The position numbers were made by a program, and so were the translations under genes. The notes under the pieces are model-generated. The model had not been told where the DNA came from. It did no database searches and worked only from the letters and a program-made list of their open reading frames with translations. Below, in pieces: positions 1 through 64,000 of a DNA stretch of 64,000 bases; position 1 is the first letter of the stretch, and every line of letters begins with the position of its first letter. The stretch comes from Terriglobia bacterium (GTDB lineage: Bacteria > Acidobacteriota > UBA6911), in the NCBI GenBank assembly GCA_020072565.1, contig JAIQGI010000015.1, positions 1 through 64,000 on the forward strand. The letters are read 5' to 3'.

Positions 1-2
1 AT

Positions 3-89
3 CGTGTCATGTACAACGAAGAGATTCATATCCAATCGCTTCGAAATAAAGGGTCCGAGGTTTTGGACTTTATTGACAAGGCCGCATAG
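3..89 (+). CDS. C-terminal end of an unidentified protein (partial)
   Basis: An open frame enters from the left edge and ends at a TAG at 87-89. The last 28 residues include NEEIHIQSLRNKG and end in FIDKAA, an amphipathic, charged composition typical of a cytosolic protein tail. The other two forward frames look less protein-like. It is convergent with the next gene, whose stop lies 5 bp away. Too little is visible to name it. Confidence 0.4.
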   Translation, partial: RVMYNEEIHIQSLRNKGSEVLDFIDKAA

Positions 90-93
90 AGAA

Positions 94-867
94 TCATGAA
101 ATCAAAAATACTTGACAGACTACCTCAGATGTCTTCGGGATTTCGGCGTTGAACTGAACGCTCTCGATGTGAGTGTCGATCTGCTGGGAGAGCACCTTTC
201 TTCTCAGCTCGTGAGGGACCAGGATGCCCTCGACGTTTCTGTAGTCGCTCAGGTAAGTCTCGACGGCGATCTCCCCCATCGTTGGCGTCAAGGTGGTCAT
301 GGCCATCTTGACAAGCAAGCCGGATCTTTCGTCGTAGTACTGAGTCACCGGTTTCCCTTCCTTTGGCGTCAGCACCACTTTGAAGCACAGCTGGTCGCCG
401 ACCTTTTCGCTGCTGACGCATTCGGACTTGCTGTACAGATCACGCCAGTGAAGTGCAGCGTTGAAGGTCGCTTCGCGCAGTGCCGTAGCCCTTTCTTCGC
501 CGGACTTAATCCTCGCCCCTGTCTCGGATGAGCGCTCCCAGGCAACGCTCCCGTCGGTGCCGGCTTCAATCTTACCGACACCCTCGAGATCAACAACCCT
601 GTAAGCTTTATTGGTCTCGGTCTTGTATTCGGCGGTCTTCCCCTTGATTCCGGACTCCACGAACTCGACCGCTCCCATGATGATCTGGTTGTGCAGTTTC
701 TCGTAGGCGGGCCTGCCGCCGGTCGCCCGGATGAATCTCTCGAGGATTTCCTCTGCGGCCGGCGGCTTATCCTGGGTGCGGGAGAGCCGGGTCGTGGACG
801 TGCCGGCGATGCCTGCGGCCAGAAGGACAAACACGAGCGAGCGTGAAGACGGCAGGGAAGGTCTCAT
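94..867 (-). CDS. exported LolA-like protein of unknown role
   Basis: A 257-aa protein with an N-terminal signal peptide (residues 1-30, hydrophobic run LVFVLLAAGIAG). The mature part begins with the ATGGRPAYEKL-type segment common in Acidobacteriota periplasmic proteins of the outer-membrane lipoprotein-sorting (LolA-like) fold. It continues with alternating beta-strand segments (TQYYDERSGLLVKM; GILVPHELRRKV) typical of that fold. The start at 867 is chosen because a GGAG lies about 8 bases upstream; a longer frame to 963 lacks a good ribosome site and would bury the signal peptide. It stands alone and is divergent from the amidohydrolase gene. The family assignment comes from recognising the pattern; substrate and role are unknown. 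Confidence 0.7.
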   Translation of the reverse strand: MRPSLPSSRSLVFVLLAAGIAGTSTTRLSRTQDKPPAAEEILERFIRATGGRPAYEKLHNQIIMGAVEFVESGIKGKTAEYKTETNKAYRVVDLEGVGKIEAGTDGSVAWERSSETGARIKSGEERATALREATFNAALHWRDLYSKSECVSSEKVGDQLCFKVVLTPKEGKPVTQYYDERSGLLVKMAMTTLTPTMGEIAVETYLSDYRNVEGILVPHELRRKVLSQQIDTHIESVQFNAEIPKTSEVVCQVFLIS

Positions 868-1105
868 GACATCTCCATTCTTTTGTGCCTGCAAGTTTAC
901 CCCAAAACTCAATGTACCGACACCACGACGTGGAAGGCGAGCTTTCATTTTCGAAGGGGGCAACCAGGGGCGGGTGGAAATCTGCGTGGCGTTCTGCGGA
1001 TCGCAGATGGCCTAATGACAACTTCAATTGTGTCCTGTGCGAATTCGGGCTATGCTGGCTCCCACGGTCGTTTCGCTTTCCACCCATGCAACGGGAGTGC
1101 TCACC

Positions 1106-2803
1106 ATGAAAACCTCATTCGTGGTAACTATGATCGGATGCTGGCTGCTGCTCTCCGGCGGCTGCCGGACGAGCCCGCAGGAAGCTGCGGATCTGGTGCT
1201 GCGCGGCGGGCACATCGTGACTATGGAGAGTTCGTACCCGGCCGTCCAGGCCATTGCCGTAAAGGCGGGCCGCATCATCGCTGTGGGCGCGAACGAAGAC
1301 ATTCAGCAGCATGTCGGTGACAGAACGAGGATCATTGAACTCGGCGGCAAGACCGTGATCCCCGGCTTGATCGACGCGCACACACACTTCCTCGGCATCG
1401 GCTCCCGCAGCATGCAGATTGACGTGGGCGGCCCGAGCAAGGAGGAAATCATCAAGAGGATCGCCGCCCGGGCGTCGCAGGCGAAACCCGGCGAGTGGAT
1501 CCAGGGGCGCGGCTGGGATCAAAACAACTGGCCGGTCAAGGCGTTTCCTACCAGAGCCGACCTCGACGTCGTGGCGCCGCAAAATCCCGTTTACCTGAGT
1601 CGTGTGGACGGTCACGCGGCCTGGGTGAACAGCAAAGCGCTCGAGATTGCCGGAATCCGCAAAGGCACGCCTGATCCGTCGGGCGGCCGGATTATCCGCG
1701 ACAGCGGTGGAGAGATTGCGGGCACCCTGGTCGACAACGCGTTCCGCCTGGTATCCAGTCACATTCCCCCGATGAGCAAGGAGCAAAGGAAGGAGGCCGC
1801 GCGGCTTTCGGTCCGGGAATGCCTTGCTTCGGGTCTGACCGGCGTGCACGAAGCCGGCGGATCGCGCGAGGACATCGAGCTCTACGAGGAGATGATGAAG
1901 GCGGGCGAGTTCGACTTGCGGATCTACGAATTCGTACGCTGGCCGGCAGACGAGCAGAAACTGCCTCACACTTATGAATCACTGGACTACTATCTGGTGC
2001 AAGGGCCGCAGATCGGCCTGTACGACAACCGTCTCACGATCCGCGGCATCAAAATGAGCCTCGACGGCTCCCTCGGGTCCCGCGGAGCGGCTTTCCTCGA
2101 ATCCTACCTTGACGATCCGGGCAATCGTGGGGTACTGCGCCTCACCGAAGAGGAGATCTACCAGACGATTCTGCGGGGTCTGAAGGCAGGCTTTCAGACC
2201 GCAGTTCACGCGATCGGCGACCGCGCGAACCGTGTCGTTCTCGACGCCATGGAGCGCGCCCTGAAGGAAGCCAAGGTTGCCGACGCACGCTTGCGCGTCG
2301 AGCATGCGCAGGTGCTCGATCCCGCGGATCTCCCCCGCTTCGCCCGGCTGGGGATCATCCCCTCGATGCAACCCACGCACTGCACGACCGACATGCACTG
2401 GATTGCGCAGAGAATCGGCGAGCAGCGGACGAGGTACTCCTATGCCTGGCGGTCACTGCTCGACACCGGCGTCCGGATTCCGGCCGGGTCGGATGCTCCC
2501 GTCGAATCCGTCGCCCCGCTTCCGGGAATTTATGCTGCCGTCACGCGACAGGACCGGCAGGGTTGGCCGGAGGGCGGCTGGCATCCCGAGCAGATCGTCA
2601 GCCGCGAGCAGGCGTTGCGGATGTTCACGATCGACGCGGCCTATGCCGCGTTTGAAGAAAAGATCAAAGGCTCACTTGCCCCGGGAAAGCTGGCGGACAT
2701 GGTCGTGCTCTCAAAAGATATCCTGACAATTCCCGCCCGTGAGATACTGCAGACAAGCGTCGAAATGACTATTCTGGGAGGCAAGGTCGTCTACCCGAGG
2801 TAA
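1106..2803 (+). CDS. amidohydrolase family 3 (YtcJ-like) lipoprotein
   Basis: A 565-aa metal-dependent hydrolase of the amidohydrolase superfamily. The N terminus is a lipoprotein-like signal (LLLSGGC, Cys20), so it is probably exported and lipid-anchored. Metal ligands expected for the family are visible: HxH at 92/94 (VIPGLIDAHTHF), H368 (VHAIGDRAN), H400 (RVEHAQ) and D463 (GSDAPVE). The C-terminal beta-sandwich segment (LADMVVLSKD) closes the fold. The start at 1106 has GGGAG about 8 bases upstream; the upstream in-frame ATG at 1028 would add 26 residues before the signal peptide. YtcJ-like enzymes hydrolyse amide or carbamate-type substrates, but the substrate here cannot be predicted. 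Confidence 0.88.
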   Translation: MKTSFVVTMIGCWLLLSGGCRTSPQEAADLVLRGGHIVTMESSYPAVQAIAVKAGRIIAVGANEDIQQHVGDRTRIIELGGKTVIPGLIDAHTHFLGIGSRSMQIDVGGPSKEEIIKRIAARASQAKPGEWIQGRGWDQNNWPVKAFPTRADLDVVAPQNPVYLSRVDGHAAWVNSKALEIAGIRKGTPDPSGGRIIRDSGGEIAGTLVDNAFRLVSSHIPPMSKEQRKEAARLSVRECLASGLTGVHEAGGSREDIELYEEMMKAGEFDLRIYEFVRWPADEQKLPHTYESLDYYLVQGPQIGLYDNRLTIRGIKMSLDGSLGSRGAAFLESYLDDPGNRGVLRLTEEEIYQTILRGLKAGFQTAVHAIGDRANRVVLDAMERALKEAKVADARLRVEHAQVLDPADLPRFARLGIIPSMQPTHCTTDMHWIAQRIGEQRTRYSYAWRSLLDTGVRIPAGSDAPVESVAPLPGIYAAVTRQDRQGWPEGGWHPEQIVSREQALRMFTIDAAYAAFEEKIKGSLAPGKLADMVVLSKDILTIPAREILQTSVEMTILGGKVVYPR

Positions 2804-3090
2804 CGCCGGTCGTGATGGCGCATGGTCCGGGAACAAGGGATGAGTCATAAACGGCCAGGTCTGCGGTGGAGATTTCTGGACAGGCGAATCGACTCCCGAG
2901 CTACACGACCGCTCACGTGAATTCTGCAAGTTTTTCGCGCCTACCTATGCTATCTTGCCTCCCGGCGGTGAAAAGCAGGCGACTGTTCCACTTTTCCTGC
3001 CTCGGTCTGAGCGCTGGCAGCATCGGTGCGATGGACATCCTGCCGGCCCCAAAAGCTAATTCCTATATCTGCAAGGGGGGAAACAGCCTC

Positions 3091-4347
3091 ATGATGAGTA
3101 CCGGATGTCCGGACCGGAAAGCGGTCTGGCGGTGCGGGTTCCTGTCGCCGGCGCTGGTGGTGGCTCTGACTCTCGGCGGGTCTGCCTGCCTGTGGAGACA
3201 AACCTCCGCGACCAGCGATAATGCGGCAGAAACAGTCAAGGTGTTGTTCCGTCAGTTTTCAGCGAGCGTAACTGCCATCGGCGCGGTGAAGCCGCAGGTA
3301 GGGGCGGAAGTCAAGGTGGGGTCGCGCGTCTCCGGCCGGGTCTTGCGCCTGCACGCCAACATCAAAGATCAGGTGCGCAAGGGGCAGGTGATCGCGGAGC
3401 TGGAAAAGGCTGATCTGGAGGCGATAGTGGCTCAAAGCCAGGCCGAGGCGCAGTTTGCGGAAGCGAAGCTGGCCGCTTTGGATGCGCTGTTTCCCAAGGA
3501 AGTGGCGCGGGCTGAAACGGATGTGGCCCGGTGGGATGCCACCGTGATCCTGGCGCGCAAAGACTTCGGGCGGCAGCAGGACCTGCTTAAGAAGAAGCTT
3601 GCGACGCAGGTGGATGCCGATCAGGCGCAGGAACAGCTGGCGGTGTCGGAGGCCCAGCTTGCGACGGCACGCAGAGCTCTTGATCTGGTGCGTGCCCAAT
3701 ACGCCGAAAACCTCAAACAGGCCCAGGCGGAACGCGACCGCGACCAGGCGGCGTTGACCAATGCGCACGTCCAGCTCTCGTACGCGGTCATCACCGCGCC
3801 CATTTCCGGTGTCATCGGCTCCGTCTCCACCCAGGAAGGCGAGACGGTCGCGGCCGGCCTGAACGCCCCGACTTTTGTCACCATCATCGACCTGGCCAAA
3901 CTTCAGGTCGAGGCCTATGTCGATGAAGTGGACATCGGGAAAGTCAAAGTGGGCCAGCACGTGGTCTTTACGGTGGATGCCTTTCCCGCCGACGACTTTG
4001 AGGGTAAAGTAGTGGCGATTTATCCCAAAGCCACGATCCAGGACAATGTGGTGAAATACGTGGTCGCGGTCGAAATCGTCACGCCCTACGAAGGCCGCCT
4101 GAGGCCCGAGATGACCACGAGCGTCGGCATCCAACTCGAATCCCGCCGGGTTCTGGCGATCCCCTCCAGTGCCGTCCGGCGTGAGGGGGGCAAGCACTTC
4201 GTGCTTCTGTCCGTCAATGGCAGGCCCGAGCCTCACGAAGTCAGGCTCGGCTGGAAAGACGGCCCCTGGACCGAAGTGGCTGGCGGCCTCAGCGAAGGGC
4301 AGGAGATCTTTCTCGATCTGCCCGGGACAGAGAAAGGGAAAAATTGA
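3091..4347 (+). CDS. periplasmic adaptor of a MacAB-like efflux ABC transporter
   Basis: A 418-aa HlyD/MacA-type membrane fusion protein with a signal segment and a possible lipobox Cys33 (GGSAC). A first lipoyl half (GSRVSGRVLRLHANIKDQV), a long alpha-helical hairpin rich in Ala/Gln/Glu (about residues 110-230), the second lipoyl half (VITAPISGVIGSV) and beta-barrel and membrane-proximal domains follow in order. The start at 3091 follows a strong AAGGGGGG. It overlaps the next permease gene by 4 bases and heads a four-gene operon with two FtsX-like permeases and an ATPase. This organisation suggests tripartite export from the periplasm. No TolC-like outer-membrane channel is encoded nearby, so the partner channel would be shared. 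Confidence 0.88.
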   Translation: MMSTGCPDRKAVWRCGFLSPALVVALTLGGSACLWRQTSATSDNAAETVKVLFRQFSASVTAIGAVKPQVGAEVKVGSRVSGRVLRLHANIKDQVRKGQVIAELEKADLEAIVAQSQAEAQFAEAKLAALDALFPKEVARAETDVARWDATVILARKDFGRQQDLLKKKLATQVDADQAQEQLAVSEAQLATARRALDLVRAQYAENLKQAQAERDRDQAALTNAHVQLSYAVITAPISGVIGSVSTQEGETVAAGLNAPTFVTIIDLAKLQVEAYVDEVDIGKVKVGQHVVFTVDAFPADDFEGKVVAIYPKATIQDNVVKYVVAVEIVTPYEGRLRPEMTTSVGIQLESRRVLAIPSSAVRREGGKHFVLLSVNGRPEPHEVRLGWKDGPWTEVAGGLSEGQEIFLDLPGTEKGKN

Positions 4348-5573
4348 ATCGATCATTGCGACTGCTGCAGCAGGCCGGTGACTCTCTGCTGTCAAACCGG
4401 CTGCGGTCGTTTCTCATGATGCTCGGCCTTGTCATCGGCATCGCCTCCCTCACGGCGGTCATTTGCATCGGTCAGGGGACGCGCGCCCAAGTCATGGACA
4501 TGGTCGCCAAGCAGGGATGGGACCTGATCATGATCCGCGCCGGCTCAGCCAAGCAGGTCTTCGCGCCCACCACCGACCGCACGGTCGCCTCGTTGATGGA
4601 GGCGGACACCCAGGCTATTGAAGCTGGCCTCGGCAACATCCGCTACGTCTCTTCCGTGCAGAACCAGCGCGGCTGGGAGGTCGTTTATGGCGACCAGTCG
4701 GTCAAGACCCGCATCTTTGGGGTTGGTCCCACCTGGCATTACATCCGGCGCCGGCCGGTGGAGCGGGGCGAGTTCCTTAGCCAAGCCGACCTGGTGAATA
4801 TGAACCGGGTGGCCATTCTTGGTTTCCGCACTGCTAAGATGCTCTTTGGCGCAGGTGACCCGATCGGTCAGACCATCCGCATCGGCAGCGAGGCCTTCCA
4901 GGTAAAGGGCGTCTTCGTCGAGGCGGGCATCACGCCCGGCGGAGACGACTGGGATGACCGGATCGTCATCCCGTTCACAACCTCCTCCAAACGGCTCTTT
5001 GGCCGCTTGTATCTGGAACAGATCGTCGTCCAAGTTCGGGATGCCCGCAAGCTGCACCAAACCGCCGAACAGATCCGCAAACTCCTGCGCGAGCGCCACC
5101 AGATCCGCGCTGGCGCCGAAGATGACTTCTTTGTCCGCGAGCCCGAGGATGTCAAAGAGACCGCGCTCACCACGTCATCGACGCTCACCACACTGCTGAT
5201 CGCGATTTCAGCCATCTCGATGCTCGTGGGCGGCGTGGTGATCATGAACCTGATGCTCATCTCCGTCTCCCAGCGCGTCCACGAGATTGGACTGCGCCTG
5301 ACCGTCGGTGCGCGCCCCCGGGATATCCTTGTCCAGTTCCTTTTCGAAGCGCTTGGTGTCGCGCTGGCCGGCGGCGTGCTCGGCGCGGCCGGCGGCGCCG
5401 GCATCGCCTCGCTCCTGGCATGGAAAGGTGTGGCTGTCAGCCAGATCACCTGGATCCCGTTTGCGATTTCGATCGCGGCATGCACCCTGGTGGCGGTCGC
5501 GTTCGGCCTCTATCCGGCGCGCAAGGCGGCGCGTCTGGATCCGGTGGCAGCGCTCCGGGAAAAACGAATGTAG
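4344..5573 (+). CDS. MacB/FtsX-type ABC transporter permease (first copy)
   Basis: A 409-aa permease starting with TTG, translationally coupled to the adaptor (TTG overlaps its TGA). One transmembrane helix lies at about residues 20-45 (LMMLGLVIGIASLTAVI). It is followed by a MacB-type periplasmic domain with the GVGPTWHYIR and GDPIGQTIRIG segments, and three C-terminal helices (about 280-400) with the conserved EIGLRLTVGAR cytoplasmic loop and PARKAARLDPVAALR tail. MacB usually fuses the ATPase to this permease; here they are separate. A second permease downstream suggests a heterodimer that works with the ATPase between them. Confidence 0.88.
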   Translation: MNRSLRLLQQAGDSLLSNRLRSFLMMLGLVIGIASLTAVICIGQGTRAQVMDMVAKQGWDLIMIRAGSAKQVFAPTTDRTVASLMEADTQAIEAGLGNIRYVSSVQNQRGWEVVYGDQSVKTRIFGVGPTWHYIRRRPVERGEFLSQADLVNMNRVAILGFRTAKMLFGAGDPIGQTIRIGSEAFQVKGVFVEAGITPGGDDWDDRIVIPFTTSSKRLFGRLYLEQIVVQVRDARKLHQTAEQIRKLLRERHQIRAGAEDDFFVREPEDVKETALTTSSTLTTLLIAISAISMLVGGVVIMNLMLISVSQRVHEIGLRLTVGARPRDILVQFLFEALGVALAGGVLGAAGGAGIASLLAWKGVAVSQITWIPFAISIAACTLVAVAFGLYPARKAARLDPVAALREKRM

Positions 5574-5582
5574 GGGACTTCC

Positions 5583-6323
5583 ATGATTGAACTCGAGAAC
5601 CTGACCAAGAACTACACCAAGGGCACAGTCGTCACCGAAGTGCTCAAGGGAGTTTCCTTCCGTGTGGAGAAAGGTGAGTTCGTCGCCATCATGGGCGCCT
5701 CCGGCTCCGGCAAGACCACCCTCATGAACATCCTGGGCGGCCTCGACAAACCCACGGGCGGCACGTACCGGCTCGATGGCGTGGATATGGCGCTCGCCGG
5801 CGAGCATGAGCTCTCCCGCATCCGCAACCGCAAGATCGGTTTTGTCTTTCAGCAGTTCTATCTGCTCGATCGCGCCGACGCCATGAAGAACGTGATGCTC
5901 CCGCTCATCTATGCCGACGGAAACGGCGGCGGCGCCGCCCGCGCCGAACAGGCCCTCGCATCGGTGGGCCTCGCCGGGCGCAAACACCATCATCCGGCAG
6001 AGCTGTCGGGCGGAGAACAGCAGCGCGTGGCGATCGCGCGCGCTCTCGTCACCAACCCCGTGATCGTCCTGGCGGACGAGCCGACGGGCAACCTCGACAC
6101 CCGCAACGGCCTGGAAGTCCTGGCCATTTTCCAGCGCCTGCACCGCGAGGGGCGCACCCTCGTCATGATCACGCACGACCGCACCGTGGCCGAACACGCC
6201 CGCCGCCTCATCGTGCTGAAAGACGGCCGCATCGCGGGCGACCAGCCTGTCGCCCAGCCGCACGACGCGGAAACGGAACTTCGCCTGATGGCACAGGACG
6301 CCCACGGCGCCGGGCCCGGTTAA
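5583..6323 (+). CDS. MacB/LolD-type ABC transporter ATPase
   Basis: A 246-aa ATPase with complete motifs: Walker A GASGSGKTT (38-46), Q-loop VFQQF (88-92), signature LSGGEQQ (141-147), Walker B VIVLADEPT (160-168) and the switch histidine in MITHD. The GNLDTRNG segment after Walker B is typical of the LolD/MacB/FtsE subclass that powers FtsX-like permeases. It lies 9 bases after the first permease and 13 before the second, so all four genes from 3091 to 7557 are probably one transcript. It most likely drives mechanotransmission-type export rather than uptake. Confidence 0.93.
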   Translation: MIELENLTKNYTKGTVVTEVLKGVSFRVEKGEFVAIMGASGSGKTTLMNILGGLDKPTGGTYRLDGVDMALAGEHELSRIRNRKIGFVFQQFYLLDRADAMKNVMLPLIYADGNGGGAARAEQALASVGLAGRKHHHPAELSGGEQQRVAIARALVTNPVIVLADEPTGNLDTRNGLEVLAIFQRLHREGRTLVMITHDRTVAEHARRLIVLKDGRIAGDQPVAQPHDAETELRLMAQDAHGAGPG

Positions 6324-6336
6324 ACGGAACCGCGCC

Positions 6337-7557
6337 ATGCAATTCTCCCGCAACGCCATGCTCTCGTGCCAGATCCTGGCGGCGCACAAGCTGCGGACAC
6401 TCCTCAGCATGACCGGCATAGTCGTGGGAGTCGGCGCAGTCATTCTGATGGTTTCCACCGGGCGCGGCGCCGAGAAGCGCATTCTCGACCGTATCGGCAA
6501 GCTGGGTACGAACCTGATCGTCGTCAACGCCGCGCCCGCCCGTCTCATGATCGGACGGCAGCGGACCGTAGCCACCGTCACTACCCTCACCGCCGAAGAC
6601 GGCCGTGCTATTGGCGAGGAATGCCCTCATGTCATCGCCGCGGCTCCGGCTGTCGGCAAGTCGCTCGTGGTCCGCTGGGAGAGCAACAATACCACTACCG
6701 CAGTGACCGGGATGGCTGCCGAGGGCTTCCGCATCCGCAATATCCCATTTGCGAGCGGCCGCCCGTTTGATGCCGATGAAGACCGCACGCGCCGCCGTGT
6801 GGCGGTGATCGGCCCGACGGTAGCGAAGAACATCTTCGGCAGCTCCGACCCTGTCGGCCAGCAGATCCGCATCGGGCGCGTGCCGTTTGAAGTCATCGGC
6901 ATTACCCGCCCGCGCGGCATTGACGCCAATGGCATGGATCAGGATGACATCGTTCTTGTACCCCTCGAGACTGCCATGCGCCGCCTGTTCAACGTTCCCT
7001 ACATCCAGACCATTTACATCCAGGCGCGTGGCAGCCAGTGGATGAATCAGGTCGAGCGTGAAGTGCAGGCGCTTTTGCGTGAGCGCCAGCATTTGACGGA
7101 AGGGCGCCCGGACACTTTCACCATCCAGAATCAGACGACCCTGCTGAAAACCGAGCGCGATACTGCGCGCGCGATGACGCTGCTCATCGGCAGCGTGGCG
7201 GGCATTGCGCTGCTGGTGGGGGGCGTGGGCATTCTGGCGGTCATGCTCATCTCCGTCCGGGAACGCACGCGCGAAATCGGCTTGCGCCGGGCCCTGGGCG
7301 CCAGGCCGCACGATATCACGGTTCAGTTTCTCGTTGAGGCTGCCCTGCTGAGCGGAATCGGTGGCATCCTCGGCGTCTGGGCTGGCATCGCCGCCACGCG
7401 CGTCGCTGCGGTTTTTGGATTCTGGGAGACCCTGATATCCTGGCCGGCGGCGGCCATCGCTTTTGCGTTTTCGATCACGGTGGGCGTCATCTTCGGCATC
7501 TACCCTGCCTTGCGCGCATCCCGTCTCGAACCGATCCAAGCCCTGAAATCCGAATAA
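6337..7557 (+). CDS. MacB/FtsX-type ABC transporter permease (second copy)
   Basis: A 406-aa paralogue of the permease at 4344-5573 with the same layout: an N-terminal helix (LLSMTGIVVGVGAVILMV), a large periplasmic domain with GSSDPVGQQIRIG, three C-terminal helices, the EIGLRRALGARPHDI loop and a PALRASRLEPIQALKSE tail. Only four transmembrane helices are visible in each permease, so the two copies would pair. Last gene of the adaptor-permease-ATPase-permease operon. The transported substrate cannot be predicted from sequence. Confidence 0.88.
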   Translation: MQFSRNAMLSCQILAAHKLRTLLSMTGIVVGVGAVILMVSTGRGAEKRILDRIGKLGTNLIVVNAAPARLMIGRQRTVATVTTLTAEDGRAIGEECPHVIAAAPAVGKSLVVRWESNNTTTAVTGMAAEGFRIRNIPFASGRPFDADEDRTRRRVAVIGPTVAKNIFGSSDPVGQQIRIGRVPFEVIGITRPRGIDANGMDQDDIVLVPLETAMRRLFNVPYIQTIYIQARGSQWMNQVEREVQALLRERQHLTEGRPDTFTIQNQTTLLKTERDTARAMTLLIGSVAGIALLVGGVGILAVMLISVRERTREIGLRRALGARPHDITVQFLVEAALLSGIGGILGVWAGIAATRVAAVFGFWETLISWPAAAIAFAFSITVGVIFGIYPALRASRLEPIQALKSE

Positions 7558-7689
7558 CGCCGTTCCCCTTGCCTGGCTCCGGTCGACATTCCGATGAAAG
7601 CAAGATACAGTCTGCGGTAGCAGGTGTGGAGAGGAGCCTTGGTTGCCATGGGTTCACACTCCCTGCGCCTCGACACGGGAGGGAATGCC

Positions 7690-8274
7690 ATGCACGCCAT
7701 TTGGAATGACATGTTTACGTTGGGGGTCCCGGTCGCTGAGAAGGTGCTGCGGCCGGTCCTTGTCTACGTTTTTCTGATTGTCGGCCTTCGGCTTTCCGGC
7801 AAGCGGGAGCTGGCGCAGTTGAATCCGTTCGACCTCGTCGTTCTGCTCACACTTTCCAATACCGTTCAGAACGCGATCATCGGGAATGATAATTCGGTCG
7901 CGGGCGGACTGATCGGAGCGGCCACGCTTCTCCTCCTGAATTATGTGGTGGTCAGGTTTCTGTTTACTCACCAGAAGCTGGACCGCCTGGTCGAGGGAGA
8001 GTCCGACGTCCTGATCGAGGGGGGCGTGATTCATGAAGAACGGATGAAGCAGGAACTCCTCACTCGTGCCGAGCTGGAAACGGCAGCTCACCGTCAGGGA
8101 TTTTCCGGCTTGCAGGAGATTGAGCGCGCCGTGATCGATCCCGGCGGAACCATTTTCTTCATCGGCAGGAAACCTTCGCCTGAAGAGCTTCAACAGAAGG
8201 CTCTCACGGACCGCCTCGACGCCATCACCCGCCAGCTGACGGAAATTCGTGAACGCCTCATCGCCCACCCTTGA
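7690..8274 (+). CDS. DUF421 family membrane protein (YetF/YcaP-like)
   Basis: A 194-aa protein with three N-terminal transmembrane helices (about residues 15-35, 45-65 and 70-90) and a soluble alpha/beta C-terminal domain. The segment GLRLSGKRELAQLNPFDLVV is the hallmark of DUF421, and the C-terminal part (GVIHEERMKQELLTRAEL) fits the same family. The start at 7690 is preferred because GGGAGGG lies about 7 bases upstream; starts at 7624 or 7648 would add residues without a ribosome site. A C-terminal helical tail (DAITRQLTEIRERL) may form a short coiled coil. The family has no agreed biochemical function. It stands alone after the MacAB-like operon. Confidence 0.85.
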   Translation: MHAIWNDMFTLGVPVAEKVLRPVLVYVFLIVGLRLSGKRELAQLNPFDLVVLLTLSNTVQNAIIGNDNSVAGGLIGAATLLLLNYVVVRFLFTHQKLDRLVEGESDVLIEGGVIHEERMKQELLTRAELETAAHRQGFSGLQEIERAVIDPGGTIFFIGRKPSPEELQQKALTDRLDAITRQLTEIRERLIAHP

Positions 8275-8575
8275 ACTGCTGGATCGGGGCCGGACCGCCG
8301 CAAAATATTTGGCGCTAACCTATGCGCCTGTAGAAAGAGTCGATCAAGATCTTTCAGTTCGGCCGCGTCTCCCTGCACAGTCGGCGACTCGTCGCCGATT
8401 TCTTTGGCGGCCTTGCCGAGCGTCTTCTCATCGCGAATTCGCACACGGCGAACCTGGGGGGTAGTAAGAGCAACTAGCAGCCGTCGTCGTTCAGCGAACA
8501 GCAACACATCAAGCACGGGTGCCTGGCTACGCGTACCGGAAGGTCTCGGCCGCTTGAACTCGGGCTCTACCGACT
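8275..8575. other. non-coding or decayed stretch between DUF421 and the MoaD-like gene
   Basis: No convincing intact gene is visible. On the minus strand, about 8290-8520 reads open and protein-like (LLFAERRRLLVALTTPQVRR; EKTLGKAAKEIGDESPTVQG) but lacks a clear start with ribosome site and would run into the DUF421 gene, so it may be a gene remnant. A plus-strand hairpin followed by a short T-rich run lies at 8381-8408. Confidence 0.4.
8381..8408 (+). terminator. possible weak intrinsic terminator after DUF421
   Basis: A perfect 8-bp stem (TCGGCGAC / GTCGCCGA) with a 2-base loop is followed by TTTCTTTGG. It lies about 107 bases after the DUF421 stop. The very tight loop and broken T-run make this only a tentative call. 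Confidence 0.25.
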
Positions 8576-8872
8576 TTAGCCGCCAGCAATAGCCCCAAAG
8601 ATAAGAAAGGGCTCCGCGCCCGTGGCAACCGCGTCGGGGAGCGGGGTGTCGGGCAGTTCGTTGGACAGATCCTGCTCGCAGGCGTACAAACGCAAGAACG
8701 GCCGGCGCTTTTGCGTGACGTGGTCGCGGATCGTCCCCCGCAGCACCGGATAGCGAGCTTCGAGGGCATCGAGAACCGATCGCTGTGTCACCGGACCCGT
8801 GACCTCGAGTTTCACCTCGCCGTCCAGGCGCGCGAGCGTTCGCAGATGAAAGGGGAGCACGACCCGAATCAT
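8576..8872 (-). CDS. MoaD/ThiS-like ubiquitin-fold protein ending in Gly-Gly
   Basis: A 98-aa protein beginning [16 protein letters not shown] and ending FGAIAGG. The beta-grasp pattern (VVLPFHLR strand; [14 protein letters not shown] helix; late [11 protein letters not shown] strand) and the terminal diglycine match the MoaD/ThiS sulfur-carrier family, where the C-terminal Gly is activated by adenylation. It is longer than MoaD (about 80 aa) because of an insertion near 55-80. The start overlaps the stop of the BNR-repeat gene by ATGA, so the two are translationally coupled. No MoaE, MoeB, ThiF or ThiG gene is nearby, so a role in molybdopterin or thiamine synthesis is not supported; the link to the propeller protein is the main clue. 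Confidence 0.78.
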
Positions 8873-9984
8873 GGCAGCGTCTGGACCTCGACGGACAATA
8901 CGGCGGGAAGATCCCGGACGATGGGCGCCCAGTTGTCCCCGGCGTTGTTCGATGCGTACACCTGCCCGCCGGTGGTGCCGAAATACACGCCGCCCGGATC
9001 GAGCGAGTCCACGGCCATCGCGTCGCGCAACACATTGACGTAGCAGTCGCGTTGCGGCAAGCCTTTCGTGAGCGCCTCCCACTCGTTTCCGCCCGAGCGG
9101 CTGCGATACACGCGCAGCTTGCCGTCGGGTGGATAGTGCTCGGAGTCGCTCTTGATCGGGACGACGTAGATGGTGTTCGGCTCGTGCGCATGAACTTCGA
9201 CCGGGAACCCGAAGTCGCTCGGCAAATTCCCGCTGATTTTGTGCCACGATTCCCCGGCGTCGTCGCTGCGCATGACGTTCCAGTGCAACTGCATGTACAG
9301 CACATTCGGGCGTGAGCGGTGCATCGCGATGCGGTGAACACAGTAGCCGACTTCGGCGTTCGGGTCGGGCAGATATTGGGACTTCAGTCCACGGTTGGTC
9401 GGCCGCCACGTGTGGCCGGCGTCATCGGTCCGGAACACGCCCGCCGCCGAGATGGCGATGAAGATGCGCCCGGGAATGCTCGGATCGAGAATGATCGTGT
9501 GCAGGCCCATCCCGCCGGCGCCGGGCTGCCATTTGGGTCCTGATTCGTGGCCGCGCAGGCCGGGGAGTTCCTGCCACGTCTGTCCGCCATCGGTCGTGCG
9601 AAACAGGGCGGCGTCCTCCACCCCGGCATAAACGGTGTCCGGATCGGTCAGCGATGGTTCGAGATGCCAGACTCGCTTGAACTCCCAAGGGTGCGGCGTG
9701 CCGTCATACCACAGATGAGTGCCGGGAACGCCGTCGTACACGAACTTGTTGCCCACGGGCTCCCACGTCTTGCCGCTGTCGTTGGAGCGCTGGATCACCT
9801 GCCCGAACCAGCCGCTGGACTGCGACGCGTACAGCCGGTTCGAGTCAACGGGCGAGCCCTTCAGATGGTAGATCTCCCAGCCGCCGAAGTGGGGACCGCT
9901 GACATCCCATTTCTCGCGCTTGCCGTCCGATGTCAGGACGAACGCGCCCTTTCGTGTACCCACCAGAACTCGTACTCTGCTCAT
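8869..9984 (-). CDS. BNR/sialidase-like beta-propeller protein without signal peptide
   Basis: A 371-aa protein of repeated propeller blades. Asp-box-type repeats [41 protein letters not shown] and [10 protein letters not shown] recur through the chain, as in sortilin/VPS10-type and exo-sialidase-like propellers. It starts [17 protein letters not shown] with no signal peptide or membrane helix, so it is predicted to be cytoplasmic. The start overlaps the stop of the upstream short exported-domain gene (ATGA), and its own stop overlaps the MoaD-like start. No sialidase catalytic residues could be assigned, so enzyme activity should not be assumed. Photosystem-stability/Ycf48-like proteins share the fold but are exported. 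Confidence 0.82.
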
Positions 9985-10394
9985 CGCTTTACCTTCCTCG
10001 ACCCGGCAGGAAAGCCGTTGGCATCGGTGAAGTAAAAGTTGATGGTTGCGGTTGAGTCATTCGGGTTGACAATCGCCAGCCCGGCGTCCACGCCACCGCC
10101 GATTTCAGCATAAATCCGGCCCGCGGTCAGTGCCGCCGTGGCTGGAACACCTGTTTCGCTCACCAGAGCGTTGGCCTGGCGCAGACCGAAAATGGCGACG
10201 CCTGAGGGCGTTGTGCTCCCGATGTTGGGTTGGATGTTCGCGTAGCCGCTTAGCGTGGAACTGGAGTCTCCCTGGGTCGTGCGTGTGAACCCTCCGCGGT
10301 CCGGGAGGGCAAACGTCATAGTATCGGAATTGGCAGCAATCACGGCAAAGCAGACCAGACAAGAGGTCCTTGGGAGAGAATTCAACCAACCCAT
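9981..10394 (-). CDS. short exported protein, probably a stand-alone or truncated repeat domain
   Basis: A 137-aa protein with a weak signal peptide ([23 protein letters not shown]). The rest reads like one beta-sandwich module ([39 protein letters not shown]) of the kind found at the C termini of large secreted Acidobacteriota proteins. The frame ends [11 protein letters not shown], with the stop overlapping the next gene's start. That makes an abrupt end after the module and suggests truncation. The start at 10394 is supported by GAGGAA about 10 bases upstream. A perfect 16-bp tandem duplication lies just upstream in its leader. Confidence 0.5.
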
Positions 10395-10405
10395 GGTTGC
10401 AATTC

Positions 10406-10437
10406 CTCGATTTGTTCCAAGCTCGATTTGTTCCAAG
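10406..10437. repeat. perfect 16-bp tandem duplication upstream of a start codon
   Basis: Two adjacent identical 16-bp units (CTCGATTTGTTCCAAG on the plus strand) occupy 10406-10421 and 10422-10437. They lie immediately upstream of the start of the minus-strand gene at 10394, and the GAGG of the presumed ribosome site is at the edge of the first unit. Confidence 0.85.
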
Positions 10438-10649
10438 AGAGATGCATGTGCCCACACCCGACTATTTTAAAGGTAACATGACCCAGGGGGGTGATCAACG
10501 TCCCATGGCTTGATCCGGCAGTGATTGAGTCAAGGTCAGCTTGCTTTGAATAGAAGCTGAACCTGCTCGATTTGCTTGGAATGTCTGCTGAAATCTGCAC
10601 GGCTGCATAGGGTAAGGGTCTAAGTGCGTTTTCTAGGGCTTGGGATGCA

Positions 10650-13460
10650 TCACAGGTTCAGGCGCAGGCCGAAGCGGATGGCGCGCGGGTTCTGAATCTC
10701 CACTGGTGTGCGCGACGTAAAGAGGGGCCCGGAAATGTCGTACTCGCGGAGATTCCGGTTCGAGTTGAGCAGGTTGAATGCATCGACCATGGCCGAAACC
10801 CGGAACCGACCGAGGGCGAAGTCGCGCGCCAGACGCTGGTCGAACGAGAGATCGAATTGGGTGCGAAATCCCCCGGGTTCGCCGCGCGGCGTCGCCAGGA
10901 TATAGAACGGCCCCTGGTTGAAGCCGGTGATGATGAGCTTGCGGCCGAAAGGCAGACCGTCCGCATACCGGATTGCCGAGCCGGAGTAGAAACCGAAAGG
11001 AAGGCGCACGTAGGAAGCAACTTTGCCCACGTAAGCGCGATCGAAGAAGGTGCGCCCGCGCGCGTTCAAAAGGTTGTTGGGGTTGTCGAACAGACCGCCG
11101 ATGATCCCGGGATCATTCTCGAACTCGGTGTTTCCGGGATTGGTGGTCCCGATGGCCTTATAGGCAGTGAAGGAAGCGGAAAAGAAGCCGCGTTGGGCAA
11201 ATTCCCAGTGCACGGTAATCTCAAGTCCTTTGTAAGAGGAACGCAGGCCCAGCGGATTGGCAAGAAGATAGCGGTCCTCGCCCAAAGTGCTCGGATCCTG
11301 ATTTAAAACCGTGAGCGTCTGATCGTCGCTCGTTCCCGGAATATTGTCATCGCCGGCATCGGAAACGCTCACGGGTGTGCAGGAAGAAAAAGGCACCCCG
11401 ACGTTCACTGTCTCGATCAGCCTCTTTTGATCGCGACGGAATCCACGCGCCTCCAGGGAAAGCCGCTCCCCGATCTGCTGATCCAGACCGATGGCGAATT
11501 CATCCGTGAATGGCCGTTTCAGACGAGGATCTACCGAAGAGTAAGGGCCGCCGAACACCCGCAGCAGTGTACCCTCCTCGCCCGGATGGAAAAAGCCGTC
11601 GTGATTCAGGTCGTTCCAGAGAAAGACCTGGCCACCGAGGCTCGTCGGATTCGCGAAGTTTGCGTAACTCGCGGGTAAGACATGATAGTAGCGCGCGTAT
11701 CCGGCGGAAAGCCTGGCTCCCCCGAGGCGGCGGGATAGAGGCATTGACACGCCGATGCGCGGCGCAAGCGTCGTCCAGGATACGATGCTGTTCATCCCTG
11801 GGAACTGACGCGCAGGCACGAAGGCTCCGGCGCCGCTGCGCTGCGGCGGCAGGAAGGTTTTGCTGGAATCGAGAAGCAGCCCGGCGCGCACGAAAATCCT
11901 GCCCGTCACGTGCACGCGTTCGTCCAGGTACAACGACAGTTCCCGCAATCGCTGCTTGGAATGGCTCGGCGTGTTGTACTCGACGACCTCGGCCGGGACG
12001 CCAAACGGGTAGTAGAGCTGCTGGAAGTCACCGAATATCCTGCGCTCTTCCGTTGATTTCGATTCTTCCAGGTCCAGGCCGAAATCCAGCTGGTGCTGCC
12101 GGCCCAGGAATCTGCGCCATGCCTCGCCTTGCCCGGCCAGCGAAAAACGGCTGCGGGCGGAATCAGATTCGAGCGGCGCCGCGCCCGCAGTCTCTCCCGT
12201 AAAGAGCTGGATGCGGCTTGCGGCGGCGATGCCGTGCTGCAAGGTATCGGTCGGGGAGGAGTGAGAGAACCCCCCGAGTACCTGCCAGACCAGGTCGCCG
12301 CCCTGGTAGTGTGTCCAGTGCCCCTGAACCACCTCGAAACGATCGTGACCACGCAGAGTCGACGAAGGGGCAACACCCGAGCGCGCTCCCAGGTTGGAGT
12401 TGTCGACGATTTGCCCGGTCGACAGGAGATTGAACTGCTCGCGCGCGCCGAGCCTGCCGTCAAAACGCACCAGGGCGGAGCTGACCGTCGTGTCCGGGAT
12501 CGAGGGAAAACCGGGGACGACCCTGGTCAGATGCTGGATGCCGAAAGAAGTAAAGAAAGACCATCTCCGCGTCCGCGGCAGCGCGCCCCCGAACTGGAAC
12601 TGTCCCTCCTCGAAGCGTTTGAAATGCGGCACGTCCGTGAAACCGAAGCCGCGCAGCCGGCTGTCCAGATTACTGCTCTGGAAGGGCTCTCCGAGATAGT
12701 AGCCTTCAACCCCGAAATGAAAGTCCCGGGCGCTCTCCCGGCTCGTCATGTTCAGGGAAGCGCCCGGCGCCGCGATTTCCGGCGTGTGGAGAGCGGTCGA
12801 CGCCTGCAATTCCTGAAGCGCGCCATAGTCCGGAAAGACAAGCGGCTTCCCGGTCTCGAACGGGTCGGTGACGTTGAGGCCGTCGAGACGATAGCTGACT
12901 TGCGTCCGCGAGGCGCCCAGGGACCCGGCAAGAGCAATGACGCCCGTTGCAAAACCTCCTTCCTGCGGCGCGTTGGTGATGGTGGACCGCTCCTGACTTT
13001 CCAGCACCGCCCAGATGTTGCGTGCGCTCGGGATCAAAGCCAGCCGGGTTGCGTCAAAGTAGCTTCCGTAATCCGCGGCCCATAGATCCTCAGGGCTCCC
13101 TTGCCATCGGATGGAAACCGGAGTGGCGCCTGTTCCCATCGTCACGTCTGCGATGCTCGCGCGGCTGCTTGCGACTCTCACAAGATGGATGGTGGTAGCC
13201 GCATAGCCGGGCTTCTCGCAAACCAGATCGTATGTGCCGGGATAAAGCGCGAGAAAGTGATAGCCCCCCGAGGAATCTGTGGAAGCGGCCCGTGTCGCCT
13301 TGTCGGCGAGCCTGGTTAGAATGAGCCGCACTCCCTGAAGTCCCCGCGAATTGACGGCGTCACACACCCGGCCCGTGATCCACCCTTGCGAGATTTGCGC
13401 CCATGCCGACGCTGTTACCACGAACAAGCCAAGACTGACAAGGCAAGCACAGCGTCTCAT
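10650..13460 (-). CDS. TonB-dependent receptor with carboxypeptidase-regulatory N-terminal domain
   Basis: A 936-aa outer-membrane protein. A signal peptide (residues 1-21, ending SAWA) precedes a carboxypeptidase-regulatory-like domain (about 28-105; GRVCDAVNSRGLQGVRLIL, PGTYDLVCEKPGY). A plug-like segment (about 120-260, including QVSYRLDGLNVTDPFETGKP) and a long beta-barrel of alternating aromatic strands ending in RFGLRLNL follow. This is the 'Oar-like' architecture greatly expanded in Acidobacteriota. No TonB box can be defined with confidence. The ligand is unknown; such receptors usually take up oligosaccharides or other large solutes. It is transcribed alone, and 255 bp separate its stop from the next minus-strand gene. 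Confidence 0.87.
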   Translation of the reverse strand: MRRCACLVSLGLFVVTASAWAQISQGWITGRVCDAVNSRGLQGVRLILTRLADKATRAASTDSSGGYHFLALYPGTYDLVCEKPGYAATTIHLVRVASSRASIADVTMGTGATPVSIRWQGSPEDLWAADYGSYFDATRLALIPSARNIWAVLESQERSTITNAPQEGGFATGVIALAGSLGASRTQVSYRLDGLNVTDPFETGKPLVFPDYGALQELQASTALHTPEIAAPGASLNMTSRESARDFHFGVEGYYLGEPFQSSNLDSRLRGFGFTDVPHFKRFEEGQFQFGGALPRTRRWSFFTSFGIQHLTRVVPGFPSIPDTTVSSALVRFDGRLGAREQFNLLSTGQIVDNSNLGARSGVAPSSTLRGHDRFEVVQGHWTHYQGGDLVWQVLGGFSHSSPTDTLQHGIAAASRIQLFTGETAGAAPLESDSARSRFSLAGQGEAWRRFLGRQHQLDFGLDLEESKSTEERRIFGDFQQLYYPFGVPAEVVEYNTPSHSKQRLRELSLYLDERVHVTGRIFVRAGLLLDSSKTFLPPQRSGAGAFVPARQFPGMNSIVSWTTLAPRIGVSMPLSRRLGGARLSAGYARYYHVLPASYANFANPTSLGGQVFLWNDLNHDGFFHPGEEGTLLRVFGGPYSSVDPRLKRPFTDEFAIGLDQQIGERLSLEARGFRRDQKRLIETVNVGVPFSSCTPVSVSDAGDDNIPGTSDDQTLTVLNQDPSTLGEDRYLLANPLGLRSSYKGLEITVHWEFAQRGFFSASFTAYKAIGTTNPGNTEFENDPGIIGGLFDNPNNLLNARGRTFFDRAYVGKVASYVRLPFGFYSGSAIRYADGLPFGRKLIITGFNQGPFYILATPRGEPGGFRTQFDLSFDQRLARDFALGRFRVSAMVDAFNLLNSNRNLREYDISGPLFTSRTPVEIQNPRAIRFGLRLNL

Positions 13461-13562
13461 GCCAACAGGATAGTGAGGGTCCCACAGTTAATCCACACCA
13501 AACCCCTGGCTGTGCGTCTATTGACGATGTCGGCCAGAACTTCGGCCCAAGGTTGAAACTTT

Positions 13563-13593
13563 GGCGCGGCGATTCCTCAAGAATCGCCGCGCC
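13563..13593. terminator. strong 13-bp perfect hairpin, terminator-like
   Basis: GGCGCGGCGATTC and its exact reverse complement at 13581-13593 are separated by the 5-base loop CTCAA. The hairpin lies between the TonB receptor promoter region and the 3' end of the minus-strand frame that stops at 13614. Neither side has a real T-tract, so it may be an inverted repeat or a Rho-assisted terminator rather than an intrinsic one. Confidence 0.45.
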
Positions 13594-13613
13594 GGCTGTT
13601 GGCTTTTGGGAGC

Positions 13614-14150
13614 TTAGCGACGGCGGGATGAACCAGAGGATCGGCCGCTACTCCCTCCGCGGGGAGCGACACTACCACGTCCACTGGGACCGCGGCTGGG
13701 GGCTCCGCGCGGCGGCCCGCTGATGATCGGCCTGCTCAGATTCAGGGGAGGCCGCGCAGTGTAGCGTGGAGGGGCGTAATTCGGCTGAGAGTTGTAATCA
13801 GGCGACGGGCCACGCCTGGTGTAGCCCGGGGCCGGACCACGGTTCGAGTATGGTGCGCTTCCCTGATGCCGAGGTTGTGCCACCGCTCCGTTGCTGCGTC
13901 CGGCGGGCGCCTGCGCCGGGGATTCGGCCGGATGCGGAGCAAAACGCTGCCAGCCGCCGGAGCTTGCTCCGGGGCTTGAGTTCTGCCCCGGCCGAGTCTC
14001 GTGCGTTCTGCAGAAAAAGTGCATCCCTTGATCGTTGCGCATCGTCGACGGGCTGGCGGCACGATTGGTCGGAGCCAGGCTCTGGCGGTCGAGGCCGTCA
14101 GTCCGGAGCCGCTGGTCGTGTTGGCGCCGGATGCATTCACGCTTGGCCAC
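13614..14150 (-). pseudogene. Pro/Gly/Arg/Ser-rich C-terminal tail of a probably broken protein
   Basis: The frame encodes 178 aa from a GTG. The second half is low-complexity and clearly biased (PSRGPSGRGSVAPRGG, then SGRSSGSSRRR at the end), with repeated PxYxxRGPxP-type segments. The first 60 residues (MAKRECIRRQHDQRLR...) look like non-coding translation and there is no signal peptide or ribosome site. Tails of this composition occur on exported Acidobacteriota proteins, so the likely reading is a 3' remnant whose N-terminal part has been lost or frameshifted. Chance open frame in GC-rich DNA remains possible. Confidence 0.35.
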
Positions 14151-14175
14151 AGCCCTGCGCCTGCTATCGTCCGGG

Positions 14176-14507
14176 ATGCGCGCTCAAAAAGTGTATTGGC
14201 GCGAGTTCATCCGGCAGTTCTTTATCCTGGCCTCAGCTACGACACTTCTCACCGTGCCCTGCTTCGCGGCTGGCCAGCAGGATACGGGGCTCATTCTCAA
14301 CCTGGGTTTTGGGGGAAGTTCGAATCAGGCAGGCCAGGTATACAGACGGCAGAATCACACCATTCGTCAGCGCAGGTGTAAGTAACACGATTTCCGACAC
14401 CCACTTCTTTTATCGTCCTTTCACTCAGTCTTTTCGGCTCGCCCGTAACTGCGACCCTTGGAGCCATCGTCTTCCTCTATCTCGTGCGGATATTAAAAAG
14501 GATCTGA
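14176..14507 (+). pseudogene. frameshifted small exported protein
   Basis: From ATG 14176 the frame gives a good signal peptide (FFILASATTLLTVPCFAAG) and a Gly-rich mature start (LILNLGFGGSSNQAGQV), but it stops at 14383-14385. Shifting frame at about 14340 continues smoothly (YTDGRITPFVSAGVSNTISD, then FFYRPFTQSF). A second shift near 14425 gives a C-terminal hydrophobic anchor with basic end (SPVTATLGAIVFLYL, then VRILKRI) closed by TGA at 14505. The three pieces together look like one small exported, perhaps C-terminally anchored protein that has acquired two indels. The protein is not recognised. Confidence 0.35.
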
Positions 14508-14833
14508 CGATATCGGTCCAGATCCTCGTGACGCTGTTTGTGGTACTCATTCCAGGCAATCGAACCCATGCCGAAATTGGCAGGACGGCCAGTGTCGATG
14601 TCGACAAGAGCAAACAGCGCCGCAGCGGCCGGGAGTTGACCTCTTTCGATCAACTCCTGTTCGTCAGGACCGTCCAGAAAGGGAGTGCCAGGCTTCCAAC
14701 TGCACTGGAGTTCCGCCCCTGCCTTGTTGCACGTATAGGCTTCGTAGGCGTGGATGTCTTGGATATAATACGTCGCCTGGTTTGAGCGACGTTCGGCTGC
14801 GATTCGCCATTGATCGTTCCATGGATGTCGCAC
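14477..14833 (-). CDS. hypothetical protein, 118 aa
   Basis: The minus-strand frame from a GTG at 14833 reads like a soluble protein: YYIQDIHAYEAYTCNKAG, ELIERGQLPAAAALFALVDI and NEYHKQRHEDLDRYRQIL. The composition is balanced and better than the competing plus-strand frame. The start is weak (no clear ribosome site, and an in-frame stop lies only about 10 codons upstream), so it may be an N-terminally trimmed remnant. It lies in the same decayed stretch as the broken genes at 13614 and 14176 and overlaps the last about 30 bases of the latter. Function unknown. Confidence 0.4.
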   Translation of the reverse strand: MRHPWNDQWRIAAERRSNQATYYIQDIHAYEAYTCNKAGAELQCSWKPGTPFLDGPDEQELIERGQLPAAAALFALVDIDTGRPANFGMGSIAWNEYHKQRHEDLDRYRQILFNIRTR

Positions 14834-14879
14834 TGCACTGCCATGTTTGAAAAGTGTCTAAGCAACGGGGCTTATCGAT

Positions 14880-15647
14880 ATGATCATGACGCAGGGACTA
14901 ACCAAGTGGTACGGCAGAAAGGTAGCCCTCCAGGACCTGAGCTTCTGCGTGGAGCCGGGGACGATTTTCGGCTTCCTGGGGCCTAACGGCGCGGGTAAGT
15001 CCACTACCGTGAAGGTCCTTACCGGGCTGTTGCGGCCCACGAACGGACAAGCATCGGTCGCAGGATTCGATGTGGTGGAACAGCCTCTGGAAGTCAAGAG
15101 ACGGCTCGGCTATGTGCCGGAAACCGGCGCGTTGTATGAGAGTCTCTCTCCAGCCGAGTATCTGGAGTTGGTGGCCTGCCTGCACCATCTCGACCGGAAA
15201 GTCGCCATCACCCGCATGGACGAACTCCTGGCGCTTTTCGGGGTCCTGGACGTCAAGCAACAGCGCATGACCGAATTCTCCAAGGGTATGAAGCAGAAGG
15301 TGCTCATTTCGGCCGCACTGCTGCATAAGCCGGAGGTGCTCTTCCTCGACGAGCCGCTCAACGGCCTGGACGCCAATGCGGCCATGATCTTCAAGGAACT
15401 GCTCAAGAAAATGGCTGCACAGGGTAAGACCATTCTCTTTTGCTCTCACATCCTCGAAGTTGTGGAGCGTATATGCTCCCGCATCCTCATTATCAATGAA
15501 GGCAAGCGCATCATCGAAGGCACCGCCCAGGAGATCTGCAGCTCCACGGGGAGCGAAACTCTGGAGCAGGCCTTCGGCCACCTCACCGGTTCGCGCGATG
15601 CCGGACAGGTAACTGCCGATTTCCTGGCCGCGCTGGAGAGGGTCTGA
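14880..15647 (+). CDS. ABC-2-type exporter ATPase
   Basis: A 255-aa ATPase with Walker A GPNGAGKST (34-42), a degenerate signature FSKGM (133-137) in place of LSGG, Walker B VLFLDEP (153-159) and the GLDA D-loop. The switch histidine is in FCSHILEVVE. The degenerate signature with intact Walker motifs is usual in the CcmA/NatA-like exporter class. It overlaps the membrane gene downstream (TGATG), so the two are co-translated. Substrate unknown. Confidence 0.9.
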   Translation: MIMTQGLTKWYGRKVALQDLSFCVEPGTIFGFLGPNGAGKSTTVKVLTGLLRPTNGQASVAGFDVVEQPLEVKRRLGYVPETGALYESLSPAEYLELVACLHHLDRKVAITRMDELLALFGVLDVKQQRMTEFSKGMKQKVLISAALLHKPEVLFLDEPLNGLDANAAMIFKELLKKMAAQGKTILFCSHILEVVERICSRILIINEGKRIIEGTAQEICSSTGSETLEQAFGHLTGSRDAGQVTADFLAALERV

Positions 15648-17293
15648 TGTTGCGGGCTCTCATCAGATCGCTGGGGGTGGATTACGAGCAGTGGCGCGCC
15701 CTGACACGCATCTACCTAAGGATGGACTTGCGCACCGCCAGCCTGGGACAGTTCTCCTACGAACGAGCTGGGAAGAGTGAGGGTTCCTACAAACTACTAT
15801 TCTTCCGGCTTTGGGTATATCTTTTCATGGGGGCAGGGATCAGCGCTCTGGTGTATGTCAATAAGGATGTTTTTTTCACCGGCACCCTGCTGCTGACTTA
15901 CACCATGCTCATGACGGCCATGCTGGTGCTGGTGGATTTCGGCGCCGTGGTGATCTCCCCCGACGACTTTGCCATTCTGGGCTATCAGCCTGTTTCCTCG
16001 CGCACGTACTTCATCACCCGGCTGACCAACGTCCTGGTTTATGCGATCCTGCTGACCCTGGCCCTGGGCGTGATTCCCGTGTTGGTGTTTTTCATCACCC
16101 TTGGCTTCCGTCCCCTGCTCGGACTCGCCGCGCTCCTCGCAACCCTGTTGAGCGGGGTGGGCATGACGCTCTTTCTCGTCCTGATCTATACGGGCATTCT
16201 AAGATTGATCCACCCCAACAAGTTGCGGCGCGCCGTGAGCTATATCCAATTGATTCTGTCGTTTCTCATCTACGGCGGTTACATTTTTTTGCCGCGGCTG
16301 ATGGAAGCCGGAACCTTCACCACCATGACCCTCAAGAAATCAGCGGGAGTGCTCTGGTACCCGCCCACCTGGTTTGCCAGCTATCTTGACCTGGCAGTGG
16401 GTCGCCGGCGCGCGGTCGATATAGTGCCGGCGCTTCTTTCGGTTGCGGTCTTGGGTCTGCTGGCCCAGCGGGCGCGGGGGAGGCTGGCCCTCGAGTATTC
16501 GGATCGCCTGTCGTCAGCAACGGCCGTGAGCGAGGGCCCCAAGAAGATTTCGAGGTCTGCGACCCGCCCGGCGCTCATCTTCAAGAGTGGTGAAGCCAGG
16601 GCCGTTGCGCTGCTGGTGCGCAACCAGTTCAAGTACGATCAAAAGTTCCGCCTGGCCGTGCTGAGCATTCTGCCCCTTACAGTTCTTTACCTGTTCATGG
16701 GACTGCGTCATGGCCCTCTGCCCGACCCGTTCGTCAGCCATGAAAACACGTTCAATGACTCGTTTTTGCTTTATCTGGCGGTGCTGATGTTCCCGACCAT
16801 GTTGAGAATAACCCTGGTCAGCAGCGACTCGTATCAGGCATCCTGGATCTATTACGCCACGCCGGCCGACCGCGGGCGGCTGGTCCTGGGGTCGAAAGAC
16901 TTCGTGTTCACTTATTTTGTCCTGCCCTATCTGATATTCATCGGGGCCGTTTTTCTGTACTTCTTCCACAATCCCTGGCATGTCATTCTGCATTTGACCG
17001 TGCTGGCGCTGCTGTCACATTTCTTCCTGCAGATGGCCGTGTTCTTAAATCCGGCGCTCCCTTTTTCCCAGCCATCGAAGAAAGGCCAGCGCTCGGGCCA
17101 ATACCTCATCACTCTCATGTTCGGACCTTTCGCGGCCATAGGGCTGCTGCTGGCGCTCTCCCGCTGGGTGTATCCCAACATGCCGTTGTTGCTGGTCGTA
17201 CTGGCAGGGTTTGCCGGATCCTCGTGGCTGCTAGAGAGAGCTCTGCGCGCACGTGTGCGCCGGCGCACTGCATCCCTCGAATATCAGGACTGA
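15647..17293 (+). CDS. ABC transporter membrane subunit, 548 aa
   Basis: A polytopic membrane protein with about a dozen hydrophobic segments in two clusters (roughly residues 55-250 and 340-535), separated by a charged cytoplasmic loop (about 265-330). The start overlaps the ATPase stop, so they form a two-gene transporter. Large permeases of this type paired with NatA/CcmA-like ATPases are common in Acidobacteriota and Planctomycetota but have no assigned substrate. Only one membrane gene is present, so its two halves may replace two separate permease subunits. Its 3' end faces the convergent gene at 17523, with an R1 repeat between. Confidence 0.8.
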   Translation: MLRALIRSLGVDYEQWRALTRIYLRMDLRTASLGQFSYERAGKSEGSYKLLFFRLWVYLFMGAGISALVYVNKDVFFTGTLLLTYTMLMTAMLVLVDFGAVVISPDDFAILGYQPVSSRTYFITRLTNVLVYAILLTLALGVIPVLVFFITLGFRPLLGLAALLATLLSGVGMTLFLVLIYTGILRLIHPNKLRRAVSYIQLILSFLIYGGYIFLPRLMEAGTFTTMTLKKSAGVLWYPPTWFASYLDLAVGRRRAVDIVPALLSVAVLGLLAQRARGRLALEYSDRLSSATAVSEGPKKISRSATRPALIFKSGEARAVALLVRNQFKYDQKFRLAVLSILPLTVLYLFMGLRHGPLPDPFVSHENTFNDSFLLYLAVLMFPTMLRITLVSSDSYQASWIYYATPADRGRLVLGSKDFVFTYFVLPYLIFIGAVFLYFFHNPWHVILHLTVLALLSHFFLQMAVFLNPALPFSQPSKKGQRSGQYLITLMFGPFAAIGLLLALSRWVYPNMPLLLVVLAGFAGSSWLLERALRARVRRRTASLEYQD

Positions 17294-17333
17294 AACCGCA
17301 TCCCCGTGACATTGACCTGCTCCGGTCGCCTGG

Positions 17334-17505
17334 CCAGGATTACTCATGAATGTGCGGCCAAAATGCAGATTTGGACGCGGAAAAACGCTGACCGGCGCCG
17401 ACCGTTCAGCCTTGGTCGGCGTGAAAAAGCGCCTGCACGCGTTTATCCGCGGCCAATTTTATTGCTTTTCACGGGCGCGCGGTTCTGCTTCATGAATGAT
17501 TCAGG
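17334..17505 (+). repeat. dispersed repeat R1, copy 1
   Basis: About 170 bp bounded by imperfect inverted ends around TCATGAAT (17344-17351) and TTCATGAAT (17489-17497). It contains a conserved internal hairpin (GCCGACC, 10-base loop, GGTCGGC, about 17398-17421). It matches 27628-27834 over most of its length, for example CGCTGACCGGCGCCGACCGT and GCGGTTCTGCTTCATGAAT. It lies between two convergent gene ends. Confidence 0.85.
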
Positions 17506-17522
17506 CTGGAGGATGGGATCAC

Positions 17523-18317
17523 CTATTTCACGAGAGCAGTCGTGCCCGGCTGCCATTCGTAGCCGTAATAATCGATGCTCAGGCTCGATTTCCCAAAGAT
17601 CCGCAATTCCACTTCCGTACGGTTCGACTGGGGGAACCAGAAGTCGCCGAAGCGCGCGTACTGGTGGACGAAGTGTGTTTTCTTGATCCAGAAGGATGGG
17701 GATTTCGCCGGTTCGCCTTCGAGACGACTGATGGCGAAGTTGTCGCAATCGATCCAGAGCCTGCCGCGGAACAGGTATTTGTTGGCCGAACGCGGCTCGA
17801 CCGTGAAGATATATGCGCCGCTTGACTCGTCCATCCCGGAGAAGGTGAAGATGTAGTTCTGTCGTGAAATGTCCGTGTCTTTTCGTTCCTGCCGTCGGGC
17901 GGCTTCCCGCTCCGAGGCGAGCAGCGGCTCGATCACGCGTTTCTGAATGGTTCGTGAACCGCTGGTCTCCAGCACTCGAAAGCTCTTTTCTTCAGGCGCA
18001 GTGTACTGCATCTCCACCACCACGCTGGCCTGACGCCCGAGGAAGGAATTGGCAGCCTGGTAGCGGCGCAGGTTCCGGTAGGATTGCAGTGCTTTCTGGC
18101 GGGCGCTGTTCGATTCCTCCATCCTTGCGATCACATCATTGTGATTTACGACCGTGGCGGGTTGCTGTTCCCACAGCGGCAGGAGTCCGGCCAGAGCCAG
18201 AAGGACGGCTAGATTCGCGCTGGCGCTGCGGACATGCGCAGGCAGACATATGGCAGGGTAAGGCCGCAGGCGAAATACAAAGTTGCACAAAGTCCGAAGC
18301 ATGAATGTGGTGGTCAC
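17523..18317 (-). CDS. exported LolA-like protein, 264 aa
   Basis: An N-terminal membrane or signal segment (about residues 33-50, ANLAVLLALAGLLPLW) follows a long basic n-region. The remainder is a beta-rich domain with FTFSGMDESSGAYIF, RLWIDCDNFAISRLEGEP and KKTHFVHQYARFGDFWFP, the pattern of outer-membrane lipoprotein-sorting-like proteins in which a 'negligible change through fit' of a lipid-binding half-barrel is expected. The GTG start at 18317 has GAGGAGGA about 6 bases upstream. A shorter start at the ATG 18302 is possible but has a poorer site. It is convergent with the ABC membrane gene. Role unknown; it could carry lipid or act as an envelope sensor. Confidence 0.7.
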   Translation of the reverse strand: MTTTFMLRTLCNFVFRLRPYPAICLPAHVRSASANLAVLLALAGLLPLWEQQPATVVNHNDVIARMEESNSARQKALQSYRNLRRYQAANSFLGRQASVVVEMQYTAPEEKSFRVLETSGSRTIQKRVIEPLLASEREAARRQERKDTDISRQNYIFTFSGMDESSGAYIFTVEPRSANKYLFRGRLWIDCDNFAISRLEGEPAKSPSFWIKKTHFVHQYARFGDFWFPQSNRTEVELRIFGKSSLSIDYYGYEWQPGTTALVK

Positions 18318-18610
18318 GGCTTCCTCCTCGAGCGGTGGTGCTCTATATTTCCTGATCCCGGCCTGATGAACGCCATGTTCCGTTCGAGAGCATTCAAGGA
18401 TCCTAGGGTCTGTCCGTAGGAGCAGGATGAAAGGCGCGAACAGGAGGTTCTTGACGAATGAGCGCCTTCTGGAATCGCTCTCACCTAGGAATGCGAAATC
18501 GGGGAGGGAATCGGCTCAAAAAGGAAAGTAAAGGCTTCGGAGCGGCAGCTGAACTTTGTCGCACACAGATATGCGGCGGCATTGCTCCGCGTGAATCTGC
18601 GGTTCCTGCG

Positions 18611-20884
18611 TCACCTCACGACCTTCAGCCATTTATCTTGAGGGCGTGAGAACAGTTTGCGGTCGTCGCCGCCGATCGTGAGCTTCTGGGTAGTTTCATT
18701 CCAGCGGATCTGGGCGAGGCTGTATTTGCCCTTCTCATATTCGTAGGTCAAGCCGTCATCCTGATACAGATCGAACTGGGCGTCCGCGCCGGCATAGACC
18801 CACAGTTCCAATTCTTTCTGCTCGGCCCTCGTGTTGGGGATGTCGTTCCCGTGCGGAATGATGGATCCCGCTCGGACGAACAACGGCAGCAGATCCAGCG
18901 GCGCATCCGCGAACAGGCGCTGCCCGCCGGCGAATTTCCTGCCGGTCCAGTAGTCGTACCAGGCCGAACCCTTCGGAAGATAGACCTCGCGGCCGGCTCT
19001 CCCTTTTTCGACCATGGGAGCAACCAGAAACGCGGGGCCGAACATATATTCATCTTTGAGATTCCGGACCTCGGGATCCTGCGGAAAATCCATGAACAGC
19101 GCCCTCATGAACGGGGCGCCCGTTTCGGTTACTGAATGTGCCAGAGAATAAATGTAAGGCAGCAGCCGGTAGCGCAGGCGCAGATATTTGGCCAGGATCC
19201 TCTCGACGCCTTCACCGAAGGACCAGACTTCATTTTCCGGGATCGAACCGTGAGCTCGAAATGTGGGACAAAAGGCTCCATATTCGAACCAGCGGATGTA
19301 CAGCTCGGAATACTCATCCCGGGCGGAACTGCCGCTGGATGCCAGGGGGGGATAACCGCCGCCGACGGCAGAAGACCAATAGGCCAGACCGGAAGCCGTC
19401 ATGTTGAGGCCTGCCGGGATCTGGCGCTTCAATGCCTCCCATTGCGGGCTTGTGTCCGACGAGCCGAAGGTGGTTCCGTACTGCTGGGCGCCCAGGTAGG
19501 CCCCACGCGAGAGGATCAGGCACCTCTCCTTGGCGTCGTGACGGTGCCCTTCGTAGACGGCTTTGGCCTGCATCAACGGAAAGAGGTTGAGAATCCTGGC
19601 GCCCATGCCGGCGTTGAATACCAGGGCAGACGGTATGAGGTCGGATTGATTCCCATCCAGCCACCAGCTCGTGAACCCCTTGGCAGCGTAATTCTCCTGG
19701 ATGTTGTTCCAGAACCAGGACGCGCAGGAAGGTTTGGTGGTATCGATCAAGGCGCTGCGCGTGTCCTGGGCCGGCTTGCCATCTTTGTCATTGCCGAGGC
19801 AGCCCATGGCCTCGAGGGTGTCGAACTGGGACGATCCCAATTGGATGCGGGGCCAGCAGGAAATCATGAGCTTGAAACCCAGCCTGTCGAGCTCGGCATT
19901 CATGCTGCGAGGATCGGACCATTGCTTGTCATCAATGCCCATCTCTCCCAGGTTTATCGCCAGCATGTCGGCCGGATATCCCTTTTCGCGGTATTTGCGC
20001 GCAACCTGCAGGAGTTCATCCTGTGTCTTGGATCCCAGCTTGGCCTGGATGTACCCGAGAGCGGATTTTGGGGGAAGCGGAGTCACCCCCGTCAGGAAGC
20101 GATATCCTTTATATATGTCGTCAGTCGTGTTGCCGTAGATAACGAAGTAGGAGAGAGCGTCGCCGACCTCTGCATCCCAGGTGGTCACGCCTGTTTTTCC
20201 GGGAGTGACAGTCGTTTTCGAAGGGTTGTCGAAAACGAGACCATATTTTCGGTTTGTTACCAGAAAAGGCACGGCGACGGCTTCACCTTCGGCCGGCTGA
20301 TAGTCGTGCCAAAGCCGAACCGTTTCTCCCCGGTGATCCATCCAGCCATTCCCATGTTGCCCGAGGCCGTAATAGGCCTCATCGTCGGGCGCGACGAACT
20401 CGGCGTGTACGTTGAAAGTATCTTCGCCCGATACCCGGGCGTCTTTCAAGTGGTACCGCCTCGAGGACAAGAGGACATTCTGCTTCTGGTCAAGAAAGGT
20501 AATTTGAGCCGTTTTGCGGTCCACGCTAGCTGTCAGCTGGGCGGTGGAGAGTCTGAGCGATCCCACAGTGGCGTCAACGCGATACTTTGGGTTTGATGGG
20601 CTCGCGCTGAATCCCCAAAGAGGCAAGGCCGTTTTTTCCGGGCCGGGGAAATAGCGAATTTGTATGATGTTGTCTGCGTAGGGTTTGATAATCAAAACAC
20701 CTGCGTCGCATTTGAGGACCGCTTCCTGATTGATATGCTCGAAACTGGTTACCCGCTGGGGCGCGTGGATGGAATCGGACGGCGCCGGATCCTGGCCTGC
20801 GGTGAGGACAATCCCCAGGAGCGGGCCCAAAGCCAGGAGCGGAACCGTCGAAGAGACTCTCCTGCGGAGTGCGCGGATGGGCAT
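18611..20884 (-). CDS. exported glycoside hydrolase family 31 (alpha-glucosidase/alpha-xylosidase type)
   Basis: A 757-aa enzyme with a signal peptide (PLLALGPLLGIVLTAG, about residues 15-31). It has the N-terminal GH31 beta-sandwich (YYGLGQHGNGWMDHRG) and a (beta/alpha)8 barrel with likely nucleophile D410 in WWLDGNQSD and acid/base D477 in FGSSDTSPQW. The late motif FCPTFRAHG and a C-terminal beta domain (AGSIIPHGN) follow. The start at 20884 follows GGGGAG; the frame extends 13 codons further without a better site. GH31 enzymes act on alpha-linked glucosides, xylosides or galactosides. The gene is divergent from galT-galK, which favours an alpha-galactoside or mixed oligosaccharide substrate, but this is inference. 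Its 3' end faces the intergenic space at 18318-18610. Confidence 0.88.
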   Translation of the reverse strand: MPIRALRRRVSSTVPLLALGPLLGIVLTAGQDPAPSDSIHAPQRVTSFEHINQEAVLKCDAGVLIIKPYADNIIQIRYFPGPEKTALPLWGFSASPSNPKYRVDATVGSLRLSTAQLTASVDRKTAQITFLDQKQNVLLSSRRYHLKDARVSGEDTFNVHAEFVAPDDEAYYGLGQHGNGWMDHRGETVRLWHDYQPAEGEAVAVPFLVTNRKYGLVFDNPSKTTVTPGKTGVTTWDAEVGDALSYFVIYGNTTDDIYKGYRFLTGVTPLPPKSALGYIQAKLGSKTQDELLQVARKYREKGYPADMLAINLGEMGIDDKQWSDPRSMNAELDRLGFKLMISCWPRIQLGSSQFDTLEAMGCLGNDKDGKPAQDTRSALIDTTKPSCASWFWNNIQENYAAKGFTSWWLDGNQSDLIPSALVFNAGMGARILNLFPLMQAKAVYEGHRHDAKERCLILSRGAYLGAQQYGTTFGSSDTSPQWEALKRQIPAGLNMTASGLAYWSSAVGGGYPPLASSGSSARDEYSELYIRWFEYGAFCPTFRAHGSIPENEVWSFGEGVERILAKYLRLRYRLLPYIYSLAHSVTETGAPFMRALFMDFPQDPEVRNLKDEYMFGPAFLVAPMVEKGRAGREVYLPKGSAWYDYWTGRKFAGGQRLFADAPLDLLPLFVRAGSIIPHGNDIPNTRAEQKELELWVYAGADAQFDLYQDDGLTYEYEKGKYSLAQIRWNETTQKLTIGGDDRKLFSRPQDKWLKVVR

Positions 20885-21317
20885 GGTTTCTCCCCTCTTG
20901 CCCGAGTTACGAAACCCCGCCAATTCTAGCAGGGATAGTCAGGAGGCACAGGATAAAAAAATCAATGCAAACCGCAATCCAGCTCTCCCACAGTATCAAT
21001 CGGACCGAACCGGCTGCCGCGTGAAGAAAAATCTCAGCGCAGAGGGTGCGGGGCACGCCGGGTTGAAACTCTTTCCTTGACATTGATTGGTTGCGTTTTT
21101 CCCTGCGGTCTCTGCGTTCTCAGCGTCGAGATGTTTCCCCTCTCGCCGAAGTGCCGCCACATCTTTCGCCTTGCCTTTCCGCTTTCTCCCGCGATAGCAT
21201 GGCGTCCTGATTTCACCCGAACGAAATCGGCCAAGGAACCGAGCAAACAGGTTTTGGCGTGATTCCGATCCATCATCCGAACTCCTTTTTCAACATGCGC
21301 AGAGGGGCCGAATTGCC
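20885..21317. other. divergent intergenic region between GH31 and galT, with an R5 repeat
   Basis: This 433-bp space must hold the promoters for the GH31 gene and the gal operon. A CTCTGCG-type repeat (R5) is at 21096-21130. No convincing operator palindrome or -35/-10 pair could be picked out by eye. No gene in it is convincing. Confidence 0.5.
21096..21130. repeat. dispersed repeat R5, copy 1
   Basis: The sequence GCGGTCTCTGCGTTCTCAGCG shows the alternating CTCTGCG/CTCAGCG pattern, shared with 56934-56958 where the order is GCGGTCTCAGCG-A-TCTCTGCG. Confidence 0.5.
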
Positions 21318-22388
21318 ATGAAATTCCGGCCCATGCCCGCACCCATCCAGGACCAGCCCCACCGGCGCTACAACCCGCTCGCGGGCGAGTGGATTCTCGT
21401 GTCCCCGCACCGCACACAACGCCCCTGGCGGGGAAAGATGGAGACTGCCCCTGCGGTTCAACGCCCATCCTATGACCCGGACTGCTATCTTTGCCCGGGA
21501 AATCCAAGGGCGAACGGTGCGTCGAACCCGCAATACTCGGGCGTTTATGTATTCGACAACGACTTCAGCGCCCTCCTTCCGGAGACCCAGCCTTTTGTCG
21601 GTGGAGACCGCCCCTTCGTGCGCCAGGAAGCGGTGCAGGGTGTTTGCCGGGTGCTTTGTTTCTCGCCGCGCCATGATCTCACCCTGGCTTTGATGGGTGT
21701 TGAAGAGATCCTCCAGGTTGTGGAGATGTGGGCTGATCAGGTCCGGGAACTGGGGCGCCTCTACCGGTGGGCGCAGATATTCGAAAACAGGGGTGAGATC
21801 ATGGGATGCTCCAACGCGCATCCTCACGGGCAATTGTGGGCTGCAAGTGCGCTCCCCAATGAACCCTTCAAAGAAGATATGCATCAGCGCGTCTTTCGGG
21901 ACGAGTACGGGGCGGTCCTTCTTCTCGACTATCTTGAATTCGAAGAGGCCGAGCGCACCCGTGTGGTGGTCGACAATGACCATTGGACGGCACTGGTTCC
22001 ATTCTGGGCGGTGTGGCCGTTTGAGACGATCCTGCTCCCGCGCCGCCACATCCATCGGATTACCGAGCTGATTGCCCCCGAGCGGCAGGCGTTGGCGGAG
22101 ATCCTCAAACGCCTGCTCACCCGCTATGACAACCTGTTCAACATCTCTTTTCCCTATACCATGGGATGGCACGGCGCCCCGAGCGGCGCAGGCGACTGTT
22201 CTCATTGGCAGCTGCATGCACACTTCTATCCTCCGTTGCTCCGCTCCGCGACCGTGAAGAAATTCATGGTCGGCTACGAGATGCTTGCGGAACCGCAACG
22301 GGATATCACACCTGAAGCGGCAGCCGAGCGCCTGCAATCGCTGTCGGAAGTGCATTACACATCGATCCCGAAGGATTCAAAAAGATGA
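21318..22388 (+). CDS. galT: galactose-1-phosphate uridylyltransferase
   Basis: A 356-aa HIT-superfamily enzyme that exchanges UMP between UDP-glucose and galactose-1-phosphate in the Leloir pathway. The active-site motif is H168-P169-H170 in [10 protein letters not shown], with H170 the expected uridylylated residue. C56 and C59 (CYLC) match the zinc site of classical GalT. Late motifs [21 protein letters not shown] and [10 protein letters not shown] are also typical of class I GalT. It overlaps galK by ATGA. Length is normal for the family (about 350 aa). It heads the plus-strand galactose operon; the promoter would lie in 20885-21317. Confidence 0.94.
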
Positions 22389-23665
22389 CGAACGCTGTGC
22401 CTGGGACTCGGGTTCTCGCGCAGATCTACGCAGCTGACGGGATGACTCTTGCCAGGCAGACAGATCGGTGGGGAAGACTGCTCGGCCAATTCCGGCGCCG
22501 GTTCGGAGAGTCGGACGTTCATCTATTCAGCGCGCCCGGCAGGACAGAGATCTGCGGCAATCACACCGACCATAACCATGGAATGGTATTGGCGGCCGGG
22601 GTGGATCTGGATTCCATCGCGGTGGCGGCGCCGTCATCGGATGAAACGATTACGGTTTGCTCCGAGGGATATGGCCGGCCTTTTGTGGTGGCGCTCGAAG
22701 ACCTCTCCGTTGTCGCTGCGGAGCGCGGTACGACGACTGCGTTGATCCGGGGCATCGCCTCCCGTTTCCGGGAACTCGGATATGCAGCCGGCGGTTTTCG
22801 CGCCTGCCTTGCGAGCGATGTGCCGGTGGGCTCAGGACTGTCCTCGTCAGCCTCCGTCGAAGTGCTCATCGCCACCATTTTGAATGCCCTGCATAACGGT
22901 ACTCAGGTGGATGCCGAGCAGATCGCCTTGATCGGCCAGTTTGCCGAAAATGAGTATTTCGGAAAGCCCTGCGGTTTGATGGATCAGATTACCTGCGCGG
23001 TCGGCGGCATCGTAAAGATTGATTTCAACGATCCCGGTGCTCCCGTAGTGGAGAAGATCGCTTTTGACTTTGCGGCGTCGGGTTACAGCCTCCTCGTCGT
23101 CGACACCGGCGGCAGTCACGCGGACCTGACCGAGGACTATGCTTCGATTCCACGAGAGATGAAATGGGTGGCGGCGCGATTCGGCCGGGAGGTCTGCCGG
23201 CAAATCTCAGAACAGGAGCTATTGAACAACCTTGCCGGGCTCCGTGCCGGCGTCGGCGACCGGGCGATTCTGCGCGCCCTGCATTTCCTCAAGGAGAATC
23301 AGCGGGTCGATTTACAGGTGGCGGCGTTGAGGAACAAAGATATGCAGGGATTCCTGGAGTTGATCGAGGAGTCCGGGAATTCATCCTATCGGTGGCTGCA
23401 AAACTGCGTCAGCGCCCGGGCCGGGACCGAACAGGGAATTCCCCTGGCGTTGGCTCTGGCCGAGGGCTTTGTCCGGAGATGCGGCGGAGCTTGCCGCGTT
23501 CATGGCGGCGGATTTGCCGGCACCATCCAGGTCTTCATCCCCTGCGCGTGCGCGGACGAATTTCGCACGTTGATGGAATCGGCATTTGGATCAGGGTGCG
23601 TCAAAATCCTGCGGGTGCGCCCCCAAGGCGCGTTGGAATTGAAACCCGAGGACAGCAGGCAATGA
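22385..23665 (+). CDS. galK: galactokinase
   Basis: A 426-aa GHMP kinase that phosphorylates galactose to galactose-1-phosphate. The galactokinase signature appears as [15 protein letters not shown] (52-66), the GNHTDH variant also seen in clostridial GalK, and the ATP loop is [11 protein letters not shown] (147-157). The C-terminal GHMP motif is [18 protein letters not shown]. The start overlaps the galT stop (ATGA), so the two are co-translated. It supplies the substrate for GalT. galE is not present in the window. The length is slightly above the usual 390 aa because of an N-terminal extension of about 30 residues. Confidence 0.93.
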
Positions 23666-23682
23666 AATCAGGACAATTGAAA

Positions 23683-23765
23683 CCGCCAAGATGCCAAGGC
23701 GCCAAGACACCGAAATGTGAGGCTCCCGGCCTCGTGGAATCTTGGCGTCCTGGCGGCTCATGTTG
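23683..23765. repeat. dispersed repeat R4, copy 1 (CGCCAAG hairpin)
   Basis: The arm CCGCCAAGATGCCAAGGCGC is mirrored by TCTTGGCGTCCTGGCGG at the right end, so the element can fold into a long imperfect hairpin. It lies between galK and the symporter gene. A related shorter stretch is at 38932-38972. Confidence 0.65.
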
Positions 23766-23801
23766 TCAATTCTGTGCGCTAAGGTGACGGAAAGGAATTC
23801 T

Positions 23802-25463
23802 ATGGTTACGCTTGGCCTAAGTCCTGTGGATTGGCTCATTATTGGCGTTTATTTCGCCTTCATCATCGGGCTCGGGGTTTATCTCAAGCGCTACACGAAG
23901 AGTCAGGAAGACTTCTTCATGGCGGGCAGGAAAAACAGCTCCTGGGTGGCGGGTCTGGCCTTTCTGTCGGCGAACCTGGGGGCTCTCGAACTGCTCGGCA
24001 TGACCGGAAACACCTTTAAGTATGGGATGTATGTGGCGCATTTTTACTGGATCGGCGCCATTCCGGCGATGGTCTTTCTCGGCGTCTATATGATGCCGTT
24101 CTATTACAGCAGCCGGATCCACTCGGTGCCGGGGTATCTGAAACTGCGTTTCGATGAGAAGACGCGGGTGTTGAACGCGGTTGCGTTCGCCGGGATGACG
24201 CTCCTGGTGTCCGGGATCAATCTCTACGCGATGGCGCTGGTGCTGCACACCTTCGTGGGCTGGAACTGGGACGTCAGCATGTGGATTTCCGCAGGGACCG
24301 TGGCGGCATACGTCACCCTGAGCGGGCTCCTGTCTGCGATCTTTACCGAGATCATCCAGTTCTTCCTGATCTGGTTTGGCCTGTTTCTGGTGTCGGTCCT
24401 CGGCATTGTGGAGATCGGGGGCGTCAAGGAAGTTTTCGCGCGCATCCCGCCGTCCTTTGCCACGCTGTGGTCCACCTCGGCCGACCCGGCTCAAAACGGC
24501 ATGGCCATCACCTGGGCCGGCATTGTTCTCGGCCTCGGGTTCGTGCTCTCGTTCGGCTATTGGACCACGGATTTTCTTGTGGTGCAGCGTGCCTTTTCGG
24601 CCCGCGACCTGCGCGCGGCGCGGATGACCCCGATCATTGCCTCCTTTTTCAAGATGGCGGTTCCGTTTCTTGTGATCATGGCGGGTCTGGTCGCCTGGGT
24701 TCTGGCCAACGATCCGAAAAGCGGTTTTTCCCTGTTGCGCGATGGCGGCCAGATCAACTTTGACTCTGCGTTACCGCTGCTGATTCAGCGGTACTATCCG
24801 ACCGGTTTGATCGGCTTGGGGATCACAGCGCTGCTGGCCGGGTTCATGGCCGGGCAGGCTGGCAATGTCAGCGCCTTCAACACAGTCTGGACCTACGACA
24901 TTTACAGGGCCTTGATCAATCCCAAGGCGTCGGACGAGCTGCTCCTGTGGATGGGAAGAGTGACCACGGTCGTCGGCATCATCCTCAGTGTAGGCACCGC
25001 GTATTGGGCCAAGAGTTTCCCCAGCATCATGGATTACATGCAGGCGATCTTTTCATGGGTGAATGCGCCCCTGTTCGCCACAATGTTGCTGGGCATGTTT
25101 GTCGTGTGGATCACGCCCAACGGCGCGTTCTGGGGGCTGCTAGCGGGCATGGGCTCATCCTTCACCCTCTTTCTTGCCGTCAAGTTTCAGTGGATCGATC
25201 CGGCCTCGATCACGCTATCCCCTACTGCGAGCGATATGGCCGCGAATTTCTGGCGGGCCTGGTGGGCGTGGGTGATCTGCTTCGTGGTCACGATCCTCGT
25301 CAGTGTGTTCACGCGCAAAAAGCCCGCGCAAGAGCTCGTCGGACTGGTGAAAGGGCTGACGGCAGAGAAGTCCCTGCAACCGGTTCCCTTCATCAAGACA
25401 CCGGAATTCTATGGGATTGTGTCGGTTGCGATTCTGATCATCCTCAATATTTATTTCTGGTAG
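23802..25463 (+). CDS. sodium/solute symporter (SSS family), probably for galactose
   Basis: A 553-aa integral membrane protein with about 14 helices. It shows the SSS hallmark FFMAGRKNSSWVAGLAFLSA and a sodium-symporter-like GLGITALLAGFMAGQAGNVSA segment. The start at 23802 has AAAGGAA about 5 bases upstream; the upstream ATG at 23742 would translate part of the R4 repeat. SSS-family proteins couple Na+ to sugar uptake (SGLT-like). Position between galK and a GH35 beta-galactosidase supports galactose as the substrate, an inference from context. A 67-aa membrane protein follows 9 bases after its stop. Confidence 0.9.
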   Translation: MVTLGLSPVDWLIIGVYFAFIIGLGVYLKRYTKSQEDFFMAGRKNSSWVAGLAFLSANLGALELLGMTGNTFKYGMYVAHFYWIGAIPAMVFLGVYMMPFYYSSRIHSVPGYLKLRFDEKTRVLNAVAFAGMTLLVSGINLYAMALVLHTFVGWNWDVSMWISAGTVAAYVTLSGLLSAIFTEIIQFFLIWFGLFLVSVLGIVEIGGVKEVFARIPPSFATLWSTSADPAQNGMAITWAGIVLGLGFVLSFGYWTTDFLVVQRAFSARDLRAARMTPIIASFFKMAVPFLVIMAGLVAWVLANDPKSGFSLLRDGGQINFDSALPLLIQRYYPTGLIGLGITALLAGFMAGQAGNVSAFNTVWTYDIYRALINPKASDELLLWMGRVTTVVGIILSVGTAYWAKSFPSIMDYMQAIFSWVNAPLFATMLLGMFVVWITPNGAFWGLLAGMGSSFTLFLAVKFQWIDPASITLSPTASDMAANFWRAWWAWVICFVVTILVSVFTRKKPAQELVGLVKGLTAEKSLQPVPFIKTPEFYGIVSVAILIILNIYFW

Positions 25464-25472
25464 GGGCCTGAT

Positions 25473-25676
25473 ATGAAATCCATCTGGTACTTCGTCGGCT
25501 TGCTCCTCACTACGATGGGGGCCATCATCACCTTATCCGCAATATATTCGTTGGTGAACCCTCCGGCGGACACGAAGGTCCTCTCCCGGCTGCACCCGGA
25601 CCTCTGGTGGGGGCTCTTCATGTTGGCCTTCGGGCTGGCCTTTGCCCTGCTTAACCGCCGCAAAATCGTTCGGTGA
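25473..25676 (+). CDS. 67-aa two-helix membrane protein, possible symporter partner
   Basis: The protein has two predicted transmembrane helices (residues 5-26, YFVGLLLTTMGAIITL; and 45-60, WWGLFMLAFGLAFALL), a Pro-Pro turn (NPPADTK) and a basic end (NRRKIVR). It begins 9 bases after the symporter stop, in the same direction, and is followed by the R3 inverted repeat and the GH35 gene. Small membrane partners are known for some SSS transporters (the DUF4212-type small subunit), but this one is not clearly of that family. A role in stabilising or regulating the symporter is inference only. Confidence 0.7.
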   Translation: MKSIWYFVGLLLTTMGAIITLSAIYSLVNPPADTKVLSRLHPDLWWGLFMLAFGLAFALLNRRKIVR

Positions 25677-25678
25677 TT

Positions 25679-25755
25679 CTCCGGAGTGCGGCGGCATGAC
25701 GCTGCGTTCGAATTCCGCATCTGCCAAAGCAGGATCATGCCGCTGCACTCCGGAG
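25679..25755. repeat. dispersed repeat R3, copy 1 (long inverted repeat)
   Basis: Two 21-base arms (25679-25699 and 25735-25755) are inverted copies with a single mismatch; each starts CTCCGGAGTGC when read inward. The spacer is 35 bases. Followed by GGAGCGCCGC, also present in the copy at 33942. It begins 3 bases after the small membrane protein's stop and could act as a transcript-stabilising or terminating hairpin upstream of GH35. Confidence 0.85.
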
Positions 25756-25803
25756 CGCCGCTTCGCGACGCCGACCGTGGCGGATCGGTGTCATGGGAGC
25801 AAT

Positions 25804-27606
25804 ATGAAGCGCATCATCTGTTTGATCTTTATCCTGATGCTCGTTCTGGGAGAAGCGACATCGCAAACCAGACGCCATACGTTTACGCTCGGCGAAAAGG
25901 ACTTTCTGCTTGACGGCAAGCCTTTCCAGATGATCAGCGGGGAAATGCACCCGGCGCGCATACCGAAGGAGTATTGGCGGCATCGCATCCAGATGGCCAA
26001 GGCGATGGGCTGCAATACCATCGCAGCTTACATCTTCTGGAATTATCACGAGAGCGCCCCCGGCCGGTTCGACTTCAAAACCGGTAACCATGACATCGCG
26101 GAGTTCGTCAGAACAGCGCAGCAGGAAGGGATGTGGGTGCTGTTTCGCCCCGGACCTTATGTGTGTGCCGAATGGGAACTCGGCGGCATTCCCCCCTATC
26201 TGCTCCGGATACCCGACATCAAAATCCGCTGCATGGATCGGCGCTATATGGTGGCGGTCGAGCGCTATCTGAAAGAGATGGCGACCGTGATCCGCCCGCT
26301 GCTGGTCAGCCACGGCGGGCCGATCCTGATGGTGCAGATAGAGAATGAATATGGCAGCTTCGGGAACGATAAGAGTTATCTGGAGGAGCTGAGAAAGATC
26401 TGGCTGAAGAGCGGTATCGACGTACCCTTCTTCACCGCCGATGGCCCGCAGCCCTTCATGCTCGAGGCCGGAAATATCGACGGCGCAGCGATCGGCTTGG
26501 ATTCCGGGGACAGTCTGAAAGCTTTCGAGCAAGCCGCGCTGCGAAACCCGAAGGTCCCTGCCTTCAGCAGCGAAAGTTATCCCGGCTGGCTTACGCACTG
26601 GGGCGAGAAATGGCAGCGACCAAATCCCAAAGGCGTGTTGAACGAAGTGAAGTTTCTGCTCGACAACGGGAAGTCATTCAACTTTTACGTCATTCACGGA
26701 GGAACAAACTTCGGCTTCACCGCAGGTGCAAATTCGGGCGGCAAGGGGTACGAGCCTGATGTCACCAGCTATGACTATGATGCGCCCATCAACGAACAGG
26801 GGCAGGCGACCAGCAAATACTCTGCACTGCGGGATCTCATATCCAAATATGTGGGCAGCTTGCCTGAACCGCCCAAGCCGATCCCGGCAATGGATATCCC
26901 GGAAATCAAGATGAACGCCTATGGCTCGGTATGGAGCAACCTGCCGAAGGCGGTGAATTCGGTTCAGCCCAAACCCCTTGAAGCCTACGGGCAGGACTAT
27001 GGCTTCATCGTGTACAAGACGAAGCTCATCGGGCGCAAGAACGGGAAATTGACGATCACGGACGTGCACGACTACGCCACCGTGTTCTTAAACGGAAGTT
27101 ATGTCGGCAAGCTGGATCGTCGCGAAGGCGAAAACTCGATCGATATTCCCAGGAGCGGCGCCAAGGACCCCGTGCTGGAAATACTGGTGGAAGGGATGGG
27201 GCGCATTAACTATGGCCAGTTCATGATCGACCGCAAGGGGATCACGGATCGCGTTACGCTCGGCGGCATGACACTCATGAATTGGGAGGTGTACAACCTG
27301 CCGTTTGATGAAGCTTTTGTCCGGACGCTGAAGGCGGCTCCGATCGACCCCGGGAGGAGAGGCACTTTCTTCAAAGGCACTTTTGATCTGACTCAAGTGG
27401 CCGACAGCTTCATCGACATGACGAACTACAAGAAGGGAATGGTCTGGGTAAACGGCCACAATCTCGGCCGCTACTGGGAAATCGGCCCCCAGAAGAGACT
27501 GTACTGCCCGGCGCCGTGGCTGAAGGCGGGCCCGAATGAAATCATCGTGTTTGACCTGCATCAAAATGAGGCCAAGCCGCTGACTGGCGCCAAGGCTCCC
27601 GAGTAA
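25804..27606 (+). CDS. exported glycoside hydrolase family 35 beta-galactosidase
   Basis: A 600-aa enzyme with a signal peptide (residues 1-20, ICLIFILMLVLGEATS). GH35 landmarks are in order: SGEMHPARIPKEYW (substrate-binding region), YIFWNYHE, RPGPYVCAEWELGG, acid/base E182 in QIENEYGSFG, likely nucleophile E257 in FSSESYPGW, and HGGTNFGF. C-terminal beta-sandwich domains (GMVWVNGHNLGRYWEIGPQ) complete the fold. The start at 25804 follows GGGAGC. It would hydrolyse terminal beta-galactosides outside the cytoplasm and feed galactose to the adjacent symporter. Length matches GH35 bacterial enzymes. It ends the galactose gene run and is convergent with the diguanylate cyclase gene. Confidence 0.92.
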   Translation: MKRIICLIFILMLVLGEATSQTRRHTFTLGEKDFLLDGKPFQMISGEMHPARIPKEYWRHRIQMAKAMGCNTIAAYIFWNYHESAPGRFDFKTGNHDIAEFVRTAQQEGMWVLFRPGPYVCAEWELGGIPPYLLRIPDIKIRCMDRRYMVAVERYLKEMATVIRPLLVSHGGPILMVQIENEYGSFGNDKSYLEELRKIWLKSGIDVPFFTADGPQPFMLEAGNIDGAAIGLDSGDSLKAFEQAALRNPKVPAFSSESYPGWLTHWGEKWQRPNPKGVLNEVKFLLDNGKSFNFYVIHGGTNFGFTAGANSGGKGYEPDVTSYDYDAPINEQGQATSKYSALRDLISKYVGSLPEPPKPIPAMDIPEIKMNAYGSVWSNLPKAVNSVQPKPLEAYGQDYGFIVYKTKLIGRKNGKLTITDVHDYATVFLNGSYVGKLDRREGENSIDIPRSGAKDPVLEILVEGMGRINYGQFMIDRKGITDRVTLGGMTLMNWEVYNLPFDEAFVRTLKAAPIDPGRRGTFFKGTFDLTQVADSFIDMTNYKKGMVWVNGHNLGRYWEIGPQKRLYCPAPWLKAGPNEIIVFDLHQNEAKPLTGAKAPE

Positions 27607-27627
27607 CGCCGGCGGAGTGGATATTTG

Positions 27628-27834
27628 GCCCGGATTAATCATGAATATGCGACCAAAATGCAGTTTTGGTCGCGGGAAAACGCTGACCGGCGCCGACCGT
27701 TCGGTCCTGGTCGGCGTGCAGGAGCTATTGCCGCGCCGCATGCAGGACGGCAAAAGCTGCTGCCTGTGAGTTTATCTGCGTCCAATTTTGTCGCTTTTCA
27801 CGGGCATGCGGTTCTGCTTCATGAATATTTCAGG
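27628..27834 (+). repeat. dispersed repeat R1, copy 2
   Basis: The longest copy, with an extra about 30 bases in the middle. It shares CGCTGACCGGCGCCGACCGT, the GCCGACC/GGTCGGC hairpin and the ends TCATGAAT / TTCATGAAT with copy 1. It fills almost the whole space between the convergent GH35 and diguanylate cyclase genes; its right end abuts the cyclase stop. Confidence 0.85.
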
Positions 27835-28905
27835 TTAGTCGGGCTTCTTCCATGTTACCAGGCAGTTTTTGCCACGCCTCTTGGCTTCATAAAGTGCCTT
27901 GTCCGCGCGTCCCAGGAGATCTTCGGATTTTTCTCCCGGAATAGACTGGGCCAATCCGCAGCTGACCGTAAGTCGCTCGTGGCGCATCTCGCCGCCGTCG
28001 AGGAATTCGAATTGAGAATCCGCGACATATGCGAGGAGTTGCAGGAACCGCATTTCTGCCTGAGGCAGGGTAGCATTGGTGAAGAGCACTACAAACTCAT
28101 CGCCGCCGTATCGTCCTAAGAAGTCGCCCAAACGGATGTGGGAGTTGATCCACCCCGCAACGCACACCAGTGCCTGATCCCCAACCTGGTGTCCATGGAC
28201 GTCGTTGATTTTCTTGAAATCGTCCAGATCTATGACGGCCAGGATGAATGGCGTTATTGACTCCTGGAGGGCACGCTTGATCGCCCGATCGATGCTTCGG
28301 CGGTTCCCGACCTGGGTCAATGGATCCATCAGTACTTCTTGTTTCGTCTGCCTGAGCTTCTCCTGGAGCAGGTCGAAGCGCCTCGACATCTTTGCGTAGA
28401 TGGCTTCGTCCTGCTTCTTTTTCTCCTCCACCATGCGCGTAAGCTCGTCGACTTCACTGGCAATCTGTTTTTTCAGTTCGCGGAGATCTTCAATGTCGTT
28501 CAAGTGTTTGAAGCGCGTCGAGGAATCCAACAGGCGTTGATTAAAGGTATCGGCCTCGCCGGTGAGGGTGCCGACGGCTTCTCTCAAAACATCTACGACT
28601 TCCCGAATTTCGGTCTCTCGTTCCTGCAGATACCCTTGGGCGCGCTTGAAATATTTGTGGCAGAGAGTCAGGCACTTTTCGACGGTGCTCTCGAGGGTGC
28701 GGCTGTCGTTGACGCGCTCGAGCTGGTCTCGGAAACGATCCAGCTGGGATCGGAACTCAGAAGTTTTCAGGCCTTCACTTTCGATGGCGATCTCGGAAAC
28801 CAGGGCCAGGAGGCGTCCCGACAGCCGCCCGAACCGGGCAACGAGACTCTCTCGATCGTCTTTTCGCCGCTTGAAGAGGCCCAGCTCAATAAACTGGTTT
28901 GGCAT
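27835..28905 (-). CDS. diguanylate cyclase with N-terminal helical region
   Basis: A 356-aa protein that would make cyclic di-GMP from two GTP. A C-terminal GGDEF domain has intact GGDEF at 267-271 (RYGGDEFVVLF) and an I-site RxxD at 258-261 (RLGD) exactly five residues before it, so product feedback inhibition is expected. The N-terminal 190 residues are almost wholly helical and charged (EVDELTRMVEEKKKQDEAI), a likely coiled-coil dimerisation region. No signal peptide or transmembrane helix is present, so it is cytoplasmic with no recognised sensor. The start at 28905 (MPNQFIEL) is weakly supported; a GTG at 28953 is the alternative. Confidence 0.9.
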   Translation of the reverse strand: MPNQFIELGLFKRRKDDRESLVARFGRLSGRLLALVSEIAIESEGLKTSEFRSQLDRFRDQLERVNDSRTLESTVEKCLTLCHKYFKRAQGYLQERETEIREVVDVLREAVGTLTGEADTFNQRLLDSSTRFKHLNDIEDLRELKKQIASEVDELTRMVEEKKKQDEAIYAKMSRRFDLLQEKLRQTKQEVLMDPLTQVGNRRSIDRAIKRALQESITPFILAVIDLDDFKKINDVHGHQVGDQALVCVAGWINSHIRLGDFLGRYGGDEFVVLFTNATLPQAEMRFLQLLAYVADSQFEFLDGGEMRHERLTVSCGLAQSIPGEKSEDLLGRADKALYEAKRRGKNCLVTWKKPD

Positions 28906-29198
28906 AGATTCAGCTCTCTCGCTCCCGGGATCGGCAACCTTGTCGGGGTCCACGCCGGCGCATGGACAATTGGATCTGAGGATGGGGATTCTTTTCCGTG
29001 AATCCCGTTCCCCTGGGACCTGTTCCAGGCTGCGACTCGCGTTTCTGCAATCAGCCTTTCCATGAGCGAAAGCACGGCCGTCAGCGAGTGAACGGGTCCC
29101 TCCTCACTACTTATCGGCCCGGTTCAAAAATTCTGAGGTGATATTGCGCTTAAACAAGTAGGGCCGGGCGGGTGGTGGGCAGGAACAGCGTACTTCGG

Positions 29199-30560
29199 CT
29201 ACGCTTTGCGCCAGGATTGCACTCTCTCGAAAATGGCAGCGGCGATCTTCGTGGCTGCTTCCTCTGAGAGAGCCTCGGCAACGACGCGGATGACAGGTTC
29301 TGTGTTCGAGCCCCGGACGATGAACCAGCCCTCGGGCAAGGTTACCTTGATTCCGTCGCGTACATCGGTCGGATATGCCGCATATTCCCGTTTAACCCGA
29401 GCGAGCACTTCTCCGATTCGGTGCGAAGGGAAGGAGAGCCGCTGCTTGACCATACAGCAGGGCGGCAGTCCCTGCACCAGTTGTGAGACGGATTGCCCGG
29501 ATTCCGCCAGCAGGTGAAGAATGAGAGCTATTCCCGCCAGGCTGTCGCGGGCAAAATTGATCGGTGGATAAATGACGCCGCCGTTGCCTTCGCCGCCGAT
29601 GACGGCTTTGTACCGCTGCATTGCCTTCGCCACATTGGCTTCTCCGACCGGAGTGCGGTAGACCTTGCACTCGAACCGCGCCGCGACGGCCTCCAGCGCA
29701 TGTGTGGTTGCCAGATTGGCCACAACGGGGCCTGGGGTTCGGCCGAGCACGAACTGCGCCGCCAACACCAGGGTGCGCTCTTCGCCGATGGGCTGACCCA
29801 GTTCTGAGACGACGGCGAGGCGGTCTGCATCCATGTCCTGGGCGAATCCCACGTCGGCCTGGTGCTTTTGAACCGCCTGGCACAGGGCGCCGATGTTCTC
29901 GGGGAGCGGTTCGGCCGGTCTGGGGAAACGGCCGTCGGGCGTGACGTGGATGCCGATCACCTCGGTGCCCAATTCCTTAAGGAGGCGAGGGGTGAGGATA
30001 GAGCCGGCGCCGTTGCACGCATCGATTACGACCCGCCGCCTGCGCGCATCGCCCCGCAGCGGACCGAGCACCTGAACGATTTTGCGTACATGCTCCTCCG
30101 CAGCTTGGGGCATCAACTCAACCGGGCGCATCAGTGAGCCCGGCACCTTGGTATAGTCGCCTTGATGATAAATATCCAACAACTCGCGGGCGTGGCCTCC
30201 GTCCAGGAAAAGACCGTCGGGTCCGATGAATTTGAGTGCGTTCCACTCGGGAGGGTTGTGACTTGCGGTAATTGCAATCCCCCCCTGCGCCGACAGACGG
30301 CGTACGGTCAGCTGTACGGTCGGAGTGGGGCAGACCCCGAGGTCAATGATGCGGCAGCCTGTTGAAAGGAGGCCGGAGACTACCGCCTGTCGCACCATTT
30401 CACCGGACGTGCGCGTATCGCGCCCTACCACGACCCGGCCGTGGCCCACATACGTCCCGAAGGCCTGCGCGAAGCGGGCCAGCAGCGCGGGTGTCAATGA
30501 TTCGCCCACTACGCCGCGGACTCCGGAGATACTGATCTTGAGGGTCGGGATGGCCTGCAT
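29199..30560 (-). CDS. phosphohexomutase (phosphoglucosamine/phosphomannomutase family), intact paralogue
   Basis: A 453-aa alpha-D-phosphohexomutase. All four active-site regions are present: phosphoserine S100 in ITASHNP, metal loop D242-M-D244-A-D246-R247, sugar-binding loop GGEGNGG, and phosphate loop RGSNTEPVIR. The N-terminal SISGVRGVVGESLTP is usual for phosphoglucosamine mutase-like proteins, so GlmM activity is plausible but phosphomannomutase or phosphoglucomutase cannot be excluded. The ATG at 30560 starts 7 bases after the stop of the paralogue upstream; a GTG at 30587 would overlap it. The two form a tandem pair on the minus strand. Confidence 0.9.
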   Translation of the reverse strand: MQAIPTLKISISGVRGVVGESLTPALLARFAQAFGTYVGHGRVVVGRDTRTSGEMVRQAVVSGLLSTGCRIIDLGVCPTPTVQLTVRRLSAQGGIAITASHNPPEWNALKFIGPDGLFLDGGHARELLDIYHQGDYTKVPGSLMRPVELMPQAAEEHVRKIVQVLGPLRGDARRRRVVIDACNGAGSILTPRLLKELGTEVIGIHVTPDGRFPRPAEPLPENIGALCQAVQKHQADVGFAQDMDADRLAVVSELGQPIGEERTLVLAAQFVLGRTPGPVVANLATTHALEAVAARFECKVYRTPVGEANVAKAMQRYKAVIGGEGNGGVIYPPINFARDSLAGIALILHLLAESGQSVSQLVQGLPPCCMVKQRLSFPSHRIGEVLARVKREYAAYPTDVRDGIKVTLPEGWFIVRGSNTEPVIRVVAEALSEEAATKIAAAIFERVQSWRKA

Positions 30561-30567
30561 ATGTCTG

Positions 30568-31917
30568 TTACCCGCGTAAACGCTCACGCGCCCAATCCGT
30601 CAGTTCGCGCGCCCGCGATTCGTGCTCAGCCTCTGCAATGATCCGGATAATCGACTCCGTATTCGAAACGCGCACATGGACCCAACCGTCCGGCCAATCG
30701 ATGCGCACGCCGTCGGACGAATCCACCTCGGTGCCACACTCGTCCTGAACGCGGTCGCGAAACGACTGCAATGCCGAGTAAATCAGATTGGGTTCGACCG
30801 GCATGATCGATTTGATCATCGAAAGCCGGGGCAGTTCATCGACGAGCACGGACAGGGGTTTTTGTGTCGCTGCGAGGTGCTCCAGGATCAGGCCGATGGC
30901 GGCGGAGCTGTCCGGCACAGCCTGGACCTCGGGAACGATGACGCTGCCGTTGCCCTCGCCGCCGAGCACGGCATGATGCTCCAAAACGGCTTCGGACACA
31001 TAGGCTTGGCCGACCGCGGTCCGGACCACCGGCGTCCGATAGCAGGAGGCGATCCGGTCGACCATCGCGCTCGTCGATATGTTGGTTACGACGGCACCCG
31101 GCCGCCGGCTGAGCCTGACGGCTGCTGCCAGGGCGAAGGTAAATTCTTCCGGGAGTATGCGCGCACGCTCGTCAACGAGACCCAGTCGTTCGCCGTCGGC
31201 GTCGAGCACCAGTCCAAAGTCTGCACCACCCGCCTTAACCAACGCCCGGACCTGGGCCATCGTGTCCTGTCTCGGCTCGGGATCGTGCGGAAACGGAGCG
31301 CTGATGTCGTCATTGATGGTCAGGCCCTGGGCACCCAGCTCCGTGATCCAGCGCGGAGTCAATGCAGAACAGGCGCCGTTGCAGCAGTCGATGGCGACAC
31401 GATATGCGCGCCTGCGGATCGAGGCAACGTCGAAAGTGCTTGCCAGAATTGCGAGGTGGTGATCGACCGCATCCGCACTTTCGATCATGGGACGGATCCG
31501 ATCCCATGTCACCTTCTCAAATTCGTGCTCGTGGTATATGTCGAGCAGTTCGGTCGCCTGCGTTGCATTGAGGTAGAGGCCGTCGGCTCTGGCAAACTTC
31601 AAGGCGTTCCAGGGCGTGGCGTTGTGACCCGCGGTAATGGCAATGCCTCCCTGGGCATTGAGCCGGCGGACCGCCAACTGAAGGCTGGGAGTAGGGCATA
31701 CCCCCAGGTCGATTACCTCACATCCCGAAGCCAGCAGCCCGGCCGTGACTGCGGATGCCACCATGGGGCCCGACGGCCGGGTGTCGCGGCAGATGAGAAT
31801 GCGCCCCGAGTTCAGATATGTGGCGAACGCCTGAGCGAAACTCACTGCCAGCTCGGGAGTGAAGGTCTCACCCACAATGCCACGCACTCCGCTGATGCCG
31901 ATCTTTAATGGTTTCAT
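30568..31917 (-). CDS. phosphohexomutase paralogue lacking the catalytic serine
   Basis: A 449-aa protein clearly homologous end-to-end with the gene at 29199-30560 (GISGVRGIVGETFTPELA). The site that should hold the phosphoserine reads ITAGHNA, with Gly97 (codon GGT) in place of Ser. The metal loop is altered to D239-A-D241-G-E243-R244 (third Asp replaced by Glu and an extra Gly). The sugar loop (GGEGNGS) and phosphate loop (RVSNTESIIR) are kept. So it likely binds a phosphosugar but cannot do the usual phosphoryl-transfer chemistry. The start at 31917 begins the conserved MKPLKIGISG; the frame extends 72 codons further without homology. Confidence 0.88.
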   Translation of the reverse strand: MKPLKIGISGVRGIVGETFTPELAVSFAQAFATYLNSGRILICRDTRPSGPMVASAVTAGLLASGCEVIDLGVCPTPSLQLAVRRLNAQGGIAITAGHNATPWNALKFARADGLYLNATQATELLDIYHEHEFEKVTWDRIRPMIESADAVDHHLAILASTFDVASIRRRAYRVAIDCCNGACSALTPRWITELGAQGLTINDDISAPFPHDPEPRQDTMAQVRALVKAGGADFGLVLDADGERLGLVDERARILPEEFTFALAAAVRLSRRPGAVVTNISTSAMVDRIASCYRTPVVRTAVGQAYVSEAVLEHHAVLGGEGNGSVIVPEVQAVPDSSAAIGLILEHLAATQKPLSVLVDELPRLSMIKSIMPVEPNLIYSALQSFRDRVQDECGTEVDSSDGVRIDWPDGWVHVRVSNTESIIRIIAEAEHESRARELTDWARERLRG

Positions 31918-32159
31918 CGCCGATGGGCCGCTTAGTGATGTTTCCGAACAACACCGCAATTCCGTGACCGCAAGAATATCACAGCGGATTGCTTTGAGAA
32001 ACCGCAGATGATCGCAGGTTCTGCGACTCAGACACTGCGGGCAAAATGCAGCCGCGAATGACACGGTGCGGAATATATTTTTCCTCTTGCTCAACGACCG
32101 CTTCCGGCGATAGTAGTATCTGTGCTTCAACACTCCCTCTTCCAGCCCAGGAGTTGACT

Positions 32160-33869
32160 ATGAAACGATGGATCTCTGTGTGCGCCATGCTGGCGCTTGC
32201 ATGCTTTGCCGCTGCCGATGACCATGTCGCGGCGGGCATCGCCTGGGCGGCCGGCGCCGTCGGCTTTCCCGCGATCGACGGCAACGCTGTGTTGCAGCAT
32301 ACCAGGGTCTTATCATCCGCTGAATTCGAGGGGCGATTTCCCGGCACCAAAGGAGAAGATCTCACGGTCGCTTACATCGAAAATCAGTTTAAGAAGCTCG
32401 GTCTGAAGCCGGGCAACACCGACGGCACCTACATACAGAAGGTACCAATGGTCGGCATCACGCCAGATCCGACGATGACGCTGGCACTTAACAGCGGCAA
32501 AGAGGAAAGCCGGCTCAAGTTCCTGGTTGATTTCGTGGCCTGGACCCGGCGTGAGGTGCCCACGGTCAGTCTCGAGAACTCGCCCCTCGTGTTTGTCGGC
32601 TACGGGGTGCAGGCGCCGGAGTACAACTGGGACGACTTCAAAGGAGTGGACCTTCGGGGCAAGACCCTGGTAATGCTCGTCAACGACCCACCGGTGCCCG
32701 ATCCCAAGGATGCAAGCAAGCTTGACCCGAAGGTTTTCGGCGGGGACGCGATGACCTACTACGGCCGCTGGACCTACAAGTACCATATCGGAGCCGAAAA
32801 GGGTGCAGCCGGTGTGCTGCTGGTGCACGAAACCGGACCGGCGGGTTATGCGTGGTCGGTGGTACAGGGATTCAGCGGCGAGCGTTTCACCCTGGTCACT
32901 CCCGACAAGAATATGAGCAAGGCGTCCGTGGAGGGCTGGATCTCGCTCGAGCAGGCCAAGAGGCTGTTCACGATGGCTGGAAAGGACCTGGAAGCCCTCA
33001 AAAAGCAGGCCGTGAGCCGCAGCTTCCGTCCCGTGCCCCTGTCCGTTGCAGCATCCATCACGATGCACATCAGGATGCGGACCATCCAGTCACGCAACGT
33101 CGTTGCCCGGGTTGAGGGGAGCGATCCGAAGCTGAAAGAGGAGTATGTCGTTTATACGGCGCACTGGGATCATCTCGGTATCGGCAAGCCGGTGAACGGC
33201 GACAAAATCTATCACGGCGCCGTGGACAATGCCGTGGCCGTCGGGGGCCTCATTGAGATCGCGAAGGCGTTCTCCAGTCTGTCCGTCCCGCCCAAACGCT
33301 CTATTCTGTTTTTGGCGGTCACCGCCGAAGAGCAGGGGCTGCTCGGGTCCGAATACTATGCGACCCACCCGATATACCCCCTGTTCAAGACTCTGGCCGA
33401 CATCAACCTGGAAGGGCTCAATGTTCACGGGAAAACCAGGGACGTCACCATTATCGGCTTGGGAAATTCCGATCTCGATGATTACATGCGCGAGGTGGCT
33501 TTCAGCCAAGGGCGTGTGTTGCAGCCGGATCCGGAGCCGGAGAAAGGCTTCTACTACCGGTCGGACCACTTCCCATTCGCCAAACAGGGAGTGCCGGCAC
33601 TCGAGGCCGACCGGGGCATTGATTTCATCGGCAAACCGGCCGATTACGGCCGCCGGATTCGTGACGACTACAACGCTCACGACTATCACAAACCTTCTGA
33701 CATTGTGAAATCCGACTGGGACATGAGTGGTGGCGTCCAGGATCTGCAGTTGTTTTGGATGGTCGGGTATAAGGTAGCCGTCGCCGACCGCTATCCCCAG
33801 TGGAAGCCCGGTACTGAATTCAAGGCGAAGCGCGACGCACAGCTAAAAGCTGCAGGCGTGCAAAAGTAG
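32160..33869 (+). CDS. exported M28-family aminopeptidase
   Basis: A 569-aa metallopeptidase with a signal peptide (residues 1-19, MLALACFAAA). A PA-type inserted domain lies at about 130-300 (VFVGYGVQAPEYNWDDFKG), and the M28 catalytic domain has the zinc set: H335 and D337 in AHWDHLG, D356 in VDNAVAVGG, E390-E391 in TAEEQGLLG and H470 in SDHFPF. These match the Ap/leucyl-aminopeptidase pattern. The start at 32160 has AGGAG about 7 bases upstream. It lies 134 bp before a large M14-type peptidase in the same direction, so peptide degradation in the envelope is a shared theme. Confidence 0.9.
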   Translation: MKRWISVCAMLALACFAAADDHVAAGIAWAAGAVGFPAIDGNAVLQHTRVLSSAEFEGRFPGTKGEDLTVAYIENQFKKLGLKPGNTDGTYIQKVPMVGITPDPTMTLALNSGKEESRLKFLVDFVAWTRREVPTVSLENSPLVFVGYGVQAPEYNWDDFKGVDLRGKTLVMLVNDPPVPDPKDASKLDPKVFGGDAMTYYGRWTYKYHIGAEKGAAGVLLVHETGPAGYAWSVVQGFSGERFTLVTPDKNMSKASVEGWISLEQAKRLFTMAGKDLEALKKQAVSRSFRPVPLSVAASITMHIRMRTIQSRNVVARVEGSDPKLKEEYVVYTAHWDHLGIGKPVNGDKIYHGAVDNAVAVGGLIEIAKAFSSLSVPPKRSILFLAVTAEEQGLLGSEYYATHPIYPLFKTLADINLEGLNVHGKTRDVTIIGLGNSDLDDYMREVAFSQGRVLQPDPEPEKGFYYRSDHFPFAKQGVPALEADRGIDFIGKPADYGRRIRDDYNAHDYHKPSDIVKSDWDMSGGVQDLQLFWMVGYKVAVADRYPQWKPGTEFKAKRDAQLKAAGVQK

Positions 33870-33941
33870 AGGAGCCTGCCGTGTGGCCGTAGTTCGGGAA
33901 GGTCGCAGCCACCTCGGCATGAGGCATCATGCGGGCGCCTT

Positions 33942-33995
33942 GGGAGCGCCGCGCTCTCAAAAGCGGTGGCGCGCCACCGCACTCCAGAGCGAGGG
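33942..33995. repeat. dispersed repeat R3, copy 2
   Basis: Shares GGAGCGCCGC with copy 1 and contains the perfect 18-bp palindrome GCGGTGGCGCGCCACCGC (33963-33980), flanked by CACTCCAGAGCG. It sits just upstream of the start of the large M14 peptidase and could influence its translation. Confidence 0.6.
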
Positions 33996-34003
33996 ATAAT
34001 GAA

Positions 34004-37000
34004 ATGAGGAAGAATCCGGCTGTTTTGTATACTCTTATCATTCTCTTGGTCGCCATCACGGCCGCTGGACTCGATGGGTCGAAAGCTGCGGATGAGTCTG
34101 CGCTGGCCGGGATCAGTGAGGCTTTCAGCCTGACGCGCGGAATGGTGCGTGACTCCAATGGAGACGGCCTTGCCGACGTCGTTGCGGCCCGCGTCATCGT
34201 TGCCGCGAAGCCGTCGCCGGAAGATATCCTTGCCGCCGCCAATATCGCGGCGCGACTCGGCTACGAGACCCTGTCGATGAAGCTGCCTCTCGTTATGCGC
34301 GAGGACGAGGCAGTCCGTGCGGCGGAGATTGCGCTTCCGATCCTGATCGGCCGCAAAAACTCGGCCATCCAGAGGCTGGCAGAACAGGGCGCCATCGACT
34401 TCAAGTCGCTGAAAGCCGGGCAAGGATTGGTCGCACACGTGCCCTCCCCGTTGGGCGGACCTGATGGTCTCGCAGTTGTGGGTGGAGACGACGAGGGAAC
34501 CCTCGCCGCAGCCAACGAGCTTGCGGCCCGCCTGCCGCGTGTCTGGTCCATGTCGGGGATCACGCTTCCCGGAATCGAGGATCAGGCACTGCGATATCTG
34601 CGTGCCAAGGGAGTGGCGGCTGCCGGCGCCGGCATCAGGTCTCTGATTGTGGACAGCGACCGGCGCGGCATTGCCAGGATCGATCTCAGCATTCGAGTCG
34701 GCGCTGCCGATGGCGCCAGGTCCCAGACCTTGCTCGAGGATCTCGACCGCGCGCATCGACGCGGGCTCGAGCCCAAGACACTCGATTTTGCCAACGTGGC
34801 GGTGATTGCCTGCGAGGTGATCGCAGGAGGGAAGATTGCCGGACAAACGGAGGTTTCCCGTTCCGGCCTCAACTCGCGAACTCTGACTCCTCCGATCGAT
34901 CCCGATGAATTGGCAACCGATACGCCGCCCGGGAGCCCGCCTCCTTCGGCCCCCGGCAAAAACTTCGATCTGACGTCGACCTATTCGATCGAGGGCTGGT
35001 TTGGCGATGCCTATCCGGACCTCATTCCCGACCGCACCGAGACCTCACTGATCATCGGAGACGTTGCCGAATCGCTGGGCGCCGCTCACATAGCGGCTCG
35101 TCTCGGTCTGGAAACGACAGGCATTACGCTTCCCATCAGCAAAATTGACCGCAAGGTCAAGGAACCCAACCGTGAGCCGAGCCCGATTCTTGTGGGCCGC
35201 AACAACACGCTTGTGCAGCAGCTCATCAAGATAGGGAAGACGCGTCTCGATGATCTCAAAGCCGGCGAAGGTGCGATTCACCTGGTGCCCAAGGCATTTG
35301 GAAATGCGACCGCCACGGTTGCTGCCGGCGCCGATGAAACAGGGACGCAGGCAGCGTGCGACTACCTGGCCCGGCGCGTGCCCTACGTCTGGGACGTGGC
35401 CCGGGGCGCCCCAACGCTCGACGATGTCGTCACCCAGGTGACCCGCTTTTTCCAGTCCAAGAGCGGTGCCGGCCAGGCCAGCCAGGCGTTGGGCGAGCTC
35501 GAAAGCATTGCCGCGGATGTGAAGGATAAAAAGCTGGAATCGTTCGAGGCCAGGCTGTTTCTCGAAAAAGCCGATCCCGCGCTCGATGCCTACCTGGCCG
35601 GCCGACTCAAGAAGGCGCTCCAGGATGTCCCCGTCACTGTCACGAGCCAGGGCATCACGGAACCGGTCACGGTGTTTGAGGAAAAGATCGACATTCCGTG
35701 GGAGGTGGACGAATTCTGGTCCAAGTTCCACGACGAAGTGTTGCCGAAGGTGAGGTCAGGATCCAAGGTGGCGCTCGAAGCGCGACTAAGCGAATCGCCC
35801 GAAGTGCGGATCGACATCGCCGCAAAGGCCCGAGCCGAGCTGGTGAAGGCAGGGGCTGGGGATGCGCGCGTGACCATCCTATCGGCTTACAAACAGGGAT
35901 TCTTGTGGCTCACCGAGCAGGTCATTCCCGAACTGAAGGGTAAAGGGGCACGCTCCATTCAAATCAAAGTTGCTGCCATCCACCCCGACTTTACCAAGAA
36001 GTACAAATTCTATATGGTGCCGAGCCGCTGGCTTCATGAGCTCTATCCTGTGGACGAAATCTTCCAGCGCGATCTCGGCATCGCCAGAGACGCCTTTCGT
36101 CTCGAGCTGGTGGACGATCCGAAGGACATTTATAGTCTCGAAGCCCTCGATGGATCGGGAAAGGTCATCTATCGCAGCGCTTTCAGTCCGAAGTTTGTCG
36201 AACGCGAGTATCTGGACAAGTTCCCCGGCTGGTCGCGAGTTCAGGTCACCACGGGATGGATTACGGCGTCGGTCGACGGCGGCACGGTCGTGGATGCGCG
36301 CATCGCCACTGATCCCGAGCGTTTCTGGGATTACTACCAATCCAAGGTTCTGGCGCGCGTCTACGATCACGTCATGAAAACCACCGACAATAAGCCGATG
36401 CCCGACAAGCAGCCGTTCCATCGCGACCTGAACATCGAAGTCTGGATGAGCGAGCCGGACTTTCGCATCGGTGTTGATGAAGAGCAGGTTTCCTCGCTCG
36501 AGTCATTGCACGAAGATTTATATTTCGTTACCCTGGATTTCTTTGACGCCCTCGGCCGCACCACCGTCAGGCGGCGGCTGTCATCACCAGGAATGATCTA
36601 TCCCATCATCCACCCGAATCGACCCGGCCAGGCTGGGCAAGCCCGGGTTCGCTATGCGGGCAACGCCTCCGCAAAGGCGAAGATTGAGATTTCTTATAAG
36701 GAAAAGGGAATCGAGAAGCCCAGCCGCGTTTCACGGGATCTGGCCAGGATCGACGCCACGTCCCCGTCGATGGGGCGTATCGTGGTTCGATCGGATCAGA
36801 TTCGGGAACTCCAGCTGCAGGTGGAGGCCAAGGACGATCGAGAAGCCGCGCGGGCCGCAGATGCGCTGGATAATCTGGCGCTCTTGCATGATGCCGGGCT
36901 CTACCGCACAGCTTTTTCTTTTGACCATGTTGACGGGATCTCAATTGATATCGCCCTCAAGGATGCGCGCACCCGGCGGCTCGTGAAGAGCACCGGGGAA

Positions 37001-38221
37001 GCGCCCGCATCCAATATCCGCGTAACGCATGAGCAGCCCAGGCTGCCTATCGTGACCTGGGACCACATTATCAGTCCGGCCGAAAGCGAGGAGATCATTC
37101 AGAAGCTCTCGGCATATCCTGAGGTCAAGGCATACAAGGCCGGCGTTTCCTATCGCGGCCGGGATGTCTCCGTCATGGAGATCACACTTCCCACAACCGG
37201 CGAGAATGTTTCCTTGGCCAAGATGACGGCCTGCAAACCGACGATATTCATAACTGGGCGCCAGCATGCCAACGAGGTTTCATCGACCAGCCATATTCTC
37301 CGGCTTGCAGAATTGCTGGTCACGGATCCGTCGTACAAGGAGATTCTGAAGAGGGTTAATGTCATTCTCCAGCCGGTGGAGAATCCGGACGGCGCCCAGA
37401 TGGCCTACGATCTTCAGAAACTCACCCCGAATTACATGTTGCACGCAGGCCGGTACAGCGCCCTCGGGACGGATGTCGGATCCCAGGTTGGACAAGCGGA
37501 TCCCCTGCTGCCGGAAGCATTGGTCCGCGGGCGACTGTGGCGCGAATGGCTGCCGGACATCTATCTCAACCCGCATGGGTATCCCTCTCACGAGTGGGTC
37601 CAACAGTTCTCGGGCTATGTCCCGCCCGGATTCCGTTCTTATATTTTCTCGCGCGGCTGGTACACCGCCATCAGCGGGATTCGCGACCCGCGATATTCAC
37701 AGTACGCACAAGTGACCGATGCGATTCGCGAGGCTATTGTCCGCGAGGTTAACCGCAGCCCGGAGGTGCGCGCAATGAATCTGCGCCACCAGGATCGCTA
37801 TCGTCGGTGGGCGTTCGGGTTCGCGCCGTATGTTTTCAATCAGGAGATTTACAAAGACACGAGTGTTAACTACAGCGATCCGGAGACCGGCGAACCGAGC
37901 GGGAGCCGCCGCACTACCATGGGAGCGGGCAGCGCGCGGGCGACGATGGGTTCCTGGCCCCAGGTGACCTATTTCAACGGCATGACCGAGGCGCCGGATG
38001 AAACGGCACAAGGCGGTTGGCTAGACCTGGTCACGAAACCCGGCTTCGGCTACCTCATGGCCAGCGTCAAGTACCTGCAAGAAGGACAGTACGAGGTGCA
38101 ACGCATCGGGGAAGAGGGAGGACGCGACAGCGTCTCGCTCACCACGTTCCGGGCGCGTCCGGTCCTGCCCCCGAAGAATCAGGATAATGTATCGACGCCC
38201 GGGAAGCAGAAGCTCCCATAA
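34004..38221 (+). CDS. 1405-aa exported M14-type metallopeptidase with duplicated N-terminal module
   Basis: A signal peptide (residues 8-22, LYTLIILLVAITAAG) is followed by two related modules, at about 25-200 and 330-480. Each contains an IAARLG helix, an ILxGRxN loop (ILIGRKNSAIQ and ILVGRNNTLVQ), an LKAG(Q/E)G segment and a final LxRxVPxVW-like strand (LPRVW, VPYVW). A central unrecognised region (500-1000) precedes the M14 carboxypeptidase-like domain with H1088xxE1091 in GRQHANEVSS and H1191 in NPHGYPSH; a likely catalytic Glu is in FNGMTEAPDET. Typical M14 enzymes are 300-450 aa. The two modules resemble the BcsB-like / GH67-type carbohydrate-binding fold, so binding to a glycan is possible. 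Start at 34004 follows GAGGG. Confidence 0.75.
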   Translation: MRKNPAVLYTLIILLVAITAAGLDGSKAADESALAGISEAFSLTRGMVRDSNGDGLADVVAARVIVAAKPSPEDILAAANIAARLGYETLSMKLPLVMREDEAVRAAEIALPILIGRKNSAIQRLAEQGAIDFKSLKAGQGLVAHVPSPLGGPDGLAVVGGDDEGTLAAANELAARLPRVWSMSGITLPGIEDQALRYLRAKGVAAAGAGIRSLIVDSDRRGIARIDLSIRVGAADGARSQTLLEDLDRAHRRGLEPKTLDFANVAVIACEVIAGGKIAGQTEVSRSGLNSRTLTPPIDPDELATDTPPGSPPPSAPGKNFDLTSTYSIEGWFGDAYPDLIPDRTETSLIIGDVAESLGAAHIAARLGLETTGITLPISKIDRKVKEPNREPSPILVGRNNTLVQQLIKIGKTRLDDLKAGEGAIHLVPKAFGNATATVAAGADETGTQAACDYLARRVPYVWDVARGAPTLDDVVTQVTRFFQSKSGAGQASQALGELESIAADVKDKKLESFEARLFLEKADPALDAYLAGRLKKALQDVPVTVTSQGITEPVTVFEEKIDIPWEVDEFWSKFHDEVLPKVRSGSKVALEARLSESPEVRIDIAAKARAELVKAGAGDARVTILSAYKQGFLWLTEQVIPELKGKGARSIQIKVAAIHPDFTKKYKFYMVPSRWLHELYPVDEIFQRDLGIARDAFRLELVDDPKDIYSLEALDGSGKVIYRSAFSPKFVEREYLDKFPGWSRVQVTTGWITASVDGGTVVDARIATDPERFWDYYQSKVLARVYDHVMKTTDNKPMPDKQPFHRDLNIEVWMSEPDFRIGVDEEQVSSLESLHEDLYFVTLDFFDALGRTTVRRRLSSPGMIYPIIHPNRPGQAGQARVRYAGNASAKAKIEISYKEKGIEKPSRVSRDLARIDATSPSMGRIVVRSDQIRELQLQVEAKDDREAARAADALDNLALLHDAGLYRTAFSFDHVDGISIDIALKDARTRRLVKSTGEAPASNIRVTHEQPRLPIVTWDHIISPAESEEIIQKLSAYPEVKAYKAGVSYRGRDVSVMEITLPTTGENVSLAKMTACKPTIFITGRQHANEVSSTSHILRLAELLVTDPSYKEILKRVNVILQPVENPDGAQMAYDLQKLTPNYMLHAGRYSALGTDVGSQVGQADPLLPEALVRGRLWREWLPDIYLNPHGYPSHEWVQQFSGYVPPGFRSYIFSRGWYTAISGIRDPRYSQYAQVTDAIREAIVREVNRSPEVRAMNLRHQDRYRRWAFGFAPYVFNQEIYKDTSVNYSDPETGEPSGSRRTTMGAGSARATMGSWPQVTYFNGMTEAPDETAQGGWLDLVTKPGFGYLMASVKYLQEGQYEVQRIGEEGGRDSVSLTTFRARPVLPPKNQDNVSTPGKQKLP

Positions 38222-38352
38222 CCGCCGGTACGCCATGGCCGCGACATGGCGGATGCCTTGGAAGCCATCAAAAGATCTTGGGATGCTGCGCGCATTCGTG
38301 GTAGGGTTGAGGCTCAATACCCAATGGGGTGATCGGGAGGAAGGAGATGACG

Positions 38353-38787
38353 ATGCGCAAATATATGACGGTCCTGTTTTGTGTTTTTCTGCTGGTTCTC
38401 GCGCTTCCCGCGTTGCCGCAGACCAAAGACCAGAGCAAGGATCCAGCCAAAGACCAGACCAAAGAGCAGCCCAAAGACATCAATATCAGCGGGATTTGGG
38501 AAATGACGTTCCAGACACCCCAGGGGGACAGGCCGCCGACCGATACGACCTTCACCCAGGAAAAGGAGACGCTGAAAGTAACCTTGTCCGGCCCCCAGGG
38601 CGTGACTTTGACAGGGGAAGGGACCATCAAGGAGGGCGTCGTTCAATGGTCCATGACCATCAACGGGCCACAGGGGGACTTCACGCTGCTCTTCAAGGGC
38701 AAAGTCGACGGTGAAAAGATGTCGGGGGACGTCCAGATGGGCGACTACGGAAGCTTCACCTGGGTAGCAACAAAGAAGAAGAAATAG
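38353..38787 (+). CDS. small secreted protein with beta-sandwich repeats
   Basis: A 144-aa protein with a clean signal peptide (MTVLFCVFLLVLALPALP). The mature protein has a Lys/Asp/Gln-rich linker (KDQSKDPAKDQTKEQPKD) and one beta-rich domain (GIWEMTFQTPQGDRPP; QWSMTINGPQGDFTLLF) ending in KKKK. This composition matches a secreted family frequent in Acidobacteriota with no assigned function. ATG 38353 is favoured because AAGGAG lies 6 bases upstream; ATG 38347 is an alternative with GGAGG. The stop is followed 32 bases later by an R1 copy. A role as an exported binder or inhibitor is possible but not shown. Confidence 0.7.
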   Translation: MRKYMTVLFCVFLLVLALPALPQTKDQSKDPAKDQTKEQPKDINISGIWEMTFQTPQGDRPPTDTTFTQEKETLKVTLSGPQGVTLTGEGTIKEGVVQWSMTINGPQGDFTLLFKGKVDGEKMSGDVQMGDYGSFTWVATKKKK

Positions 38788-38818
38788 CTGCCCCCGCACT
38801 TCCCGATCCACGAACTGC

Positions 38819-38934
38819 CTGAACTGTTCATGAAGCAGAACCGCGCGCCGACCAGGACCGAACGGTCAGCGTGTTTCCGCGTCCAAAACAGCATTCTGGC
38901 CCCACATTCATGGATAATCCGAGCTAATCGCGAG
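38819..38934 (-). repeat. dispersed repeat R1, copy 3 (inverted, internally shortened)
   Basis: Reads in the opposite direction to copies 1 and 2. It has TTCATGAAGCAGAACCGCG at one end and ATTCATGGATAATCCG at the other, with the hairpin and GACCGAACGGTCAGCG in between. The roughly 50-90 bases between hairpin and right end of the other copies are missing. Confidence 0.8.
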
Positions 38935-38972
38935 GACGCCAAGGCGCAAAGGTGCCAAGATCGCTGTCAGAT
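38932..38972. repeat. dispersed repeat R4, copy 2
   Basis: A CGAGGACGCCAAGGCGCAAAG stretch followed by GTGCCAAGATCGC matches the CGCCAAG arms of the element at 23683-23765. It directly abuts R1 copy 3. Confidence 0.5.
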
Positions 38973-39106
38973 CAAAGCGCTGCAAAACGCGGAACCTTTG
39001 GGCGGCTGGGGTGTCCAATAAAACGTCTCAAATGCGAGGCTTTGCAAGGGGTGTGTATCGCATAATAAGGGGCGTGCTCACGACATTTCTACCCTCGGAT
39101 GACGCA

Positions 39107-39607
39107 ATGAAAGCGAAGTTCATTCTGATTACATCGATCGTGCTTGGGGTCGACCTTCTGACGAAGCACCTGGTCAGCACGATTCCTCGTCTTCAGGGTA
39201 TCGCGATTGTCCCTCATTATGTGCACATCTCGTTCGCGGCCAACTCCGGCATCTTCTTTCGCCTGCTGGATGACTTCAACCCGGTTTGGAAGCCATATCT
39301 CCTGGCGGGAATGGCGATGGTCCCTGTTCTGGTGATCATCATCTACAGCATTCGCAGGCCTTCCGGCCCTGTGCTGCTCCAGGCGGCTCTCGCCCTGATC
39401 GCCGGAGGTCTTCTGGGCAACTTTGCAGATCGAATTCTGCATGGTGCCGTGATCGATTTCATCGAGGTGCATGTCGAGAATTCGATCTACTACCCGACCT
39501 TCAATGTTGCCGACCTTGCGATCGTAATCGGCATTGCCATGCTGCTGATTCGTATCAAGAGACGCTCGGCCCACGCACGAAAGCAGACGCAGCTCGTTTC
39601 AGAGTGA
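39107..39607 (+). CDS. lspA: lipoprotein signal peptidase
   Basis: A 166-aa integral membrane aspartyl protease that cleaves signal peptides of lipoproteins in the inner membrane. Four helices are visible. Conserved segments are LGVDLLTKHLV (D, K), FAANSGIFFRLL (N of the N-x-G motif), GGLLGNFADRI with catalytic Asp, and FNVADLAI with the second Asp. The start at 39107 is chosen by alignment of the first helix; there is no strong ribosome site, and a start at 39011 would add unrelated residues. It stands alone and is convergent with the aminotransferase gene that stops at 39628. Lipoprotein substrates in the window include the amidohydrolase at 1106. Confidence 0.88.
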   Translation: MKAKFILITSIVLGVDLLTKHLVSTIPRLQGIAIVPHYVHISFAANSGIFFRLLDDFNPVWKPYLLAGMAMVPVLVIIIYSIRRPSGPVLLQAALALIAGGLLGNFADRILHGAVIDFIEVHVENSIYYPTFNVADLAIVIGIAMLLIRIKRRSAHARKQTQLVSE

Positions 39608-39627
39608 TCCGTTTCATCCCCGCATGA

Positions 39628-40785
39628 TTATTCTGGTCCGGCACCGCTCCCCAGGACTGCCTTGAATTGTTTGACGAAGATCTTCATATCGTCCGCGGTA
39701 CCGAATGTCACCCTCAGGTGGTTCGGCATCGATGGAAACAGGCGGCCCACGATCACCCCTCGCTGCTTAAGCGCATCGATGACTGGTTGCACCGGGCGGC
39801 CGAGATTGATCATCACAAAGTTTGTCTGCGAAGGGATGAATTCGAGGCCCATAGCGCGCAGCTCAGTGCAAAGGGAGTTCCGCACCTGTACATTGAGTCT
39901 GCGAATCCGCGCCACAAAATCGTCCTCCTGGAGGGAGGCCAACGCCACGGCTGTCGCAATCTGATTGGCATTGCTCGACAGTTTCCGGCCCGACATCTGT
40001 TTGATGAGATCCTTATGCCCGATCGCATAACCGAGTCTCAATCCCGCCATGCCGTAGATCTTCGAGAAGGTGCGCGAAACCAGCACCGGCAGCCCTTCCT
40101 TCACATAACGCACGCAACTTTCGTAGTCGGGTGCGTCCGCGTAATCGAAGTAAGCTTCATCGATCAGCAGCACGACACCGCCCGGGACCCGGCGGACAAG
40201 CTTATCGACCTCCTCTTTGCCGATGTATGTGCCCGCGGGATTGGCCGGGTTGCAGAAGAAAATGAAACCGCCGACGAGGGCAGCCGCCTCCAGCATTTTC
40301 GGGAGATCGTGTTTGTAGTCCTCAGTGAGAGGTATTTTTACCGAGCGCGCGTGGGCCAGCGGACAGTACGTGACAACCGCCTCGAAGGTCGGTTCCGCCA
40401 CAATTGCCGCCCCCGAAGGCGAGCAAAAAGTCTCGGTCGCGATCTTCAGAATCTCCGTGGAACCGCAACCCAGCAGCACCTGCTCCTTCTCTACTCCGAA
40501 ACGTTTGGAGATGGCCTCGACAAGAGCCGCAGGCTCATCTCTGGGATAACGGTTGGAGACGCCTTCGGCGACGTTATGCAGGACCCGCGCCGCACCAGGG
40601 GACAACCCATAGGAACTCTCATTTCGGTCCAGGAGCAGAGCAACCGGCTCGCTTGCCTTCGCCTTGAAGGTTCGAGGGCTCTCGCTACCGTCGAGGAGAG
40701 AGGGTAAACCCAAGCCCATGGAAGCAACGCCGATCGTGGTGCCGCCGATGAAAGCCCGCCTCGTTACCGTAGCTTTTCTCTGCAT
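39628..40785 (-). CDS. Tat-exported HisC-like aminotransferase
   Basis: A 385-aa fold-type I aminotransferase with an N-terminal twin-arginine signal (TVTRRAFIGGT at residues 6-16, then IGVASMGLGL). The aminotransferase domain has NPANPAG, LIDEAYFDYAD and the PLP lysine K242 in RTFSKIYGMAG, and RLGYAIG follows; the arrangement is that of histidinol-phosphate aminotransferase. HisC is normally cytosolic; a Tat signal implies export after folding with PLP. The start at 40785 has GGGGGGA 8 bases upstream and begins the twin-arginine region; a longer frame to 40959 adds no useful sequence. The substrate in the periplasm is unknown. Confidence 0.85.
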   Translation of the reverse strand: MQRKATVTRRAFIGGTTIGVASMGLGLPSLLDGSESPRTFKAKASEPVALLLDRNESSYGLSPGAARVLHNVAEGVSNRYPRDEPAALVEAISKRFGVEKEQVLLGCGSTEILKIATETFCSPSGAAIVAEPTFEAVVTYCPLAHARSVKIPLTEDYKHDLPKMLEAAALVGGFIFFCNPANPAGTYIGKEEVDKLVRRVPGGVVLLIDEAYFDYADAPDYESCVRYVKEGLPVLVSRTFSKIYGMAGLRLGYAIGHKDLIKQMSGRKLSSNANQIATAVALASLQEDDFVARIRRLNVQVRNSLCTELRAMGLEFIPSQTNFVMINLGRPVQPVIDALKQRGVIVGRLFPSMPNHLRVTFGTADDMKIFVKQFKAVLGSGAGPE

Positions 40786-40980
40786 TGCGAATCCCCCCGT
40801 TTTTATTGAGCGGACCCGTGACCTGGCTGCAGGATGGGCCGCATGCCCTTCGTGGATCTTCCAGCCCGCCACGGACCAACTGGAGCTGAACGCCGGAACG
40901 CGCTCTGGTTGACACCGAGTGTTGCAGATCTTCGCCGCAGACTCAAGCTTTTGCATCAATTCCTTTGAGATCCGCAGCCT

Positions 40981-43518
40981 TCATTCGTAGCGCAGTGCCA
41001 CCATGGGATCGACCTTCGCGGCCCGCCGCGCGGGGAAATAAGATGCGACCAGCGACACTGCAGTCAGAAGCAACGGCGTCGACAGAAAAACCACGGCATC
41101 CACCGGACTGACTTCATAGAGCAGGCTGCTCAAGAGGCGCCCGACCGCCAGGGCGAGCGCCAGGCCAATTCCCGCTCCCAGCATAGTCAGCCATAGTCCT
41201 TCTTTCAAAACCATCCAGAGCGTGTCTCCAACCGTTGCCCCCAGTGCCATGCGGATGCCGATCTCATGCGTCCGCCGGGCGACGGTGTAGGCCTTCAGGC
41301 CGTAAACACCAACAACCGCAAGGAATAAAGCCAGCCCTCCCAGGACCGAGAACATCTGTGCGCCGGTGCGGAACAGCCACAAATCCATACTGTTATCGAG
41401 CTGCGCGCGCATGGTTCTCAGACTCAGGACGGGAAGATGCTCGTCCGCGGTCCTGATTATGCGGCGTATTTCCGGCATCAGCACGGCCTCGGCCCCTGGG
41501 CGTGGTGCCAGCAGCCGCAAATGAAAATGAATGTTGGATTGATACACCTGCCCGAAGGGGACGTAAACGTGCGGGTTGTTCTTCGCGTCCAGAAGTGAAT
41601 CAAGAAGCGTAGGCACCACCCCGACTACCTCCATGACGGGATTGTCTTTTTTGGCGTCATCACTCCGAAAGACGATGTGCTTGCCCAGGGGGTTCTCTCC
41701 CGGCCAGAGTCTTTTCGCCAGCCAGTCGTCGACGATCGCGACCGGTGTCCTGGCCCCCGGTTCCACCTCCGAAGCGGTGAACGGTCGCCCACGCAGCATA
41801 CGCACCCCGAGCGTACGGAAGTAATCGGCTCCGACTGTGTTGAAGCGCGCGGCAACCGCCCTGGTCTGGTTCCGATCCTCAGTGCGATCGCGCGTCAAGT
41901 CCTCCGCCTTGAGCACGCTGCGGTCCAGGGTGATCATCCCGAACGGAGCTATGGCTGCAGGGCTGACCGAATCCACTCCCGGCAGGGCGGACAACCTCTC
42001 CTGCACGCGCCGATATGCCGCCCGGCCTTGCGCCTCGTCATAGCCCGCGAGGCCGGCATCGAGCTCCACCAGCACCCCGTTGTCGAGGCTGTATCCAGGA
42101 TTCACATTGCCGGCTTTGAGCGCCCCATGGACAAAAAGACCTGCGGCGATCAACAGAGTCAACGACAAAGCGAGTTGTCCTACGACCAGCAGGTTGCGCG
42201 ATGAGAAGATCCGGATTCCCTGACCGCTCCCTGCGTCTTCACCCGTGCACTCTTTGAGAGAAGTAACGAGGTCCAGCCTTATCGCCTTCCAGGCAGGCCC
42301 GAAACTGAAGATGAGGGTGCTGAACAGGCAGAAGCCAAGCATGGCAGCAAAAACGCGGACGTCAGGATCAGTATGCAGGCTGACGACGATCGGGGTAATG
42401 GTGTTCAGAGAATAGACCAGGAGCCGCATACCCCAAACGGCGAACAGCAATCCCAGCGCAGCTCCGATCACCGAGAGGATGAAGCCCTCGGTGAGCAACT
42501 GGCTCAGGATGCGCCGGCGCCCGCATCCCAGTGCCAACCTCATGGCAAACTCCTTCCGGCGGGCTGTTCCGCGCGCCAGCATCATATTGGCGAGGTTAAA
42601 ACACGCAATCAACAAGACCAGCCCGGCCATGCCAGCCAGCAGGATCGAAAGGCCGGTCAACTCAGAGTCGTCCATCGGGCCGGTGCTGATGGAAAAACGA
42701 CTGAGGCCGTGCGTGATGATCGTCTGATTTTCATTTTCCTGAGGATAGCCTTTCTCCAGCTGGGCGGCGAGAACGGCGAGCTGACTGTCGGCCCGGGTGG
42801 CAGTGATGCCCGGCTTCAACCGTCCTACCAGAAACAGGGAGTAGTTGCTGCGATTTGCCAGCGGCTGTTTGACGCCGTCAAAATCGTTTACGGTGGCTTC
42901 ATACATTCCCAGGGGCAGCCACACTCCTGAGGCAGCCATGACCGTCCTGCCGGTAAAACCTTCGCGGGCAATCCCGATCACCTCATAGGCGCGGCCGTTG
43001 ATCCATAGACTCTTCCCGACAAACTCCGGATCCGCCCCGGCCCGCCTCCAATAGTCGTAGCTCACGATGACCACCGGGTTGGCAGCGCCTGGCTTCTCCT
43101 CGTCCGGCGTAAAGGTGCGCCCCTGCCGGAGGCTGACCCCGAACGTTTTGAAGTAGTTGGATGAGACAATCTCCGAAAAGACACGGCGCGTGGTGTCGCC
43201 CTCTTTGATGCCCACCATCGCCACCGAATGCGCCATCAGGTCGGTGAACACGGTGTTCTTTTCCCGGATGTCGAGGTAGTTGGGGTAGGAGAATTGGCGG
43301 TAGGAATCCGGTGTTTTGGTGTTCTTGCTGTGACAGCTCACCAGCCGATCCGGGCTCTCGAAGGGAGCCGGCCGCAAGATGAGGTTATTGATCAGCGTGA
43401 AAACGGCCGTATTGGCCCCGATTCCCAGGGCCAATACCAGCACTGCCAGCCCCGCGAAACCGGGATTACGAAGAATGAGACGCACGCCAAAGCGAAAGTC
43501 CTGCAAGAGACTTTGCAC
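40981..43518 (-). CDS. ADOP-type (duplicated orphan) ABC permease
   Basis: An 845-aa membrane protein made of two FtsX/MacB-like halves. The N-terminal half (about 1-420) has a first helix GLAVLVLALGIGANTAVF, the periplasmic domain with SYDYWRRAG, and helices ending GCGRRRILSQLL. The second half repeats the pattern (GENPLGKHIVF; EIGIRMALGATVGDTL) with a final PARRAAKVDPMVALRYE. This duplicated orphan permease class, with no adjacent ATPase, is a hallmark of Acidobacteriota genomes. Its partner ATPase, if any, is encoded elsewhere. It lies upstream of the aminotransferase on the same strand with a 195-bp gap. Confidence 0.9.
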   Translation of the reverse strand: MQSLLQDFRFGVRLILRNPGFAGLAVLVLALGIGANTAVFTLINNLILRPAPFESPDRLVSCHSKNTKTPDSYRQFSYPNYLDIREKNTVFTDLMAHSVAMVGIKEGDTTRRVFSEIVSSNYFKTFGVSLRQGRTFTPDEEKPGAANPVVIVSYDYWRRAGADPEFVGKSLWINGRAYEVIGIAREGFTGRTVMAASGVWLPLGMYEATVNDFDGVKQPLANRSNYSLFLVGRLKPGITATRADSQLAVLAAQLEKGYPQENENQTIITHGLSRFSISTGPMDDSELTGLSILLAGMAGLVLLIACFNLANMMLARGTARRKEFAMRLALGCGRRRILSQLLTEGFILSVIGAALGLLFAVWGMRLLVYSLNTITPIVVSLHTDPDVRVFAAMLGFCLFSTLIFSFGPAWKAIRLDLVTSLKECTGEDAGSGQGIRIFSSRNLLVVGQLALSLTLLIAAGLFVHGALKAGNVNPGYSLDNGVLVELDAGLAGYDEAQGRAAYRRVQERLSALPGVDSVSPAAIAPFGMITLDRSVLKAEDLTRDRTEDRNQTRAVAARFNTVGADYFRTLGVRMLRGRPFTASEVEPGARTPVAIVDDWLAKRLWPGENPLGKHIVFRSDDAKKDNPVMEVVGVVPTLLDSLLDAKNNPHVYVPFGQVYQSNIHFHLRLLAPRPGAEAVLMPEIRRIIRTADEHLPVLSLRTMRAQLDNSMDLWLFRTGAQMFSVLGGLALFLAVVGVYGLKAYTVARRTHEIGIRMALGATVGDTLWMVLKEGLWLTMLGAGIGLALALAVGRLLSSLLYEVSPVDAVVFLSTPLLLTAVSLVASYFPARRAAKVDPMVALRYE

Positions 43519-43599
43519 AATCCCTCCCCTATAAAGGAAAGACCCTGAACCTCACCCCAGATAAAACGAATATTGGACACAATAAGTTCGGGGATGGAT

Positions 43600-43680
43600 T
43601 TCAGGACACGCCGAGATCCCGAATTTGGAGGTCGAGCTTTCGCGGCCGATTCGGGGATTTCGGAGGCGGACTGTCTCCAG
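43600..43680. repeat. dispersed repeat R2, copy 1 (hairpin CCGAGATCCC)
   Basis: Left part TTCAGGAC...GCCGAGATCCCGAAT and right part ATTCGGGGATTTCGG form an imperfect inverted repeat (43610-43624 with 43650-43664), with GGAGGTCGAGC between. It ends 8 bases before the stop of the RND permease gene. A close copy is at 52287-52349 and a left half-copy at 48239-48266. Confidence 0.75.
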
Positions 43681-43687
43681 AATTGAT

Positions 43688-46600
43688 CTAGGGCGCAAGC
43701 GCGACCGCTTTGCGGCTGCTCCGAAGGCTGCCCACGAAATGGCGCGCCTGCTCCATGTAGACGTAGATCACCGGCGTGATGTAGAGGGTGAGCAATTGAG
43801 AAACCACCAAACCGCCTACCACTGCCAGGCCGAGCGGCCGCCGCGCCTCCGAGCCGGCGCCGACACCCAGGGCGATCGGCAGCGTGCCGACGAGAGCCGA
43901 CATGGTGGTCATCATGATCGGGCGGAAACGCACCAGGCAGGCCTGGTAAATCGCTTCGGCCGGAGCAGTGTGGTGTTGCCGCTGCGCTTCGAGGGCAAAG
44001 TCGATCATCATGATTGCGTTCTTCTTCACGATTCCGATCAGCATGATGATGCCGACGAAAGAATAGATATTCAGCTCCTGTCTGAAGAGCAGCAGCGTGG
44101 CGAGTGCGCCCAGGCCCGCCGAAGGCAGCCCGGAAAGAATAGTAATGGGGTGGATAAAGCTCTCATACAGGATGCCCAGCACAATGTAGATCACCAGCAG
44201 AGCCGTCACCAGCAGCACGCCCATACCCTTCAAGGACGACTGGTACGCAGCGGCCGTGCCTTGGAAGGTATTGCTGATGTCGACCGGAAGGTTCTCCTGG
44301 GCAGCCTGCCCAATGGAATCGACCGCTTGGCCGAGTGAGACTCCGGGATTCAGGTCGAACGACAGGGTGACCGCCGGCAACTGGCCGTAGTGCGCCACCG
44401 TCAGCGGCCCCACTCCCGTATGGATGCCGGCAACCTCGTTCAACGGCACCAGCTTGCCGGTCGACGATTTGACGTAGAGCAGTCCCAGGGCACTCGGATC
44501 CTTCTGATACTGGGGCAAAAGCTCGAGTATGACGTAGTAGTCGTCTGTGGATGTATAGATGGTCGAGACCTGGCGCGATCCGTAGGCGTCATAGAGCGCA
44601 TTTTCAATCGCATCGGCGGTGACGTTCAGGGAGGAGGCAACGTCGCGGTCGATGTTCACCGTCACTTGCGGGTTGTTGAGTTGCAGGTCGCTCGACACGT
44701 CCGTGATTCCAGGAATGGCGCGCATGCGTTTCTCGAAATCCGCGCCTGCGCGGTACAGTTCGGCGATATCGGGACCCTGCAGCGTGTACTGGTATAGACT
44801 TCGGGTCCTCATGCCGCCGAGGCGTACCAGGGGCGGGTTTTGCAGAAAGGTCCGTATTCCGGGAACCGCGCTCAACCTGGGCCGCAAGCTTTCGATGATC
44901 TGTTCCGGGGCCGACCGGCGCTCGCCGCGCGGTTTCAGCCGGATGTTGAGACGGCCCGCGTTGTCCGAGCCGATGCTGGAGGTGATCGCATCGATGTCGG
45001 GATGAGCGAGCAGAATATCGGACACCTGCTTCTGCATCTGAGCCATGGCGTCAAATGAAATGTCCTGTGGGGCCTCGGTGGTTCCCGAGAGGATCCCGAT
45101 GTCCTGGCTGGGGATGAATCCCTTCGGCACAAAGCCGTAAAGGTAGAGCGTGGCCACGAGGGTTCCGGCCGCAAGGCCCAGCGTGACCAGACGGTGGCGG
45201 AGCACCCCGCGGAGAGTCCAGTCGTAAGCATGGCGCATGGCCTGGAAAGCACCTTCGGTGACGCGATAGAAGGCGTTCGGATTCTCGTGCTCCGGCTTCA
45301 AGATGCGGCTCCCGAGCATCGGAGTGAGGCTGAGCGCTACGAGGCCGGAGATCAGGATGGCCACACTGATCACCACGGCGAATTCGTGGAACAACCGGCC
45401 CATAATCCCGCTCATGAACAGCACGGGGATGAAAACAGCGGCCAGGGAAAGCGTCATGGAGAGGATCGTGAAGCCGATCTCCTTCGCCCCGTCGAGCGCC
45501 GCCCGCAGCCGTTGCTTGCCCATCTCCATGTGGCGGACGATGTTTTCCAGCATGACGATGGCGTCATCCACCACAAACGCCACCGAGAGTGTAAGCGCCA
45601 TCAGAGAGAGGTTGTCCAGCGAATAGCCCAGCAGCGCCATGGCGGCAAACGTGCCGATGATCGACATGGGCAGCGCCAGGCTGGGAATCAGCGTGGCGGA
45701 GACGTTCCGCAGGAAAAGGAAAATCACCAGCACCACCAGCGTCACCGTCAGAAGCAGTGTGTACTTTACGTCATTGACCGAATCGCGAATCGATTCCGAG
45801 CGGTCGATCAGGATATCCATCTTGACGGAAGGCGGCAGCAGATTGCGGAAGGTGGGCAACAGATTCTTGACCGAGTCGACGACTTCCACCGTATTCGTCC
45901 CCGGCTGTCGCTGGATGGCAAGGGTGATCGAGCGCGCGCTGTTGAACCAGGCGGCCGACTTGTTGTCCTGCACGCTGTCGATGACCTGCCCCAACTCTCC
46001 AAGATGGAGGGGCGCGCCGTTGCGGTAGGTCACAATGAGCTTACGGTACCCTTCCGCGTCCGTGAGCTGTCCGCTGGCCTGCACGGTATAGGCCTGCCTG
46101 GGACCCGAGAGGGTGCCGCTCGGCATGTTGACGTTGTGCTGCTGGATGGCCGCCTCTACCTCGTCGATGGCGACGCCGCGGGCGGCCAGAATGGTCGGAT
46201 CGACCTGCGCGCGCACCGCGTATTTCATGGCGCCAAAAACGTTGACTTGCGCCACGCCGGAGACCATCGAGATGCGCTGCGCGATCATGTTCTCCGCGTA
46301 TTCGTCGACGGTGGACAGCGGCATGGTCGGCGAATTGAGCGAAAGCATCAGGATCGGTGAATCCGCCGGGTTGACCTTGCGGAAGGTTGGAGGCGTGGGC
46401 ATTCCGGGCGGCAGCCGCCGCTGGGCCGTGGCGATGGCCGTTTGTACGTCCTGCGCCGCCGCGTCGAGATTGCGCTCCAGGGAGAATTGCAAGGTGATGT
46501 TGGTGGAGCCGAGGGAACTGGAAGAGGTCATCGAATCGATGCCCGGAATGGTCGAGAATTGCCGCTCCAGCGGCGTCGCCACTGAGGCGGCCATCATTTC

Positions 46601-46768
46601 GGGACCGGCACCCGGAAGGCTGGCGCTCACCTGGATCGTCGGAAAGTCCACGTTGGGAAGATCGCTCACGGGCAGGGTGCGGTACCCGACCACGCCGAAG
46701 ATAAGGATCCCCAGCATCAACAGTGTGGTCATAACCGGGCGCCGGATGAAGATTTCAGTGATGTTCAT
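43688..46768 (-). CDS. RND-family multidrug efflux permease (HAE1 type)
   Basis: A 1026-aa inner-membrane proton-driven pump. The N terminus MNITEIFIRRPVMTTLLML, the duplicated six-helix halves, the large periplasmic domains and the conserved TM4 segment (LSVAFVVDDAIVMLENIVRH, containing the Asp pair of the proton relay) are all present. The C-terminal end (TMSALVGTLPIALGVGAG) is typical of the family. The start at 46768 follows AGGGA. It lies 56 bp after its periplasmic adaptor (46825-48084); no outer-membrane TolC-type gene is adjacent. R2 lies immediately 3' of the gene. Substrate range is not predictable. Confidence 0.92.
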   Translation of the reverse strand: MNITEIFIRRPVMTTLLMLGILIFGVVGYRTLPVSDLPNVDFPTIQVSASLPGAGPEMMAASVATPLERQFSTIPGIDSMTSSSSLGSTNITLQFSLERNLDAAAQDVQTAIATAQRRLPPGMPTPPTFRKVNPADSPILMLSLNSPTMPLSTVDEYAENMIAQRISMVSGVAQVNVFGAMKYAVRAQVDPTILAARGVAIDEVEAAIQQHNVNMPSGTLSGPRQAYTVQASGQLTDAEGYRKLIVTYRNGAPLHLGELGQVIDSVQDNKSAAWFNSARSITLAIQRQPGTNTVEVVDSVKNLLPTFRNLLPPSVKMDILIDRSESIRDSVNDVKYTLLLTVTLVVLVIFLFLRNVSATLIPSLALPMSIIGTFAAMALLGYSLDNLSLMALTLSVAFVVDDAIVMLENIVRHMEMGKQRLRAALDGAKEIGFTILSMTLSLAAVFIPVLFMSGIMGRLFHEFAVVISVAILISGLVALSLTPMLGSRILKPEHENPNAFYRVTEGAFQAMRHAYDWTLRGVLRHRLVTLGLAAGTLVATLYLYGFVPKGFIPSQDIGILSGTTEAPQDISFDAMAQMQKQVSDILLAHPDIDAITSSIGSDNAGRLNIRLKPRGERRSAPEQIIESLRPRLSAVPGIRTFLQNPPLVRLGGMRTRSLYQYTLQGPDIAELYRAGADFEKRMRAIPGITDVSSDLQLNNPQVTVNIDRDVASSLNVTADAIENALYDAYGSRQVSTIYTSTDDYYVILELLPQYQKDPSALGLLYVKSSTGKLVPLNEVAGIHTGVGPLTVAHYGQLPAVTLSFDLNPGVSLGQAVDSIGQAAQENLPVDISNTFQGTAAAYQSSLKGMGVLLVTALLVIYIVLGILYESFIHPITILSGLPSAGLGALATLLLFRQELNIYSFVGIIMLIGIVKKNAIMMIDFALEAQRQHHTAPAEAIYQACLVRFRPIMMTTMSALVGTLPIALGVGAGSEARRPLGLAVVGGLVVSQLLTLYITPVIYVYMEQARHFVGSLRSSRKAVALAP

Positions 46769-46824
46769 TGCACAGTCCCTGTCTTTGCTGAATTTCTGCC
46801 GCCGGCATCCTGGCGCCCGACGTG

Positions 46825-48084
46825 TCACTTCCCCTGATGTTTCGCCCCGTTGCTCCCGGCGGAGTTTCCCGGGCTGTCAGAAATCTGCACGCGGCTGCCC
46901 GGCGCCAGCCGGAGTTGTCCTTCGGTGACCACTGTCTCACCCGGATTCAGTCCTTTTTCGATCACTATGTCCTGATCGACCCTAGCTCCCGTGACCACCG
47001 GCCGTGATTCCACGGTCCGATCAGGCTTCACGACAAAGACATACAATCCGTCCTGTCCATTCTGCACCGCCTGGCTTGGGACGATCAGGGCATTCGGCCG
47101 TGTGGCGAGATTGAGCGTGACGCGTACAAACTCTCCCGGCCATAGCTTCTGATCCGAGTTCGCGAAAGTGCCTTTGAGCCGGATGGTGCCGGTCGCGGGA
47201 TCCACCTTGTTGTCGATGAAGGTAAGCTCGCCGGTTTCCTGGGGAGCTGATTCATTCCGGGGAGTCGCCGTCACGATCTGAGACCTCCTGATCATGGCAA
47301 GCTGAGTTTCAGGAACGGAAAAAGCCACGTAGATCGGTTCCACCTGGTTGATCGTGATCAGGTCGGTGGCATTGGCGTTGATCACGTTGCCTTGCTGAAC
47401 ATTGAGGTTCCCGGTGCGGCCGTCGAGGGGTGATTGGATCGCGGTGTACCCCAGCAGCACCTTGGCATTCTCCACTGCAGCTTTACTCGCGCTCACCGCG
47501 GCCTGCCCGCTGCGAATGGCGGCCTTGTCGGCGCGGACGGCGGCGGATATGGCGTCGGCGTTGGCCTTGACCTCGTCGGCTTGTTCCGCTGCCACCAAAC
47601 CCTTCTTTAACATGCGGGAGTAACGATCCACCTCTGCAAGAGCGTACTTCTCCTGCGCTTCGTCCCGTGCGAGGTTGGCTTCCACCAATCCCAGCTGGGC
47701 TTCATCCCTGGAGAGATTGGCCTGATACTGGTTGAGCTGGGATTCCAGCATTCTGCTGTCAATGTCGAACAGCGGATCCCCTTTCCTGACGAAGTCTCCT
47801 TCACGGAAGTAGACGCGTGTGAGCTCGCCGCCGACCTGGGCTTTTACCGTGACAGTCAGATAGGTTTCCACGTTGCCGACGACTTGGAGGTCTATGGGGA
47901 CATCTTTCTGGACGACTCTTGCCACCGTCACCGGAACACGGCCGGCCCCATCCTCTCTCTTTGAAGGGGAAGACGCCTTGCTCGTACAGCCCTGCCATAT
48001 CAAACAGGACGGAAGAGAGCAAAGTGCGGCAAGCAGTAACCAGGCAGAGCCGCGGACTGATTTTTCATTTGTTCGTGTCCTCAT
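46825..48084 (-). CDS. RND efflux periplasmic adaptor
   Basis: A 419-aa membrane fusion protein of the MdtA/AcrA class with a signal segment (WLLLAALCSLPSCLIWQGC) that may end in a lipobox Cys. The lipoyl halves (QVGGELTRVYFREGDFVRKG; AIQSPLDGRTGNLNVQQG), a long helical hairpin (about 100-190) and the beta-barrel (FVRVTLNLATRPNALIVPSQA) are in order. The start at 48084 has AAGGAG 10 bases upstream. It precedes the RND permease in the same operon. It would bridge the pump to an outer-membrane channel. Confidence 0.9.
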   Translation of the reverse strand: MRTRTNEKSVRGSAWLLLAALCSLPSCLIWQGCTSKASSPSKREDGAGRVPVTVARVVQKDVPIDLQVVGNVETYLTVTVKAQVGGELTRVYFREGDFVRKGDPLFDIDSRMLESQLNQYQANLSRDEAQLGLVEANLARDEAQEKYALAEVDRYSRMLKKGLVAAEQADEVKANADAISAAVRADKAAIRSGQAAVSASKAAVENAKVLLGYTAIQSPLDGRTGNLNVQQGNVINANATDLITINQVEPIYVAFSVPETQLAMIRRSQIVTATPRNESAPQETGELTFIDNKVDPATGTIRLKGTFANSDQKLWPGEFVRVTLNLATRPNALIVPSQAVQNGQDGLYVFVVKPDRTVESRPVVTGARVDQDIVIEKGLNPGETVVTEGQLRLAPGSRVQISDSPGNSAGSNGAKHQGK

Positions 48085-48238
48085 CGCTGGGGATCTCCTT
48101 ACAGCACAATTCAGAGGGACTGCGCGGCACGTCCGACTGCAGCAGTATCTACTTCAGCGGAATATTATCATATCACTCTTGTGTTCAAAGCGGCATATTT
48201 CCTTATGAGCATTTCTATTTGGGAGAATCGGAGAGGGA

Positions 48239-48266
48239 ATTCAGGACTGTCGCCGAGGTCCCGAAG
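48239..48266. repeat. dispersed repeat R2, left half-copy
   Basis: TTCAGGACTGTCGCCGAGG followed by TCCCGAA matches the left part of copy 1. It ends 2 bases before the stop of the YfhO-type gene (48268). Confidence 0.5.
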
Positions 48267-48267
48267 A

Positions 48268-50742
48268 CTATCTGGTTGGCATCGTTGGGGTGCCCGAAGA
48301 GCGACGACGAATAAACATTCCGAGCCATAGAAACGTCGCAATGAGGCCCGTAGACAGGGTCAATGCCAGCCCGGCATAAAACGTGCGCGGGGTGAACCTG
48401 AACTCAACCGTGTGCTGCCCGGCGGGAATGAATACTGCTCTGAATGCGAAGTTCGCACGCAGGATGTCGGCTTCCCGGCCGTCCACAGTTGCGTGCCATC
48501 CCGGATAGTAACTATCGAGAAGCACGAGATAGCCGTCGGAATGTGCCTCCACCCGGCACGAGACGCGGTTGTTCTCATAACGCGCGATTTCCACTTGTCC
48601 GCCTGTGGCCGGCGCCTGTCCGAGGGGTTCCCCCGCCGATTCCAGGATGACTGAGCCTAGCAGGCCGTTGTTATTCGTCTCGGCGAGCCGGTTCAAAGCC
48701 TCTGCCTCAGATGCAACCCGGATGACGCGCGTGGCAAAGTAGGCGCGCGGCAACGCGTCTTTCAGGCTGTAAAGACCATAGTCCAGGTTGCTGTGCGTGT
48801 CGAACCGGCTCAGGAGATCCGCCCGAGGATCCTTAAGGTCACCCAGGGACATGATCCTGGCCGAGTTCAGATTGCCAAGCAAGGCCAGCCTTTCCTTCGG
48901 CGCCATGTTGACGCAGCTCTTCAGCAGCAGTTCTGATTCCCGCGTGTTGAGATGATCTATGCCCTTGTCGATTGAGTACTGGATGCCATTGCGGATGCCG
49001 GCCAGGCTCTGTCCGCTTCGTCGGTAAAACAGGATCATCCAGGCCAAGGAGCGATTCGGAGCGCGAAGCATGAGCCCGGTCGGTATTGGAGTCATGATGT
49101 TCGGCGAGACCGCGCGGATCAGGTTCCGGTCACCATGCCGGAGCATGTACAAATCGACCTCGGGCACAAAGTCCATGTCGGCATCCGAAATGAGAGGTGC
49201 CAGCCCAAGATTCGGCGGCACGAGTTCAAGGGCGAGCAGGAATGCCAAAAATCCTCCCAGAGCGGCAAACCTTCTCATCCGCCGCCCCGCCAACACCACC
49301 AGACCGCTCAAGAAGAGGAAAGCGCCGGTGGCTCTGATGGAATTGCCCAGACCGGCAGCGATCGCTGGCAGATCTTTGTTTTGCGCGACAGCGGGCAGCA
49401 CTGCAGTGCGCAAAAGCGATTCCAGCTGATCTCGACTCATTCTCCAGTAGAAAGCAAGCCCGATGGCACACAGGCCCAGAAACATGCCGGCGATGCACAC
49501 TCGATCAATACCGCGCGGGTGGGTCCTGCCTGGTCCGGGGCTCACGGCTGCCTCAAGGCCCAAAGCCGCAAGCACAGAAACAATCAAACTCGTAAGCAGA
49601 AAGAACTTGGAAGGATACCTCCCCATGTTGAAAAGCGGCACGTGCTCATACAGCCAAGGGTAGACCGGAGTGAACTTGCCGAGCGCCAGGATAATGCTCA
49701 CGCCGAAGAAGGCCATCATGACCGTCCTCAACTTCGTTCGAGTCGAAAACAACGAAAGGCTGGACAGGAGCAAGGTGACGGAGCCAAGGAAAAACGAAGC
49801 CAGGTACCCTGTCGTCGATTCGTGATACGCCTCTCCCCAGTAGTTCGAAACGTCAATGGTAAAGGGATATCCGAAGAGGTTGGGGACCAAGGTGTTCATG
49901 AGGTCGCGGGGATTCATCGACCATTCGCTGGCCGTTTTGAAATCCAGGCCGGATCCTCGCGCGGAGAGCGGCAGCATTTCCAGGGTCGGTACTATTTGGG
50001 CGGCTGCCAGCCCGACTGCGATCAGCGCACCCACGGCAGCGACTCCGAGCGTACGTCGAAGTGCCTTGAAACGACTTTCCTGTTCCCAGATCCAGATTGC
50101 GGCGAGGGCCATGACGAGCAGGACATCGCATTGAAGAATCAAAGGCTCAACCGCTATGGCTTGCAGGGCGAGCAGGCCTCCAAATCCGAGTGTGCGCCGC
50201 CAGCGATGTTCGTGCAGGGCTCCGTAGAAAGCCCACCCAAGCCACGGCATCAGGGCAACTGCCGGGATGATGTTGTAGAGGTTCAGAAATGATAAGACCG
50301 CGCCCGAGAACTCATATGACAATGCGCCGGCGAGAGAAGCCACCCATTGGATGCCGAGCCGGCGCGCCAGGAAGTAAAAGCCCAGGCCCCCAGCGATGGG
50401 GTGGAGGATGAAGTGGATCTTAAAGGCGTAATTAAACGGCAAAAACAGGTGCAGGAGATTTGTCGGATACAGGGCCATATAGTTCGGGTTTGCCAGCATT
50501 GGCTGCCCGAGGTAGATGTACGGGTTCCACAATGGAAATTCGCCTCTGGCGAAGCTATCGATGAGGATTTTGCGCAAGGGATAATGGAAATTCAGGATAT
50601 CGCGATAATAAAAGTTCTTTGATGAGAAGAGGGCATCCGCAAAGAAAATGATGCCCGCGGCCACCAGAATCAATGTTGCTCGGAGATCCGGATTCTCCCA
50701 CCAGGGACGTGAAGAGACCTCGCTTGTATGTTTTGTCGCCAT
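48268..50742 (-). CDS. YfhO-type polytopic membrane protein
   Basis: An 824-aa protein with about 12-14 transmembrane helices and a large C-terminal extracytoplasmic beta-rich domain (NNRVSCRVEAHSDGYLVLLD; YYPGWHATVDGREADILRAN), ending in a final helix and RRRSSGTPTMPTR. The N-terminal loops (RGEFPLWNPYIYLGQPMLANP) match the YfhO/GT-C-like family, in which loops with acidic residues are thought to handle lipid-linked sugars. YfhO-type proteins are implicated in glycosylation of cell-envelope polymers, but catalytic residues cannot be assigned here. It is transcribed alone, divergent from the MFS gene. R2's half-copy sits just past its stop. Confidence 0.85.
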   Translation of the reverse strand: MATKHTSEVSSRPWWENPDLRATLILVAAGIIFFADALFSSKNFYYRDILNFHYPLRKILIDSFARGEFPLWNPYIYLGQPMLANPNYMALYPTNLLHLFLPFNYAFKIHFILHPIAGGLGFYFLARRLGIQWVASLAGALSYEFSGAVLSFLNLYNIIPAVALMPWLGWAFYGALHEHRWRRTLGFGGLLALQAIAVEPLILQCDVLLVMALAAIWIWEQESRFKALRRTLGVAAVGALIAVGLAAAQIVPTLEMLPLSARGSGLDFKTASEWSMNPRDLMNTLVPNLFGYPFTIDVSNYWGEAYHESTTGYLASFFLGSVTLLLSSLSLFSTRTKLRTVMMAFFGVSIILALGKFTPVYPWLYEHVPLFNMGRYPSKFFLLTSLIVSVLAALGLEAAVSPGPGRTHPRGIDRVCIAGMFLGLCAIGLAFYWRMSRDQLESLLRTAVLPAVAQNKDLPAIAAGLGNSIRATGAFLFLSGLVVLAGRRMRRFAALGGFLAFLLALELVPPNLGLAPLISDADMDFVPEVDLYMLRHGDRNLIRAVSPNIMTPIPTGLMLRAPNRSLAWMILFYRRSGQSLAGIRNGIQYSIDKGIDHLNTRESELLLKSCVNMAPKERLALLGNLNSARIMSLGDLKDPRADLLSRFDTHSNLDYGLYSLKDALPRAYFATRVIRVASEAEALNRLAETNNNGLLGSVILESAGEPLGQAPATGGQVEIARYENNRVSCRVEAHSDGYLVLLDSYYPGWHATVDGREADILRANFAFRAVFIPAGQHTVEFRFTPRTFYAGLALTLSTGLIATFLWLGMFIRRRSSGTPTMPTR

Positions 50743-51001
50743 ATTGATGCTGACTCGAGGCAGCCTCCGTCTTAACCTTATCGTCAGGGCTCAGGACATC
50801 TCTATGATTTAGATGTCTGCGCCTTCGATCTACTCCATTGCAGTGCCCGCTTTTCTCCGCTTATGCCATATACCGATTGCGCCGCCTGGTACGCACCCTC
50901 TCACATTACCCTTTGAAAACACCGGTGTGCGCTCACTGCCGGTTGGACCGTGATCTTCGTTGGGCGGAACAACATTGATGCCCGTGGCGCCATTTTGAGA
51001 T

Positions 51002-52213
51002 ATGCTGCTGAAAATGAATCGGACCAATATCCGCAAGGCGTATGCTGCGGCATTCCTGAAGAACCTGCAGTTCTTCGGCCCGATCTCCGTCCCCTACTTT
51101 CTGGACTGGCTCCGGGTGGATTATACCCGGATGTTTGTTCTGCAAGCCTGGTTTCTGTTCTGGGTATTTGTGCTTGAAATACCGACGGGAGTGGTGGCGG
51201 ACAAATTCGGCCGCAAAATTTCGGTTGCTCTGGGATGCATTTTGTTTGCGTCCGACATGCTGTTCTTTGGACTTTCCAGCGACTATTATCTCCTCTTCGC
51301 CGCCGAATTCCTGGGAGCCGTAGGCATGACCCTCATATCAGGAGCCGATCAAGCCCTGCTCTACGACTCACTGATTGTAATGAAGGCGGAGGAGCGGGCA
51401 CGATTCTATTTTTCGCGCTACGAAGCAGCCGGAACCCTGGGGCTCCTCGTCTCGTTCCCGATCGGGTCATCGATAGCCGGCCTTCGTAATTACCCCAACC
51501 TGTTGCCCGTGCCATTCATCATGACCGCAATATCCGCTATCCTTGCGGCCGGCATGTTCCTTTGGATGCGGGAACCTCCTCGGACCAAACCCAAACAGGG
51601 TTTCATCCAAATGGGTGTGCTCGGACTTCGCACGCTTTTCGCGCGCAAGGAACTGCGGGCGTATGTGCTCAATGCCGTCACGATCTCCGCCGTGACTTTC
51701 TTCGCATTCTGGTTTTATCAGCCCGTTACGCAGCGGGCTGGACTCAGGGTGGCCTATCTGGGATGGATCGGCGCCGGGTTCAACCTGTTCTCGGCGGTAT
51801 TGCTCACCCATGTGGGTCTCTTGGAAAAGGCCATCGGCGTCAAGCACCTGCTATTGTTTTCGGCACTCGTGCCGGGTGTGCTTTTCATTGCCCTCGGCTT
51901 TGTGCACCCGCTCGCATTCGCAATTCCTGCGCTGTTCGTTCTCGTAGGATGCAAAATGGTACGGATTCCAGTGCTGAATGAATTCATCAATCGTCATATC
52001 GAAAGCGAAAACCGCGCGACTGTGATTTCGTCGGTTTCGCTGCTGGAGCGCTCCGTCACCTTTCTGCTCTACCCCATTGTCGGCCTTCTTGCGGATGTGT
52101 CTCTGGATTACGTACTGTGGCTGCTCGGAGGAGTGTGCCTGGTTTTTGCGGCCATGACACGCCTCAGCGACCGGCACCTTAGGATCGATGAATCATTGGC
52201 CACCGCCCGGTAG
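51002..52213 (+). CDS. major facilitator superfamily transporter
   Basis: A 403-aa membrane protein with 12 predicted helices. The MFS loop after TM2, TGVVADKFGRKISVALG, is the conserved GxxxDRxGRR-like motif. Other conserved features include GADQALLYDS in TM4-5 and the C-terminal half with ESENRATVISSV. It starts MLLKMNRTNIRKAYAAAF; ATG 51014 is an alternative start that may be better conserved. The family covers sugars, drugs and organic anions; nothing local points to a substrate. It is convergent with the M23 peptidase gene, with an R2 copy between. Confidence 0.85.
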   Translation: MLLKMNRTNIRKAYAAAFLKNLQFFGPISVPYFLDWLRVDYTRMFVLQAWFLFWVFVLEIPTGVVADKFGRKISVALGCILFASDMLFFGLSSDYYLLFAAEFLGAVGMTLISGADQALLYDSLIVMKAEERARFYFSRYEAAGTLGLLVSFPIGSSIAGLRNYPNLLPVPFIMTAISAILAAGMFLWMREPPRTKPKQGFIQMGVLGLRTLFARKELRAYVLNAVTISAVTFFAFWFYQPVTQRAGLRVAYLGWIGAGFNLFSAVLLTHVGLLEKAIGVKHLLLFSALVPGVLFIALGFVHPLAFAIPALFVLVGCKMVRIPVLNEFINRHIESENRATVISSVSLLERSVTFLLYPIVGLLADVSLDYVLWLLGGVCLVFAAMTRLSDRHLRIDESLATAR

Positions 52214-52286
52214 GCAGCCCATGGCTTTCCCTGTTCCAGAATGATTGGTGTGGCACCAGGCTTTTATGAAGATAAAACTCAGTAGT

Positions 52287-52349
52287 GCCGAGATCCCCAA
52301 ATTGGAGGTCGAGCGGTCACATTCGATTAGGGGATTTTTGTGACTGTCG
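52287..52349. repeat. dispersed repeat R2, copy 2
   Basis: GCCGAGATCCCCAAATTGG followed by AGGTCGAGC and ATTAGGGGATTT form the same hairpin as copy 1. The stop codon and the last dozen codons of the M23 peptidase (52317) lie inside it. Confidence 0.75.
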
Positions 52350-53243
52350 CCGAAAGAGGAAGATCAGGGAGAGGGGGTCCACACGGGTCCCCACCAGGCG
52401 CACAGACCAGTGGAGATGCGGACCCGTCACCAAGCCCGTGGCTCCCACCTTGCCCACGACGTCACCCGTGCTGAGCTGATCCCCTTCTCGCACCGAAAAA
52501 GCCGATAGATGGCCGAAATAGGAATACAAGCCCAGACCGTGATCCAGGATTACGGTGTTGCCTGAATAATATAGGTCTGCGGCCAGAACCACCCTGCCCG
52601 CGTTCGGTGCCTGGACCGGCGTGCCGGTCGCCCCTTGGAAGTCTGTGCCGGCATGCGGGCTGCGCGGCTTGCCGTTGTAGATGCTTCTCTTGCCGAACTC
52701 ACTGATCGGCGGTCCGGGGACAGGAACGTGGAAAGCTCCGAGCCAATATCGTCGGGGTGAGAGCGCATCGAAGATCGCGCGCACCTTTTCGGCTTCTCTT
52801 TTGATCCGCGCCTGCGCCTCTGGCGGCGGAGTGACATACTTCTCATCGACGGTGAGCTCGCGGGTGGGAAACTTCTTGGCGAGAACGACGAGCGTATCCT
52901 GGGACACCACGGGCTCGCCGCTCGCGTCCGATCCGCTCAGCTTGACTGGATACCGGCCGGGCTTGGTGTCGAGATCAATCCCGACGAGTGCCGTCCAGTT
53001 GGCTCCATTCGGGAAAAAGGGAAATTCGTGCCCGAAAACGGAAGCCTGAAGTCGGCGCAGCGGTTGCGCACTCTCCACTTGGAAAAGAACTACCTCGCCG
53101 GGTTGAAGAGATCGTGCCTGATGGGTGACCTTGATATCGGCGCCCGCCGCGCCCGGGGATGCAAAGATGAATACCCATGAGATAAACGAGAACCACTTTC
53201 GTGCATTTCGGGGATTTCGCGATTCCTGTTCGTTTGTTTTCAT
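52317..53243 (-). CDS. exported M23-family peptidase with N-terminal Ig-like domain
   Basis: A 308-aa protein with a signal peptide (FSFISWVFIFASPGAAG, residues 18-34). An Ig-like domain (about 35-125) precedes a LytM-type zinc peptidase domain with H197 and D201 in HAGTDFQG and H276/H278 in HLHW. These complete the HxxxD/HxH zinc site, so peptidoglycan or pentaglycine-type endopeptidase activity is expected. The start at 53243 is supported by GGGG upstream; the frame extends 13 codons further without a site. The C-terminal end (RQSQKSPNRM) and stop are encoded by an R2 repeat, so the original C terminus may have been replaced. Confidence 0.85.
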   Translation of the reverse strand: MKTNEQESRNPRNARKWFSFISWVFIFASPGAAGADIKVTHQARSLQPGEVVLFQVESAQPLRRLQASVFGHEFPFFPNGANWTALVGIDLDTKPGRYPVKLSGSDASGEPVVSQDTLVVLAKKFPTRELTVDEKYVTPPPEAQARIKREAEKVRAIFDALSPRRYWLGAFHVPVPGPPISEFGKRSIYNGKPRSPHAGTDFQGATGTPVQAPNAGRVVLAADLYYSGNTVILDHGLGLYSYFGHLSAFSVREGDQLSTGDVVGKVGATGLVTGPHLHWSVRLVGTRVDPLSLIFLFRRQSQKSPNRM

Positions 53244-53356
53244 CGTGCCCCAAGAATTACTCGACGCTTTGGATCCATTCAATCATCTTTTCGAGACAGA
53301 GCAGGTACGGCCTGTCAGGCGTGTTCCGGTTGACATACTTGAACTGGACGATCCGG

Positions 53357-54259
53357 CTACGGTTCAAGGAGTGGCTTCTTTGCGAGATGCACTTGGACAG
53401 TGAGCCGCTGTCCTGCTAGAGAGATGACACCATATTCGTTATTGTAATCTCTGAAAACCAGCCTCCGATCATTCTTCTCCTGGATCTTAAGATAGCTGTC
53501 CAGGTTGCTCTGCACATTGAGGAATGCCCTCCGCGCCGCCTGTTCGTTCGGATAGTCGACCAGCACGAGCGCATACTTGCCGCCGGCATCCTGATAACTG
53601 CCCGAAACGGCCGTCAGCTTGCGGCCGAGCTGAAGTATGTCCCCGTTGCCCAGGGTGAAAATCGATTGAAGCGCATACGGCCCGCGGATCAGCCGGATCG
53701 AGGCCTGGTTCAGCCCCGCCTGCGGCAGAAGCTCGCCTGGCCTGGTCGGCGTTTCCGGGGGCAGGCGCCCGGCGATGAAGCGACCGAACTCGAGCATGTC
53801 GAGCCGGAGCTTTTCGTTCCCCTCGGAGTTGTTGACGATCACGTAGTAGCGGTCGCGCTTGAAGATCAGCTGGAACTGGTTCAAGCTGTGGCGCTCCTGA
53901 AAAGACGGGTCCTGAGATTCCTTGCCGCAGTTCATGAGGTAAATGCCGGTGGCTGCGATCGGATCGGCCATCCGGTAGATCTCGATCTTGAACTCGTCGG
54001 CTGTGGTTTTCGCGGCGCCGGCCGCGATGGGGGAGTAGGGCTGCACGGTGAGCTGCTCGAAGCCGAATTCGAGAAAAATCTCGGCGCCGCCGTCAATGTG
54101 GCCGTACAAATCGCTCGCGGTGAAAACGCGGGGATTTTCGGCCTTTTTCCAGGCCTTGAGAAAACCGTCGGGAGGCAGGAGAGCCGTATCCGGGAAGATC
54201 GCAGGCAGCGCACCTGCGATCCCGAAGCATGCGAGCCAGATTGTCAGGAGCGCCGTCAT
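53357..54259 (-). CDS. DUF6599-type exported protein
   Basis: A 300-aa protein with a signal peptide (LLTIWLACFGIAGALPAI). The conserved block DLYGHIDGGAEIFLEFGFEQL is the signature of the DUF6599 family in Acidobacteriota, and a second repeat-like beta-rich part (LVLVDYPNEQAARRAFLNV) follows. The start overlaps the DUF362 stop (ATGA), so the two are co-translated. No catalytic residues are known for the family. The pairing with a Tat-exported DUF362 protein suggests both act in the periplasm on the same, unknown, process. Confidence 0.8.
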   Translation of the reverse strand: MTALLTIWLACFGIAGALPAIFPDTALLPPDGFLKAWKKAENPRVFTASDLYGHIDGGAEIFLEFGFEQLTVQPYSPIAAGAAKTTADEFKIEIYRMADPIAATGIYLMNCGKESQDPSFQERHSLNQFQLIFKRDRYYVIVNNSEGNEKLRLDMLEFGRFIAGRLPPETPTRPGELLPQAGLNQASIRLIRGPYALQSIFTLGNGDILQLGRKLTAVSGSYQDAGGKYALVLVDYPNEQAARRAFLNVQSNLDSYLKIQEKNDRRLVFRDYNNEYGVISLAGQRLTVQVHLAKKPLLEP

Positions 54260-55467
54260 ACTTGAACCAGGTTGATTTTCTCCACGTTGGCCACGCCGAG
54301 GCCCAGTTTCTCGCCATAATGGAGGTATTCGGTGAAGCGGGGATTCTCGTTGACCTGAATCCCCATTTCCTTGCGCTTTCCCACCAACTCACGATGGCAG
54401 ACCATGTCGAGCGCAAAGGGATCGGTGGCAAAGTAGAGGGAGTGATTGGCATAAACGAACTGGGCATTCTTGTCGGGGCCGCCTTCATATTGCCCGCGAA
54501 TCCCATCGGTGATGTTCAGGACCAGCTTGTCGCGGATCACAGGCGCTGCCAGGACCTCGGCGCAGACGTTCAAGGACAAGGGCGCGTGCAGCCGCCCGCT
54601 GTTGCAGATTGAGCCGTATCCGAGATTCTTGCAGGCCATCGAGATGGCGTTGCCTGTGTTCTTGTAGGCTGCCAGGTTGACGATCTTCGTCAGCTTCCGG
54701 GTGATCAGTTTGCCGAAGTAGGAGTACTCGCCGTTGAACACGTGCTGATTCAGGTAAAACTCGTCGTCTTTGTAGCCCTGCACATTCTTCCCCACAACGC
54801 CTTTGGCGAAGTAGTAGAACTCCCGGTCAAAGTTGTTGATGCTCAGGTGGTTGCCGTCCTGGTCGCGCCAGTTGTTCCCCGTCTCATCCATGGTCTGCAG
54901 ACCTTGGATCCCTACTCCGGGGAAGCGTGCCGGCGTGAACCCGGCGTCCTTGAGCATGTAGTCGAACCGGTCCCAGATAATAATATTCTGTTTAGGCACA
55001 CCACTCGTGACCAGCCACTCGATGACCGCTTCCACCAGTTCCGGACGCGTGTTGATCAGGGGAGGTCCGACAGGATTGACCTTCAGACCAATGATGTCGT
55101 TTTGTTCGAAGAACAGGCCGAAACTCTCCTTCGTGCTTTTTCCGGTGAGTCTGGCGATGCCTTTTTCGACCATTTCAGCTATTACCTTGGCATCGAACCG
55201 GTCCTCCTGAAGAGAGCGCTTATCCGTGACCCTGATGACCCGGCCGGGGAATGGACCCGGCAGCGAATATCTGGTTTTCGGAACCTTGGTGAAGTCGAGG
55301 ATGTTGGTTTCGACCTTTTGCGGAGGTTCCTTTTCCTGGCCGAACATCGGCACACCGAGGACTATGCCTCCGGCGGCTATCGAGCAGGTTCCAAGAGTTT
55401 TGACGAATTCCCGGCGGTCCATGCCGGGCGGGTTGGTGTTCAGAGATACATATCTGGTGTCTGTCAT
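54256..55467 (-). CDS. Tat-exported DUF362 protein
   Basis: A 403-aa protein with a twin-arginine signal (MDRREFVKTLG at residues 16-26, then IAAGGIVLG). The DUF362 core includes IIGLKVNPVGPPLINTRPEL, IIIWDRFDYMLKDAGF, TKIVNLAAYKNTGNAISMAC and LNITDGIRGQYEGGP. No ferredoxin-type CxxCxxC cluster is present, unlike many DUF362 proteins. An alternative start is the ATG at 55422. It is followed by DUF6599 with ATGA overlap. DUF362 has no settled biochemical role. Confidence 0.85.
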   Translation of the reverse strand: MTDTRYVSLNTNPPGMDRREFVKTLGTCSIAAGGIVLGVPMFGQEKEPPQKVETNILDFTKVPKTRYSLPGPFPGRVIRVTDKRSLQEDRFDAKVIAEMVEKGIARLTGKSTKESFGLFFEQNDIIGLKVNPVGPPLINTRPELVEAVIEWLVTSGVPKQNIIIWDRFDYMLKDAGFTPARFPGVGIQGLQTMDETGNNWRDQDGNHLSINNFDREFYYFAKGVVGKNVQGYKDDEFYLNQHVFNGEYSYFGKLITRKLTKIVNLAAYKNTGNAISMACKNLGYGSICNSGRLHAPLSLNVCAEVLAAPVIRDKLVLNITDGIRGQYEGGPDKNAQFVYANHSLYFATDPFALDMVCHRELVGKRKEMGIQVNENPRFTEYLHYGEKLGLGVANVEKINLVQV

Positions 55468-55655
55468 GACTCGTATCTATCACAAGCGGGCGTAAGGCAC
55501 CACCGGGAAATTTGGGGAAATGCGACAACGCCCTTGGTGCGCAAGCCTTGCCTGCTCCTTATTCGGGCCGTTCTGATGCGCTTCACCAAAACGGCCGTAA
55601 GCTGCCGCAAAATGGGACAATCCTGTGATATGCTCCACGCCGGAGGAGGCTCACG

Positions 55656-56960
55656 ATGCCTAGCAAGGTTCTGATTCTGATTCTTTTGACCACAACCAGT
55701 CTGCTGGCCCAACAGGACAGCCTTCACCTCACTGTTGGGGACCCGGCCCGCAAGAACAAGGAGGCCAAGGTTGTGCTCGATGCCGTGACTGAGACCGCGA
55801 CTGGTGAACAGCTGACCCCGGGCGAGACAGTTGCGCGGCTCGCCGGTACGCACCTCATTTATATCGGCGAAAGCCATACCACCATGGATTTTCATCGAGT
55901 CCAGAAGAAGATGATCGAGGAGCTGCAGGGCGCCGGGAGGAAGGTCCTCATCGGGCTGGAAATGTACCCCAGCACGGAGCAGCAATACCTGGACGATTGG
56001 TGCGGTGGCCTCCTTACAGAGAGCGGGTTCATTCGGTTGTCGCACTGGTACAAGAACTGGGGCTACCACTGGAACTACTACCGGGATATTTTCGTCTTCG
56101 CTCGCGATCACGGCATTCGTATGTTCGCGCTCAATGCACCCCGGGAAGTGGTGTCATCCGTAACCAAGAAGGGCCTTGAAAATCTGAGCCCGGAGGAAAG
56201 AGCGCACATCGCACCGAAGATCGATACTTCCAGCGAAGAGCACCTCACTCTATTTAAAGCATTTTTTGCCGAGTCCATGGGGATGCATTCCGTGATGAGC
56301 GACAGCCGGGTGGACGCCATGTTTGCATCCCAGTGCACCTGGGACGCTACGATGGGATATAACGCAGTTCAGGCGCTGAAAGAACACGGGGACGAAAACA
56401 CCGTGATGGTTGTGCTCATTGGCTCAGGCCATGTTGCGTACAATCTCGGGATTCAGAGGCAGGCAGCCCAATGGTATGACGGCAAAATGGCGTCCATCAT
56501 TCCCATCCAGGTGCTTGACGAGAGGGGTCGGCCGGTTGAGAGCGTTCAGGCATCCTACGCCGATTACATCTGGGGACTGCCGCAAGAAAAGGCCCCCCTC
56601 TACCCGGAGCTTGGGGTCGCGACCAACGAAGTTCCCGGGGAATCCCGGCGCCGGGTTCTTTCGGTGAGCGAAGGTTCCCCGGCAAGAAGCGCCGGATTTC
56701 AATCAGGGGATGTCCTTATCTCCATGGATGGAGTTCCTTTGACCGACGCCGAAACCTTGAATCGGCTCATGGCGGGGAAATCCTGGGGAGACTCCGCGGT
56801 TTTTGTCGTCCGCAGACAGTCGAAGGAAGGCGCGCCGCAGGAATTGACCCTCATAGTCAATTTCCGGCGCCCCTCTTCCTCCGCACGGCCGGCGATGCCA
56901 GGCAAACAGGGACAGATTTCACAAACAAATGCTCCGCGGTCTCAGCGATCTCTGCGTTGA
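55656..56960 (+). CDS. exported ChaN-like (haem-binding-type) protein fused to a PDZ domain
   Basis: A 434-aa protein with a signal peptide (VLILILLTTTSLLA). A ChaN/DUF399-type domain (about 60-280) has IYIGESHTTMDFHRVQ, GLEMYPSTEQQYLD and VVLIGSGHVAYNLGI. A C-terminal PDZ domain (about 320-400; GSPARSAGFQSGDVLISMDG) is followed by a short tail. ChaN binds haem at the cell envelope in some bacteria; haem binding here is inference. The start at 55656 follows GGAGG. The last residues (TNAPRSQRSLR) and stop come from an R5 repeat at 56934-56958. Confidence 0.82.
   Translation: MPSKVLILILLTTTSLLAQQDSLHLTVGDPARKNKEAKVVLDAVTETATGEQLTPGETVARLAGTHLIYIGESHTTMDFHRVQKKMIEELQGAGRKVLIGLEMYPSTEQQYLDDWCGGLLTESGFIRLSHWYKNWGYHWNYYRDIFVFARDHGIRMFALNAPREVVSSVTKKGLENLSPEERAHIAPKIDTSSEEHLTLFKAFFAESMGMHSVMSDSRVDAMFASQCTWDATMGYNAVQALKEHGDENTVMVVLIGSGHVAYNLGIQRQAAQWYDGKMASIIPIQVLDERGRPVESVQASYADYIWGLPQEKAPLYPELGVATNEVPGESRRRVLSVSEGSPARSAGFQSGDVLISMDGVPLTDAETLNRLMAGKSWGDSAVFVVRRQSKEGAPQELTLIVNFRRPSSSARPAMPGKQGQISQTNAPRSQRSLR
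56934..56958. repeat. dispersed repeat R5, copy 2
   Basis: TCCGCGGTCTCAGCGATCTC then TGCG shares the CTCTGCG/CTCAGCG pattern with the element at 21096-21130. It provides the last codons and the stop of the ChaN-PDZ gene. Confidence 0.5.
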
Positions 56961-57016
56961 GGTTTTTGGTTACAAATATCCTGTGCCGTGGAATTCGCGC
57001 CGGCCTTCAGGTTTGA

Positions 57017-58828
57017 TCAGCGCTGGTTGGCCGTCAGGATTTTCTTCCGCAGTCGGATTGCCTGCGGGGTGACCTCGACGAGTTCGTCGTCGTTAATGAA
57101 TTCGAGGGCCTGCTCGAGGGAGAGTTCGCGGAAGGGGACAAGTCGGATTGCTTCATCGGAGGTGGAAGCCCTCATATTGGTGAGCTTCTTTTCCTTGACG
57201 ACGTTGACATTGAGATCGACGTTGCGGGCGTTCTCGCCCACAACCATTCCTTCGTAAACCGCAGTGCCGGGCCGGATGAAAAGTTCGCCGCGTTCCTGCA
57301 GGTTGTAAAGGGCATAGCTGGTCGCGGCACCCGGACGGTCCGCGACCAGGGCTCCGGTCAGCCGGTTGGTAATCTCTCCCAGCCACTCGCCCCACCGCAG
57401 GAAGAGCGTATTCAACAGACCGGTGCCTTTCGTGTCGGTAAGAAATTCCGAGCGGAATCCGATCAGGCCTCTGGTCGGAACTTCGAATTCGAGCCTGACC
57501 CGCCCGGCACCGTGGTTCACCATCTTTGTCATGCGCCCCTTGCGGCGCCCGAGAGCTTCGGTCACGACGCCTATGAACGCATCAGGACAGTCGATGACGA
57601 CCAGTTCAATCGGCTCCAGCTTCTTCCCGTCTAGGACCCGCGTGATGACTTCAGGCTTCGAGACCTGCATCTCGTAGCCTTCGCGCCGCATCATCTCGAT
57701 CAGGATTGCAAGTTGAAGTTCGCCGCGTCCGGAAACCTTGAAACTGTCCATTACCCCCATGTCCTCCACGCGGATCGCCACGTTGCCGAGCATCTCCTTG
57801 TTGAGGCGCCCTCTGAGGTGGCGGGAGGTCACATATTTCCCGTCGCGGCCGGCAAATGGGGCGGTATTCACCTGGAAAACCATCGATATGGTGGGCTCAT
57901 CGACCTGGATTGCCGGCAGCGGCGCCGGATTTTCCGCGTCCGTAACCGTCTCACCGATGAAGATCCCTTCAATGCCGGCGAGAGCGATGATCTCGCCGGC
58001 GCGCGCTTCTTCAGCCGGCTGGTGTTTCAGACCATCGAAGGTGTAAAGCATGGTAATGCGCGTCCTTTCGATGGTGCCGTCGAGCTTGCAGACGGAAACG
58101 TTGTCTCCGACTGCGACCCGGCCCGAAAAGATCCTTCCGATCGCGATCCTGCCCACGTAGTCGCTGTAGTCTAGCATCGTCACCAGGATTTGCAGCCTGT
58201 CGGCAAGCAGTGGGCGGGGAGCTGGTATAGTCTCCAGAATCTGCTCGAAGAGCGGAAGCAGATCCTGCGAGCCGTCGTTCAACTCGCGCCTCGCAATCCC
58301 ATCTCTGCTTATGGCATAGAGTATGGGGAAGGTGATCTGTTCCTCATTGGCATCCAGATCGATGAAGAGGTCATAGATCTCGTTGACGACCTCCTCGGGC
58401 CTGGCGTCGGCACGGTCGATCTTGTTGACCACCACGATGGCGGGGAGTTTCTGTTCCAGCGCTTTGCGCAGCACGAAGCGCGTTTGCGGCAGCGGGCCTT
58501 CCGACGCGTCGACCAGCAGCATGACGCCGTCGACCATCTTCAGGACCCGCTCCACTTCTCCCCCGAAGTCGGCATGGCCGGGGGTGTCGACGATGTTGAT
58601 CTTGACCCCGCAGAAGTGGATGGCCGTGTTCTTGGCCATGATGGTGATGCCGCGCTCGCGTTCGAGGTCGAGGCTGTCCATCACGCGCTCGACTATGCGC
58701 TCGTTTGCGCGAAACGTGCCGCTCTGCTTGAGCATCGCATCCACCAGCGTGGTCTTGCCGTGGTCGACATGGGCGATGATGGCGATGTTCCGGATGTCTT
58801 CTCTGGCTTGTGCTATTGACAAACTCAT
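57017..58828 (-). CDS. typA: translational GTPase TypA/BipA
   Basis: A 603-aa ribosome-associated GTPase. G1 [10 protein letters not shown] (near residue 20), G3 DTPGHADF, G4 NKID, the EF-G-like domain II ([12 protein letters not shown]) and the C-terminal TypA-specific domain ([20 protein letters not shown]) are intact. Length is normal for the family. It assists 50S assembly and stress responses. Gene orientation is minus and it is divergent from an exported O-methyltransferase. A short fragment homologous to its first 40 codons lies at 59914-60042. Confidence 0.95.
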
Positions 58829-59215
58829 CTCCTGGCACGGTCACGCTCTTGAGAGGCGGAATCCGGGCACGCGAAAACGACGAAAGGTACTCGACCTGGA
58901 AGGCCCTGTCAAGAAGGACCGCATCCCTTTGGGATCGGACCGAGGCAGATCTTATTTATTCAGGTGGTTAGCGCGAAAGCAGCAGCGTAGACAGCGCTCA
59001 AATTCGGAGCTCATTTTTTTCGTTTCTGCTGCCTGAGTTGATCTTGCGCGAGTCCGACCCCTACCCCTCTCTTAACGCATTCTTTACAAACATTTTGTGG
59101 TACATTCGGCTCCGGTGCGCGTACGTGAGGATAGGGCACAGACGCCGCCGCGTGTCTCTGCCGGACGACTGGCCTACCGTGACTCGTGCTTGTGAAGGAG
59201 AGGAGGCATACTTAT
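58829..59215. other. divergent intergenic region between typA and the O-methyltransferase
   Basis: This 387-bp space should hold both promoters. The stretch is moderately AT-rich near 59080-59110, but no clean -35/-10 pair or operator palindrome was picked out. No convincing gene lies within it. Confidence 0.4.
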
Positions 59216-59884
59216 ATGAAACGAATCCTGATTGTCACCGGCCTGGTGCTGGCGTTGGCCTTTGCAGCTTTCAGCCAGCGGGGCCCAAGGGGCGGCTTCC
59301 GCGGCGGATATTCGACCGACAGCCTGCCTCAGGCCAACTCAGAGCTTGAGAAGAAGGTGCTGGCGGTATTGGAGGAGGCGCAGAAGATCGGAGCCATGTA
59401 TCAAAATGTTCCGGTCACCGACGGTAGAATGCTCCGGTTGCTCACCGAGGCGGCGGGCGCAAAGAACGTGGTCGAGATCGGCACATCCACGGGACTCTCC
59501 GGCCTGTGGTTATGCCTCGCCCTTCAGAAGACGGGCGGCAGGCTAACCACGTTTGAGTATGATGCGGGCCGAGCAGCCACCGCGCGCCGACACTTCAAGG
59601 AAGCCGGCGTCGATCAAATCGTGACCATTGTCGAGGGCGATGCGCACCAGACGATCGCCCGCCTCAAGGAACCGATCGATGTTCTGTTCATTGATGCCGA
59701 CAAGGAGGGCTACGTCGATTATTTAAACAAACTGCTCCCCCTTCTGCGGCCGGGCGGCCTGATTCTGGCTCACAATGTGGGCATGGCTAACGACTACGAC
59801 AAGCTGGTTACTGCCAACCGGGCGCTGGAAACATTGTTCTACATGGAAGGCGAGGGGCTGGCCATCACCCTGAAGAAACGCTGA
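59216..59884 (+). CDS. exported class I O-methyltransferase
   Basis: A 222-aa SAM-dependent methyltransferase of the catechol-O-methyltransferase-like family. Motif I is VVEIGTSTGLSGLWL (EIGTSTG), motif II includes FEYDAGRA, and the catalytic-metal Asp is in LFIDADKEGY; the end HNVGMANDY is also typical. The N terminus is a clear signal peptide (IVTGLVLALAFAAFSQ, then RGPRGGFRGGY). Cytosolic methyltransferases of this class do not normally carry signal peptides. Start 59216 follows GGAGAGGAGG. If exported, SAM would have to be supplied outside the cytoplasm, or the N-terminal segment acts as a membrane anchor. It is transcribed away from typA. Confidence 0.82.
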   Translation: MKRILIVTGLVLALAFAAFSQRGPRGGFRGGYSTDSLPQANSELEKKVLAVLEEAQKIGAMYQNVPVTDGRMLRLLTEAAGAKNVVEIGTSTGLSGLWLCLALQKTGGRLTTFEYDAGRAATARRHFKEAGVDQIVTIVEGDAHQTIARLKEPIDVLFIDADKEGYVDYLNKLLPLLRPGGLILAHNVGMANDYDKLVTANRALETLFYMEGEGLAITLKKR

Positions 59885-59913
59885 ACTTTCTCCGATCGGA
59901 GTGCTTCCGACGC

Positions 59914-60042
59914 TCACGGGGAGATCGAAGCCCTGATCTCGCTCTGCTTGAGCATCGCGTCCACCAGCGCAGTCTTTCCGTGGTCGACACGCGCAGTGAT
60001 GGCGTTGTTTCTGATGTCTGCTTTAGATGGTAAGTCGGACAA
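59914..60042 (-). pseudogene. 5' fragment of a second typA/bipA
   Basis: A 42-codon frame from a TTG matches the first codons of the intact typA at 58828: [15 protein letters not shown] and [12 protein letters not shown] correspond to [15 protein letters not shown] and [12 protein letters not shown]. Several substitutions (H to R before VDHGK, T to A in the G1 loop) would harm GTP binding, and the frame stops at 59914 right after the similarity ends. It lies 1.1 kb upstream of the intact gene on the same strand. It is therefore a partial tandem duplication, or the remnant of a second typA, and probably not expressed. Confidence 0.8.
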
Positions 60043-60157
60043 ACGAAACTCTCCCGGCTCGATACCGATCGCCAGCGGCGAAATCCTAGCGCATAAATGC
60101 GACGAAAGTTATCTTGAAGCAGACAACGATGTCGAGGTACGGTCGCGCCTCAGGTGC

Positions 60158-60243
60158 TCTGAAGTGCGGAAGCACACAGCGGAAGCACAACGCCGCTTGT
60201 GGGATCCGTTAAGGGTGTGCTATGCCTCCGCGCTCCAAAGTGG
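60158..60243. repeat. degenerate R3-family inverted repeat
   Basis: The left part GCTCTGAAGTGCGGAAGCAC and the right part TATGCCTCCGCGCTCCAAAG are imperfect inverted copies and resemble the R3 arms at 25679-25755 (CTCCGGAGTGCGG and its mirror). The match is partial, so this may be an old copy. Confidence 0.4.
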
Positions 60244-60454
60244 TCGTGGGCCGGATGGACCACGCCTAGAAGTACATTCTGGTAAACGCAGAACTTACAG
60301 CCAGTGAATGAATTTCCGCCGCGCTCCATTTCCTTCACTAGCGCCGCAAAATAACAAACCCTAAAGCCATCAGCCTGTTCCGACGATGAAAACGTTGTGG
60401 TGGCCGGAAATAGTGAGTGAGCCGGACAGTCGATACATTCATTGAGTAAGGTCT

Positions 60455-60742
60455 TTGCGAACCAAGAAGCCTCGATGCTTCTGCCTGCCCGCGCTGGGAC
60501 TGTACCAACTGAAAATCTTGAAGCAGATTGCCTCGGATCCGGAAATCACGCAGATGGAACTGGCGCCGCGCTGCGTGCTGTCAGTCGCGATGGTGAACAT
60601 TTATATGAAAAGACTTTGCAGCACAGGTCTTCTCGAATATCGGCAGATGAGCTCAAAGTGCGTTTCCCACCATCTGACGGCGATTCCAAAGCGGCAACCC
60701 CTTCTGGAGGCGCAGAAGCAACCTAAGGGCGGTAGGCGTTAA
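60455..60742 (+). CDS. small winged-helix DNA-binding protein, possibly degenerate
   Basis: A 95-aa frame from a TTG. The block LGLYQLKILKQIASDPEITQ, then MELAPRCVLSVAMVNIYMKR, aligns with the winged-helix fold of small MarR-like regulators found at the head of glycan-biosynthesis loci (helix-turn-helix at about residues 20-55). The turn lacks the usual Gly, and the C terminus (KRQPLLEAQKQPKGGRR) does not look like a wing, so it may be decayed. No strong ribosome site is seen. It lies 32 bp before the radical SAM gene and is the only candidate local regulator. Confidence 0.45.
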   Translation: MRTKKPRCFCLPALGLYQLKILKQIASDPEITQMELAPRCVLSVAMVNIYMKRLCSTGLLEYRQMSSKCVSHHLTAIPKRQPLLEAQKQPKGGRR

Positions 60743-60774
60743 GCAACGCGGCCGAACTTCCCAAGGAGCGACCA

Positions 60775-61773
60775 GTGCACTTAGACTCGGTCATGATCAG
60801 TATCAGCTGGTTCTGCGATTTTCACGCCAACGCAGCGACCTCATGTCCATATTGCTGGGTCACCATGGCAGAGTCGAATCGATCCCGGAGCCTCGACCGG
60901 CCTGCCGAGTCCTGGCTCGAGGCCATACGGCAGCATGTTCCGGCCACAGCAGTGCTGGACTTTGTCGGTGGCGAACCGACCATATTTCCACGATTTCACT
61001 GGTTTCTCGAGCAGCTTTCCACCGTGTACCGTTGGGCGGTAACCTCAAACATGGGCGGACAACGGTGGCGCCTGTACAAGGAACAGCCGATCAGTAATTG
61101 TGTGTCCTGGACCGCCTCCTATCATCACACGAGCCACGATTCCATCGGTGAATTTGCCGGCAAATGCCTTGAGCTGGCTCCTCATTACCCGATTTCCGTC
61201 AATGTCGTGGAACATCCTTCGCACGATGCTCAGGCTGCTGTGACCCATCTGCGGGGACATGGATTGAAGGTGTATCTATCCCCCTTCGAGGATGTGCGCG
61301 ATCTCAACGTTCCCGGACCTCTGCCCCTCTCCTGTAACGGCGGTCATGCTCACATCACAATCGACCCCCAGGGATTTGCGTACAAATGCCTGACCCAACA
61401 ACGCCGGGCGGATCGAGAGCGGTGGCGTTTGGGAAACATCTTTGATGGTGGCATCGTCTGGCCTGAGAAACGCAGCATCTGCTTTCTTCCCTGCGACCAG
61501 TTCTACACTCTCGATCGGAAGCACGCTACGCACGACATGTGGGGATTAGATGTCCGGGAGATCGAGGTTCCCGATGCGCTTGATCTCGCGCCCTATCGCG
61601 CGAAATTCGACGCTCCTTCTTCACCCAGGAAGGATTTTATCCAACTCTCCCAATGGGCTGGACCTTTGAAGGCACCGGCGCAAGGGAGTCTGACTTCGGA
61701 ACCCGGAGGCGTTCGGGATTTGAGCTCTGCGGCAGACGAGATCATGGGGGAAGCTAATGAGGCGCGCCTATGA
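60775..61773 (+). CDS. radical SAM protein with expanded CxxxCxxC-like motif
   Basis: A 332-aa protein. The iron-sulfur motif reads WFCDFHANAATSCPYCW: Cys14, Cys24 and Cys27, that is C-x9-C-x2-C rather than C-x3-C-x2-C. The next strand has FVGGEPTIFPRF, the GGEP SAM-binding motif, and VTSNMGG and SVNVVEHPS also fit a radical SAM barrel. A C-terminal cysteine cluster (C at about 208, 226, 262 and 266; SLSCNGG, YKCLTQ, ICFLPCDQ) suggests a SPASM-like auxiliary cluster. The GTG start has AAGGAG 6 bases upstream. It overlaps the glycosyltransferase gene by ATGA. The substrate is unknown. Confidence 0.8.
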   Translation: MHLDSVMISISWFCDFHANAATSCPYCWVTMAESNRSRSLDRPAESWLEAIRQHVPATAVLDFVGGEPTIFPRFHWFLEQLSTVYRWAVTSNMGGQRWRLYKEQPISNCVSWTASYHHTSHDSIGEFAGKCLELAPHYPISVNVVEHPSHDAQAAVTHLRGHGLKVYLSPFEDVRDLNVPGPLPLSCNGGHAHITIDPQGFAYKCLTQQRRADRERWRLGNIFDGGIVWPEKRSICFLPCDQFYTLDRKHATHDMWGLDVREIEVPDALDLAPYRAKFDAPSSPRKDFIQLSQWAGPLKAPAQGSLTSEPGGVRDLSSAADEIMGEANEARL

Positions 61774-63053
61774 AGATCCTTTACTTTAACTCTTTTTCGG
61801 TGGTGCACGGCGGCGCGGAGCGTCTCCTGTTCGATACCTGCACAGAAATGCTGGAACGAGGTCACCAGATCGCAATCATCATCGCGAACGACGATCGACG
61901 CTTGAGGAACCCCGAGTTCTGGCCCGCCCGAATTAATCGATACTATGTTCCGGAGTTGATTCTTCCCCTCTGCGACCGGCGCGCTTATGACAGGCACCGG
62001 CGCACGGAGAGCTATCAGGACACGCTTCGCTACCTGCAGGACATTATCAGCATCGAATCTCCGGACCTGATCCACGTTCACAATTTTCCGTCAGTGGAGA
62101 TCTTCAAGGAGTTGGATGCGGACGTCCCCTTGATCAAGACCGTTCACAGCTTTGAGAACCTCTGCGAAACGCGCCTGAAGCTCCTGCCGGATGGAGCGAT
62201 CTGCAGCTACCCGATGGGGAAGGTATGCAAAGCAATCTGCGGGTTCGAAGACAGCTTCCGGGCAGTGCGCGTGCGCTGCGAGAATCATTTCTCGAAGTTT
62301 CGTTTTGCACGTTTTCTGGCGATTTCGGACTACATCCGAGAAGTCCTGCTAGCCAACGGATTTCCGGAGCGGAAAATACGCATCCTGCCGAATTTCACCC
62401 GCCTGACACAGAAGTGCGTGGATGTGGCTGAAGAGAACCGAGTCTTGTATGTAGGCCGCCTGACCCCGGAAAAAGGGCTCTTGGAGCTGATCCGGGCTAT
62501 CAGGCGGATGCAGAGACAACCGACACTGCATATTGTGGGCAAGGATGGAGTTCTAGGTCAGAGCAGCTTCCAGGATGCAATTCTGCGTGAGGCCGTAACT
62601 CTTGGCGTGGATTTGGATTTGCAGGGTTGGGTGATCGGCGACGAGTTGAGTCGGGCTTATGCGCGTGCCCGGCTGGTCGCGTTCAGTTCGGTGTGGCCGG
62701 AGCCGTTCGGCCTAGTAGGCATCGAGGCCATGCTGCAGGGCAAGCCGGTTGTGGCTTTCGATACCGGAGGAGTACGCGACTGGTTGAGGCACAAGGAGAC
62801 GGGGTTCCTGGTTCCGCACGGGGATCTTGACCAGTATGCCGCGCGAATCGATCAGCTGCTTGCTGATGACAGCCTGCGCCGAAGAATGGGAGATACCGCT
62901 CGCCGGTATGCCTTGGAACGTTTCACTGCACGGCGCTATATGACGGACTTACTGGACATCTACATGGAGGTCATCAATGAAGGTGCTGCTGATCGATCCG
63001 GCGGGCACCCAGAGGTGCGTGACGCACAATGCTGGCCTAGCGTTCCTGTCTAG
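61770..63053 (+). CDS. GT4-family glycosyltransferase
   Basis: A 427-aa retaining glycosyltransferase of the GT-B fold. The N-terminal SVVHGGAERLLFDTCTEML is typical of GT4, and the C-terminal donor-binding part has VLYVGRLTPEKGLLELI, FSSVWPEPFGLVGIEAM and GKPVVAFDTGGVRDW. The E-x7-E motif is visible as EPFGLVGIE. The start is coupled to the radical SAM gene (ATGA). The last about 25 residues (EVINEGAADRSGGHPEVRD) overlap the next gene by 77 bases and do not look like a normal GT4 C terminus, so the stop may have been moved by an indel. Likely role: sugar transfer in glycan or natural-product synthesis. Confidence 0.88.
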   Translation: MKILYFNSFSVVHGGAERLLFDTCTEMLERGHQIAIIIANDDRRLRNPEFWPARINRYYVPELILPLCDRRAYDRHRRTESYQDTLRYLQDIISIESPDLIHVHNFPSVEIFKELDADVPLIKTVHSFENLCETRLKLLPDGAICSYPMGKVCKAICGFEDSFRAVRVRCENHFSKFRFARFLAISDYIREVLLANGFPERKIRILPNFTRLTQKCVDVAEENRVLYVGRLTPEKGLLELIRAIRRMQRQPTLHIVGKDGVLGQSSFQDAILREAVTLGVDLDLQGWVIGDELSRAYARARLVAFSSVWPEPFGLVGIEAMLQGKPVVAFDTGGVRDWLRHKETGFLVPHGDLDQYAARIDQLLADDSLRRRMGDTARRYALERFTARRYMTDLLDIYMEVINEGAADRSGGHPEVRDAQCWPSVPV

Positions 63054-64000
63054 TGCTCTTCTGCAACGCGGCTATGATGTGCGGGTGCTGGACCTGAACA
63101 ATTACGAATACTCCGATGAGGAGGCAGGCCGATACGCGCGCGGATATGAGCCTGACTGGATCGGAGTATCCGTCAAGACGGCCCTGGTCAGTTCGGCTGA
63201 GAAAACCATGCGCGCGATCCGGGCGGATTGGCCCGGGGCACGTACCATCATTGGAGGGCCTCACATCGGCGTGCTCGGGATGCCCTACCTGGCTCAACAG
63301 GACCTGTACGAGTTTGGTCTGGTCGGTGAGGGAGAGCGCGCCCTGCCTGATCTCATCGAAGGGAAGGCTCCACATTCCATTCCGGGCCTGATCTTCCATG
63401 AAAACGGAAGCTGGCATGCCAACCCGAGCGACTTCATTCTCGATCTGGACAATCTCCCTTATCCCACCTACCGCGCCTGGGATCGCATCGATCGATCCCT
63501 GTTTCCGTACCTGATGGTTCACAGTCGCGGTTGTCCCTATCGCTGTGCCTTTTGCAGCGTGCCTCGAATCAACGGCCGCCGGTTCCGGAAACGATCGCCA
63601 GAAGGGGTGGTTGAGGAGTTGCGTCATGCGCGAAAGGAATATGTCTTCAGGGATTTTGAATTCATCGACGATAACCTGACACTGGACATTGAGCACGCCA
63701 AGAAAGTGTGTGATGCACTCATCCAGGCGGATCTGGGTGTGGGCTGGTACGCAAACAATGGGATCCGTGCCGACCGCCTCGACCGGGAGTTGGCCGGACT
63801 TATGAAGAGATCCGGCTGCAAAGGGGTGGCCATCGGCGTTGAGTCGGCAGATGACGAGATCCTGAAGGCCATCAAGAAAGCTGAAACCATCGAGGAGATG
63901 GCTCGCGGCATTCGCCTGCTGAAAGAAGCTGGCATTGTTGTCGGCGGACATTTTATCATTGGGCTCCCCGGCGACACACTCGACAAGGTGCAGAAAAGCC
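62977..64000 (+). CDS. B12-type radical SAM protein (5' part, runs off the window)
   Basis: The ATG at 62977 has TGGAGG about 6 bases upstream, and the frame stays open to the window end (341 codons). The N-terminal cobalamin-binding-like domain (MKVLLIDPAG; IIGGPHIG; LVGEGERALPDLIEG) is followed by a radical SAM core with C186, C190 and C193 in SRGCPYRCAFCS. EFIDDNLT and the SAM-binding IGVESADDEI are also typical of P-methylase/BchE-like enzymes. It overlaps the glycosyltransferase gene by 77 bases. Such enzymes often methylate unactivated carbons or rearrange cofactors; the reaction here is not predicted. The C-terminal part lies outside the window. Confidence 0.88.
   Translation, partial: MKVLLIDPAGTQRCVTHNAGLAFLSSALLQRGYDVRVLDLNNYEYSDEEAGRYARGYEPDWIGVSVKTALVSSAEKTMRAIRADWPGARTIIGGPHIGVLGMPYLAQQDLYEFGLVGEGERALPDLIEGKAPHSIPGLIFHENGSWHANPSDFILDLDNLPYPTYRAWDRIDRSLFPYLMVHSRGCPYRCAFCSVPRINGRRFRKRSPEGVVEELRHARKEYVFRDFEFIDDNLTLDIEHAKKVCDALIQADLGVGWYANNGIRADRLDRELAGLMKRSGCKGVAIGVESADDEILKAIKKAETIEEMARGIRLLKEAGIVVGGHFIIGLPGDTLDKVQKS

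Follow-up and report, generated by a model that had tools for sequence, protein, structure and literature searches.

We found that a phosphohexomutase paralogue without its catalytic phosphoserine (gene A) is kept together with an intact paralogue (gene B) in several phyla, and the best reading of the comparative evidence is that A would be a mostly non-catalytic subunit of an amino-sugar-phosphate mutase converting HexNAc-1-P to HexNAc-6-P. In more general terms, we consider it fairly probable that A and B form a hetero-oligomeric phosphosugar mutase, with B as its catalytic subunit and A as a dedicated subunit that binds ligand but is crippled in catalysis. Both genes lie in a 64,000-nucleotide stretch of DNA from a Terriglobia bacterium (the window). 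A first-pass annotation had described the change of Ser to Gly97 (codon GGT), the metal loop DADGER and an intact neighbour with ITASHNP and DMDADR; all of these were as described, and both open reading frames lay on the minus strand where it had placed them. The features are as follows.

29199 to 30560, minus strand: gene B, intact phosphohexomutase with TASHN, DMDADR, GEGNG and RGSNTE (sequence, Pfam, alignment)
30561 to 30567, minus strand: A-B intergenic gap of 7 nt, CAGACAT (sequence)
30568 to 31917, minus strand: gene A, phosphohexomutase paralogue with Ser-to-Gly (Pfam PGM_PMM_I-IV; AF2 pLDDT 95.9)
30643 to 30672, minus strand: phosphate-binding loop RVSNTESIIR of A, kept, residues 416-425 (R416, T420 and R425 in 74/74 A copies)
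30946 to 30960, minus strand: sugar loop GEGNG of A, kept, residues 320-324 (G320 and E321 in 74/74 A copies)
31186 to 31203, minus strand: metal loop DADGER of A, Glu for third Asp (sequence and alignment)
31627 to 31629, minus strand: Gly97 codon GGT at the phosphoserine site of A (sequence and alignment)

A encodes 449 aa and B 453 aa; both are four-domain phosphohexomutases, with 44% identity between them. B begins 7 nt downstream of the TAA stop of A, and co-transcription of the two genes is therefore likely in the window. All four domains, PGM_PMM_I to IV, were present in A, which has the phosphohexomutase superfamily fold. Catalytic members of the superfamily carry the Ser in T/S-X-S-H-N-P and a DxDxDR loop with three Asp. 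A has instead TAGHNA (within ITAGHNA, Gly97 being encoded at 31629-31627) and DADGER (GAC GCC GAC GGC GAA CGA, 31203-31186), in which the Glu replacing the third Asp could still allow metal binding. The other loops of catalytic members, GExNG/GExSG and RxSxTE, were found in A as GEGNG and RVSNTE. The structure predicted by AlphaFold was complete (pLDDT 95.9, pTM 0.93), and a structure search gave T. kodakarensis PGM as the closest solved fold, with a TM of 0.94. A also cleared the curated cut-off of the NCBIfam equivalog model TIGR03990 Arch_GlmM (450.4 bits against 439), as did B with 492 bits, but the missing Ser makes the activity implied by this name unlikely for A. The model labels a serine-less protein "phosphoglucosamine mutase" and, because the pair spans several phyla, probably does so in many genomes. 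Archaeal-type GlmM/PMM-PGM proteins (TIGR03990; T. kodakarensis PGM, 9du5; P. horikoshii, 1wqa) resemble A in the four-domain fold and in both loops, at 35% identity. They have the phosphoserine and three Asp, whereas A, which has an intact paralogue as its neighbour, is missing the Ser and one of the Asp residues.

We then used A as a query against 396 Acidobacteriota genomes and obtained strong matches in 35, nearly always as two adjacent genes, with the upstream gene altered and the downstream gene intact repeatedly. Within the class of an Acidobacteriales genome, 15 of 121 genomes matched, 14 of them with two matches. The pair was also found in Armatimonadota, Lentisphaerota, Myxococcota and Aminicenantes, and a lineage-specific oddity was rejected, as the A family spans several phyla. 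A plasmid search returned ordinary Bacteroidota-type GlmM only (32-36%). The first-pass annotation had raised the question of whether TAGHN orthologues always sit beside an intact copy. Among linked pairs A preceded B in 73/73; in 53 of these the two genes lay no more than 40 nt apart, and many overlapped. B was present wherever A was found in the genomes that we followed up. In G296 and Victivallis vadensis A and B lie apart, yet each genome still holds both genes. G380 was dismissed as a case of A without B, since B sits at a contig end, and Victivallis as a case of B without A, since A was found on another contig. The fear of a sequencing error was likewise removed by five A orthologues from other families (61-62% identity), all of which have TAGHN and DADGER. 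The wide spread of the pair was a point beyond the first-pass annotation, as were the position of the Asp-to-Glu change within the catalytic metal loop, A copies in which the metal loop rather than Ser is lost, a Terriglobia A subgroup with Ser and all Asp, and an amino-sugar operon context in relatives.

Once copies had been made non-redundant at 90%, 74 A copies could be compared with 136 B copies and singletons. Of the A copies, 64/74 had lost Ser97, a metal Asp or both, in differing ways (Ser and Asp both in 35, Ser only in 14, Asp only in 15, neither in 10), and Arg335 was lost in 73/74. Among B copies and singletons 134/136 were intact, the two exceptions being B genes of second pairs in two Armatimonadota genomes with further copies elsewhere. 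R12, D45, R47, H98, R244, G320, E321, D336, R416, T420 and R425 were kept in every one of the 74 A copies, in agreement with the earlier statement that the sugar and phosphate loops survive the loss of the phosphoserine. Repeated and differently placed, the A lesions offer a natural series with which to ask what active-site parts a partner subunit could do without. Gly was rejected as the defining change of A, as Ser is kept in 25/74 copies, 15 of which are without a metal Asp. In the Armatimonadota genomes G456 and G433, A-B pairs (L164, L165, L225, L226) were seen whose gene at the B position has degenerated as well, with the motifs TSGHQ, and TGGSQ with AAGGDR; a NahK-like kinase precedes both.

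The ten A copies with Ser and all three Asp belong to one Terriglobia subgroup, so A is not necessarily dead in every lineage, and in this subgroup A is possibly still active or re-specialised. Its members (L070, L077, L190-L200) have VGRQ (VGR for VGE), GEGTG, and Tyr335 for Arg335. Such copies would also suit a different reading, in which A is a new catalyst, such as a phosphatase, an isomerase or a bisphosphate synthase, that works on the remaining metal site while B supplies or uses its product. Several A types have a near-normal metal loop (DADGDR, DADGER) together with His98, and the superfamily has changed its reaction before, as in the glucose-1,6-bisphosphate synthase Slr1334 (PMC9426568). 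However, it is the Ser or the first, second or third Asp that is lost, depending on the lineage, which is unexpected under selection for one reaction, and we regard a new activity of A as decidedly unlikely.

Phylogenetic analysis placed A in a single clade both in a 112-row tree (SH-aLRT 99) and in a 77-row tree from which long or odd rows were left out (support 100/99), A monophyly being weak in a 92-row tree (83/28). In the 77-row tree, A plus B were set apart from singletons (99/99). The A and B subtrees mirrored each other, and A and B distances correlated (Mantel r 0.75, p 0.001, 61 pairs). Since A forms a clade, A and B stand apart from singletons and their distances correlate, these results fit one old duplication followed by joint inheritance. 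The presence of the pair is patchy, which suggests loss or transfer of the pair as a unit. Collectively, linkage, mirrored subtrees and co-inheritance give good comparative backing to the proposal, made in the first-pass annotation, that A is a partner of the adjacent intact copy; a regulatory or sugar-sensing role, also suggested there, is a possibility. The dN/dS comparison proposed there also favoured a maintained gene: for the estimable pairs, with one nearly identical B pair left out and several comparisons giving no estimate, values were 0.02-0.08 among A copies and 0.03-0.06 among B copies, indicating purifying selection. The missing nucleophile and metal ligand could in principle mean that A is a duplicate in decay or that its sequence is in error. 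These low values, the full-length open reading frames and loops in all lineages, the same Gly in independent assemblies, and lesions in most A copies against 2/136 B copies and singletons refute that reading, to which we attach practically no credence.

We propose that an archaeal-type, GlmM-like mutase that formed homo-oligomers was duplicated once, long ago, and gave rise to A and B. B would retain the phosphoserine, the metal loop and the remaining machinery for catalysis. A, with its fold and its phosphate and sugar loops kept, would close over a phosphosugar, most plausibly a hexose-1,6-bisphosphate, without exchanging phosphate, and would act on B through assembly and ligand occupancy. 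B might depend on A to be stable or fully active, or A might hold the bisphosphate that primes B, or gate B by substrate level. A Ser-to-Ala mutant of AfAGM1 (S69A) is inactive, yet was crystallised closed on Glc-1,6-bisphosphate (PMC6096347), and PDB 2fkm, among our structure matches, is PMM/PGM S108D with Glc-1,6-bisphosphate. An A that holds a bisphosphate without turnover is thus an economical guess, because its lesion is of the same kind as in the AfAGM1 mutant and its binding loops are kept. The Ser-less PMM/PGM variant S108A retained some activity, as cited in PMC6096347, which would count against a fully dead A.

The same observations would suit an A that is a free-standing binder of a sugar phosphate or hexose bisphosphate, either a sensor or a reservoir of the activating bisphosphate, and that forms no stable complex with B. 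All A copies keep the binding loops, phosphotransfer groups were lost in several ways, Ser-less relatives bind Glc-1,6-bisphosphate (PMC6096347; 2fkm), and in two genomes A and B are unlinked but both kept. We think this quite unlikely: the near-universal adjacency of A and B in strict order suggests matched amounts and assembly, A has no effector domain, and close relatives are oligomeric. T. kodakarensis PGM, for one, is a homotetramer, a dimer of dimers (PMC11940775). Nevertheless, genes can be coupled when their products form no complex, which counts against the hetero-oligomer that we favour.

As a rule, phosphohexomutases are regarded as enzymes that need no partner, and in a limited search of the open-access literature we found no report of a conserved dead-plus-live phosphohexomutase pair. 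In the trypanosome prozymes (AdoMetDC-prozyme; DHS and its dead paralogue) a dead paralogue is conserved beside an active one, as in A-B, and the hetero-oligomer activates the enzyme (PMC5201418, PMC3663545). Folds and reactions are unrelated, however, and complex and activation are proven there, whereas for A-B they are predicted. Our pair shows one of the marks of the prozyme type, a conserved paralogue with a broken site that co-occurs with an active one; the other, a physical hetero-oligomer with activation, would be expected of A-B. From linkage and these precedents we infer that A contacts B and affects it; the lack of activity in A, the substrate and the role of the bisphosphate we also infer. 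Phosphoglucomutase 5 (aciculin) is likewise an inactive phosphohexomutase paralogue with substrate binding intact (PMC7761743), but it is a structural muscle protein of animals, its inactivity is blamed on active-site loop changes, and it shares no operon with an active relative. Slr1334 (cd05800) is a paralogue within the same superfamily that feeds an activating bisphosphate to a mutase (PMC9426568). It belongs to a different subfamily and is active, whereas A lacks the nucleophile. The GlmM-CdaA complex (PDB 7olh, 7ojs, 9g69) resembles the proposed A-B in that a phosphohexomutase binds a partner protein, although the partner there is a diadenylate cyclase and not a paralogous mutase.

The operons in which relatives carry the pair suggest a role in breaking down amino sugars. 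At 27 of 55 long pair loci and at 0 of 48 singleton loci, a gene for a GHMP kinase, a NahK-like kinase, NagA or NagB lay nearby (within 2.5 kb, same strand); this comparison is biased towards the pair loci, from which the reference proteins came. NahK-like kinase matches at pair loci had E values of 1e-29 to 1e-33, and gene orders included A-B-NagB-NagA (L148), NagA-A-B-NagB (L143) and A-B-[NagB-GHMP fusion] (L139). Fusions of a NagB-type deaminase to a GHMP sugar kinase were seen directly behind A-B at L139:7854-9707, L053:7341-9194 and L138:11490-13340. Two unrelated kinase families, both including sugar 1-kinases, occupy the same place at pair loci. With NagA and NagB in the operons, these kinases imply a route from HexNAc through HexNAc-1-P, HexNAc-6-P and HexN-6-P to Fru-6-P, and the substrate in most lineages is probably an amino-sugar phosphate. 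A NahK-like or GHMP 1-kinase would make HexNAc-1-P, A-B would convert it to HexNAc-6-P, and NagA and NagB would follow. According to PMC9599254, no prokaryotic enzyme for GlcNAc-1-P to GlcNAc-6-P has been described; A-B operons with NahK-like kinases, NagA and NagB are a concrete candidate for this missing step. Taken to its full extent, the proposal would make A-B the first hetero-oligomeric phosphohexomutase and at once the missing prokaryotic enzyme between HexNAc-1-P and NagA-NagB, with A holding an otherwise leaking sugar-1,6-bisphosphate that keeps B phosphorylated. In this combined form we consider it unlikely.

The linkage is absent at the window's own locus, and no kinase, NagA or NagB was found beside the pair in the window's own subgroup. 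Its genome has NagA elsewhere than beside the pair, a weak NagB match only, and no match to a NahK-like kinase in a search run without a positive control. For these reasons the substrate of the window's own copy, the least certain step, may differ from an amino sugar. The genome also has a separate glmM apart from the A-B pair. At least in this organism, the pair might act not on amino sugars but on a hexose phosphate that derives from galactose or glucose, or on some other sugar, which would be compatible with a two-subunit mutase. Near the pair, on the plus strand at 21.3-27.6 kb, are galT, a galactokinase-like GHMP kinase, a sodium/solute symporter and a GH35-type hydrolase. However, this group lies on the opposite strand from A-B with a GGDEF protein gene in between, the top NCBIfam match of the GH35-type protein is exo-beta-glucosaminidase (far below the cut-off), and relatives carry NagA, NagB and NahK-like genes in the operon. 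A hexose phosphate substrate thus appears doubtful, if with a real chance of being right.

The GGDEF gene (27835-28953, minus) follows B at a distance of 245 nt, on the same strand; it was rejected as a component of the system, none having been seen beside other pairs. One B copy of G023 (L014/L149) has MASDH for TASHN and GSGGNG for GGEGNG, and may reflect an assembly error or decay. Finally, a 428-aa open frame (30622-31908, plus) runs antisense across the entire A gene; antisense frames recur opposite A- and B-type genes elsewhere, and we therefore ascribe it to sequence composition and do not count it as a gene.
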